In this document: one piece after another, positions 1 through 38,644 of the stretch | Layout: each line of letters opens with the position of its first letter | How positions within the stretch are numbered: position 1 is the first letter of the stretch | From: an uncultured Gammaproteobacteria bacterium | GTDB taxonomy: Bacteria; Pseudomonadota; Gammaproteobacteria; Pseudomonadales; Porticoccaceae | NCBI GenBank assembly: GCA_913060555.1 | Contig: CAJXRS010000015.1 | Span: 1 to 38,644, forward strand | Direction of reading: 5' to 3' | DNA: 38,644 bases | Program-made: the position numbers and the translations under genes | The notes under the pieces: generated by a model | What the model was told of the DNA's origin: nothing | What the model saw: the letters and a program-made list of their open reading frames with translations, nothing else | The model's database searches: none

Positions 1-88
1 CCGGGCGCATCGAACCGTCGACTGGCGATTCACCACCAACGACGCACGAATCAAGCTGAAACGCCTCTATCCGCAACTATCTGATTGA
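1..88 (+). CDS. IS630-family transposase, C-terminal end (partial, runs off left edge)
   Basis: The frame starting at base 2 is open to a TGA at 86-88 and reads as the last 28 residues of a transposase. It contains the segment DWRFTTNDARIKLKRLYP, which matches the conserved C-terminus of IS630/Tc1-type DDE transposases. The catalytic residues would lie upstream, outside the window. No terminal inverted repeat can be confirmed after the stop, because the matching left end is not visible. The identification rests on one short but characteristic motif. Confidence 0.7.
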   Translation, partial: RAHRTVDWRFTTNDARIKLKRLYPQLSD

Positions 89-164
89 GAGACTACTAGT
101 GGGCCGCGCCGCTGGCCGCTGGCCGCCGGGTTGAATACACTGCCGTCCCGCAGCGGAGGTTGCC

Positions 165-446
165 ATGGACCCCAAACTCTTCTTCACGGTGTTCGGCACC
201 GTGTTGCTTGCCGAACTCGGCGACAAGACCCAGATCGCCACTTTCCTGTTCGCCGCAGACGGCAGCACCAGCAAATGGACGGTGTTCGCCGGTGCCGCGT
301 TGGCGCTGGTGGTCACCAGTGCCATCGCCGTGGCTGCGGCGGGACTGATCAGTCAGTGGCTGTCGGACAAGGTGCTGGGCTACGGGGCCGGCGGCCTGTT
401 CCTGACGCTGGGCGCCATTACCCTCTACCAGACCGCTCGCGCCTGA
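165..446 (+). CDS. Half-size UPF0016/GDT1 (TMEM165-type) cation transporter
   Basis: This 93-residue, very hydrophobic protein has about three membrane segments. It carries a single ELGDKTQ motif at residues 17-23, the E-x-G-D-K/R-S/T signature of the UPF0016/GDT1 family. Members of that family move Mn2+ or Ca2+ (and perhaps H+) across membranes. Most have two such repeats in about 190-230 residues, so this is a half-size form that would have to dimerise or pair with another half-protein. ATG at 165 follows a good ribosome site (GCGGAGG, 153-159). Its stop is 9 bp from the end of the convergent esterase gene. Family assignment is firm; substrate is inferred from the family. Confidence 0.85.
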   Translation: MDPKLFFTVFGTVLLAELGDKTQIATFLFAADGSTSKWTVFAGAALALVVTSAIAVAAAGLISQWLSDKVLGYGAGGLFLTLGAITLYQTARA

Positions 447-455
447 TCCCCGGGG

Positions 456-1529
456 TCAGACGACCCCCGTCGCGCGCCCCGTCAGGGCTTCGAACCAGGG
501 CATCACCAACTCGCGGTGGATGCGATAGGGATAGGCGTGACCCCAGTCTGGCAGTTCGTCGAAGCGGATGTCGTAGCCCAGATGTTTGAGCAGGCCGCAA
601 GTACTGCGCACCGTCTGTATCGGAAAGATGTGGTCATGAACGCCGTGCACCACCAAAAGCGGCACCTCGCGGCCCTCGCGGCGGCGCAGCAGGGGTTCGG
701 CGATCTGACTCAACTCTCCGGCGATGGGCGCCACCCCGGCAAAGTATTCCGACGCCAGCAAGGCCAGCAGGTAGCTGAAGGTCGCCCCGTCGGACAGCCC
801 GCTGAGAAACACCCGTTGGCGATCGATGCGGTATTCGGCGGCGGCCCGATCGATGGCCGCGGTTACCGAGGCGACGTCGACCGGCGGCTCCAGTATCGAC
901 CAGGTGATGTCCGTCGACTTGGGCGCCAGCACCAGATAACCGTGCTCGGCGGCCAGCCGCTGCCAGGTCCACAGGTATTCGCGGCCGTTCCCGGAAGCCC
1001 CGTGCAGCGCCACGATCAGCGGCCAGTCGCGGTCCCCCGGGTAACCGTCCGGCACATAAAGCGCACAGGCCTCGTGATCGTCGCAGGACTCCCACCTGAT
1101 CAGGCCGACGCCGCTGCCATCGGCGGCCGGCTCGGCGCTTCGCCCAAAATACTCGATCAACACAGGCAGTTGCCCGCGCAGCGGATACAGTTGTTCCAGG
1201 GTCTGTACCAGCAGTTGCCGGCATTGCACGAAACTGGTGATGAAGGTCGCCCCCTCACCCCGCAGCCAGAGCTGGGCGGCGTCCTCGCAGCGGGTCGCGG
1301 CGGCGACCAGCTGCCGGTGCAGATCCGCGCACTCCGGCGGTGGCTCGAGGGCCATCAGGGCGTGCCGGGTGGCGGGAATCAGCGGATCCAGCGCGGTTCG
1401 CAGCCGCTCCTGAGATGCGCCGACTTCCCCAAAGCGCAGATCCTCGAACTCCGCCTCGAAGGCTTCCAGGGTCAGGAGCAGATAGTGCTCCAGCAGGCGC
1501 AGTTGTGTGCCGTAGTCTTCCTGGTTCAT
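456..1529 (-). CDS. Alpha/beta-hydrolase (esterase, PHB-depolymerase/phospholipase-like) with extra N-terminal domain
   Basis: This 357-residue protein has two parts. Residues 1-130 are mostly helical and I do not recognise them. Residues 155-350 form an alpha/beta-hydrolase domain: LIVALHGASGNG (171-182) provides the oxyanion loop, GLSDG (244-248) the nucleophile Ser246, VHDH the acid Asp299, and WGHAYP the His331. The pattern resembles the phospholipase/carboxylesterase and PHB-depolymerase-like esterases, which cleave carboxylic esters. No signal peptide is visible, so it is probably cytoplasmic. It is convergent with the UPF0016 gene and has no operon partner in the window. The substrate cannot be told from sequence. 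Confidence 0.8.
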   Translation of the reverse strand: MNQEDYGTQLRLLEHYLLLTLEAFEAEFEDLRFGEVGASQERLRTALDPLIPATRHALMALEPPPECADLHRQLVAAATRCEDAAQLWLRGEGATFITSFVQCRQLLVQTLEQLYPLRGQLPVLIEYFGRSAEPAADGSGVGLIRWESCDDHEACALYVPDGYPGDRDWPLIVALHGASGNGREYLWTWQRLAAEHGYLVLAPKSTDITWSILEPPVDVASVTAAIDRAAAEYRIDRQRVFLSGLSDGATFSYLLALLASEYFAGVAPIAGELSQIAEPLLRRREGREVPLLVVHGVHDHIFPIQTVRSTCGLLKHLGYDIRFDELPDWGHAYPYRIHRELVMPWFEALTGRATGVV

Positions 1530-1741
1530 GGCCTGGGTCTCGCCGTTATCGCCGCACTTGTCGATCCTCTCCAGACTGGCAGAGCAGTTCCTGGTCGGGG
1601 ACTGCCGAACAACAGCCGGGGACCGGGCGTATTGCGCAGGGCCCGGAAGCTATCGATTCTGACAGCGGATCACCTTAACGCAACCGGCAGAGCCGTGGCG
1701 GCCCCGGGCCCGAACACCGACAGTTTTGGGGTCCCAAGGTT

Positions 1742-2090
1742 ATCGCGGCGGGGAGTGCATCGCGGCGAGGGCGCCGCTCCCACAGGGGCACCGCTCCTGT
1801 CCGGGCGCCGGTTGCAGGAGGCCCGCCCCCGGGCCAATGGGGTCGGGTTGGCACCCGGGGATGGCCAAGGTGTCCGGGTTGATCGCGGCGCGGAGTCCAT
1901 CGCGGCCAAGGCGCCGCTCCCACAGGGAGGCCGCTCCTGCCCGGGCACCGGTTGTAGGAGGCCCGCCCCCGGGCCGATGAGCTCGGGTTGGCGCCCGGGG
2001 ATGGCCAAGGTGTCCGGATTGATCGCGGCGGGGAGTCCATCGCGGCCAAGGCGCCGCTCCCACAGGGAGGCCGCTCCTGTCCGGGCGAGA
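1742..2090. repeat. Tandem array of a 140-bp REP-like unit (about 2.5 copies) upstream of folE
   Basis: The block starting ATCGCGGCG recurs at 1742, 1882 and 2022, exactly 140 bp apart; the third copy breaks off near 2090. Each unit contains the core CGCCGCTCCCACAGG followed by a GCTCCTG segment and a CCCGCCCCCGGGCC segment. On the minus strand the core reads CTGTGGGAGCGGCGCC...GCCGCGAT, the typical look of gammaproteobacterial REP elements, and it can fold into GC-rich hairpins. The gene-free stretch is 1530-2206. I see nothing recognisable in 1530-1741; 2091-2206 must hold the folE promoter. Reading frames across the array on both strands are artefacts of its GC content. Confidence 0.9.
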
Positions 2091-2206
2091 CAGGCACCCG
2101 CCGACCCGCCCGCTTCCGCCCCCCGCAGCGGATGCCGCGACGCTTTACCTTTGCGGCGCCCTCACTTAGGGTAGCCATCCGCCACCAAACCAACAAGACA
2201 CCGACC

Positions 2207-2749
2207 ATGCGCGACCACTACCGCAAGATCATCGAGTTCATCGGCGAGGACCCCAGCCGGCCCGGTCTGCTGGATACCCCCGAGCGCGCCGCCAAGGCGA
2301 TGGCGTTTCTCACCGGTGGTTATCGCCAGGATCTCGGTGAGGTGGTCAACGATGCACTGTTCCCCAGCGACAGCAGCGAAATGGTGATCGTCCAGAATAT
2401 CGAGCTGTATTCCCTGTGCGAACACCACTTGCTGCCGTTCATCGGCAAGTGCCACGTGGGTTATATCCCCAATGGCGTGGTGCTGGGCCTCTCCAAGGTC
2501 GCGCGCGTGGTCGACATGTTCGCCCACCGGCTGCAGATCCAGGAGAGCCTGACCACCCAGATCGCCGCCGCCATCGAGCAGGTCACGGGCGCCCTCGGCG
2601 TCGGGGTGATCATCGAAGCGCAGCACATGTGCATGATGATGCGCGGTGTCGAGAAACAGAATTCCACCACCAAGACCTCGGCGATGCTCGGCGCCTTCCG
2701 CCAGCGGCAGGCGACGCGCCACGAGTTTCTGTCCCTGATCAGCCACTGA
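2207..2749 (+). CDS. folE: GTP cyclohydrolase I
   Basis: FolE converts GTP to 7,8-dihydroneopterin triphosphate, the first step of tetrahydrofolate and pterin synthesis, as a cytoplasmic toroidal multimer. The 180-residue protein has the zinc ligands of the family: Cys71 and His74 in LCEHHLLPF and Cys142 in QHMCMMMRG. The substrate-binding segments ESLTTQ and [10 protein letters not shown] are also present. The frame is open upstream to 1988 but only repeat-derived sequence lies there. ATG 2207 gives the normal short form and matches the family start ([16 protein letters not shown]). It is convergent with a hydrolase gene 60 bp away, and the REP array lies 117 bp upstream. Confidence 0.95.
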
Positions 2750-2808
2750 GCCGGAGCCAACGCGGCGGATCCCCAATCATCCCCACCGCTACCCCGGCGA
2801 CCGCTGGT

Positions 2809-3663
2809 CTAACCTGAGTCGCGTGCAGTGAAGAATGCCGCCAGCCGCTCGGCCACTTCCGGCGCCGGCTCTTCCATGTGGAAATGGTGGCCGCCCGGCA
2901 CCTCGGCGATGGCCAGCGCAGGGGCGTGCGCCTCCATGCCGTAGAAGCGGGACTTCCGCGCCAGATCGGAGAGCAACAGCAGGATCGGGCAGTCGATGCG
3001 CTCGACGAAAGCGCGCACCAGTTCCGGGGTCAGCTTGACCTCTGAAGCAAGCTTGAGCTTTTCGTCACTGCGCCAGCACCAGCCATCCGCGGTCTGCCGG
3101 GCGCCACGTGCGACGATGTCCGGCGCGGACAGTACCGAAAGCGGCGTCGGGCCGCGCAGGCGGGTGGCGGCCAGGGCGTCGCGGTCGGGATACACCCGGA
3201 TCTCGCGGCCGGCGCGGGCGGCGCGCCCGACAATGGCGTCGCGCAGCTGTTCGGGCGCTCCACCGACGCTCTGGGTGCCGGGCACGAAACTGTCGAGCAA
3301 CCCCAGGCGAATGATGCGCTCAGGGAAGGTGCCGGCGGCGAGCGTGCAGATCATGGCGCCGCGCGAATGCCCGAGCAGCGAGAAGCGCTGCCAGCCCAGC
3401 TGTGCGGCCACCGAATGGATGACGCCGACATCCTGCCAAATGTTGTAGGTGCCGTCCGCGGAGCGATGGTCACTGTGGCCGTGGCCCGGCAGATCCAGCG
3501 CGATCAGCCGCACGCCGCGCAGCAGGCGGCCCAGGGGCGCGAAGCTGCCGCAGTTGTCCAGCCAGCCGTGCAGGGCGAGCAGCGGCACCCCCTGGGGGTC
3601 ACCCCACTCGACCGCGGCGATGCGCAGACCGTCATGCAGGAAGCTGTGTTCCATCGGCGGCAT
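2809..3663 (-). CDS. Alpha/beta-fold hydrolase
   Basis: This is a 284-residue alpha/beta-hydrolase of the serine hydrolase/epoxide-hydrolase-like group. It has an HGW oxyanion loop (LLALHGWLDNCGSF), a DLPGHGHS loop, the nucleophile elbow GHSRG (Ser100 in this numbering) and a C-terminal GGHHFHMEEP with the catalytic histidine. The frame extends to a TTG at 3690 next to the stop of sixA. ATG 3663 (MPPMEHSFLHDG) is preferred, with 3654 as another option. It is the last gene of the gpsA-sixA-hydrolase run on the minus strand, probably co-transcribed. The substrate is unknown; an ester or thioester is likely. Confidence 0.82.
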   Translation of the reverse strand: MPPMEHSFLHDGLRIAAVEWGDPQGVPLLALHGWLDNCGSFAPLGRLLRGVRLIALDLPGHGHSDHRSADGTYNIWQDVGVIHSVAAQLGWQRFSLLGHSRGAMICTLAAGTFPERIIRLGLLDSFVPGTQSVGGAPEQLRDAIVGRAARAGREIRVYPDRDALAATRLRGPTPLSVLSAPDIVARGARQTADGWCWRSDEKLKLASEVKLTPELVRAFVERIDCPILLLLSDLARKSRFYGMEAHAPALAIAEVPGGHHFHMEEPAPEVAERLAAFFTARDSG

Positions 3664-3691
3664 ATCCAGATCCCGGGCGGCGCAGGTCAAT

Positions 3692-4162
3692 TCAATCCGG
3701 CGGCTGCTCGCGCCACTGGAGCCGCGCGCCGCCGCGCCCCAGCGCGGTCACTTCGAGGGCGACCAGATGCCCGGGCGCCATGGGCGCCATGGGCGCCAAG
3801 CCGTCGGCGTCGGTGAGGTAATCCAGCAGGTCGCCCACCAGCGGCTGATGGCTGACCAGCAGCAGCGTCTCGAAGCCGCTGTGCTCGGCAAAGGCGACCA
3901 CCCCACCGACCCTGGCCCCCGGCGCCAACGCCGGCTCCACCGCGAAATCGCCGGTGAAATGCAGCACTCGCATGAACTCCGCCGCGGTCTGCCGGGTGCG
4001 CTGATAGGGGCTGCAGACCACCGCCTGCAGCCCTGCCAGGCGCGCCGCCGCCGCCTCCGCCACCGCCCGCACCCCGGCCCGGCCGCGCGGCGTCAGGCGC
4101 CGCTCCGCATCACTGCCGGCCTGGGGCTCGGCCTCGCCGTGACGCAGGATATAGAGTTTCAC
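3692..4162 (-). CDS. sixA: Phosphohistidine phosphatase SixA
   Basis: This 156-residue member of the histidine phosphatase superfamily starts MKLYILRHGEAE, with the RHG motif and nucleophile His8. The second histidine is His105 in SHQPLVG. Length and start match SixA, which removes phosphate from phosphohistidine on phosphotransfer proteins (in E. coli ArcB and the nitrogen-PTS protein NPr). Its ATG overlaps the gpsA stop by 4 bp (4159-4162), implying translational coupling. Residues 123-130 read as an A-P-M repeat encoded by a 9-bp DNA repeat, which may be slippage-prone. The partner in this organism cannot be seen. Confidence 0.88.
   Translation of the reverse strand: MKLYILRHGEAEPQAGSDAERRLTPRGRAGVRAVAEAAAARLAGLQAVVCSPYQRTRQTAAEFMRVLHFTGDFAVEPALAPGARVGGVVAFAEHSGFETLLLVSHQPLVGDLLDYLTDADGLAPMAPMAPGHLVALEVTALGRGGARLQWREQPPD
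3773..3798. repeat. 9-bp in-frame microrepeat inside sixA (2.9 copies of GGGCGCCAT)
   Basis: GGGCGCCAT occurs twice in a row, followed by GGGCGCCA. On the coding (minus) strand this adds A-P-M units to SixA in frame. A unit that is a multiple of three can change copy number by slippage without breaking the gene. Confidence 0.8.
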
Positions 4163-5190
4163 GCCGGCCGCTCCCAGCCGACCCGGAACTCGACGTCGTC
4201 GCTGCGCTCCGACACCGCCATGCCCTCCAGCACCCGGGGGATCGACTGCCCCTCGAACAGCACCGCATGCAAGGCGCTCACCAGCGGCATGTAGACACCC
4301 AGCTCGTCCGCCTTGCGCTTGACCATCCGGGTGGTATTGATGCCCTCGGCGACCTGGCCGATCTCGGCGCGGGCCGCTTCCAGCGAACGGCCGGCGGCGA
4401 GTGCGCGGCCGATGCGGAAGTTGCGGCTCAGGGTCGAGGTACAGGTGACGAACAGATCGCCGACCCCGCTCAGGCCCAGGAAGGTCATGGGGTTGGCGCC
4501 CAGGGTGGCGGCGAAGCGGGTCATCTCCGCCAAGCTGCGGGTGAGCAGCACCGCCATGGTGTTCTGCCCCAGGCCCAACTGGGTGGCCATGCCGGCTTCG
4601 ATGGCATAGATGTTCTTCAGCGCGCCGGCGAGCTCGACACCGAACACGTCCGGATTGGCGTAGACCCGGAAATAAGGCGTCGCCAGCAGCCGCTGCACGA
4701 GCTCGCAGACCTCGGCGTCGGCGCTGGCGATGACGGTCGCGGTGATGTCGTGGCGCGCCACTTCGCGAGCGAGGTTGGGGCCGCTGATCACCCCGATGCG
4801 GGCCTCGGGGAGATGCCGGACAAGCAGCTCGCTCATGCGGGTGAAACCCTCGGGGGCGAAGCCCTTGGCGGTGCTGATGACCACGGTGCCCGCGCCAATG
4901 CCCGGCGCGGCGCGCTGCGCCACCGCCTCGAAGGCACCGCTGGGCACGGAAAAGAATACCAGCTCGGCATCCGCCAGCACGGCGTCCAGGTCGGCGCTGA
5001 TCGCCAGCCGGGGATCCAGCTCATAGTCGGGCAGATAGCGCTGGTTGCGCCGCATTGCCCGGCACTCGGCGGCCTGCTCCGGGTCGCGCATCCACAGGCT
5101 GGTGGGATGGCCGTTGCCGGCGATCATGTTGGCGATGGCGGTGCCGAAACTGCCACCACCGAGCACGGCGATGCGGGGAACTGCAACCAT
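4159..5190 (-). CDS. gpsA: Glycerol-3-phosphate dehydrogenase [NAD(P)+]
   Basis: GpsA reduces dihydroxyacetone phosphate to sn-glycerol 3-phosphate, the backbone for phospholipids, in the cytoplasm. The 343-residue protein has the Rossmann motif GGGSFG (11-16), the TAKGF segment with Lys109, the ISGPN block, the catalytic Lys192 in GALKNIYA, and the RNFRIG and AEGINTT segments of the C-terminal domain. Length is standard. ATG 5190 gives the normal N-terminus (MVAVPRIAVLGGGSFG). It heads a run with sixA (4-bp overlap) and the downstream hydrolase. Confidence 0.95.
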   Translation of the reverse strand: MVAVPRIAVLGGGSFGTAIANMIAGNGHPTSLWMRDPEQAAECRAMRRNQRYLPDYELDPRLAISADLDAVLADAELVFFSVPSGAFEAVAQRAAPGIGAGTVVISTAKGFAPEGFTRMSELLVRHLPEARIGVISGPNLAREVARHDITATVIASADAEVCELVQRLLATPYFRVYANPDVFGVELAGALKNIYAIEAGMATQLGLGQNTMAVLLTRSLAEMTRFAATLGANPMTFLGLSGVGDLFVTCTSTLSRNFRIGRALAAGRSLEAARAEIGQVAEGINTTRMVKRKADELGVYMPLVSALHAVLFEGQSIPRVLEGMAVSERSDDVEFRVGWERPA

Positions 5191-5287
5191 CTCAGCGCGC
5201 CGATCCTGGGGAGGCCACCATTATCCGGTCCGGCAAAAAGGCATTGCAACCATCACCGGAGACGAGTGTGCGCGACCGGCAACGGAT

Positions 5288-6052
5288 TCAGCCCAACTCG
5301 AAATCGACGATCACCGGCAGGTGATCGCTCGCCACCCGGGCCAGCTGGTGGCGGCAGGTCTGCGCCGAGACCAGCTTCAGCTTGCCCCGGTAGTAGAGCC
5401 GGTCGAGCCCACCGCGCGGCGCGAACGAGGGGAAGGACTTGATCGACCTGGTGCGGTGGCGGGACTCCAGATCGGTGGCGCAGCGCAGCCCCATGCCCTC
5501 CACGAACAATGCCCGCAGGCGCGACAGCCAATCGTTGAAATCACCGCCGACGATACAGGCGCAGCGCTGATCGACCTCGGCGAATTCCTTCGATCGCAGC
5601 AACAGACCGGCCTGGCGCTGGCGCTCCTGGGTGGCGAGACCCAAGTGCAGATTGAAGACTTCCAGCCGGAACAGGCTCCCCCGTCCGCGGTCAATCTCGA
5701 TGGCGGTATGCTGGCAGCCGCGCCGCTTCAGATCGCCGATGGTGAGATCGATATTGCGTTCGCGGGCAATGGGATGGCGGCTCAGGGTGGCGTTGCCGTA
5801 GCGGCCCTTGCGCAGGCTGACGTTATGTCCAGCCGCGTAGTAGGGGTAATCGAGCGCCGCGGCCAGCTCCCGGGCCATGTCCTGCTCCCGGGAGCGCGGC
5901 GCGCCTTCGTCGACTTCCTGCAGCAGCACGATGTCCGGATCGTGATCGCCGAGGATGCGCACGATACGCTCGGGCTGAAAGCGCCGGTCGAGGCCGATGG
6001 CGCGATGGATGTTGTAGGTGACGACGCGCAGTCTGGTCACTGCGGAGTTCAT
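5288..6052 (-). CDS. Endonuclease/exonuclease/phosphatase (EEP) family hydrolase
   Basis: This 254-residue protein has the full set of EEP metal and catalytic motifs: TYNIHR (Asn14), LLQEV (Glu46), FNLHLG (His136), GGDFND (Asp171, Asn173) and SDHLPV (Asp243, His244). The family is Mg2+-dependent and cleaves phosphodiesters in DNA, RNA, phospholipids or inositol phosphates. Short bacterial proteins of this layout are often annotated as metal-dependent hydrolases or cardiolipin-synthase-associated EEP proteins, without proof. ATG 6052 has GGAGAGC just upstream; the frame also runs back to a TTG at 6070. It lies 43 bp downstream of htpG on the same strand and may be read through from the htpG promoter. 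No signal peptide is seen. Confidence 0.83.
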   Translation of the reverse strand: MNSAVTRLRVVTYNIHRAIGLDRRFQPERIVRILGDHDPDIVLLQEVDEGAPRSREQDMARELAAALDYPYYAAGHNVSLRKGRYGNATLSRHPIARERNIDLTIGDLKRRGCQHTAIEIDRGRGSLFRLEVFNLHLGLATQERQRQAGLLLRSKEFAEVDQRCACIVGGDFNDWLSRLRALFVEGMGLRCATDLESRHRTRSIKSFPSFAPRGGLDRLYYRGKLKLVSAQTCRHQLARVASDHLPVIVDFELG

Positions 6053-6095
6053 ATCCTGCTCTCCGGGCAACTGCGCCGCACACCCGTCGCGTGGT

Positions 6096-8009
6096 TCACC
6101 CGGCCAGCAGCAGGCGGTTCAGGCGGCGCACGAAGTCGGCGGGGTCTTCCAGCGCCTCGCCCGCCGCCAGTGCGGCCTGATCGTACAGCACCCGGGCCAG
6201 ATCGTCGCGCCGCTCGCTGTCTGTCTCGCTACCGATGCGGGCTACCAGGGGATGGTCGGGGTTCACTTCCAGCACCGGCTTGGCCTCCGGAACTTCCTGC
6301 CCGGATGCAGAGAGGATCTTGCGCATCTGCGGCCCCAGAGCGTGTTCAGCGAGCACCAGACAGGCAGGTGATTCGGTGAGCCGGGTGGAGATGCGCACTT
6401 CCGCCACACGCTCCCCCAGCGCCTCCTTGAGACGTTCGAGCGCGGCATCGCGCTCGGCAGGCTCCGCGCCGGCTTCCGCCGCGCTGTCCTCGCCGGCTTC
6501 CCCCAGGTCGAGCTCACCGCGACTGATATCGCACAACGGCTTGCCGTCGAATTCGCGCAGGTGAGACATCGCCCACTCATCGATCCGCTCGCCGAGCAGG
6601 AGCACCTCGATGCCGCGCTTGGCGAATACCTCCAGGTAGGGGCTGCTGCGGGCAGCGCGCTCGCTGTCGGCGATCAGATAGTAGATTTTTTGCTGTTCGG
6701 GACCCATGGCCGCGACATAGTCCGCCAGCCCGATGCGGCCGTCCCCGGACCTGGTGCTGGCGAGCCGCAACAGCCCGGCGATCCGCTCGCGGTTGGCATG
6801 ATCTTCGCCCAGACCCTCCTTGAGGACATTGCCGAATTCCGCCCAGAAGGCCAGATAATCGTCGCTTCTATCCCGCGCCACACCTTCCAGCAGATCCAGC
6901 ACCCGCTTGGTGAGCGCGCCGCGGATGGTATCCACCGCGGGAGTGCGCTGCAGCAGCTCCCGGGAAACATTGAGCGGCAGGTCCGCGCAGTCGACCACGC
7001 CGCGCACGAAGCGCAGATACAGCGGCAGAAACTGCTCGGCATCGTCCATGATGAAGGTACGCTGGATATACAGCTTGAGGCCGCGCGGGGCGTCGCGGTT
7101 GTAGAGATCGAAAGGTGCGTGGGCCGGCACATAGATCAGGCTGGTGTATTCCAGCTTGCCCTCGACCTTGTTGTGCGCCCAGACCAGGGGTTCCCGGAAA
7201 TCGTGGGAAACGTGCTGGTAGAACGCCCGGTATTCCTCGTCCCCGATATCGCTCTTGGGACGGGTCCAGAGCGCAGCGGCGCTGTTGACCCGCTCGTACA
7301 CCGGCTGCGCTTCGCCACCGGCATCCTCCGCGGCGTCGCCATCCGCTTGGGGCGGCGGGGGCGGGGCGCGCATCTCCACCGGGATGGCGATGTGATCGGA
7401 ATACTTCTTCACCAGCGCGCGCAGCCGCCAGTCGTTCTCGTAGTCGCGGGCATCCTCCTTGAGATGCAGGATCACGCTGGTCCCGCGCGCGGCGCGCTCG
7501 ATGGTCTCGACGATGAACTCCGCCTCGCCGTCACAGCTCCAGCGCACCCCCTGCTCGGCCGCCAGGTCGGCGCGCCGACTCTCCACCAGGATGCGGTCGG
7601 CGACCAGAAAACCGGAGTAGAAGCCGATGCCGAACTGGCCGATGAGTTGCGCGTCCTGCTGCTGGTCGCCGCTCAGGCTGCCGAGGAATTCCTCGGTGCC
7701 GGAGCGCGCGATGGTGCCCAGGTTGGCAACCGCCTCCTCCCGAGACATGCCGATGCCGTTGTCGGTGATGGTGACGACATGGGCTTCGGGATCGACCTCG
7801 ATGCGCACCCGCAGCTCGGGGTCATCGGCCAGCAGGGCGCCGTTCTCCAGCGCCGCGAAGCGCAACTTGTCGGCGGCATCCGAGGCGTTGGAGATGAGTT
7901 CGCGCAGGAAGATATCGCGGTTGCTGTACATCGAGTGGATCATCAGATGCAGCAAGCGCTTGGCTTCGGTCTGAAATCCCAGGGTTTGGGCTTGGACGGC
8001 CTCGGTCAT
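6096..8009 (-). CDS. htpG: Molecular chaperone HtpG (bacterial Hsp90)
   Basis: HtpG is the cytosolic ATP-driven Hsp90 chaperone. The 637-residue protein shows the GHKL ATPase features: [15 protein letters not shown] near the N-terminus, DNGIGM, and the lid/G-box [13 protein letters not shown]. The middle domain carries NVSRELLQ with the conserved arginine, and a C-terminal dimerisation domain follows. The linker after the N-domain is proline-rich, then acidic. Two adjacent ATGs (8012 and 8009) are possible; GGAGG at 8016-8020 fits 8009 better (6-nt gap). The frame stays open far upstream, but that part overlaps the promoter. A sigma-32 promoter lies directly upstream, so heat induction is expected. 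Confidence 0.96.
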
Positions 8010-8047
8010 CATTTCCCTCCGCGCAGGCTTGGTCGATCGCTGCCCTA

Positions 8048-8075
8048 AGATGGGTGCGCGAGCCCGGATTTCAAG
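8048..8075 (-). promoter_or_regulatory. Sigma-32 (heat-shock) promoter of htpG
   Basis: On the minus strand CTTGAAA (8069-8075) is followed after 13 bp by ACCCATCT (8048-8055). The sigma-32 consensus is CTTGAAA, 13-15 bp, CCCCATnT, so the -35 is perfect and the -10 differs at one position. It lies about 40 bp upstream of the htpG start. Confidence 0.8.
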
Positions 8076-8092
8076 CGCGCGGGGCCGGCAAA

Positions 8093-8120
8093 TTGTCCGC
8101 TCCGGGCCAGGCCTTATAAT
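8093..8120 (+). promoter_or_regulatory. Sigma-70-type promoter for the acyl-CoA ligase operon
   Basis: TTGTCC (8093-8098, four of six matches to TTGACA) and a perfect TATAAT (8115-8120) are separated by 16 bp. Transcription would begin near 8127, about 40 bp before the acyl-CoA ligase start. It is divergent from the htpG heat-shock promoter. Confidence 0.6.
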
Positions 8121-8166
8121 GGCGGGACAGCAAAAACGACACATCTCCGTTACAGGGAATCTCGCC

Positions 8167-9843
8167 ATGGCCATCCAACCCTTCCTCACCAAGGAGCGGA
8201 TCCGCGCCTGCACCGAATCGGGGCATTGGCGCAACCGCACCATCGTCGAACACCTCGACCTGCACGCCGACCAGCACCCGGAACATCTGGCTGTGGTCGA
8301 TCACAACAGCGAGACCGGGCTGCGCACCGCGCTCTCCTACCGCCAGCTGCGCAGCCTGGTGGACCGCATCGCCCTGGGCTTCACCCGACTCGGTGTCGGC
8401 AAGGGTGACGTGGTCTCCTGCCAGCTGCCCAACTGGTGGGAGTTCCTCGCCATCCATCTGGCCGCGGTGCGCATCGGCGCGGTCACCAATCCGCTGATGC
8501 CCATCTTCCGCCACCGCGAAGTCGAATACATGATGGGCTTCGCCGAGACTAGGCTCGCCATAGTGCCGCGTCGCTATCGGGGCTTCGACTATCCGGCCAT
8601 GATGGAGGAAGTGCGCGGCAATCTGCCGGAACTGCACCAGGTGCTGGTGGTCGGCGGGCCGGCCACGCCGGATTCCTTCGAGCGCGAGCTGCTGCAGCGG
8701 CGCTGGGAAGACGAACTCGACCCCGCGGCCATCTTCGCGGAGCGCAGGATGGACCCCAACGCCGTGGTCCAGGTGATGTATACCTCGGGCACCACCGGCG
8801 CCCCCAAGGGCGTGATGCACATCTCCAACACACTGCTCGCCTGCCTGAAGAATTTCGCCGATTCCTACCACCTGAACGGCAACGACAACATCCTCATGGG
8901 CTCGCCGCTCGCCCACCAGACCGGCTTTCTGGTGGGTCTGCTGCTGCCCATCTACCTGGGTGCCAAGACGGTGTACCTGGACATCTGGAACGCCCCCCAG
9001 GCATTGCGCCTGGTGCAGGACGAAGGCATCAGCTTCACCATGGGCGCCACCCCCTTCGTCGCCGACATGGCGCACGCGCCGGAAGCCACCCAATACGATA
9101 CCTCGACTCTCAAGACCTTCGTCACCGGCGGTGCGCCCATTCCCCGGGTGGTCGCGGAACACGCACGCAAGACCCTGGGTTGCAAGGTCTACGGCGTCTA
9201 TGGCATGACCGAGAGCCTGCTCGCCACGGTGTCGGTGCCGGAGGATCCGCCGGAAAAGATCTATGAGACCGACGGCGCTCCCAAGCCCGGGGTCGAGATA
9301 CGTCTGGTCGACGCCCAGGGCAACCCGGTGGTGGTCGGCGAAGAAGGTGAGGTGCAGACCAACGGGGTCTACAACTGCTGCGGTTACCTCAAGCGCGAAG
9401 ACCTGACCGGGGAGACCATCAGCGCGGACGGTTGGCTGAGTTCCGGAGACCTGGCTCGCATGGATGCCGACGGCTATATCCGCATTTCCGGCCGCTCCAA
9501 GGACATCATCATCCGCGGCGGCGAAAACGTGCCCGTGGTGGAGGTCGAAGAACTGCTCTACAAGCATCCCGCGATCCAGGATGCGGCCCTGGTGGGCATG
9601 CCCGACCCGCGCATGGGCGAGCGTGGCTGTCTGTTCGTGACCCTGGTTCCCGGCGGCAAATTCGACATGGAAGAATTGCGCCGCTACCTGGACCAACACC
9701 GCATGGCCCGCCAGTACTGGCCGGAGCGACTGGAGGTCCGCGAACAACTGCCGCGCACCCCGAGCGGCAAGATCCAGAAGTTCAGGTTGCGCGAGGAGGC
9801 GAAGATCTTCGGTGAAAGCGGCGCCGGCGTGGACTTCCGGTGA
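8167..9843 (+). CDS. AMP-forming acyl-CoA synthetase (medium-chain/cyclohexanecarboxylate-CoA ligase-like)
   Basis: This 558-residue adenylate-forming enzyme activates a carboxylic acid to its CoA thioester using ATP. It has the P-loop [11 protein letters not shown] (205-215), the YGMTES motif, the hinge region [35 protein letters not shown], and the C-terminal [11 protein letters not shown] with the catalytic lysine. Overall it looks closest to the AliA (cyclohexanecarboxylate-CoA ligase)/FadK group, but chain or ring preference cannot be read from sequence. ATG 8167 gives the expected N-terminus; the frame opens earlier. It is the first gene of a plus-strand run with a Nudix hydrolase, a crotonase and a ferritin-like protein. 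Confidence 0.88.
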
Positions 9844-9844
9844 G

Positions 9845-10684
9845 ATGAGTGCCGAGCCCTCCATGAGCACCGCCAAACTGCAGTACGCCGCGACCCTGAT
9901 GCTGTTCCGCGACAACCCGGACGGGGAGCTCGAAGTGCTGCTGCTCGAGCGCAGCGGCAAATCGGAATCCTTCGGCGGCGCCTTCGTGTTCCCCGGCGGC
10001 AAGGTGGATCTGCACGACGCCCACGGCGACTTCGAGGCGCTGTGCGCGGGCTTCGACGACCATCGCGCCAGCGCCATCCTCGGCGTGCCGCGTTACGGCC
10101 TGGCCTACTGGATGGCGGCCATCCGCGAGAGCTTCGAGGAGGCCGGCATCCTGCTTGCCTACGATCGCCACGGCGATATCGTGCGCCTGCACGAGCCCGA
10201 GGCGCAGGCGCGCTTTGCCGACTACCGGGCCGCGCTCAACCGCGGTGAGCTCAACCTGCTGGATATCTGCCGGCGGGAACACCTGCGCCTGGCGACCGAC
10301 CAGCTGCTCTACTACAGCCACTGGGTGACCCCGGTGGCATTGCCGCGGCGCTTCGACACCCGCTTTTTCGTGTGCCGGGCGCCCGAGCACCAGGACCCGG
10401 TGATCGACAATCGCGAGGCGGTTTCGCAGATCTGGATCAATCCCGCCGAAGCCCTGCGTCGCGCGCGGGAAGAGGGTTTCGCAATCTTCTTCCCCACCCT
10501 CCGGAATCTCGAAGGCATTGCCCACTGCCGCGACACCGCCGAGCTGCTCACCCGGGTGGCGGCGAAAACCGAATTTCCACGCATTCTGCCCATGCGCGTG
10601 GATTCCGAGGACGGCGCGCCGGGCGTGCTGCTTCCCGGCGATCCCGGCTATGTCCATCACGAACCCGCGGACACCCATTACTGA
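9845..10684 (+). CDS. NUDT19/NUDT7-like Nudix hydrolase (probable CoA/acyl-CoA diphosphatase)
   Basis: The 279-residue protein has the Nudix core split as in the NUDT7/NUDT19 group: FVFPGGKVD, then an insertion of about 35 residues, then AAIRESFEEAGILL, which holds the REx2EE metal-binding part of the Nudix box. Mammalian NUDT19 and NUDT7 cleave CoA and acyl-CoA to 3',5'-ADP and (acyl-)phosphopantetheine, so a similar role is likely. The predicted substrate fits the neighbours, an acyl-CoA ligase and a crotonase. Start ATG 9845 is 1 nt after the ligase stop; ATG 9863 is an alternative. The gap to the crotonase is 16 bp. Confidence 0.8.
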   Translation: MSAEPSMSTAKLQYAATLMLFRDNPDGELEVLLLERSGKSESFGGAFVFPGGKVDLHDAHGDFEALCAGFDDHRASAILGVPRYGLAYWMAAIRESFEEAGILLAYDRHGDIVRLHEPEAQARFADYRAALNRGELNLLDICRREHLRLATDQLLYYSHWVTPVALPRRFDTRFFVCRAPEHQDPVIDNREAVSQIWINPAEALRRAREEGFAIFFPTLRNLEGIAHCRDTAELLTRVAAKTEFPRILPMRVDSEDGAPGVLLPGDPGYVHHEPADTHY

Positions 10685-10700
10685 ACCTTCAGGAGCCACC

Positions 10701-11504
10701 ATGACCGACCCCAAGGACCGCGACCCCGAGGGCCGCATCACCACCGAAGTCCGCGAACACCTGCTGCTGATCGGCATCGATCGGCCGGAAAAATTCAACG
10801 GCTTCACGCCGCAGATGTTCCACCAGCTCGGCGCCGCCTACCGACGCCTGGAAGACGACCCGGCGCTGCGCGTCGGCGTGCTGTTCGCGCACGGCAAGCA
10901 CTTCACTGCCGGCCTCGACCTGCCCAAATTCGCCGCCACCATGCGTGAAGGCAAGCCGCTGATTCCCAATGGCGGCATCGATCCCTTCTCGCTCAGCGCG
11001 CCCTACCGCAGCAAGCCCGTGGTGAGCGCGGTCAAGGGAATCTGCTACACCGCGGGCATCGAGTTGATGCTGGCCACCGAGATAGTGGTGGCGGCGGAAG
11101 CTACGCGCTTCTCCCAACTGGAGGTGGGCCGCGGCGTCATGGCGGTGGGCGGCGCCACGGTGCGCATGACCGAGCGGGCCGGCTGGGGCAACGCCATGAA
11201 GGTACTGTTGACCGGCTGTGAATTCGGCCCGGAGGAGGCGCTGCGCTTCAACTTCGTCCAGGAGGTCGTGCCCGCCGGCCGGGAGCTGGAGCGCGCCCTG
11301 GAGCTCGCCGCCGAAATCGCCCGCCAGGCGCCGCTCGCGGTGCAGGCGACCCTGAACAACGTGCGCCGCGCCTTGCTGCAAGGCGCTGGTGCCGCAATCG
11401 CGGATTTCGTGCCGGTGATGCAGGAGCTCGCGCTCACCGAGGACGCCGCCGAAGGCGTCAGATCCTTTCAGGAAAAGCGCCCGCCGGTCTATCGCGGGCG
11501 CTGA
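10701..11504 (+). CDS. Enoyl-CoA hydratase/isomerase (crotonase) family protein
   Basis: This 267-residue crotonase-fold protein has both glutamates used for hydration: Glu121 in AGIELML and Glu141 in SQLEVGRG, 20 residues apart as in rat mitochondrial hydratase (Glu144 and Glu164). The HFTAGLDLP segment supplies the first oxyanion-hole region. It probably hydrates an enoyl-CoA in beta-oxidation or ring-acid degradation, although the superfamily also includes isomerases and hydrolases. ATG 10701 has AGGAG 5 nt upstream (10691-10695). It follows the Nudix gene and is followed closely by a ferritin-like gene. Confidence 0.88.
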   Translation: MTDPKDRDPEGRITTEVREHLLLIGIDRPEKFNGFTPQMFHQLGAAYRRLEDDPALRVGVLFAHGKHFTAGLDLPKFAATMREGKPLIPNGGIDPFSLSAPYRSKPVVSAVKGICYTAGIELMLATEIVVAAEATRFSQLEVGRGVMAVGGATVRMTERAGWGNAMKVLLTGCEFGPEEALRFNFVQEVVPAGRELERALELAAEIARQAPLAVQATLNNVRRALLQGAGAAIADFVPVMQELALTEDAAEGVRSFQEKRPPVYRGR

Positions 11505-11576
11505 ATGCCGCGCGGCCTTGCAATCCACACCCCGGTTCGGCGTACCATGAAAAGCCCACCGCAACGAGGAGCCCCT

Positions 11577-12035
11577 GTGAGCGAGCTGGACCAAGACCAA
11601 GTTACAGCCCTACTCGACCGGATTCTGGAAATGGAACTGGCAGGCGTGGTCCGCTATACACACTACGCATTCATGATTTTCGGCTACAACCGCATCCCGA
11701 TCGTGTCCTGGATGCAGGAACAGGCGGATGAATCCCTGACCCATGCCCGCGAGGCGGGCGAGATGATCACCCATTTCGGCGGCCATCCCTCGCTGGCCAT
11801 CGGGCCGCTGCTCGAAACCCACAAGCATGATATCGGCGCCATCCTGCGCGAATCCCTGGAACATGAGCGTCAGTCCCTGGAACTGTACCGGCAGCTATTG
11901 AGCCTCGCCGAGGGCAAATCCGTGCTGGTGGAAGAATACGCGCGCCGCATGATCGCCGAAGAAGAACTGCATCAGGGCGAAGTCGACAAGATGCTCCGCG
12001 CCCCCGGCGACATAGAGCCCTTCAGCAACCCCTGA
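11577..12035 (+). CDS. Bacterioferritin-like (ferritin-fold) protein
   Basis: This 152-residue four-helix protein resembles bacterioferritin. Glu20 in the first helix (EMELAGVVRYTHY), an ExxxH segment in helix 2 (ESLTH), Glu residues in ESLEHERQ and EELH near the C-terminus look like di-iron ligands. The helix-2 spacing is one residue longer than the usual ExxH, so the site may differ. No methionine is at the usual haem position that I can place with confidence. Start GTG 11577 has CGAGGAG (11565-11571) at good spacing; ATGs at 11505 and 11547 are possible but lack such a site. Likely role: iron storage or oxidation. It is the last gene of the acyl-CoA run. Confidence 0.78.
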   Translation: MSELDQDQVTALLDRILEMELAGVVRYTHYAFMIFGYNRIPIVSWMQEQADESLTHAREAGEMITHFGGHPSLAIGPLLETHKHDIGAILRESLEHERQSLELYRQLLSLAEGKSVLVEEYARRMIAEEELHQGEVDKMLRAPGDIEPFSNP

Positions 12036-12126
12036 ACCCGCCCCTGCGGAGATGCTCGATCGCCGAGGTCTCCCCTACCATCGGCACCGCGGGCCGCGGT
12101 GCCGGCTGCACAGGATTCCAGTCGTG

Positions 12127-13074
12127 ATGAAATCCGTCCTGCCCGCCCTGCTGCTGTTGCCGCTGGCCGTGGCTTCCACCCCCCGCGCCCTGGGCCAAAC
12201 CGGGCCGGCACAGGTCACCCTGATCAACGGCGATACTTTGAGCGGCACCATCCTGGGCCGCGAACCGGGGGCGATCATCCTGCAACACGAATTGCTCGGC
12301 GAGATCCGGCTGCCGGAGGGCCGGATCGCGGAAACCCGGTTCGCAGCGGCCGCAGCCCCAGAGGATGCGCAAGCGCCGCAGCCGGCGGCTGTGGAAACAC
12401 CGGATCTCCTGCTGGAACCTCTGCTGCCGGGCTGGGAGCGACAGTTCGACCTGGGACTCATAGGCTCGGAAGGCAATTCCCAGTCCCGCAATGTGCATGG
12501 TGCCCTGACCGCCAAGACCGAATCGCCGGAATACCGTTGGGATGTACAGATGGTCTATGACGCCGCCGAAGAGGACGGCAACCGATCCCGCGAGCAGTTT
12601 TTCGCCCAGGCCAACCGGGACTGGCTGACACCGGGATCGCCGCACTTTTACTTCGCCCTGGGGCGGTTCGACTGGGACGATTTCCAAGACTGGGATTATC
12701 GGGTCAACACTGCCGGTGGCTACGGTTACGAGTTCGTCGACCGGCCGGGCTGGACCCTGCGCAGCAAGACCGGCCTGGGTGCCAGCCGCAAATTCGGCGG
12801 CGACGAGGACGAGCTGTCGCCGGAGGGATTGCTCGGCCTGGAGAGTTTCTGGAAATTCAGCGAGCACCACAGCATCGAGTTTGTCACTACCTTGTTTCCA
12901 CAGCTCAATGAGATGGGCGAATACCGCAGCCTCACCTCCCTGTCGTGGGTCAACAAACTCAACGCCACCATGCGCCTCAAGGTCGGCCTGACCAACGAGT
13001 ACGACTCCGATGTCGGTGAGGACGTCAAGCATAACGACTTCACCTATACCACCGCCCTGAGCTGGGATATCTGA
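12127..13074 (+). CDS. DUF481 (YdiY-like) putative outer-membrane beta-barrel protein
   Basis: The 315-residue protein starts with a signal peptide (MKSVLPALLLLPLAVAS...ALGQ). A short domain typical of DUF481 proteins follows (VTLINGDTLSGTILG, residues about 30-70), then a segment rich in alternating aromatic and polar residues from about 105 to the end. It ends in ALSWDI rather than the usual terminal Phe. DUF481 proteins are predicted outer-membrane barrels of unknown function, some called salt-induced. ATG 12127 overlaps a GTG codon at 12124; upstream starts would lose the signal peptide. It is 91 bp after the ferritin-like gene and convergent with the RND pump. Confidence 0.82.
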   Translation: MKSVLPALLLLPLAVASTPRALGQTGPAQVTLINGDTLSGTILGREPGAIILQHELLGEIRLPEGRIAETRFAAAAAPEDAQAPQPAAVETPDLLLEPLLPGWERQFDLGLIGSEGNSQSRNVHGALTAKTESPEYRWDVQMVYDAAEEDGNRSREQFFAQANRDWLTPGSPHFYFALGRFDWDDFQDWDYRVNTAGGYGYEFVDRPGWTLRSKTGLGASRKFGGDEDELSPEGLLGLESFWKFSEHHSIEFVTTLFPQLNEMGEYRSLTSLSWVNKLNATMRLKVGLTNEYDSDVGEDVKHNDFTYTTALSWDI

Positions 13075-13114
13075 GGCGGCGCCTCCAGCGAGCGAACCAC
13101 CCAGGCATCCGCTC

Positions 13115-13141
13115 GGTGGATGCGCCTTTGGCTTATCCACC
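13115..13141. repeat. GGTGGAT...ATCCACC hairpin repeat between convergent genes
   Basis: GGTGGATGCGCC, a TTT loop and GGCTTATCCACC form a 12-bp stem with one mismatch and one G-T pair. The flanking TAGG/CCTA and the wording of the stem match a small palindromic repeat (GGTGGAT-GC...ATCCACC-CTA) seen dispersed in many proteobacterial genomes. It sits between the 3' ends of the DUF481 and RND genes and may act as a bidirectional terminator. The rest of 13075-13278 holds nothing I recognise. Confidence 0.6.
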
Positions 13142-13278
13142 CTACCTCAGAGGCGCGCCTTCACCGGCACGCTCGTGCAACATCCGGGTCAGGGAAGCGG
13201 ACCGTCTCGTGCTGCGCCCCGGGATGCCCAAGCCATCAAGCTGGCCGCCAGGAGCATCACGGGATAGCGCCCGAACAG

Positions 13279-16200
13279 TCAGTCTGTGGATACCGCGCTT
13301 GGCAACGCTTGCTCTTTGCCGTCCCTGGGCGGCTGGTCTGCCAGCTCCCGATCCAGGCGGCGACTGTTTTCCAGTGGCGATGTGCCCCCGCCGGAAATGA
13401 TCCGGTAAGCCACCGGCACGATGAACAGCGTGAAGAACGCCGCCACCGTAACGCCGCTGAACACCACGATACCGATCACCTGGCGCGTCTCGGCGCCGGG
13501 GCCGGAACCAAGCATCAGCGGCAGCGTCCCCGCCGCGGTGGTCAGCGTGGTCATGATGATGGGCCGCAGGCGTATCTCGCAGGCATTCATCAGTGCCTCC
13601 ATGAACTCGATGCCCTGATCGCGTAGCTGATTGGCGAATTCCACAATGAGAATACCGTTCTTTGCCGCCAGGCCCACCAGCATTACCAAGCCGATCTGGC
13701 TATAGATGTTCAGCGTGTTGCCGGTGAGCCACAGGCCCAGTAGACCGCCGGCAATGGCGATGGGTATGGTCAACATGATGGTGAACGGGTGCCGGAAACT
13801 CTCGAACTGCGCCGCCAGTGCGAGAAACACCACCGCCAGCCCCAGCAGCATGACGAACATCACCGACGCGGCGGACGCCTGCAGATCGCGAGTCTGGCCC
13901 TTGTAGTCCACCACCACAGCTTCGGGCAGGTGCTCGCGCACCAGACCTTCCATGTAGGCTACAGCTTCACCCAGGGTGTAGCCCGGCGCCAGGTTGGCTT
14001 CCAGGGTAATGGCCCGCACCCGGTTGTAACGATTCAGACTGTTGGAATCTGCGAACTCTTCCAGGCGTACCAGGTTGGCCAGGGGAATGAGCTGACCGCT
14101 GGTACTCGAACGGACATAGATGTTTTCCATCGCCGCCGGCGTGCGCTGGCTTTCCCGTTCGCCCTCGAGAATGACCTCGTATTCTTCACCGTTGTCGATA
14201 TAGGTAGTGACCCGGCGAGAGCCCAGCAGGGTCTCCAGGGTACGGCCGATATCGGCGATGGCTACCCCGAGGTCTGCCGAACGGTTGTAGTCGATGCGTA
14301 CTCTGAGCTGCGGCTGGGTTTCCTTGTAATCCCAATCGAGGCCGAGCAGGCCGGGGTTGTCCGCATTGATCTGATCCACCAGGATGTCACGCCATTGGGC
14401 GATCTCGTCATAGGCGCCACCGCCGATGACGAACTGCAGCGGCTTCGCAGCGCTGGAGCCGAACCCCTGACGCATGACGGGGAAGGCCAATACGCCCGGC
14501 AGGTCGGAGAGCAGTTGGCGCACCTCATCGACGATCACGAATCCGGAACGGCGCTGGTCGAACGGGCTCAGCACCACGATCACGATGCCGGAATTGAACT
14601 CCAACACGCCGCCGAAACCACCGGGTGTTCGCACCAGCAGGCGTTGTATCTCGCCGGATTCCACATAAGGCATGAGGCGCCGCTCGATTTCGTCCATGTA
14701 GGGCTTCATGTATTCGAAGGTGGCGCCTTCGGGCCCGTGCACGAAGGTAAAGAAGTTGCCGCGGTCTTCATCCGGCGTGTATTCCGACGGAATCATCCGC
14801 AACAGCATCACGCTGGTGGCGAGAATGGCAAGAAAAGTAACGATGGCGATGATCGGATGGCGCAGCACGAACGTCAGGCACCTGCGGTAGAGCCTGCTCA
14901 CCAGCCCGAAGTTATGGTCGATCCTGCGCGTCAGGCGGTTTTCGCCCTCACTGGCGCGCAGTACCTTGGAAGCCAGTGCCGGTACCAGGGTGAGCGCGAC
15001 GACGGAGGAAAAGAACACGGCGGCGGCCATGGTCAGGGCGAACTCCGAGAACAGCCGGCCGATGTCGCCCTCCAGAAAGGCGATGGGCACGAACACGGCG
15101 ACCAACACAGCGGTGGTGGCGACGATGGCAAAGCCCACCTGCCGGGCGCCCCGATAGGCGGCGACCAGCGGGGTTTCGCCGTACTGCTCGATGCGGCGGT
15201 GAATGTTCTCGAGCATCACGATGGCGTCGTCCACCACCAGACCGATGGCCAGTACCAGGGCGAGCAGCGTCAGCAGGTTTACCGAGAAGCCCAGTGCATA
15301 CAGGGCAATGAAGGTGGCGACGAGGCTCACCGGCACCGTCACAGCCGGCACCAGCATGGCGCGCACGCTGCCGAGGAACAGGAAGATGGTAAGGACCACC
15401 AGACCCACGGCGATGAGCAGGGTCTTGTAGACCTCATTGACGGCGCCTTCGACGAATACCGAAGAGTCGTAGCTCTGCTCGAAGCTCATGCCTTCCGGCA
15501 GCGAAGGTCCGAGCACCACCATTTCGCGTTTGGCGGCCCGTGCCACATCCAGCAGGTTGGCCGTGGACTGGCGGATCACACCCAGCCCCACCTGCGGAAT
15601 ACCATTGCCGCGGAAGAAAGTACGGTCTTCCTCGGTGCCTTTCTCCACCCGGGCGATGTCACCGAGGCGGACCAAATGGCCGTCGCTGCCTTCGGCAATC
15701 ACCAGCCTGCGGAAGTCATCGGCGTTCTCGAACTCGCGCTGTACGCGAACGGTGAAGCGCCGGCGGACGGATTCCACTTCGCCGGCGGGTAGTTCCAGGT
15801 TGCCGGCGCGCAAGGCGTTTTCGACGTCAGTGACCGTGAGATCGCGGGCCGCCATTGCCTGACGGTCGAGCCAGATGCGCATGGCGTAGCGCTGGGCGCC
15901 GCCGACGAAAACCCGAGCCACACCGTCGAGCACCGAAAAGCGATCCACGAGGTATCGCTGGGCATAGTCAGTGAGCTCCGGCACGGTCATGCGGTCGCTG
16001 GTGAGGTTGATCCACATGATCACCGACTCGTTGGAATCAACCTTGCGTATTTCCGGCGGGTCGGCTTCCGTGGGCAGGTCGGCCAGGATGCTCGATATCC
16101 GGTCGCGAATATCGTTGGCCGCCGCGTCCACATTGCGGCCGATACTGAACTGTACGGTGATGGTACTGCGGCCGTCCTCGCTGGAGGATTCGATGAACTC

Positions 16201-16431
16201 GATGCCTTCCACGCCGGCAATGCGCTCTTCGATCACCTCGGTGATGCGGGTCTCGACCACCGAGGCGGCGGCACCGCGGTAGATGGTCTCGACGCCGACT
16301 ACGGGCGGGTCGATATCCGGATATTCCCGCAGTGGCAGCCGATCGAAAGAGATGAGTCCGAAGGCGATGAGCAACAGCGAAATCACCGCCGCCAACACCG
16401 GGCGGCGCACCGAGGTATCGGAGATGATCAG
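13279..16431 (-). CDS. RND-family multidrug efflux transporter, inner-membrane pump (AcrB/MexF type)
   Basis: This approximately 1050-residue pump uses the proton gradient to expel drugs or other amphiphiles in a tripartite system. The proton-relay residues are present: paired aspartates in GLVVDDAIVMLENIHR (TM4) and lysine in LVGLAAKNGILIVEFANQ (TM10). Two large periplasmic loops and 12 membrane segments fit the family. No ATG exists near the N-terminus. CTG at 16431 is preferred over GTG at 16410: AGGAG (16440-16444) lies 8 nt upstream, and the resulting N-terminus LIISDTSVRRPV aligns with the usual MILSDISVKRPV. It follows the adaptor gene with 3 bp between stop and CTG. No outer-membrane channel gene is nearby. 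Confidence 0.93.
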   Translation of the reverse strand: MIISDTSVRRPVLAAVISLLLIAFGLISFDRLPLREYPDIDPPVVGVETIYRGAAASVVETRITEVIEERIAGVEGIEFIESSSEDGRSTITVQFSIGRNVDAAANDIRDRISSILADLPTEADPPEIRKVDSNESVIMWINLTSDRMTVPELTDYAQRYLVDRFSVLDGVARVFVGGAQRYAMRIWLDRQAMAARDLTVTDVENALRAGNLELPAGEVESVRRRFTVRVQREFENADDFRRLVIAEGSDGHLVRLGDIARVEKGTEEDRTFFRGNGIPQVGLGVIRQSTANLLDVARAAKREMVVLGPSLPEGMSFEQSYDSSVFVEGAVNEVYKTLLIAVGLVVLTIFLFLGSVRAMLVPAVTVPVSLVATFIALYALGFSVNLLTLLALVLAIGLVVDDAIVMLENIHRRIEQYGETPLVAAYRGARQVGFAIVATTAVLVAVFVPIAFLEGDIGRLFSEFALTMAAAVFFSSVVALTLVPALASKVLRASEGENRLTRRIDHNFGLVSRLYRRCLTFVLRHPIIAIVTFLAILATSVMLLRMIPSEYTPDEDRGNFFTFVHGPEGATFEYMKPYMDEIERRLMPYVESGEIQRLLVRTPGGFGGVLEFNSGIVIVVLSPFDQRRSGFVIVDEVRQLLSDLPGVLAFPVMRQGFGSSAAKPLQFVIGGGAYDEIAQWRDILVDQINADNPGLLGLDWDYKETQPQLRVRIDYNRSADLGVAIADIGRTLETLLGSRRVTTYIDNGEEYEVILEGERESQRTPAAMENIYVRSSTSGQLIPLANLVRLEEFADSNSLNRYNRVRAITLEANLAPGYTLGEAVAYMEGLVREHLPEAVVVDYKGQTRDLQASAASVMFVMLLGLAVVFLALAAQFESFRHPFTIMLTIPIAIAGGLLGLWLTGNTLNIYSQIGLVMLVGLAAKNGILIVEFANQLRDQGIEFMEALMNACEIRLRPIIMTTLTTAAGTLPLMLGSGPGAETRQVIGIVVFSGVTVAAFFTLFIVPVAYRIISGGGTSPLENSRRLDRELADQPPRDGKEQALPSAVSTD

Positions 16432-16444
16432 GGTTTAGGCTCCT
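16429..16444 (-). promoter_or_regulatory. Ribosome site and probable CTG start codon of the RND pump
   Basis: On the minus strand AGGAG (16440-16444) is followed by 8 nt, which include the adaptor's TAA stop (16435-16437), and then CTG (16429-16431). The next in-frame candidate, GTG 16410, is 29 nt from this site and would delete the conserved N-terminal seven residues. Confidence 0.65.
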
Positions 16445-17538
16445 GCGCCTGGGGGTATCGGATCAGGACGCAGCAGCTCGGCTATGGGCCGGATGCCGTC
16501 GTCCACTGCCTTGATGACCACTGGCATCCCGGGACGCACCTTGAGGGTACCGTGGGAGATGATCTGCTCACCGACTTCGAGCCCGGAGACCACCTCCACC
16601 TGTCCCGGCATCCGTGTACCCAGGCGGATCTCGCGCTGCTCTGCGGTGTAGGGTTCCCGGTCGGTGTTCACCACCATGACGAAGGTCTGATCCGCGTGGG
16701 GAATCACGGCTTCCTCGGAGATGACGATGGCCTCGCGCTCGTTGCGCAGCAGGTTCAGCGTCATGAGCATGCCGGGCACGAGGATGCGCTCTTCATTGGG
16801 GATGATGGCCCGCACCGTGATGGAGCGGGTCACGGGCTCGATTGTACTGTCCACGGAACTCACTTCGCCGGCGAAGGTGCGATTGGGGAACACCGGGCTG
16901 CTGGCCTCGATGAGCGTACCCGGACGGGCGCTGTTGAGGTACAGCGCCGGTACCGTGAAATCGAGCTTCATGCTCGAATCGTCCACCAGGGTGGTGATGA
17001 CGTCGCCCGGTGATACCAATGCGCCCGGACTGACCCGGCGCAGCCCTACTGTGCCGCTGAACGGCGCTGTCACGATGCGGTCCTCCAGACGCGAGCGTGC
17101 AGCCTTGACCCTGGCTTCTGCGGTGCGCCATTCCCGGCGGCGCTCATCCAACAGGGATTCCGATGCATTGCCCTGTACCACCAGGCGCTGGATGCGCTCG
17201 TACTGGCGCTGGGCTTCCTCCTCCAGGGATTCGGCTTCCATCAGCAGAGCCGCTTCTTCCGCATTGGTAAGCTCGGCCAATACACGGCCGGCTGCCACGG
17301 TCTGACCGTCCCGGAAGTTGATGCGCCGGATGGTATCGGAGACCTTGGCGGTCACGCGCACGGATTCGTTGGCTTGCAGCGTACCCAGCGCCTCGAGGCT
17401 GTCAGCCAGGCGTTGGCGGCCCACCGACTCGACGATGACGGCTATCGGGGCCATGTCCGGGCCGGCGGCGATAACCGGCCCCGTGAAGATCGCCATGACG
17501 AATAGGGACAGGGAAACTGCGCTGAAAAAGCGTTTCAT
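16435..17538 (-). CDS. RND efflux periplasmic adaptor (membrane fusion protein, HlyD/AcrA family)
   Basis: The 367-residue adaptor links the RND pump to an outer-membrane channel. It has a signal peptide (MKRFFSAVSLSLFVMAIFTGPVIAAG). A barrel-sandwich half begins near SVRVTAKVSDTI, and the second half is ITAPFSGTVGLRRVSPGALVSPGD-like around residues 160-185. Between them lies a helical hairpin (EEAALLMEAESLEEEAQRQ... to about RSRLEDR). A beta-barrel and a membrane-proximal domain follow. The frame opens upstream to 17601, but ATG 17538 gives the signal peptide. Its stop codon lies just inside the translation-initiation region of the pump gene, so the two are one operon. Confidence 0.9.
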   Translation of the reverse strand: MKRFFSAVSLSLFVMAIFTGPVIAAGPDMAPIAVIVESVGRQRLADSLEALGTLQANESVRVTAKVSDTIRRINFRDGQTVAAGRVLAELTNAEEAALLMEAESLEEEAQRQYERIQRLVVQGNASESLLDERRREWRTAEARVKAARSRLEDRIVTAPFSGTVGLRRVSPGALVSPGDVITTLVDDSSMKLDFTVPALYLNSARPGTLIEASSPVFPNRTFAGEVSSVDSTIEPVTRSITVRAIIPNEERILVPGMLMTLNLLRNEREAIVISEEAVIPHADQTFVMVVNTDREPYTAEQREIRLGTRMPGQVEVVSGLEVGEQIISHGTLKVRPGMPVVIKAVDDGIRPIAELLRPDPIPPGAGA

Positions 17539-17621
17539 TGTTTTTCCGGCGGGTGCTGGGAGAGCAGCCCAGTATGAGTACAGGGTAGTGTAACCGGCCA
17601 TCAGGGCCGCCCCTAGTGGGC

Positions 17622-17835
17622 CACGCGGATGGTTCGCAAGCGATCAACGACCAATCCGGTCACGCCGAAGGCGACCGCGCATTGGCCCGATTTGCCGAAA
17701 CGTTGCGCAATCTGTGCCCCGAATCCGATCTCGTCGCGCGCATCGGCGGGGACGAATTCGTCGTCCTGCTGACCAGCGCCCCACCGCGGACGCAGACGCC
17801 CTTGCCGACCGGGTCACCGCGGCGCTGAGCGCCCG
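17622..17835 (+). pseudogene. Fragment of a GGDEF (diguanylate cyclase) gene, truncated and frameshifted
   Basis: The plus-strand frame from 17616 reads AINDQSGHAEGDRALARFAETL... and then ARIGGDEFVVLL, with the GGDEF signature at 17745-17759. This is the C-terminal half of a GGDEF domain, which makes cyclic di-GMP from GTP. Near 17775-17785 the frame shifts, and another frame (from 17783) continues with TADADALADRVTAAL, the usual end of the domain. There is no N-terminal half, no start context and no sensory domain. The piece is wedged between the RND adaptor and the DUF389 gene, both on the other strand. It must be inactive. Confidence 0.82.
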
Positions 17836-18816
17836 TCACCCGACCAGGCGCTGGCGCGCATAGGTCAGCAACAGCAGGACACCCAGGGTGGCAACCCAGA
17901 CCAGTACATAAATGGCCGTCGCCCGCCGCGCGCGGCGGCGCTCGTACCAGGTCCGCGGAGAAATGCCCTTGAGCAGAAAAACCAGGTTGCCGGCAAGGTT
18001 GATGCAGACCAGATTGACCGCGAGCAACAGCCCGGCACCCGCCGCCAGCAGATACCGCCCATCCCCGAGCATCAGCCCGAACGCCACCGCGGGGGGCAAC
18101 AGGGCGACGGCCACCATGACGCCGACCAGCACGCTCGACAGGCCCGTGGTCAACGACAGCACGGCGGCGGCTCCGGATGCCAGCGCCAACACTGCCGAGT
18201 CCAGGCCCACTTCGGTGCGCGCATGCAACTCGGCACCGGGATTCTCGAAGGATTGCAACGCCCCGATGACTGCAGAAATCGCAATCACCACCAGTAACCC
18301 CGCTACGTTGGTGCGGGCAGCCCTGCGAATCAGTGAGCCATCACCGAGCGCGGTGCCCAGCGCAAAGGCGAGGTTGGGGCCCAACAACGGCGCGATCACC
18401 ATGGCACCGATCACCACGGCCACGTTGTCCTCCAACAGCCCTATGGCCGCGACCGCGGTCGAGAGCAGCACCAATACCAGATAGTTGCTGTCCAGATGGG
18501 TGCCCTTTTCGACACCCGCATAGAGTGCTTCACGGGTCGCAGTGGCAGAATCCTCGCGGACTCGGTCTGCGGTGGGGGGCTTGGGGATGGCGATTTCCAC
18601 CGGCAGCACCAGAATCCGGGCCTGCGGCTGCGCCCCCAGCGTGGTCTGCAAGGCATCCAGCAGCTGTTGCAGCTGGTCATCCGTCACCAGTAGACGGGCC
18701 ATCTCATTGCCCTCGGGATCTGGTGCGCCTGGATGAAAATCCGCGTCGAACCGCTCTGCGATCGCCGCCAATGTGTCCTGATTGCCCCCCGGGGCGATGA
18801 CTTCAACGTACTTCAT
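17836..18816 (-). CDS. DUF389 / TIGR00341-family membrane protein
   Basis: The 326-residue protein has a soluble N-terminal part of about 110 residues and then six or seven membrane segments. These include the conserved blocks STAVAAIGLLEDNVAVVIGAMVIAPLLGP and SVLVGVMVAVALLPPAVAFGLML, which identify the DUF389 (TIGR00341) family. The function of the family is unknown; transport or channel activity is only a guess. ATG 18816 gives the typical MKYVEVIAPGG start, though the ribosome site is weak. It is divergent from the MgtC-like gene; the 178 bp between them must hold both promoters, but I see no clear elements. Confidence 0.85.
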   Translation of the reverse strand: MKYVEVIAPGGNQDTLAAIAERFDADFHPGAPDPEGNEMARLLVTDDQLQQLLDALQTTLGAQPQARILVLPVEIAIPKPPTADRVREDSATATREALYAGVEKGTHLDSNYLVLVLLSTAVAAIGLLEDNVAVVIGAMVIAPLLGPNLAFALGTALGDGSLIRRAARTNVAGLLVVIAISAVIGALQSFENPGAELHARTEVGLDSAVLALASGAAAVLSLTTGLSSVLVGVMVAVALLPPAVAFGLMLGDGRYLLAAGAGLLLAVNLVCINLAGNLVFLLKGISPRTWYERRRARRATAIYVLVWVATLGVLLLLTYARQRLVG

Positions 18817-18994
18817 TGGGTACCCACCCGGCCGCCCTCGCCTGCGCCGTCAGGCCCGCATCTAAGCACACAGCTGCGGGCACAGCCACGGCTCCCGGGT
18901 GTGCCTGTTGCCCGCGACCATTGAGCGGGCCCCGCAGTTACACTTGGAGCGGCCCAGGCACAGCAGACCGCCGATCCGTCAGCGAGGACCGCCC

Positions 18995-20266
18995 ATGCCC
19001 TTCGAATATCCGCCCCTGCAAACCGCGCTGCAACTCACGGTGGCGCTCGCCATCGGCCTCCTGGTGGGCACCGAGCGGGGCTGGAAGAACCGCACCCTGG
19101 GCGAGGGCCGCCGGCTCGCCGGGCTGCGCACCTTCGGGATCACCGGGCTGCTCGGCGGACTCGTGGGACTGCTGTCCCTGACCCTGGGTCCGCTGCCGAT
19201 CGGGCTGGTATTCATCGGCCTCGCGATACTGCTGGGTGCCGCCTATGTCCGCACCACGCAACCGCAACCGGACTCCGACATCAGCATCACCTCCATGGTC
19301 GCCTTGCTGCTCACCTATGCGCTCGGTGCCCTGGCCACCCGGGGCGAGGTGGCCCTGGCCGCCGCCGCCGCGGTGATCGCGACTCTGCTGCTCGACATGA
19401 AGGCGACCCTGCATGGCTGGCTGGCGCGGGTGGAAGCCCGGGAGCTGACCGCGCTGCTGCGCCTGTTGCTGATCTCGGTGGTGGTACTGCCGTTCCTGCC
19501 TGACCGGGACTTCGGCCCCTGGCAGGCCTTCAACCCCTACCAGCTGTGGTGGATGGTGGTGCTGATTTCAGCGATCTCGTTTTCCGGCTATGTGGCGGTC
19601 AAGCTACTCGGCGAGCGCCGCGGACTGGCACTGACTGCACTGTTCTCCGGCCTGGCGTCCTCGACCGCGCTGACCCTGCACTTCGCCCGCCTCGCGCGCC
19701 ATCAGCCGATGGGCGGTGCACTGCTCTCGGCCGGCATCCTGTTCGCCTGCGCGGCCATGCTGCCGCGCACGCTGGTGGTGGTGCTGGTACTGCACCCGCA
19801 ACTGGCGGTCTCGCTGCTGCCCCCCTTCGCGGTCATGGAGGTCATCCTGCTGCTGCCGGCGCTGTTCTGGTGGCACCGCGGCGGCCGCGCTCCGGCTCCG
19901 GACACCGGGCGTCTCAGCAATCCGGTAGAGCTGCGCTCCGCGCTGGGTTTCGGCGTGCTGCTCAGTCTGGTCGCCATGATCAGCGCCGGCGCCCAACAGC
20001 TGATCGGCGAGCAGGCGCTGGTGGCCGTGGCCCTGCTCTCGGGAATCGCCGACGTCGACGCCATCACTATCTCCCTGAGCCGTCTCAGCCACACCGGCGT
20101 GGCCGCGGCGACCGCCATCGACGGCATCGTATTGGCAGCGGCCAGCAACAACCTCGCCAAGGGCGCCATGGCCGCGCTGATCGGCGGCAGTGCCACCGGC
20201 TGGCGGGTGGCACTGCCGCTCAGCCTCTCGGCGCTCGTCGGCGCCGGGCTGATCGTGCTGCGCTGA
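18995..20266 (+). CDS. MgtC/SapB-DUF4010 family membrane protein
   Basis: The 423-residue protein has about twelve hydrophobic segments. Residues 1-140 resemble the MgtC/SapB domain (LQLTVALAIGLLVGTERGW..., AGLRTFGITGLLGG). Residues from about 170 onward match DUF4010, including the block GIADVDAITISLSRL. MgtC proteins in pathogens modulate ATP synthase and Mg2+ homeostasis, but the fused DUF4010 group is uncharacterised. ATG 18995 has GAGGA 9 nt upstream; the frame starts earlier at 18899, without such a site. It is convergent with the monooxygenase gene 26 bp away. Confidence 0.85.
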   Translation: MPFEYPPLQTALQLTVALAIGLLVGTERGWKNRTLGEGRRLAGLRTFGITGLLGGLVGLLSLTLGPLPIGLVFIGLAILLGAAYVRTTQPQPDSDISITSMVALLLTYALGALATRGEVALAAAAAVIATLLLDMKATLHGWLARVEARELTALLRLLLISVVVLPFLPDRDFGPWQAFNPYQLWWMVVLISAISFSGYVAVKLLGERRGLALTALFSGLASSTALTLHFARLARHQPMGGALLSAGILFACAAMLPRTLVVVLVLHPQLAVSLLPPFAVMEVILLLPALFWWHRGGRAPAPDTGRLSNPVELRSALGFGVLLSLVAMISAGAQQLIGEQALVAVALLSGIADVDAITISLSRLSHTGVAAATAIDGIVLAAASNNLAKGAMAALIGGSATGWRVALPLSLSALVGAGLIVLR

Positions 20267-20292
20267 CAACGGCCGTTGCGGCCGCGCCAGCG

Positions 20293-22110
20293 TTAGGTGG
20301 TCAGCTCCAGCCCCTCCAGGTCCCCCCGAGCGCGCCAGTTCTCCAGCAACTCGAAGAACGCCATCGAACCCTCGCCGTACTGCCCCGCCAGAAAGCCGTT
20401 TTCCGCGACACCCTTGCCTTCGTTGTTGTAGTAGCCGGGCGTGCACTGGGCATAGAAATCCTGGTGGCCGGCCGCGAGCCGGTGGATCCTGTCCACCCAG
20501 TCGGCTTCGGCGGCGGCGCTGGCCTCCAGCACCCGAATGTTCCGCGTGCGCGACTCCCGCAGCACATAGGCGATGTGGCGGGCCTGTTCATCGAGCGCAT
20601 GGGGAACATTGGCGGTGTAGCCGGTCTGGGTGAAACCCATGAAGAAACAGTTGGGAAAATCATGGCTGAACAGACCGTGGAAGGTGCGCATGCCCCGGCT
20701 CCATTTGGTGCTCAGGGGCAAGCCGCCCCGGCCGAGGATCTCGTAACCGCACTGACTGGTGTAGTTGGTGCCGACCTCGAAACCCGTGGCGTAGATCAAG
20801 CAGTCCAGTTCGTACTCGACCCCGTCGACCACGACGCCGCGGGCGGTGATACGGTCCACGCCGCGCCCCCGGGTATCGACCAGCTGCACATTGGGCCGGT
20901 TGAATGTCTCCAGGTACTCGTCGTTGAAACACGGCCGCTTGCAGAACTGCCGGTACCAGGGCTTGAGAGACTCGGCGACCCGGGGATCGCGCACCGTGGC
21001 CGCGGCGCGGGCGCGGACCTGCTCCATCTTGCGGAAATCGGCGATTTCCATCGCCAGGGCGTGATCATCAGAATTCAGCGTCTGGTCGCCGCCGGCCAGG
21101 ATGGTCTGCAGGTTGCGGAAGATATCGGTCCAGCCATCCTGCACCAGGTCTTCGTCCGCCATGCCGCCCGAGGCGATGATGTTGAAGTTGTCCATGCGCG
21201 CCTTCTGCCAGCCGGGTTCGAGGCCGCGCACCCAGTCCAGGTCGGTGGGTCTGTTGTTGCGCGCGTCCACGGAGGAGGGTGTGCGCTGGAAAACATGGAG
21301 CTGGCGTGCGGACTTGCCGAGATGGGGCACACATTGGATCGCCGTGGCGCCGGTGCCGATGATGCCGACCCGCTTGTCCGCAAGACCGGTGAGGTTCCCC
21401 TCGGGCCCACCGCCGGTGTACGCGTAATCCCAACGGCTGGTATGGAAACTGTGCCCCTGGAACTCGGTGACCCCGGCAATGCCCGGCAACTTGGGACGGC
21501 TGAGCAGGCCATTGGCCATCACCAGGAAGCGGGCGCGGATGCGATCGCCGCGATGGGTGGAGATGATCCAACAGGCCTCGCCTTCGTCCCAGCGCAGCTC
21601 AGTGACCCGGGTCCGCAGGCAGGCATTGTCGTAGAGGTGGAAATGCCGTGCGATGGCACGGGCGTGATCGAGAATCTCGGGGCCGAAGGAGTACTTCAAT
21701 CGGGGCACATAGCCCAGCTCCTCGAGCATGGGCAGATAAATATAGGACTCCACGTCACACTGGGCGCCGGGATACCGGTTCCAGTACCAGGTTCCGCCGA
21801 AGTCGCCGGCCTTGTCGATCACGCGGATATCCTCGAACCCAGCCTGGCGCAGCCGCGCCCCGGCAAGCAGGCCGCCAAACCCGCCGCCGATGATGGCGAC
21901 CTCGACCGCGTCGGCGAGGGGTTCGCGGGTGAAGCCGGGCTCGACGTAGGGATCCTCGTCGTACACCGCGAGATCGCCCGCCGTTTTCTGATACTGGCCG
22001 AGACCTTCATCGCGCAGGCGCCTGTCACGCTCTTCGCGGTAGCGCGCACGCAGCGCCTCCAGGTCGAATTCCAGCTCGGCAAGCAGCGGGGAAACTTGGG
22101 TTTTGGTCAT
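20293..22110 (-). CDS. Flavin-dependent Baeyer-Villiger-type monooxygenase
   Basis: This 605-residue FAD and NADPH-dependent enzyme inserts oxygen next to a ketone to make an ester or lactone. It has the FAD motif GGGFGG (75-80), GGTWYWNRYPGAQCD (105-119), the Baeyer-Villiger fingerprint FxGxxxHxxxWD (residues 217-228, FQGHSFHTSRWD), the NADPH motif GTGATA (252-257) and a conserved C-terminal GF-x-TGYT region. The roughly 70-residue N-terminal extension occurs in the larger enzymes acting on cyclododecanone, cyclopentadecanone, steroid or phenyl ketones. ATG 22110 has GAGG 8 nt upstream; ATG 22146 is possible. It is divergent from mutS. The substrate is not determinable. Confidence 0.88.
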   Translation of the reverse strand: MTKTQVSPLLAELEFDLEALRARYREERDRRLRDEGLGQYQKTAGDLAVYDEDPYVEPGFTREPLADAVEVAIIGGGFGGLLAGARLRQAGFEDIRVIDKAGDFGGTWYWNRYPGAQCDVESYIYLPMLEELGYVPRLKYSFGPEILDHARAIARHFHLYDNACLRTRVTELRWDEGEACWIISTHRGDRIRARFLVMANGLLSRPKLPGIAGVTEFQGHSFHTSRWDYAYTGGGPEGNLTGLADKRVGIIGTGATAIQCVPHLGKSARQLHVFQRTPSSVDARNNRPTDLDWVRGLEPGWQKARMDNFNIIASGGMADEDLVQDGWTDIFRNLQTILAGGDQTLNSDDHALAMEIADFRKMEQVRARAAATVRDPRVAESLKPWYRQFCKRPCFNDEYLETFNRPNVQLVDTRGRGVDRITARGVVVDGVEYELDCLIYATGFEVGTNYTSQCGYEILGRGGLPLSTKWSRGMRTFHGLFSHDFPNCFFMGFTQTGYTANVPHALDEQARHIAYVLRESRTRNIRVLEASAAAEADWVDRIHRLAAGHQDFYAQCTPGYYNNEGKGVAENGFLAGQYGEGSMAFFELLENWRARGDLEGLELTT

Positions 22111-22379
22111 GACACGGGCCTCGTTGTTATGTAATCGGGTAGTCATCGCGGGCGCCACCAATGGCGATCGGGGGCGCCGGTCCAGCTGCGCCCCACACTG
22201 AGGTTGGCAGCCCGGCGCCCGAACATACCTGCGCAATGCATAGCCATAACCGCAAGGATCCGGAAATGCAACTGCGCCCCGCCGCTGCCGACCACGCTGG
22301 AGTCGGATCACTGCCCTTTGCTCCGGCGCACCGCGCACCGATAATCGCCGGCTCGAACCCATGACTTCAGGATCATCCC

Positions 22380-24956
22380 TTGTCGCAACCTGCCGACGCC
22401 GCGCCCGCCGCCCATACGCCCATGATGCAGCAGTACCTGCGGCTCAAGGCCGAGCACCCGGATCTGCTGCTGTTCTACCGGATGGGCGATTTCTACGAAC
22501 TCTTCTACGACGACGCGCGCCGCGCCGCGGAACTGCTCGACGTCACCCTGACCAGCCGCGGACAGTCCGCCGGCCAACCGATTCCCATGGCCGGCGTCCC
22601 CTATCACGCCGCCGAAGGCTATCTGGCGCGGCTGATCCGGCTCGGTGAGTCCGTCGCCATCTGCGAGCAGGTCGGCGATCCGGCGACCAGCAAGGGCCCG
22701 GTCGAGCGGCGCGTGGTGCGCATCGTCACCCCGGGCACGGTCAGCGACGAGGCCCTGCTCGACCAGCGCCGCGACAATCTGCTGGTCGCGGTCAATGGCT
22801 CTGGCGACTGCTATGGCATCGCGGCCCTGGATATCGGCAGCGGCCGCTTCACCGTCACCGAGGTGACCGGCGCGGAGGCACTGGCCGCCGAGCTGGAACG
22901 GCTGGATCCCGCGGAACTGCTGCTGCCGGAAGGGCTGGCGGTGATGCCGGCCGTCGCCGAGCGCCCGGGCAGCCGCCGCCGACCGCCCTGGGAATTCGAT
23001 CTGGACAGCGCCCGACGCCGGCTGTGCGAACAGTTCCGCACCCGGGATCTGGCCGGATTCGGCTGCGAACATCTGGAGCTGGCATTGACCGCCGCCGGCT
23101 GCCTGCTGGGCTATGCGCGGGATACCCAGCGCACCGCCCTGCCCCATTTGCGCGGCCTGGCCCACGAGCGCGGTGACGATTGCGTCCAGCTCGACGCCGC
23201 CACCCGCCGCGCAGGTTGGTGTCGATTTCCAGGTTGCGGCGGGCGCGAAAATACGCTGCTCGCGGTACTGGACAATACCGCCACCGCCATGGGCGGGCGG
23301 CTGCTGCAGCGCTGGCTGAACCGTCCGCTGCGCGACCTCGACACCATCACCGCGCGCCAGCAGGCGGTCGCCGAGCTGGGTGAACGCCAGACAGCGTTGG
23401 ATCTGCGGCCGGAGCTGACCCGGGTCGGCGACCTCGAGCGCGTCCTCGGCCGCGTGGCGCTGCGCTCCGCCCGACCCCGGGATCTCGCCCGGCTGCGCGA
23501 TGCGCTCGCCGCGCTGCCGGCGGTCACCGCGACCCTGACCGACCACTTAGCACCCAGCCTGGGGGCGCTGGGCGCCCGTATCAGCAGTTTTCCCGAGCTG
23601 GCGGCACGGCTCGCCGGGGCGCTGGTCGAAAACCCGCCGATGGTGCTGCGCGACGGCGGTGTCATCGCCACCGGCCACGATGCCGAGCTGGACGAGCTGC
23701 GCGCCCTGGCCACCAACGCCGGCGACTACCTGACCGCGCTGGAGACCCGCGAGCGGGAGCGCACCGGCATCGCTTCGCTGAAGGTGGGCTACAACCGGGT
23801 GCACGGCTACTATATCGAGCTGTCGCGCACCGCGGCGGCACAGGCGCCCCTGGACTACCAGCGGCGCCAGACACTCAAGAACGCCGAGCGCTACATCACC
23901 CCAGAACTCAAGACCTTTGAAGACCGCGCGCTCAGCGCCCAGAGCCGCGCCCTGGCGCGCGAAAAACAACTCTATGAGGTCCTGCTGGACACCCTGGGCG
24001 AACAGCTCGCCGAGCTGCAGGAAAGCGCCGCTGCGGTCGCCGAGCTGGACGTGCTAGTCAATCTCGCCGAGCGGGCCGCGGCCCTGGACCTGCGGCTCCC
24101 GGAAATGACCGACCATCCGGAGCTGGAGATTCGCGGCGGCCGCCACCCGGTAGTCGAACGAAGCCTCGAAGAACCCTTCATCGCCAACGACCTGGAGCTG
24201 CGCGACGGCCGCCGCATGCTGATCGTTACCGGCCCCAACATGGGCGGTAAATCCACCTACATGCGCCAGACCGCGCTGATCACCCTGCTCGCCCACGTCG
24301 GCGCCGCGGTACCGGCCGAGCGCGCCCGCATCGGGCTCATCGACCGCATCTTCACCCGCATCGGTTCCGCCGACGATCTCGCCGGCGGCCGCTCCACCTT
24401 CATGGTCGAGATGACCGAAACCGCCAATATCCTGCACAACGCCAGCGATCGCAGCCTGGTGCTGCTCGACGAGATCGGCCGCGGCACCAGCACTTTCGAC
24501 GGTCTCGCCCTGGCCTGGGCCTGCGCCCTTCACCTGGCCCGCGAGGTGCGCGCCTTCACCCTGTTCGCGACCCATTATTTCGAGCTCACCAGCCTGCCGG
24601 AAGAGGTCGAGGACGTCGCCAATGTGCATCTCGACGCCACTGAATACCAGGATGCCATCGTCTTCATGCACAGTGTTCGCGAAGGCCCGGCGAACCGCAG
24701 CTATGGCCTCCAGGTGGCGCGTCTGGCGGGAGTCCCGGAGCCGGTGATCGCGCGTGCACAGCGGGAGTTACAGCGCCTCGAACAGGACGCCGGAACGCGC
24801 CGGCCCGCTGCGGCGCCCCCGGCCCAGGCGGACCTGTTCACAGCTGCCGACCCGGTCCGCGAACTGCTGGCCGCCACCGACCCGGACGCGCTCAGCCCGC
24901 GGGCCGCCCTGGAGCTGGTCTACCGGTTGCACGATCTCATCGAAACCTCGGATTGA
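22380..24956 (+). CDS. mutS: DNA mismatch repair protein MutS (with an internal 25-bp inverted segment)
   Basis: MutS recognises mismatches and starts repair with MutL. The 858-residue protein has the Phe-x-Glu mismatch motif (Phe38-Tyr-Glu40), Walker [10 protein letters not shown] (618-626), the DEIGRGTST Walker B region and a C-terminal helix-turn-helix. The start appears to be TTG 22380, since similarity to E. coli MutS ([14 protein letters not shown]) begins before the first ATG at 22422. Residues 278-286 read AGWCRFPGC, where the family has a segment like NLEI..NL. Reverse-complementing 23211-23235 restores NLEIDTNLR in frame. The residues lie at the start of the core/lever domain, so function may be impaired. 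It is followed by fdxA. Confidence 0.95.
23203..23243. repeat. 8-bp inverted repeats flanking an inverted 25-bp segment in mutS
   Basis: CCCGCCGC (23203-23210) and its exact reverse complement GCGGCGGG (23236-23243) flank 25 bp (23211-23235). In the present orientation those bases encode residues unlike any MutS. In the opposite orientation they encode the family's expected residues in the same frame, with both arms unchanged. The arms end at a mismatch on the outer side (A at 23202, C at 23244). Inside, CAGGTT occurs twice as a direct repeat. Confidence 0.9.
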
Positions 24957-24985
24957 CCGCCATCGGCTGCGCGATCGGCATTGGG

Positions 24986-24991
24986 TATAAT
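24986..24991 (+). promoter_or_regulatory. -10 element of a probable fdxA promoter
   Basis: A perfect TATAAT lies 34 bp upstream of the fdxA start, in the short gap after mutS. No good -35 is present at 16-18 bp; TTGACC at 24953-24958 is too far (27-bp spacer). Activator-dependent or weak transcription independent of mutS is plausible. Confidence 0.45.
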
Positions 24992-25024
24992 CGCCGCCCC
25001 TGACGCCCTGCTGGAGACTAGCCG

Positions 25025-25348
25025 ATGACCTTTGTGGTCGGGGAAAACTGCATCAAGTGCAAATTTACCGATTGTGTCGAAGTCTGCCCGGTGGATTGCT
25101 TCTACGAGGGGCCGAACTTCCTGGTGATCCATCCCGATGAGTGCATCGACTGCGCCCTGTGCGAGCCCGAGTGCCCGGCCAATGCCATCTTTGCGGACGA
25201 CGAGCTGCCGGGGGACCAGCAGGAGTTTCTGGCACTGAATGCCGAGCTGGCGGAAACCTGGCCCAACATCACTATCCGCAAGGACCCACCCCCCGACGCC
25301 GAGGAGTGGCAGGACAAGCCGGGCAAACGCGAACTGCTGGAGCGCTGA
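25025..25348 (+). CDS. fdxA: Seven-iron ferredoxin FdxA
   Basis: The 107-residue protein is an Azotobacter FdI-type ferredoxin with one [3Fe-4S] and one [4Fe-4S] cluster, serving as a low-potential electron carrier in the cytoplasm. The first-cluster cysteines are Cys9, Cys17 and Cys50; the second cluster uses Cys21, Cys40, Cys43 and Cys46. The extra Cys12 and Cys25 are also typical. The C-terminal extension after residue 60 fits the family. It lies 68 bp downstream of mutS on the same strand, as often seen in gammaproteobacteria, and converges on nlpD. rpoS, usually adjacent, is missing. Confidence 0.95.
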
Positions 25349-25359
25349 GCCCAGCCCCT

Positions 25360-25386
25360 CTGCCCACTCCCCTACTGGGTGGGCAG
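25360..25386. terminator. Hairpin between convergent fdxA and nlpD
   Basis: CTGCCCAC (25360-25367) and GTGGGCAG (25379-25386) form a perfect 8-bp stem with an 11-nt loop. It overlaps the last codons of nlpD. There is no clear T-run on either side, so it is a possible bidirectional terminator rather than a textbook one. Confidence 0.5.
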
Positions 25387-26259
25387 CAGCCGGGTCGGAT
25401 CCACCGGGCTGCCTTGCTTGCGGATTTCGAAGTACAACCGCCCCGGGTTGGCGGCATCGCCGCCGACCTCGCCGATGGTCTGGCCACCCCTCACCCGCTC
25501 GCCCTCGCGAACCCTCATGACCCGGTTGTGGGCATAGGCGCTGAGGTAGGTGGCATCGTGCTTGACGATGATCAACTGCCCGTAGCCGCGCAGCCCATCG
25601 CCCGCATAGACCACCTCGCCTGGGGCCGCGGCCCGCACCGCCGTTCCCGACTTGCTCTGGATATTGATGCCCTTGAACTTGCGGTTGCTGTCGAACTGGC
25701 GGCTCACCCTGCCCTTGACGGGCCAGTCCCAGGACCACTCGGACGCCCCCGGGGCAGGCCTGGGCGCGGCCGATGCGACCTGCGGCTGCTGCTGTGCCGG
25801 CGGCGGCTGTGCCCGTGACGGCGGCGCTGGCGGGCGCGACGGCTGCGGTGAAGACTGGCGCTGCGGGGCCGGCGCGGCTTCGGCGGGCCCGGTGGTGAGC
25901 CGTGGTGTCGCGACCGGTTGAGCAACGACCACGGCACTCGACTCCGACGGGGACGGTCGCCCCAGGGCACGGGCCGCGTCCGCGTCCAGGACCAGGCGGT
26001 CGCCGACCCGAATCAGATAGGGAGGCCCCAGGTTGTTGAGCCTGGCCAGCGCTTCCACCGTGGTGTCATAGCGCCAGGCGATCGCATAAAGGGTATCGCC
26101 ACGCGCCACTTCGTGGACCCGGGGGCCGCGCTCCGGCGGCGGCGGCTCGCGGCTGACCACCGGTGCCCGCTGGGTGGCGCAGGCCGCCAACAGCAGCGCA
26201 CACAGTATCGGGCCATACCATGGAATGCGGGCATCGCGCAGGCACTTACCCCAGAGCAT
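25372..26259 (-). CDS. nlpD: Murein hydrolase activator NlpD (LysM + degenerate M23/LytM lipoprotein)
   Basis: This 295-residue lipoprotein activates amidases that split septal peptidoglycan. The signal peptide ends in a lipobox (LLAAC, Cys27). A LysM domain spans about residues 48-92 (HEVARGDTLYAIAWRYD...). A Pro/Gln/Ala-rich linker runs to about 175, and a LytM (M23) domain fills the rest. In that domain the zinc ligands are lost: the usual HxGxD is KFKGIN, as expected for an activator rather than an enzyme. ATG 26259 is 5 bp after the pcm stop, so the two form an operon. In relatives rpoS follows; here fdxA's 3' end is only 23 bp away. Confidence 0.92.
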   Translation of the reverse strand: MLWGKCLRDARIPWYGPILCALLLAACATQRAPVVSREPPPPERGPRVHEVARGDTLYAIAWRYDTTVEALARLNNLGPPYLIRVGDRLVLDADAARALGRPSPSESSAVVVAQPVATPRLTTGPAEAAPAPQRQSSPQPSRPPAPPSRAQPPPAQQQPQVASAAPRPAPGASEWSWDWPVKGRVSRQFDSNRKFKGINIQSKSGTAVRAAAPGEVVYAGDGLRGYGQLIIVKHDATYLSAYAHNRVMRVREGERVRGGQTIGEVGGDAANPGRLYFEIRKQGSPVDPTRLLPTQ

Positions 26260-26264
26260 GGAGC

Positions 26265-26939
26265 TCAGGTGCTGACGGTGCCGCTCAGCAGGGGCACGAA
26301 GCGCACCCGCTCGAGCACCGTCTCCTCGAACTGCGAGGAGTCACCCTGACGGATGAGCATGCGCAGCTCCTGACTCCCACTCAGGCCGACCGGAATCACC
26401 AACAGGCCGTCGGGCGCCAGCTGCTGGAGCAGCTCGTCCGGCACCACCTCGGGCGCCGCGGTGGTGATGATGGCGTCATAGGGCGCGTGCTGTGGCCAGC
26501 CCAGGCCGCCATCCTGAAGCGCACTCTCGATGTTGCGCAGGCGAAGCTTGCGAAACAGTTTCTGCGCCCTTTGCAACAGCGGCCGAACCCGCTCGACGGT
26601 GTAGACCCGCTCGACCAGTTGCGCCAGCACCGCGGCCTGATAGCCGGACCCCGTGCCCACTTCCAGCACCCGCTCCCGGGGTCCTCGGGAGAGCAGCGCC
26701 TGGGTCATCAGGGCGACGATATAGGGCTGGGAGATCGTCTGGCCGAAGCCAATGGGTAACGCGGTGTCCTCATAGGCACGGTGTGCAAAGGCTTCCTCGA
26801 CGAACAGATGGCGCGGCGTGCTGCGTATCGCCTCCAGCACTTGGGGATAACGGATGCCGCCCTCGCGCAAACGCTGCACCAGGCGCTCGCGGGTGCGCTG
26901 GGAGGTCATACCGACACCATGAATATCGACTGAACTCAC
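26265..26939 (-). CDS. pcm: Protein-L-isoaspartate O-methyltransferase
   Basis: Pcm methylates L-isoaspartyl residues in aged proteins using S-adenosylmethionine, starting their repair. The 224-residue protein has [13 protein letters not shown] (the substrate-side motif), the SAM motif [11 protein letters not shown] and the late motif LLVIPVG, all as in the E. coli enzyme. GTG 26939 is chosen because AGGAAG lies 7 nt upstream and the short N-terminal piece [10 protein letters not shown] precedes the conserved [13 protein letters not shown] 26909 (at that Met) is the alternative. surE, often just upstream, is not here; a 261-bp gap separates pcm from modC. Confidence 0.93.
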
Positions 26940-27200
26940 GCGGAAGCTTCCTGCTGGGACCGCGGCAATATACCACAGGGGCTGGCCCACTCAGGCGGCC
27001 ATCCCACGCCTCCGGAACATGTCAACCGCTATCCAACACCTCGGCGGTAAAACCTGAGCCGCTTGCGCACCCATGACGACCACCGGATCGATCCCATCCT
27101 CGAGTGCATCGGTATCGGCGAGGAGCTGTCCGGCGCTGTGGCCGTCCGCGGGGTTGATCGAGACGGTCGCAGGCGGCCGAAACCATCGGCGCCACCGGTA

Positions 27201-28331
27201 TCAGCCCTGGTTGCGCTCGGGGCTTCCCAAGTCGCGTCGATCGAAGGAGACGCTCTTGACCAGTGCCCACACCGGCTGACCGACGGCGAGCTCCAGATTC
27301 GCTGCCGCCTCGCGGGTAATGCGGGCGCGCAGATGCGCCCGGCCGGGTTCGGCGCCGGGCAGGTCGAGCAGCACTTCGGCGTAGGCGCCCTCGGGCTCGG
27401 CATCGATGCGCAGCACCCGCGCCTGCAGCTGGTTGCGGATGCTGACACCCTCGACCCGGGCCAATGCGAGGGCCACGTCCCGGGCCCGCACACGCAGGCG
27501 CAGCGGCGTCCCCGGCGGGGCCTCGACCCTGGGCAGGGTGAGGTGCTGGCCGGCGAGGTCGAGCTCGGTGAGGTCGAATTCGGGCACCTGGCGGCGCACC
27601 CGGGCGTCGAGCAGGACACCGGCTTCGAAATGCCCGGAGACCGCCTCCGCTTCCGGCCGCTCCAGCACTTCGTGCACCTCACCGCGCGCCGTTACCCTGC
27701 CGGCATCGAGGATCAACACCTCGTCGGCGAGCTGGGCGACTTCCTCCACCGCATGCGAAACGTAGATCAACGGGATGCCGAAGCGGCCGGGCAGTGCGCG
27801 GATGTAGGGCAGCAGTTCGGTCTTGCGCCCGAGATCCAGTGCCGACAAGGGCTCGTCCAGCAGCAGCAGACGCGGGTTGGCGAGCAGTGCGCGGGCGATG
27901 GCCACGCGCTGGCGCTCGCCGCCGGACAGTCCCTGGGTGCGCCGCTCCAGCAGCGATGACAGATCGAGCGCGGCGATCACGGCGTCCAGCGCCGGCGCGC
28001 CGCCGTTGGCCGGTCGGGCGCGCTGCCGGGCAAAGTTCAGGTTGCCCAGCACGCGGCGGTGGCCGAACAGCCGCGCGTCCTGAAACACATAGCCGATGCC
28101 GCGCCGGTGCGGCGGCAGGCACAGGCCGGCGACGCTGTCGTGCAGCGGCCAGTCATTCAGTGTGATGCGTGCGCGCTGTGGTGTCTCCAGTCCGGCCAGT
28201 GCGCGCAGCAGGGTGCTCTTGCCGCTACCCGAGGCGCCCATCACGGCGCTGATGCCGGTCAGGTACAGGGTTTCCTCGATTTCGAGGGTGAAGCCGGGAT
28301 GGCTCACCCGGAGCGCACAATCCAGCTTCAT
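27201..28331 (-). CDS. modC: Molybdate ABC transporter ATP-binding protein
   Basis: ModC powers molybdate uptake. The 376-residue protein has Walker A GASGSGKST, the signature LSGGERQ, Walker B LLLLDEP and a switch His in YVSHAVEE. The C-terminal regulatory part carries a Mop/TOBE domain (about residues 285-355, ending LAVGQPVWALVKSVSF). The frame is open back into modB, but ATG 28331 is the natural start (MKLDCALRV); it overlaps the modB stop in an ATGA. No Mo-responsive regulator gene or Moco riboswitch is evident in the window. It is the last gene of modABC. Confidence 0.94.
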   Translation of the reverse strand: MKLDCALRVSHPGFTLEIEETLYLTGISAVMGASGSGKSTLLRALAGLETPQRARITLNDWPLHDSVAGLCLPPHRRGIGYVFQDARLFGHRRVLGNLNFARQRARPANGGAPALDAVIAALDLSSLLERRTQGLSGGERQRVAIARALLANPRLLLLDEPLSALDLGRKTELLPYIRALPGRFGIPLIYVSHAVEEVAQLADEVLILDAGRVTARGEVHEVLERPEAEAVSGHFEAGVLLDARVRRQVPEFDLTELDLAGQHLTLPRVEAPPGTPLRLRVRARDVALALARVEGVSIRNQLQARVLRIDAEPEGAYAEVLLDLPGAEPGRAHLRARITREAAANLELAVGQPVWALVKSVSFDRRDLGSPERNQG

Positions 28332-29005
28332 GCCGTGTGCACCGGGTAGCGGCGGTTCAACGCGTAGACCAGCACCAGCACCGCAAACGAGAACACCAGC
28401 AGTCCCCCGGCAAGGACATGCGCCTGAGCGTAGTTGAGGGTTTCGACCTGCTCGTAGATGGCGATCGACACCACCCGGGTGCGGCCGGGGATGTTGCCGC
28501 CGACCATCAGCACCACGCCGAACTCGCCCAGCGTGTGGGCAAAGCCGAGCACGGTGGCGGTGAGGTAGCCGCGCAGCGCGAGCGGGCTGGCGACGGTGAA
28601 GAAGGCATCCAGGGGCCGGGCGCCCAGCACCGCGGCGGCCTCCAGCGGGCTGCGGCCGACCGCCTCGAAGGCGCCCTGCAGCGGCTGCACCACGAACGGC
28701 AGCGAGTAGAGCATGGATGCCAGCACCAGGCCGCTGAACGAGAAGGTGAGCGTCTCGCCGGTCAGCCCCAGCCAGGCGGCGCCGAGCGGCGCGCCCGGCG
28801 CGAACAGCACCAGCAGATAGAAGCCCAGCACCGTTGGCGGCAGCACCAGCGGCAGCGCAGTGACCGCCTCGATCAGGGGTTTGACGCGCGTGCGGGTATG
28901 CGCCAGCCACCAGGCCAGCGGCGTGCCCACCACCAGCAGCAGTATGACCGTCACCGCGGCCAGACGCAGCGTCAACCAGACGGGGCCGAGGTCGAGATCG
29001 GTCAC
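28328..29005 (-). CDS. modB: Molybdate ABC transporter permease
   Basis: The 225-residue inner-membrane protein has about five membrane segments and the EAA loop (residues about 142-158, EAAAVLGARPLDAFFTV) that docks with ModC. PPTVLGFYLLVLF and TLGEFGVVLMVGGNIPG are typical ModB segments. The start is GTG 29005, 4 bp after the modA stop. The stop overlaps the modC start by 4 bp, so translation is coupled. Confidence 0.94.
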   Translation of the reverse strand: MTDLDLGPVWLTLRLAAVTVILLLVVGTPLAWWLAHTRTRVKPLIEAVTALPLVLPPTVLGFYLLVLFAPGAPLGAAWLGLTGETLTFSFSGLVLASMLYSLPFVVQPLQGAFEAVGRSPLEAAAVLGARPLDAFFTVASPLALRGYLTATVLGFAHTLGEFGVVLMVGGNIPGRTRVVSIAIYEQVETLNYAQAHVLAGGLLVFSFAVLVLVYALNRRYPVHTA

Positions 29006-29009
29006 GGCG

Positions 29010-29753
29010 TCAGGGCAGGTCGTAGCCCAGCGCGCTGATCACTGCGCGGGCCGGCGGGCTGCCGAGGTAGTCGAGAAAGGCCCGGGCGGCTGGATTGTCC
29101 CGGCCGTGGACCAGCAGCAGGGCATCCTGGCGGATCGCTGCGTGCAGTGCCAACGGCACCGGCCAGCGGCTGCCGGGCGCATCGGCTGCCAGCTGCGCCA
29201 GTGCCACGAAGCCCGACTCGGCCGCGCCGCCAGCCACCATGGCATAGGTCTGGCCGATGTTCTCGGCACGGGCGAGCCTGGCTTGTATGGCCGGCCACAG
29301 GCCCAGCGCCTGCAGGGTCTGTTGCGCCGCTGCGCCATAGGGCGCCAGTGCCGGGTTGGCGATGGCCAGGTGCCGGAACTCCCCGGCGGCGAGGTAGGTC
29401 GCGCCGTCACTGAAGGCCTGCGGGTCGGGGCTCCACAGCACCAGCCGGCCCAGCGCATAGGTAAATCTGGTGTCCGGGACTGCGAAACCCGCGCCTTGCA
29501 GTGCGGCGGGCCGCTCGACATCCGCCGACAGGAAGACGTCGAAGGGCGCGCCCTGCTGGATCTGCGCGGCCAGTTTGCCGGACGAACCCAGCACCAGGGT
29601 CAGCCGGTGACCGCTGGTCTGTTCGAAGGCCGGCACCAGGCGGTCCATGGCGGCGGCGAAATTGGCAGCCACCGCGGCAGTGGCGTCGGCCGCCCGCACA
29701 GGCAACGCCAGGGTGATCAGGCTGAGGGCCACCGCGAACGCGAGATTTTTCAT
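29010..29753 (-). CDS. modA: Molybdate-binding periplasmic protein
   Basis: ModA captures molybdate (and tungstate) in the periplasm and delivers it to ModBC. The 247-residue precursor has a signal peptide (MKNLAFAVALSLITLALPVRA). Typical ligand-binding segments follow: AANFAAAMDRLVPAFEQ, LVLGSSGKLAAQIQQGAPFDVFLSAD and ENIGQTYAMVAGGAAESGFVAL. The frame opens upstream to 29888, but ATG 29753 gives the signal peptide. TCATCGTGAAAC, covering the start on the plus strand, recurs 23 bp upstream. The gene is 156 bp from the upstream phosphotransferase and likely has its own promoter. Confidence 0.93.
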   Translation of the reverse strand: MKNLAFAVALSLITLALPVRAADATAAVAANFAAAMDRLVPAFEQTSGHRLTLVLGSSGKLAAQIQQGAPFDVFLSADVERPAALQGAGFAVPDTRFTYALGRLVLWSPDPQAFSDGATYLAAGEFRHLAIANPALAPYGAAAQQTLQALGLWPAIQARLARAENIGQTYAMVAGGAAESGFVALAQLAADAPGSRWPVPLALHAAIRQDALLLVHGRDNPAARAFLDYLGSPPARAVISALGYDLP

Positions 29754-29879
29754 CGTGAAACGCCACTTCGAGTCATCGTGAAACTCCACTGCGGGAATCC
29801 GTGTGCGGGCCTGGAGGGACGCCGAAGGGCCGCCAGCCACGAAGTGTAAGGGCAGATGTTGGCGATGCGCGGAGAATTT

Positions 29880-29895
29880 CCCGCGCAACTGCGGG
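29880..29895 (-). terminator. Possible terminator after the kinase cluster
   Basis: On the minus strand CCCGC, a 6-nt loop and GCGGG are followed by AAATTCT, 15 bp beyond the stop of the first phosphotransferase. The stem is only 5 bp and the T-run is poor, so this is a weak candidate separating the kinase cluster from modABC. Confidence 0.35.
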
Positions 29896-29909
29896 GGATC
29901 GCCGGGCCG

Positions 29910-31121
29910 TCAGATGCGATCGAGCAGGCGGTTGAGCTCGGAGATACCGATATAGCCCAGCCCGGCGGCGAAATTCATCATGGCGTCGAGGTGCGTGCGG
30001 CGGCCGTGGGCGATGCGCAGGCTGGTGGCGACCGCGATCACCGATATCTTGTAGTAGGAAAGCACCTGGTAATAGCGCAGCCGTTCGCGGTCCACCGGGT
30101 TGCCGGAAACGCGCTCGTATTGCTGCAGAAACTCTTCCACGGGCAACAGACCGCTGGCCAGCGGGGTACCCTGCTCGTCGGCACAGCCGAACAGCGGCAG
30201 GCTGGCCCAGGCAAGGTCGTCGTGGTAATCGCCCAGATAGGCCAGCTCCCAGTCGAAGATGGCATTGATCCGCAGCCGGTCGTCGTACATGAAGTTGCCG
30301 CTGCGGTAGTCGCCGTGAACCAGTACCGGGCGCGCCACCACCGGGCGGTGTTCGTGCAGCCACAGGGCTGCGCGCTCCATGATCGGGTGGGCGTCCAGGG
30401 TGTCCTCGTGCCAGGCCCGCTCCCAGAGTCCCAGGGTCCAGTCCACCGCCTGGGTGGTACCCGGCTCGGGCTCGGCAAAGCTGGGCAGTGTGCAGCGCCG
30501 CCAATCGAGATTGTGGATGCGCGCCAGGATGGCGACAAACTCGTCTTTCAGTGCGGCGCGCAATTCCGGCGCGAAATACATGCCCACGCCGCTCATGCGG
30601 TCCGCGCCCGGCGGCCGCACCGTACCCTCGAGGAAACCCGCGATCAGCGCCGGTCGTCCCAGTGCCCGGCCCTCCGGATCCAGCCACTGCACCTCCGGCA
30701 CCGGGACCTGCCCGTGTACCGCGCCCAGCACTTCCCACTCCCGGCGCCGGTGCGTCTCGACGATGGCCTCGGTGGGGTCCATGCGCAGCATCATGCGCTG
30801 CCGGACCGGGCGCTCGGCCCCCTCCGGCCGCCAGTGCAGCCAGAAGCTGAACTGCTCCTTGGAGGCGCCGCCGGACAGCCGCTCCAGCGCCTCGATACGC
30901 AGATCGGACTGGCCCGTCTGCGCGGCGAGAAACTCCTGCAGACGCGCGTCGAGGCCACTGAAGTCCAGCGAATGTTCGACGGCTGCCATGCGTTTTCTGA
31001 GCTTGTGGGTAAAGACTTCGTCGATCGTCGGCTCGACCGGGAAGCGCGCGCGCTGGGCCGCGATCCAGGCCTCGGTAGGCCGATGGCGCAGCCCCTCGGT
31101 AGGAGTGCGAGGTCCGGTCAC
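29910..31121 (-). CDS. APH-like phosphotransferase family protein, copy 1
   Basis: The 403-residue protein has a kinase fold of the aminoglycoside-phosphotransferase/choline-kinase superfamily. The Brenner motif HGDYRSGNFMY holds catalytic Asp271 and Asn276, and IFDWELAYLGD holds the metal-binding Asp290. The first 70 residues form a helical extension. It is about the same length as copy 2, with the same segments throughout (LSGGASKEQF, RMDPTEAIVETH, LWERAWHEDTL), so the pair arose by duplication. The family includes the kinase domain of ACAD10/ACAD11 and LvaA, which phosphorylate 4-hydroxyacyl-CoAs; antibiotic resistance is unlikely. GTG 31121 overlaps the copy 2 stop by 4 bp. Confidence 0.82.
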   Translation of the reverse strand: MTGPRTPTEGLRHRPTEAWIAAQRARFPVEPTIDEVFTHKLRKRMAAVEHSLDFSGLDARLQEFLAAQTGQSDLRIEALERLSGGASKEQFSFWLHWRPEGAERPVRQRMMLRMDPTEAIVETHRRREWEVLGAVHGQVPVPEVQWLDPEGRALGRPALIAGFLEGTVRPPGADRMSGVGMYFAPELRAALKDEFVAILARIHNLDWRRCTLPSFAEPEPGTTQAVDWTLGLWERAWHEDTLDAHPIMERAALWLHEHRPVVARPVLVHGDYRSGNFMYDDRLRINAIFDWELAYLGDYHDDLAWASLPLFGCADEQGTPLASGLLPVEEFLQQYERVSGNPVDRERLRYYQVLSYYKISVIAVATSLRIAHGRRTHLDAMMNFAAGLGYIGISELNRLLDRI

Positions 31122-32332
31122 CGCCCACCCCCGGGGCCGAGCAGGCGCTGCAGATTGGCGAGCGCGATATAGCCGAAACCACTGAGCAGATTCATCATGG
31201 CATCCAGATGGGTGCGGCGGCCGTGAGCGGTGCGCAGACTGGTGGCGACCGCGATCACCGCCATCTTGTAATAGTTCAGCACCTCGAAGTAGAACAGCCG
31301 CTCCGGGTCCACCGGCAGGCCGCTCAGCTCCCGGTAGCGGGCAAAGAATTCGTCTCTGGGCAACAGCCCGCAGACCAGCATGGTGCCGTTTTCATCCGGG
31401 CAGCCGAGGATACCGCTCGCCGTGTAGGCGAGATCCTCATGGTGATCGCCGATATGGGCCAATTCCCAGTCGAGCACTGCGTTGATGTGCAGATCATCGG
31501 TGTACATGAAGTTGCCGCTGCGGTAGTCGCCGTGGACCACCACCGGCCGTGCCACGGTGGGCATGTTGGCCTTCAGCCAGGCGGCCGCATAGTCCATCAG
31601 TGGGTGCGACTCCAGGGTGTCCTCGTGCCAGGCCCGCTCCCAGGTGGCCAGCGACCAGAGGTTGCCGTCGATGGTCCCCGGCTGCGGCCAGTCGTAGGCG
31701 GAGAGGTCCGGGGTGCGCCAGTCGAAACGGTGAATGCTCGCCAGATGGTGGACGAACTGGTCCTTGAGCCGGTCGCGCAGTTCGGGCGCGAAATACATGC
31801 CCAGCCCACTGGCCCTGTCTCCGCCTTCCGGCTGCACCGTGCCCTGGAGAAATTCGGCGATCAGGAAGGGGTGGCCGAGATGCTCCGGGGTGGGATCCAC
31901 CCACAGCACCTCGGGTACCGGAACCACGCCCCGCATGGCGCGCAGCAACTGGGCTTCGCGCAGGCGGTGGGTTTCGACGATCGACTCGCTGGGGTCCATG
32001 CGCAGAATCAGCTTGCGGGTGGTACGCGCGCCTGCCTCCGGGCGCCAACGCAGGTCGAAGGTGAACTGCTCCTTGGAGGCACCGCCGGTCAGCCGCTGCA
32101 GATTGGCGAATTCCAGGTCCGGCTGGCCGGTAACGGCGCGCAGGTAATCTTCGAGGCGCTTCTCCAGCGCTGCCGGATCGGTGCGGTGTTCGGCGGGCAG
32201 GCTGCGCCGCTCGAGCTTGCGGGTCAGGACGTCATCGATGGTCCGCTCGACGGGAAAGCGGGCGCGGACGCCGGCGATCCAGTCTGCGGTGGGAGCGGAA
32301 CGCTGGCGCTGGACGGGCGTGCGATCGCTCAT
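31118..32332 (-). CDS. APH-like phosphotransferase family protein, copy 2
   Basis: This 404-residue paralogue of the downstream gene has HGDYRSGNFMYTDD (catalytic Asp269, Asn274) and VLDWELAHIGD (metal-binding Asp288). LTGGASKEQF supplies the nucleotide-binding loop. ATG 32332 overlaps the stop of the upstream 191-residue gene by 4 bp; the frame is open upstream but only as a shadow of that gene. Three genes therefore form a chain of 4-bp overlaps. The likely role is phosphorylating a small hydroxylated metabolite or its CoA ester, inferred from ACAD11/LvaA relatives and the acyl-CoA genes in the region. Why two copies are kept is unknown. Confidence 0.82.
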   Translation of the reverse strand: MSDRTPVQRQRSAPTADWIAGVRARFPVERTIDDVLTRKLERRSLPAEHRTDPAALEKRLEDYLRAVTGQPDLEFANLQRLTGGASKEQFTFDLRWRPEAGARTTRKLILRMDPSESIVETHRLREAQLLRAMRGVVPVPEVLWVDPTPEHLGHPFLIAEFLQGTVQPEGGDRASGLGMYFAPELRDRLKDQFVHHLASIHRFDWRTPDLSAYDWPQPGTIDGNLWSLATWERAWHEDTLESHPLMDYAAAWLKANMPTVARPVVVHGDYRSGNFMYTDDLHINAVLDWELAHIGDHHEDLAYTASGILGCPDENGTMLVCGLLPRDEFFARYRELSGLPVDPERLFYFEVLNYYKMAVIAVATSLRTAHGRRTHLDAMMNLLSGFGYIALANLQRLLGPGGGR

Positions 32333-32904
32333 GGTCGACCGTCGCCGGGCAACTGCAGCCGGTCGTTGCAGTAGAGCAGCTCGGCGATGTCGGGCAACTG
32401 ATCGGCCTGGGCGTCGAAGCCCAGCGGTTTCACCCAGGAGCGCTCGCGTCGTTCGAGATCGCGAAAGAAAGGCTGCAGCAGATCTCCCAGTGCCGTGCGC
32501 ACTGCGTCGGGCAGCGCCGGCTGCAGACGGATCAGCGCGCACAGCAGTTCCTTCATGGATTCGTTGCCGGCACGAAGGCGATCATAGCGGTACAGGTGGA
32601 TGTCCCCGCCGGGCGGATCCTCGGTCAGCTGCCGCTGGATCGCGGCCAGGGTTTCCACTATCTCGGGATCGGTCACCTCGGGTACCGAGAGCAGGTCCAG
32701 GGTCTGCCCGAGCAGGCGCTGGTAGAGGTGGTGTTCCAGGAGTTCGTAGTGAAAGACCTTGTCGTGCACCTGTTCGAGAAACGCCAGGGTGGCGGTGACG
32801 ATACCGGCCTGTTCCTGGGCGAAGCGGTCGCTCAGGTTGGGCAGCACCACCTGCTCCATGGTCTTTCTCATTCCTGCCAGAAACTGGGAGATCTCCGGGC
32901 CCAT
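32329..32904 (-). CDS. Conserved-looking hypothetical protein (191 aa) upstream of the kinases
   Basis: I do not recognise this 191-residue protein. It is soluble, mostly helical and rich in Leu, Glu and Gln, with no signal peptide or cysteine motif. A central segment (EVTDPEIVETLAAIQRQLTEDPPGG) breaks the helices. It starts at ATG 32904 and its TGA overlaps the ATG of the second kinase. This tight coupling suggests a partner for the kinases, as the small protein LvaB is for the kinase LvaA in Pseudomonas putida. There is no visible similarity to LvaB that I can claim; the comparison concerns arrangement only. Confidence 0.65.
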   Translation of the reverse strand: MGPEISQFLAGMRKTMEQVVLPNLSDRFAQEQAGIVTATLAFLEQVHDKVFHYELLEHHLYQRLLGQTLDLLSVPEVTDPEIVETLAAIQRQLTEDPPGGDIHLYRYDRLRAGNESMKELLCALIRLQPALPDAVRTALGDLLQPFFRDLERRERSWVKPLGFDAQADQLPDIAELLYCNDRLQLPGDGRP

Positions 32905-32967
32905 TGCCTTACCCTCGCTGGCTGGCCGCCGGCACTGTTTGCCGGTGGCTCCTGTTGTGGCCCCCGA

Positions 32968-33927
32968 TCATCGCGGCAGCTTGGCGTTGAAGTTTTCCTT
33001 GCACAGGTCCTGTACCTCGCCCCAGCCGGTCACGCCGCCGCGATCCCAGCGCACGAAGGCGTGGCTTAGATACATCTGTGGCCAGGGGATCCAGGGATTG
33101 GCGGTCATGGGTGCACCGGTGAACTCGTGCACCCGACCGCGCACGTCTTCCACCTCCAGCTCGAAGAACTTGTGCAGAAAACCATTGCGGCGCAATTTTC
33201 CAGTGCCGCCGCGGATGCCGTACACCTGATCGCCCTCGCGCACATAACCGTGGGCGATGGTTGGATAACAGTCCAGGCGCTGAGGGTCCACCAGCCAGAT
33301 GCAGTGAATGCTCATGTCGTCGCTGAAATTGGCGTTCATCCAACAGAAGTGCTTCAGCGAGCGCTCGTCACGCAGCCCCCAGCTATGATCCATACTCGCG
33401 ACACAGTCGATGTCGTAGGCCTTGCCGCGCAGATCGAGCGTGCCGCGCACCCGGCCGCTCTGGTCCCAATGGCCGGCGTAGGCGTGGGCACTGACGGTGT
33501 CGCCCTCGAGCCGAGCGCCGGCGAGGGGGTCCATCTCCGGGTCATGGATGTCGTAGGGCGGCATCAGCCCGGTATAGGTAACGTCGAAGTTGACGCCCTG
33601 ACCGCCATCGAAACGGATCCGGTAGTCCATCACCGGCTTGGTACAGCGGATCGCGAGGCCATTCGCCAGCTCGAAGTCATCGAGGTCGCCCTCGGGCATC
33701 GGCAGGTGGACGAAGCAGTCGAAGTAGTTCACCTCATGGGGCGTATTGGAGATACCGTCGACGATGGTCACGCTGGACATCACTGCGCCCAGGTTGGGTT
33801 TGGCCTGCACATAGGCGCCCACGTGGAGGCTGGCCTCGGGCACGTAGAACCCGAAATAGTTGGTCTCCGCCCAGCTGTAGTGCTCGGAGCTGGGCGGGTG
33901 GAAATACATGTCCTGGTCTTTGATCAC
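32968..33927 (-). CDS. DUF7064/DUF7065-like (CrtC/AttH-lipocalin-type) protein
   Basis: The 319-residue protein lacks a signal peptide. It contains a DHSWGLRDE motif and many aromatic beta-strand-like segments (SWAETNYFGFYVPEASLHVGAYVQ, FDVTYTGLMPPYDIHDPEMDPL). These recall the DUF7064/DUF7065 proteins and the related CrtC/AttH lipocalin-like fold, often found beside phosphotransferase-family genes. Function is unknown; binding or hydrating a lipid or terpenoid is a guess. GTG 33927 is chosen because GGGGGAAG lies just upstream; the frame opens to 34119 through the promoter region. It is the first gene of the minus-strand cluster, 63 bp before the 191-residue gene. Confidence 0.62.
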   Translation of the reverse strand: MIKDQDMYFHPPSSEHYSWAETNYFGFYVPEASLHVGAYVQAKPNLGAVMSSVTIVDGISNTPHEVNYFDCFVHLPMPEGDLDDFELANGLAIRCTKPVMDYRIRFDGGQGVNFDVTYTGLMPPYDIHDPEMDPLAGARLEGDTVSAHAYAGHWDQSGRVRGTLDLRGKAYDIDCVASMDHSWGLRDERSLKHFCWMNANFSDDMSIHCIWLVDPQRLDCYPTIAHGYVREGDQVYGIRGGTGKLRRNGFLHKFFELEVEDVRGRVHEFTGAPMTANPWIPWPQMYLSHAFVRWDRGGVTGWGEVQDLCKENFNAKLPR

Positions 33928-33982
33928 TGCTACTTCCCCCTGGGGCGGTCGGGTCGGCTCGAGCCGGAATGTATAAGCTGGT

Positions 33983-34010
33983 GTTATAGGTGTAATCAGC
34001 GTTTGGTAAA
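33983..34010 (-). promoter_or_regulatory. Probable promoter of the DUF7064-kinase cluster in an AT-rich divergent region
   Basis: On the minus strand TTTACC (-35, 34005-34010) and TATAAC (-10, 33983-33988) are 16 bp apart, about 55 bp upstream of GTG 33927. The region is clearly AT-richer than its surroundings. GTTT/AAAC half-sites overlap the -35 as an imperfect palindrome (34001-34011). A promoter for the divergent phosphatase must also lie here. Confidence 0.5.
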
Positions 34011-34084
34011 CTAGTCCATTAGGTGATTCGTGGTCAAGCGGTCGAGCGTCGGTGCCGGGCCGGCAGTAACCAGGAGGGCGGTTC

Positions 34085-34855
34085 GTGGAAAGGTTTTTCA
34101 GCCTGGGCAAAACCAGCAACTTTCGCCATATGGGCGGTTACCTGGCCGCCGGCGGGCGGCTCACCCGGGCGGATCGGCTGTACCGGTCCGGTTACGTGAA
34201 TGCTCCCGACGCCGAGGTGCAGGCGCTGTTCGGACGGCTCGGCATCCGCACCGTCTACGATTTCCGCAGTCCGGTGGAGCGGGCCAAGCACCCGCTGAGG
34301 GCCGGCCGCGGCATCGAAGTGGTGGAGCTGGGCATGCTGGTGGCCAGCGTCGAGAATCTGTGGAACCTGCTGCTCGCGGAAGGGCTGACCCCGGCCGGGG
34401 CCGAAAAGATCATGGCCGACCGCTATCGGGAGCTGACCCGCGAGGAGGTACCGGGCTATCGCGAGATGTTTCGGCACCTCGCGGAGGGCGAGGGCGGGGC
34501 CCTGGTGATGTGTTCGTTCGGCAAGGACCGCGCCGGCATCGCCTCGGCCCTGTTGCTGCACGCCCTGGGTGTACCCGCCGAACAGGTGGAAGCCGATTAC
34601 CTGCTGTCGGCCACTGCCTATGCCGATTCGGCGGCGGCGATCGGCAAGTTCGAGCAGTTCTTCAACGCCCAGGGCCTGCCGGTCGATCCCGAGATCGTGC
34701 TACCCATCCTGGATGCCAGACCCCAGTACCTGCGCGTCGCCCTGGATCTGATCGACACCGAGGCCGGCAATATGGAGCGTTTCCTGGAGCGGGAGATGGG
34801 GCTCGACGCCGCGGGGCGCGAGCGGTTGATCGAGCGCTTCACCCAGGCCGATTGA
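34085..34855 (+). CDS. Tyrosine-protein phosphatase (Y_phosphatase3/LipA-like)
   Basis: This 256-residue cysteine phosphatase has the C-x5-R signature CSFGKDR (Cys143, Arg149), the family opening NFRHMGGY (usually NFRDxGGY) and the general-acid/structural segment VYDFRSPVE. Such enzymes remove phosphate from phosphotyrosine, phosphoserine or phosphoinositides, and some are virulence factors. There is no signal peptide, so it is probably cytoplasmic. GTG 34085 is preceded by AGGAGG (34073-34078), a strong site. It diverges from the kinase cluster. With kinases on one side and a phosphatase on the other, shared regulation is possible. Confidence 0.85.
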   Translation: MERFFSLGKTSNFRHMGGYLAAGGRLTRADRLYRSGYVNAPDAEVQALFGRLGIRTVYDFRSPVERAKHPLRAGRGIEVVELGMLVASVENLWNLLLAEGLTPAGAEKIMADRYRELTREEVPGYREMFRHLAEGEGGALVMCSFGKDRAGIASALLLHALGVPAEQVEADYLLSATAYADSAAAIGKFEQFFNAQGLPVDPEIVLPILDARPQYLRVALDLIDTEAGNMERFLEREMGLDAAGRERLIERFTQAD

Positions 34856-34861
34856 GCCACC

Positions 34862-34908
34862 CACCCGGTTCGGCGCCACCGCCGCGCGGAGGGCGATGGC
34901 ACCGGGTG
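34862..34908. terminator. Hairpin between convergent phosphatase and secreted-protein genes
   Basis: CACCCGGT (34862-34869) pairs exactly with ACCGGGTG (34901-34908). The enclosed 31 bp is also GC-rich and can extend the stem through GCCA/TGGC. It lies in the 72-bp gap between the two 3' ends and lacks a T-run. A bidirectional terminator is likely but unproven. Confidence 0.45.
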
Positions 34909-34927
34909 AGCCGCCGACCGACCGGGA

Positions 34928-35629
34928 TCACTCGTCGGCGGGAGCGTCCCCTTCCTCATCGTCGAGGGGCGCCAGAGGACCTGTGGTGGCGGCCACGGTA
35001 TTGTTGTGGCCATTGCCCTTGCCGGTCAGGTACTCGTGGGTATGTTCCAGCAGCAGGGAGTCCGGATCCGCGGTCAGGTGCAGCGCCACGCCCCGCACCA
35101 CGATGCGATCCGCAACGTCCCCGAAGTTGACCCTGAGGCTGAGCAGCAGGGCGCCGGGCGCGGGGTCGATGGCCTCCGCGAACGGCGCGGCGCTGTCCAC
35201 GCAGACGGGGCCGGGGTCGAGCTGGTCGGTGCCGTCGTCGAGCAGTACCAGGGCGGTATCCGGCGGATCCTGCACCTGGGCCAGGCGGATCTGGCTGATG
35301 TGGCTGGTGGCGCTGGAGTATTCGTAGCAGACCCGGACTCCATCCACGAGGTAGCCCGGTGGTACCGGCACCGCGGTTTCGACCACTTTGTTGCCGCCGC
35401 CTTCGGCGTCCTCGCCCGTGGTGCTGGATTCGACGATCAGGCCCGACAGGCCGCCGCCCACTCCGGAGCTCACGGCGTTGAAGGATACCGAGACACTGGG
35501 GTCGCCGGCCTGCAGGCCGAGGTGGTCGATCCACAGCAGTTCGTCGGCCTGAACGGCGGGCGCTGCCAGCGCCAACGCTGCCGCCACGGCGGACAGCCGC
35601 AACCCGTTGCAACCTGATGATAACGACAT
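34928..35629 (-). CDS. Secreted protein of unknown function
   Basis: I do not recognise this 233-residue protein. It has a clear signal peptide (about residues 1-28, ending PAVQA). The mature part is beta-rich, with only one cysteine pair candidate (VCYEYSS and GPVCVDS), and a very acidic C-terminus (DDEEGDAPADE). SD GGGAGG lies 5 nt before ATG 35629. No lipobox or sortase-like signal is present. The neighbours are the phosphatase (convergent) and the CoA-transferase homologue upstream on the same strand, 140 bp away. It may be periplasmic or extracellular; nothing indicates its role. Confidence 0.7.
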   Translation of the reverse strand: MSLSSGCNGLRLSAVAAALALAAPAVQADELLWIDHLGLQAGDPSVSVSFNAVSSGVGGGLSGLIVESSTTGEDAEGGGNKVVETAVPVPPGYLVDGVRVCYEYSSATSHISQIRLAQVQDPPDTALVLLDDGTDQLDPGPVCVDSAAPFAEAIDPAPGALLLSLRVNFGDVADRIVVRGVALHLTADPDSLLLEHTHEYLTGKGNGHNNTVAATTGPLAPLDDEEGDAPADE

Positions 35630-35769
35630 TGGAGCCTCCCTGGGTGTTGTCGGTTGGTCCGGGCAACGTATCAGGTCGGTCTGCCGATTTGCAGGTAGCA
35701 ATCTGCCGGAACTTGACGGCATTCAGGTTTCCGTTGCGCCACGGATCATGGATTCGCGATCGTGGCCCA

Positions 35770-37041
35770 CTAGCGGTACCGCTGCCGGGCTCGCCAGGCA
35801 TCCCGCAGTGCGTCACGGAACTCGGGTGCGGCGATCTCGATCAGCGCCCGCGCCCGGGCCGCGGTGTCCAGGTACCGCACGCTGGCGCTGCCGTATTCGG
35901 TGATGAAGATGTCCGCGTCGGTGCGCGGCACCGTGGCTACGGTAGCCTGCGCCAGGGCCGGCACGATACGAGAGCGGGCTCCGCCGATTGCGGTGGCCGG
36001 CAGGGCCACGATCGAGCGCCCGCCGCGGGCGCGCAGGGCGCCGCGGATGAAGTCCAGGCCGCCGCCGGTGCCACTGTGCTGGCGGCCATCGATCATTTCG
36101 GCATTGACCTGACCGAACAGATCCACCTCGATGGCGGAATTGATGGCGACGAAGTTGTCGATGCCGGCCAGCACGCCCTGGTCATGGGTGTAGTTCACCG
36201 GTCGCAGCAGCAGCTCCGGCGCCGATGTGGCCCAGGCGTAGGTGTCGGCGTCGCCGGCGACGAAGCCGGTCAGGATGTGGCCGCGGTCGATGGTCTTGCA
36301 GGCGCCGGTAATGACCCCGCGGCGGGCCAGGGCCGCGACGCCGTGGGCGATCATCCCCGAATGCACGCCGAGGTCGTTGTGCCCGGCCAGAGCCGCCAGG
36401 GCAGCATCCGGGACCGAGCCCACGCCCACCTGCAGGCAGTCGCCGTCGCGCACCCAGCGGGCGATCTCCGCGCCTATGGCGCGGGCAGTGGCGTCGATGG
36501 CAGGGGGCGGCTCCGCGCCGGGCGGTCGTTCCACCGCTACCGCATAGTCGATGCTGTCCAGCGCCACCGTCGGACAGCCTGGCAGTATCGGTAACGCAGT
36601 GTTGATTTCGGCGATGATCCGCTTTGCGCGGGGCAGCACCGCCGGTGCGAAATCCACCCGCAGGCCGAAGGCGCAGCGGCCGCGGGCGTCCGGCGAGGCG
36701 AGCTGAAGCATGGCAATGTCGAAGGGCTCCCGGCCCAGCCAGTCGTAGATGGCGCGGTACTGGAGGGGCACCAGACCGATGCGGCCCGCCGCGTGGAGTT
36801 CCCGCAGCCCCGGGGTGAGCATGCAGGTCAGCAATCGCGAGTCGGGATGGACGTCGGCGAAGGGTGTGGGACGGGCACCCGGAAACACGGCGCCCACATA
36901 GGTCACGCCGGCACTGGCGTCGGGCCGCGCGCGCAGTGCCCGGCCCAGGCTACGGGGCTCCGCGGCGCCGCCGGCGACGAATACCCGGGCTCCGGGGCGC
37001 AGCAGTCCGGCTACTTCTTCGGGGCGGATCCAGCGCGGCAT
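35770..37041 (-). CDS. Acetyl-CoA hydrolase/CoA-transferase family protein lacking the usual catalytic Glu
   Basis: The 423-residue protein belongs to the family of 4-hydroxybutyrate CoA-transferase and acetyl-CoA hydrolase. It has GVGSVPDAALAAL (206-218), FVAINSAIEVDLFGQVNAE (297-315) and GTGGGLDFIRGA (324-335), typical of the two CoA-transferase subdomains. In active transferases a Glu (near 238 in the clostridial 4-hydroxybutyrate enzyme) sits in a motif like IHTEMxSDG. Here the matching segment is VHSGMIAHG, with Gly229. It may be a hydrolase, use another residue, or have a different role. ATG 37041 has GGAG 9 nt upstream; GTG 37107 is the alternative. The ORF is otherwise intact. Confidence 0.78.
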   Translation of the reverse strand: MPRWIRPEEVAGLLRPGARVFVAGGAAEPRSLGRALRARPDASAGVTYVGAVFPGARPTPFADVHPDSRLLTCMLTPGLRELHAAGRIGLVPLQYRAIYDWLGREPFDIAMLQLASPDARGRCAFGLRVDFAPAVLPRAKRIIAEINTALPILPGCPTVALDSIDYAVAVERPPGAEPPPAIDATARAIGAEIARWVRDGDCLQVGVGSVPDAALAALAGHNDLGVHSGMIAHGVAALARRGVITGACKTIDRGHILTGFVAGDADTYAWATSAPELLLRPVNYTHDQGVLAGIDNFVAINSAIEVDLFGQVNAEMIDGRQHSGTGGGLDFIRGALRARGGRSIVALPATAIGGARSRIVPALAQATVATVPRTDADIFITEYGSASVRYLDTAARARALIEIAAPEFRDALRDAWRARQRYR

Positions 37042-37404
37042 GGTCGCGATCTCCGGGCCGTCACCGGACGCAGGTTCCGCGGCCCGCGCTTGCCACCGGT
37101 GCGCCACTGTTACGGGCTCTGGGCTTGCGGCCGGGCTTCGCCGCGTTCACTGATCTCCGACGGCGTGACAAAGGCCTGTTCGACTTTATCATCGGTCGAT
37201 GGCAAATGGTGCGCTGGGGCCTCGCAGTTCCGCAAGTCGAACGCGCAACGCCTGCAGCCGGTCCCGGTCTCAGGCCAGCGCCATGTTTTCCCAGGTGGCG
37301 AGATCCGCGCGACCAGGTCCGGCGTTCCCAGCGCGCACAGCTGACTGGCGAGGCCATTTCCAGTGTCAAGCGGTTCCAGCGGCCGCTGGAGCAGGCGGCC
37401 GCGC
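37042..37404. other. Stretch without a recognisable gene
   Basis: About 360 bp follow the 5' end of the CoA-transferase gene. One plus-strand frame is open right through it into the pseudogene beyond, and a minus-strand frame is open too, but neither shows a family motif, a start signal or a plausible composition. The promoter of the CoA-transferase gene should lie at its left end. The right part may be more decayed sequence of the pseudogene that follows. Confidence 0.5.
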
Positions 37405-37620
37405 TGGCGGACGAGGCCGTGCCGGAAGCCTGCGATGGCTATGCCTCGTGCCCACCGGCAACCGCACGCGGCCGGGTCATCCTTGTGGAGTTCGTCTACG
37501 GCGGCAAAGTGACACCGAGTCCCGTTCGATCCCAGGCGTGAGTGGCTCAGCTTGTGGTGGTTGAAAAAGCATTTCCTGCCGTTGCTATACTGGAACGCCA
37601 TGCTCAAGGATCCCCACTGA
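37405..37620 (+). pseudogene. C-terminal remnant of a sulfide:quinone-reductase-like flavoprotein, frameshifted
   Basis: One frame (through 37431) reads ACDGYASCPPATARGRVILVEFVYGGKV. This matches the YDGYxSCPxxTxxGxxxLxEFxY block near the end of SQR-like FAD-dependent oxidoreductases. At about 37520 the frame is lost. A second frame continues with VPFDPRREWLSLWWLKK..LPLLYWNAMLK and a TGA at 37618-37620, the family's usual amphipathic tail. A 2-base loss near CCGAGTCCC explains the shift. The N-terminal two-thirds with the FAD and cysteine motifs are absent. The reverse-strand reading frame here (37110-37694) is only its shadow. Confidence 0.75.
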
Positions 37621-37780
37621 GGCATCCCGCACAAACCGTGCGCGGCGCTGATAGCTGACTTGGCGGAGAATCGCGGGCAACCGAAGCGCGGCAATCACGA
37701 TATGGCAGTCATCGGCCACGATGTCCCGTTGATGATCCGCGATCGCGATTCACATCACAATTCACGACCACGGCAATTTC

Positions 37781-38131
37781 ATGCAGGTCCGCCTGAAACG
37801 CGCCTATGAGGAGCCGTCAAAGCAAGATGGCACCCGTGTCCTGGTTGACCGCGTCTGGCCGCGTGGCCTGAAAAAGGAAGACGCACACATCGATCATTGG
37901 CTGCGTGATATCGCACCAAGTACGGAGCTACGCAAATGGTTCGGTCACGACCCGGACAAGTGGTGGCAGTTCAGGCAGCGCTATTTCCGTGAATTGAGCA
38001 GAAACCACCCCGCGGTCGACGAGATACGGCACCTGGCCGACAAGGGCCGGGTGACACTGGTCTTCAGCGCCAGAGACGAACGTCACAATAACGCTGTGGC
38101 GCTGAAGGAATACCTGCAGCAGTCATCCTGA
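37781..38131 (+). CDS. DUF488 (YeaO-like) family protein
   Basis: The 116-residue cytoplasmic protein matches the DUF488 family represented by E. coli YeaO: VRLKRAYEEPSKQDGTRVLVDRVWPRGLKKEDA, then PSTELRKWFGHDPDKWWQFRQRYFREL, and LVFSARDERHNNAVALKEYL at the C-terminus. Length and all conserved blocks are intact. The biochemical function of the family is unknown. ATG 37781 gives the typical start, though no good ribosome site precedes it. It stands alone between pseudogenes; 38132-38384 holds nothing I recognise. Confidence 0.85.
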   Translation: MQVRLKRAYEEPSKQDGTRVLVDRVWPRGLKKEDAHIDHWLRDIAPSTELRKWFGHDPDKWWQFRQRYFRELSRNHPAVDEIRHLADKGRVTLVFSARDERHNNAVALKEYLQQSS

Positions 38132-38384
38132 GCGAACCGCCCTCCCCGGACAGTTTGCCACCGCCGATCGTCGCTGCATGATGGCGGAATGATTTTTCCC
38201 TCAACCTGAACTCATAGCATCGTCCGGGCCGAATACGGCATCCTGAATTATTGCGCCTCTTTTGAAATCCGAGTGAGCTATGGTCCAGCCTGATGTACGG
38301 AGGCGGCATCAGAACAAGGTATTCGCCGGAGGTTCGGGAACGGGCTGTTCGGATGGTGCCGGATCGCCAGGGGGAGTACGAGTC

Positions 38385-38644
38385 GCAGTGGGCGGCGATC
38401 GGTGCGATGCTCCAGGCGGCACAGGGTCGACGGGCTGGCCAGGGTCTCGACCCGTGATCGCGGTTTGCAGCGCCAGATCATTGCGCAGCTCGTGGTGGTC
38501 GTTCAGGTCCTCATAGCCCAGCGCCAGCGCATAGACTCGTTGCCGCAACAGCTCCAGCAGGGAGTGTTCGCAGCTGGCCTGTCGGCGATTATCCCCGATG
38601 ACTTTGGCCGCTGCCTGGGTCAGCCCCATTTGCCGATCGACCTG
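38385..38644 (-). pseudogene. IS1380-family transposase remnant, frameshifted and truncated (runs off right edge)
   Basis: On the minus strand the frame entering from the right edge reads LLELLRQRVYALALGYEDLNDHHELRND and then LALQTA, the well-conserved early part of IS1380 transposases. Near 38455 the frame shifts, and another frame continues with [18 protein letters not shown], the next conserved block. After about 38385 the reading is unrelated sequence, so the catalytic core is missing. The N-terminus lies outside the window. The copy cannot transpose by itself. Confidence 0.82.

Follow-up and report, generated by a model that had tools for sequence, protein, structure and literature searches.

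The mutS locus and its inverted repeat

The stretch of DNA analysed here (38,644 nucleotides, hereafter the window) corresponds to contig C15, one of the 199 contigs that make up a genome of 2.95 Mb (G000) with a completeness of 97.96% and a contamination of 2.72%. It carries a mutS gene (Table 1) whose predicted product belongs, by profile, to the MutS1 mismatch-repair family and is nearly full length: the TIGR01070 mutS1 profile matched it with 1185.3 bits (cut-off 641.7) over profile positions 1–839 of 840. Of the frames on the 3' side of the gene, one was assigned to a 4Fe-4S ferredoxin and one to a protein-isoaspartate methyltransferase; the frame between these two matched NlpD and ActS, both under the curated cut-offs. 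A search of the whole genome returned the window mutS as the only MutS match; a second copy of the gene was thereby ruled out, and the assembly holds no unflipped copy elsewhere. A broken mutL was likewise ruled out, since the genome has a single open mutL (583.6 bits together with a neighbouring piece), besides one more match under the cut-off.

Table 1. Coordinates of mutS and of the repeat elements within it (window numbering).
Feature	Position	Strand	Remarks
mutS	22380..24956	+	Putative start TTG at 22380, stop ends at 24956; open frame; TIGR01070 match
Left repeat arm CCCGCCGC	23203..23210	+	In Thr-Arg-Arg codons; same in G001
Flipped 25-bp spacer	23211..23235	+	Encodes AGWCRFPGC (residues 278–286) where the family has NLEIDTNLR
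Right repeat arm GCGGCGGG	23236..23243	+	Final two bases of codon 286, then Gly-Gly; same in G001

Within mutS, two arms made up of G and C only form a perfect 8-bp inverted repeat around a spacer of 25 bp. Such a repeat is by itself unremarkable in this GC-rich window, which contains 85 inverted repeats of 8 bp with spacers of 10–60 bp; inside mutS there are 8 entries with spacers of 8–60 bp, some of them overlapping. It is the spacer that sets this repeat apart, as residues 278–286 change from the assembled reading to the family-like one, in the same frame, once the 25 bp are reverse-complemented. An earlier sequence-only reading had pointed out the perfect arms and the two translations, and both were confirmed when rechecked on the sequence. 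Folded alone, the 41-nt element gave –10.3 kcal/mol on one strand (z-score –2.43) and –10.0 kcal/mol on the other (z-score –2.64), and in a context of 67 nt the repeat region folded no better than its shuffled versions (z 0.37).

The spacer orientation in related mutS genes

We compared the locus with 109 other mutS loci aligned by tblastn (110 in all). Three pairs of these (L008/L031, L013/L032 and L029/L056) apparently represent one genome each that was fetched twice, so that the 109 correspond to about 106 distinct loci. All 109 have N-L-E at positions 278–280, followed by Leu (56 loci), Ile (51) or Val (2), while the window gene lacks this motif; AGWCRFPGC as a natural reading was found in 0 of the 109.

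The most informative relative is G001, which represents another species of the same genus and whose mutS was matched from residue 81 onward with approximately 80% identity. Its gene has identical 8-bp arms, and these enclose an uninverted spacer encoding NLELDTNLR. Aligned as it stands, the window spacer agrees with this one at 1 of 25 bases; once flipped, it agrees at 22 of 25. These two loci are also the only ones among the 110 in which all 8 arm positions are paired. Since G001 has the same arms around an uninverted spacer, the arms are older than the flip, and the orientation of the window mutS is, as judged from the sequence comparison, the derived one. Of the three differences that separate the restored spacer from that of G001, two are synonymous and one exchanges Ile and Leu, and hence there is no visible decay since the flip. 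With the loop excluded and G002, also of the same genus, as outgroup, 42 MutS changes were specific to the window and 32 to G001 over 763 sites, a difference that is not significant (chi-square approximately 1.35, calculated by hand). Both the undecayed spacer and the lack of a clear acceleration of MutS would be compatible with a MutS that was functional and under constraint until recently, without dating the event.

Some observations on the other loci should be mentioned. The mutS match at L081:3001-5550 contains an in-frame stop; it comes from a MAG titled Pedobacter with a gammaproteobacterial-looking MutS, and the stop may be an assembly error because coverage is about 6x. For L017, L018, L024 and L028, the mutS match includes one TAA or TAG each, a possible lesion. 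A mutS match was missing from five genomes out of 58 (G003, G006, G010, G027 and G032, one of them from the same genus), which may reflect missing sequence, as some of the genomes are incomplete.

The inversion is tied to the repeat

To judge how unusual the restored reading is, segments of 10–60 bp in mutS were flipped and the new protein was scored against a profile of the 109 other MutS sequences. Among the 126,429 segments scanned, the highest gain on flipping (50.2) was obtained for segments nested on the repeat, and no segment outside 23195–23250 gained more than 5.6. Across all 110 mutS genes, each of 9,842 loops with 6-bp arms was inverted in turn, and the window locus was the sole one to pass a gain threshold of 8. 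By these sequence scores the inversion of the mutS spacer is not a product of chance. The gain of 50.2 on the repeat, together with the family orientation of all 109 other loci, gives strong support to the earlier proposal of an inversion at the repeats, for which recombination or template switching had been suggested.

Consequences for the MutS protein

The replaced residues correspond to residues ~276–284 (NLEITQNLA) of E. coli MutS, at the start of domain III, the numbering being derived from an alignment to 7ou2 minus a six-residue offset relative to 6i5f. The mutS gene is changed at conserved residues, as looked for in natural mutators. The Pfam MutS_III match of the window protein lacks the first 15 profile positions and begins at position 16, compared with position 1 in the uninverted control L031. 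In the AlphaFold2 model of the window MutS (31 sequences in the alignment, 30 of 80 relatives' loci used), the mean pLDDT was 69 for residues 271–280 and 53 for residues 281–290, whereas in L031 the equivalent region, spanned by the blocks 271–280, 281–290 and 291–300, reached 88, 86 and 88. The low local values may partly reflect a mismatch with the alignment, and we regard them as supporting evidence only. Taken from sequence and model, an in-frame MutS with nine replaced residues would probably be impaired in mismatch repair. The sequence-only reading had likewise suggested a probable MutS defect. The interpretation given there is, as a whole, partly supported; as for the probable defect, the replacement of residues invariant in 109 loci, the lost MutS_III start and the low predicted confidence all point towards it.

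Search for further inversions in the genome

We next consider whether the mutS flip stands alone. The sample of the window genome comprised 40 stretches of 20 kb plus the window (838.6 kb), and that of G001 comprised 80 stretches (743 kb, of which 17,083 positions are N). The loop scan tolerates gaps, uses alignments of at least 200 bp and recovers the known mutS event; loops with very different aligned lengths were counted but left unscored, and the aligned lengths given here may be redundant. Within 171.9 kb aligned to G001, mutS included, 8-bp arms with spacers of 8–100 bp form 785 loops in the window genome (254 of them with spacers of at most 35 bp), and mutS alone was flipped. The same was true for 29,754 loops with 5-bp arms compared with G001, for 956 loops with 8-bp arms when the repeats were sought on the G001 side, and for 329 loops with 8-bp arms in 76.7 kb aligned to G002. 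As no second inversion occurred in the sampled alignments, a genome-wide habit of the assembly is unlikely, and so is a systematic assembly fault behind the mutS flip.

One further candidate was encountered, a weak 10-bp match near window position 4875 against L199 (5- and 6-bp arms, repeats on the G001 side, score 4), which was dismissed as chance; no match like it was found when repeats were sought on the G002 side.

Traces of mutator activity

Frameshifts were counted with the open frames of G002 as queries, which gave 1 in 110.9 kb of the window genome versus 0 in 64.0 kb of G001, a comparison of low power, and with the frames of G001 and the window genome as mutual queries, which gave 8 in 128.0 kb versus 6 in 124.0 kb. 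For this comparison 60 of the 80 G001 stretches were used. The mutual counts are inflated by antisense shadow frames, as seen from in-frame stops at 150 and 134 places; the G002 queries gave 9 such places in the window genome and 5 in G001, and theirs are therefore the cleaner numbers. The sole frameshift called in the window genome with G002 frames lies in L153 near position 11700 (contig C12).

Thus, in these weak tests the sampled part of the window genome showed neither an excess of frameshifts nor a clear change in rate that would speak for a long mutator history. Silent sites are probably near saturation relative to G001, because DNA identity is only about 75%. A recent loss of MutS would in any case leave little trace in the genome.

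Origin of the flipped spacer

The reading that we consider probable is that the polymerase switched templates once, in the recent past, and thereby inverted the spacer; MutS would stay in frame with a changed start of domain III and is probably defective. During replication, the polymerase would leave its template within one 8-bp arm, and the nascent end would anneal to the corresponding arm of the other strand. From there, the 25 bp of the spacer would be copied off that strand until synthesis returned at the second arm, which would leave the spacer inverted and the arms unaltered. Two features expected of such an event were found: the arms are perfect (8/8) in the derived state of the window as well as in the ancestral-like state of G001, and the spacer matches the ancestral-like one only as its reverse complement, with the match ending at the repeat. 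With arms of only 8 bp, recombination through RecA is unlikely. We infer template switching over other inversion routes, the loss of function and the presence of the flip in living cells.

Alternatively, fold-back chimeras formed while the library was prepared or amplified, or a local error of assembly, may have flipped the spacer in the contig while the cells carry a normal mutS. The genome is a draft with some contamination, the GC-rich hairpin would be a plausible place for fold-back, and the frameshift tests, weak as they are, gave no sign of a mutator. Such an artefact would, however, have to be confined to mutS in view of the loop scans against G001 with both 8-bp and 5-bp arms, and to have left an assembly in which the unflipped copy is missing. 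Moreover, at the word lengths usual in assemblers, a repeat of only 8 bp would cause no confusion, so reads crossing the junctions should exist; the flipped junctions need words that are missing from the unflipped gene at that place, and hence reads that carry them. Fold-back chimeras could supply these words but should be a minority compared with normal reads. The possibility of an assembly or read artefact raised by the sequence-only reading is therefore weakened, and a single local artefact now seems unlikely, although it keeps an appreciable share of the probability.

We regard as improbable a reversible switch that works without a recombinase, in which replication errors at the 8-bp repeat would flip the 25 bp and turn mutS off and on, with MutS-on and MutS-off cells coexisting. 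The arms are perfect in either state, so the same event could run backwards; the spacer has not visibly decayed relative to G001, and the available part of a study on yeast describes a 2-bp spacer change in SPO75 together with its reversal on the tree (PMC8604942). On the other hand, the assembly holds one orientation only, the arms fall below the 10–40 nt given for the repeats of enzyme-driven invertons (PMC11892184, as far as its accessible part goes), and full pairing of the arms in just 2 of 110 loci argues against conservation of the repeat as a device. The mutator switch envisaged earlier thus found no positive evidence, the second orientation being absent from the assembly. Finally, a flipped MutS that tolerates the nine-residue replacement and remains functional is highly improbable, since the preserved open frame, the TIGR01070 score of the remainder and the silence of the weak frameshift and rate comparisons have to be set against the invariant N-L-E of the other loci, the late start of the MutS_III match and the local drop in predicted confidence relative to L031.

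If the flip assigned above to template switching is real in cells, one replication error can disable mismatch repair with the frame kept. Such a lesion would evade screens for frameshifts and stop codons, and its exact reversion would be possible in principle. The standard TIGR01070 profile still scores the flipped mutS far above the cut-off. Scans of conserved repair genes for inverted-repeat loops whose flipping improves the fit to the family could reveal similar alleles elsewhere and could make revertible mutators testable on existing reads. Should a switch be true after all, a population would always contain a few mutator cells, and repair would be regained by the same one-step event.

Comparison with known systems

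No inversion of a repeat spacer within mutS was described in the literature searched (titles and abstract openings among the matches listed, with few subscription papers covered). Chanin et al. (2024, Nature) reportedly deal with intragenic invertons, by the title DNA inversion within genes. These and the mutS flip have in common an inversion inside a gene, but enzyme-driven invertons have the longer repeats noted above, according to the part of PMC11892184 available.

A natural mutator with a lesion in another mismatch-repair gene is Shewanella putrefaciens ATCC-8071, in which, by the accessible portion of the report, the mutL phenotype was measured and complemented (PMC8350357). In both cases a natural strain appears to have suffered a recent lesion in a mismatch-repair gene; the mutS phenotype, unlike that of mutL, is deduced, and its putative cause is a small inversion. 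The E. coli quasipalindrome reporters, which serve to detect template switches at short inverted repeats, resemble the mutS repeat in being short, hairpin-prone and prone to a template switch in replication. They differ in that they score an intramolecular frameshift correction beside the palindrome, and no spacer inversion (PMC7202029).

The closest case is that of Saccharomyces cerevisiae, for which the available part of PMC8604942 describes ten events in coding genes in which intermolecular template switching inverted the spacer of a perfect inverted repeat; the accessible parts of PMC10710837 and PMC2483231 gave no nearer case. In yeast as here, the arms are perfect, the flipped spacer lies in a coding gene and amino acids are replaced as a block. 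The yeast events, as far as that source goes, have arms of more than 9 bp and spacer changes of 2–5 bp that affect up to two residues, whereas the present one would have 8-bp arms, a 25-bp spacer and nine replaced residues, in a bacterium and in a repair gene. By analogy, 8-bp arms around 25 bp would be a less favourable geometry than that of the yeast cases (PMC8604942). Against these cases, the mutS spacer is unusually long, and it lies in a gene where a flip would matter.
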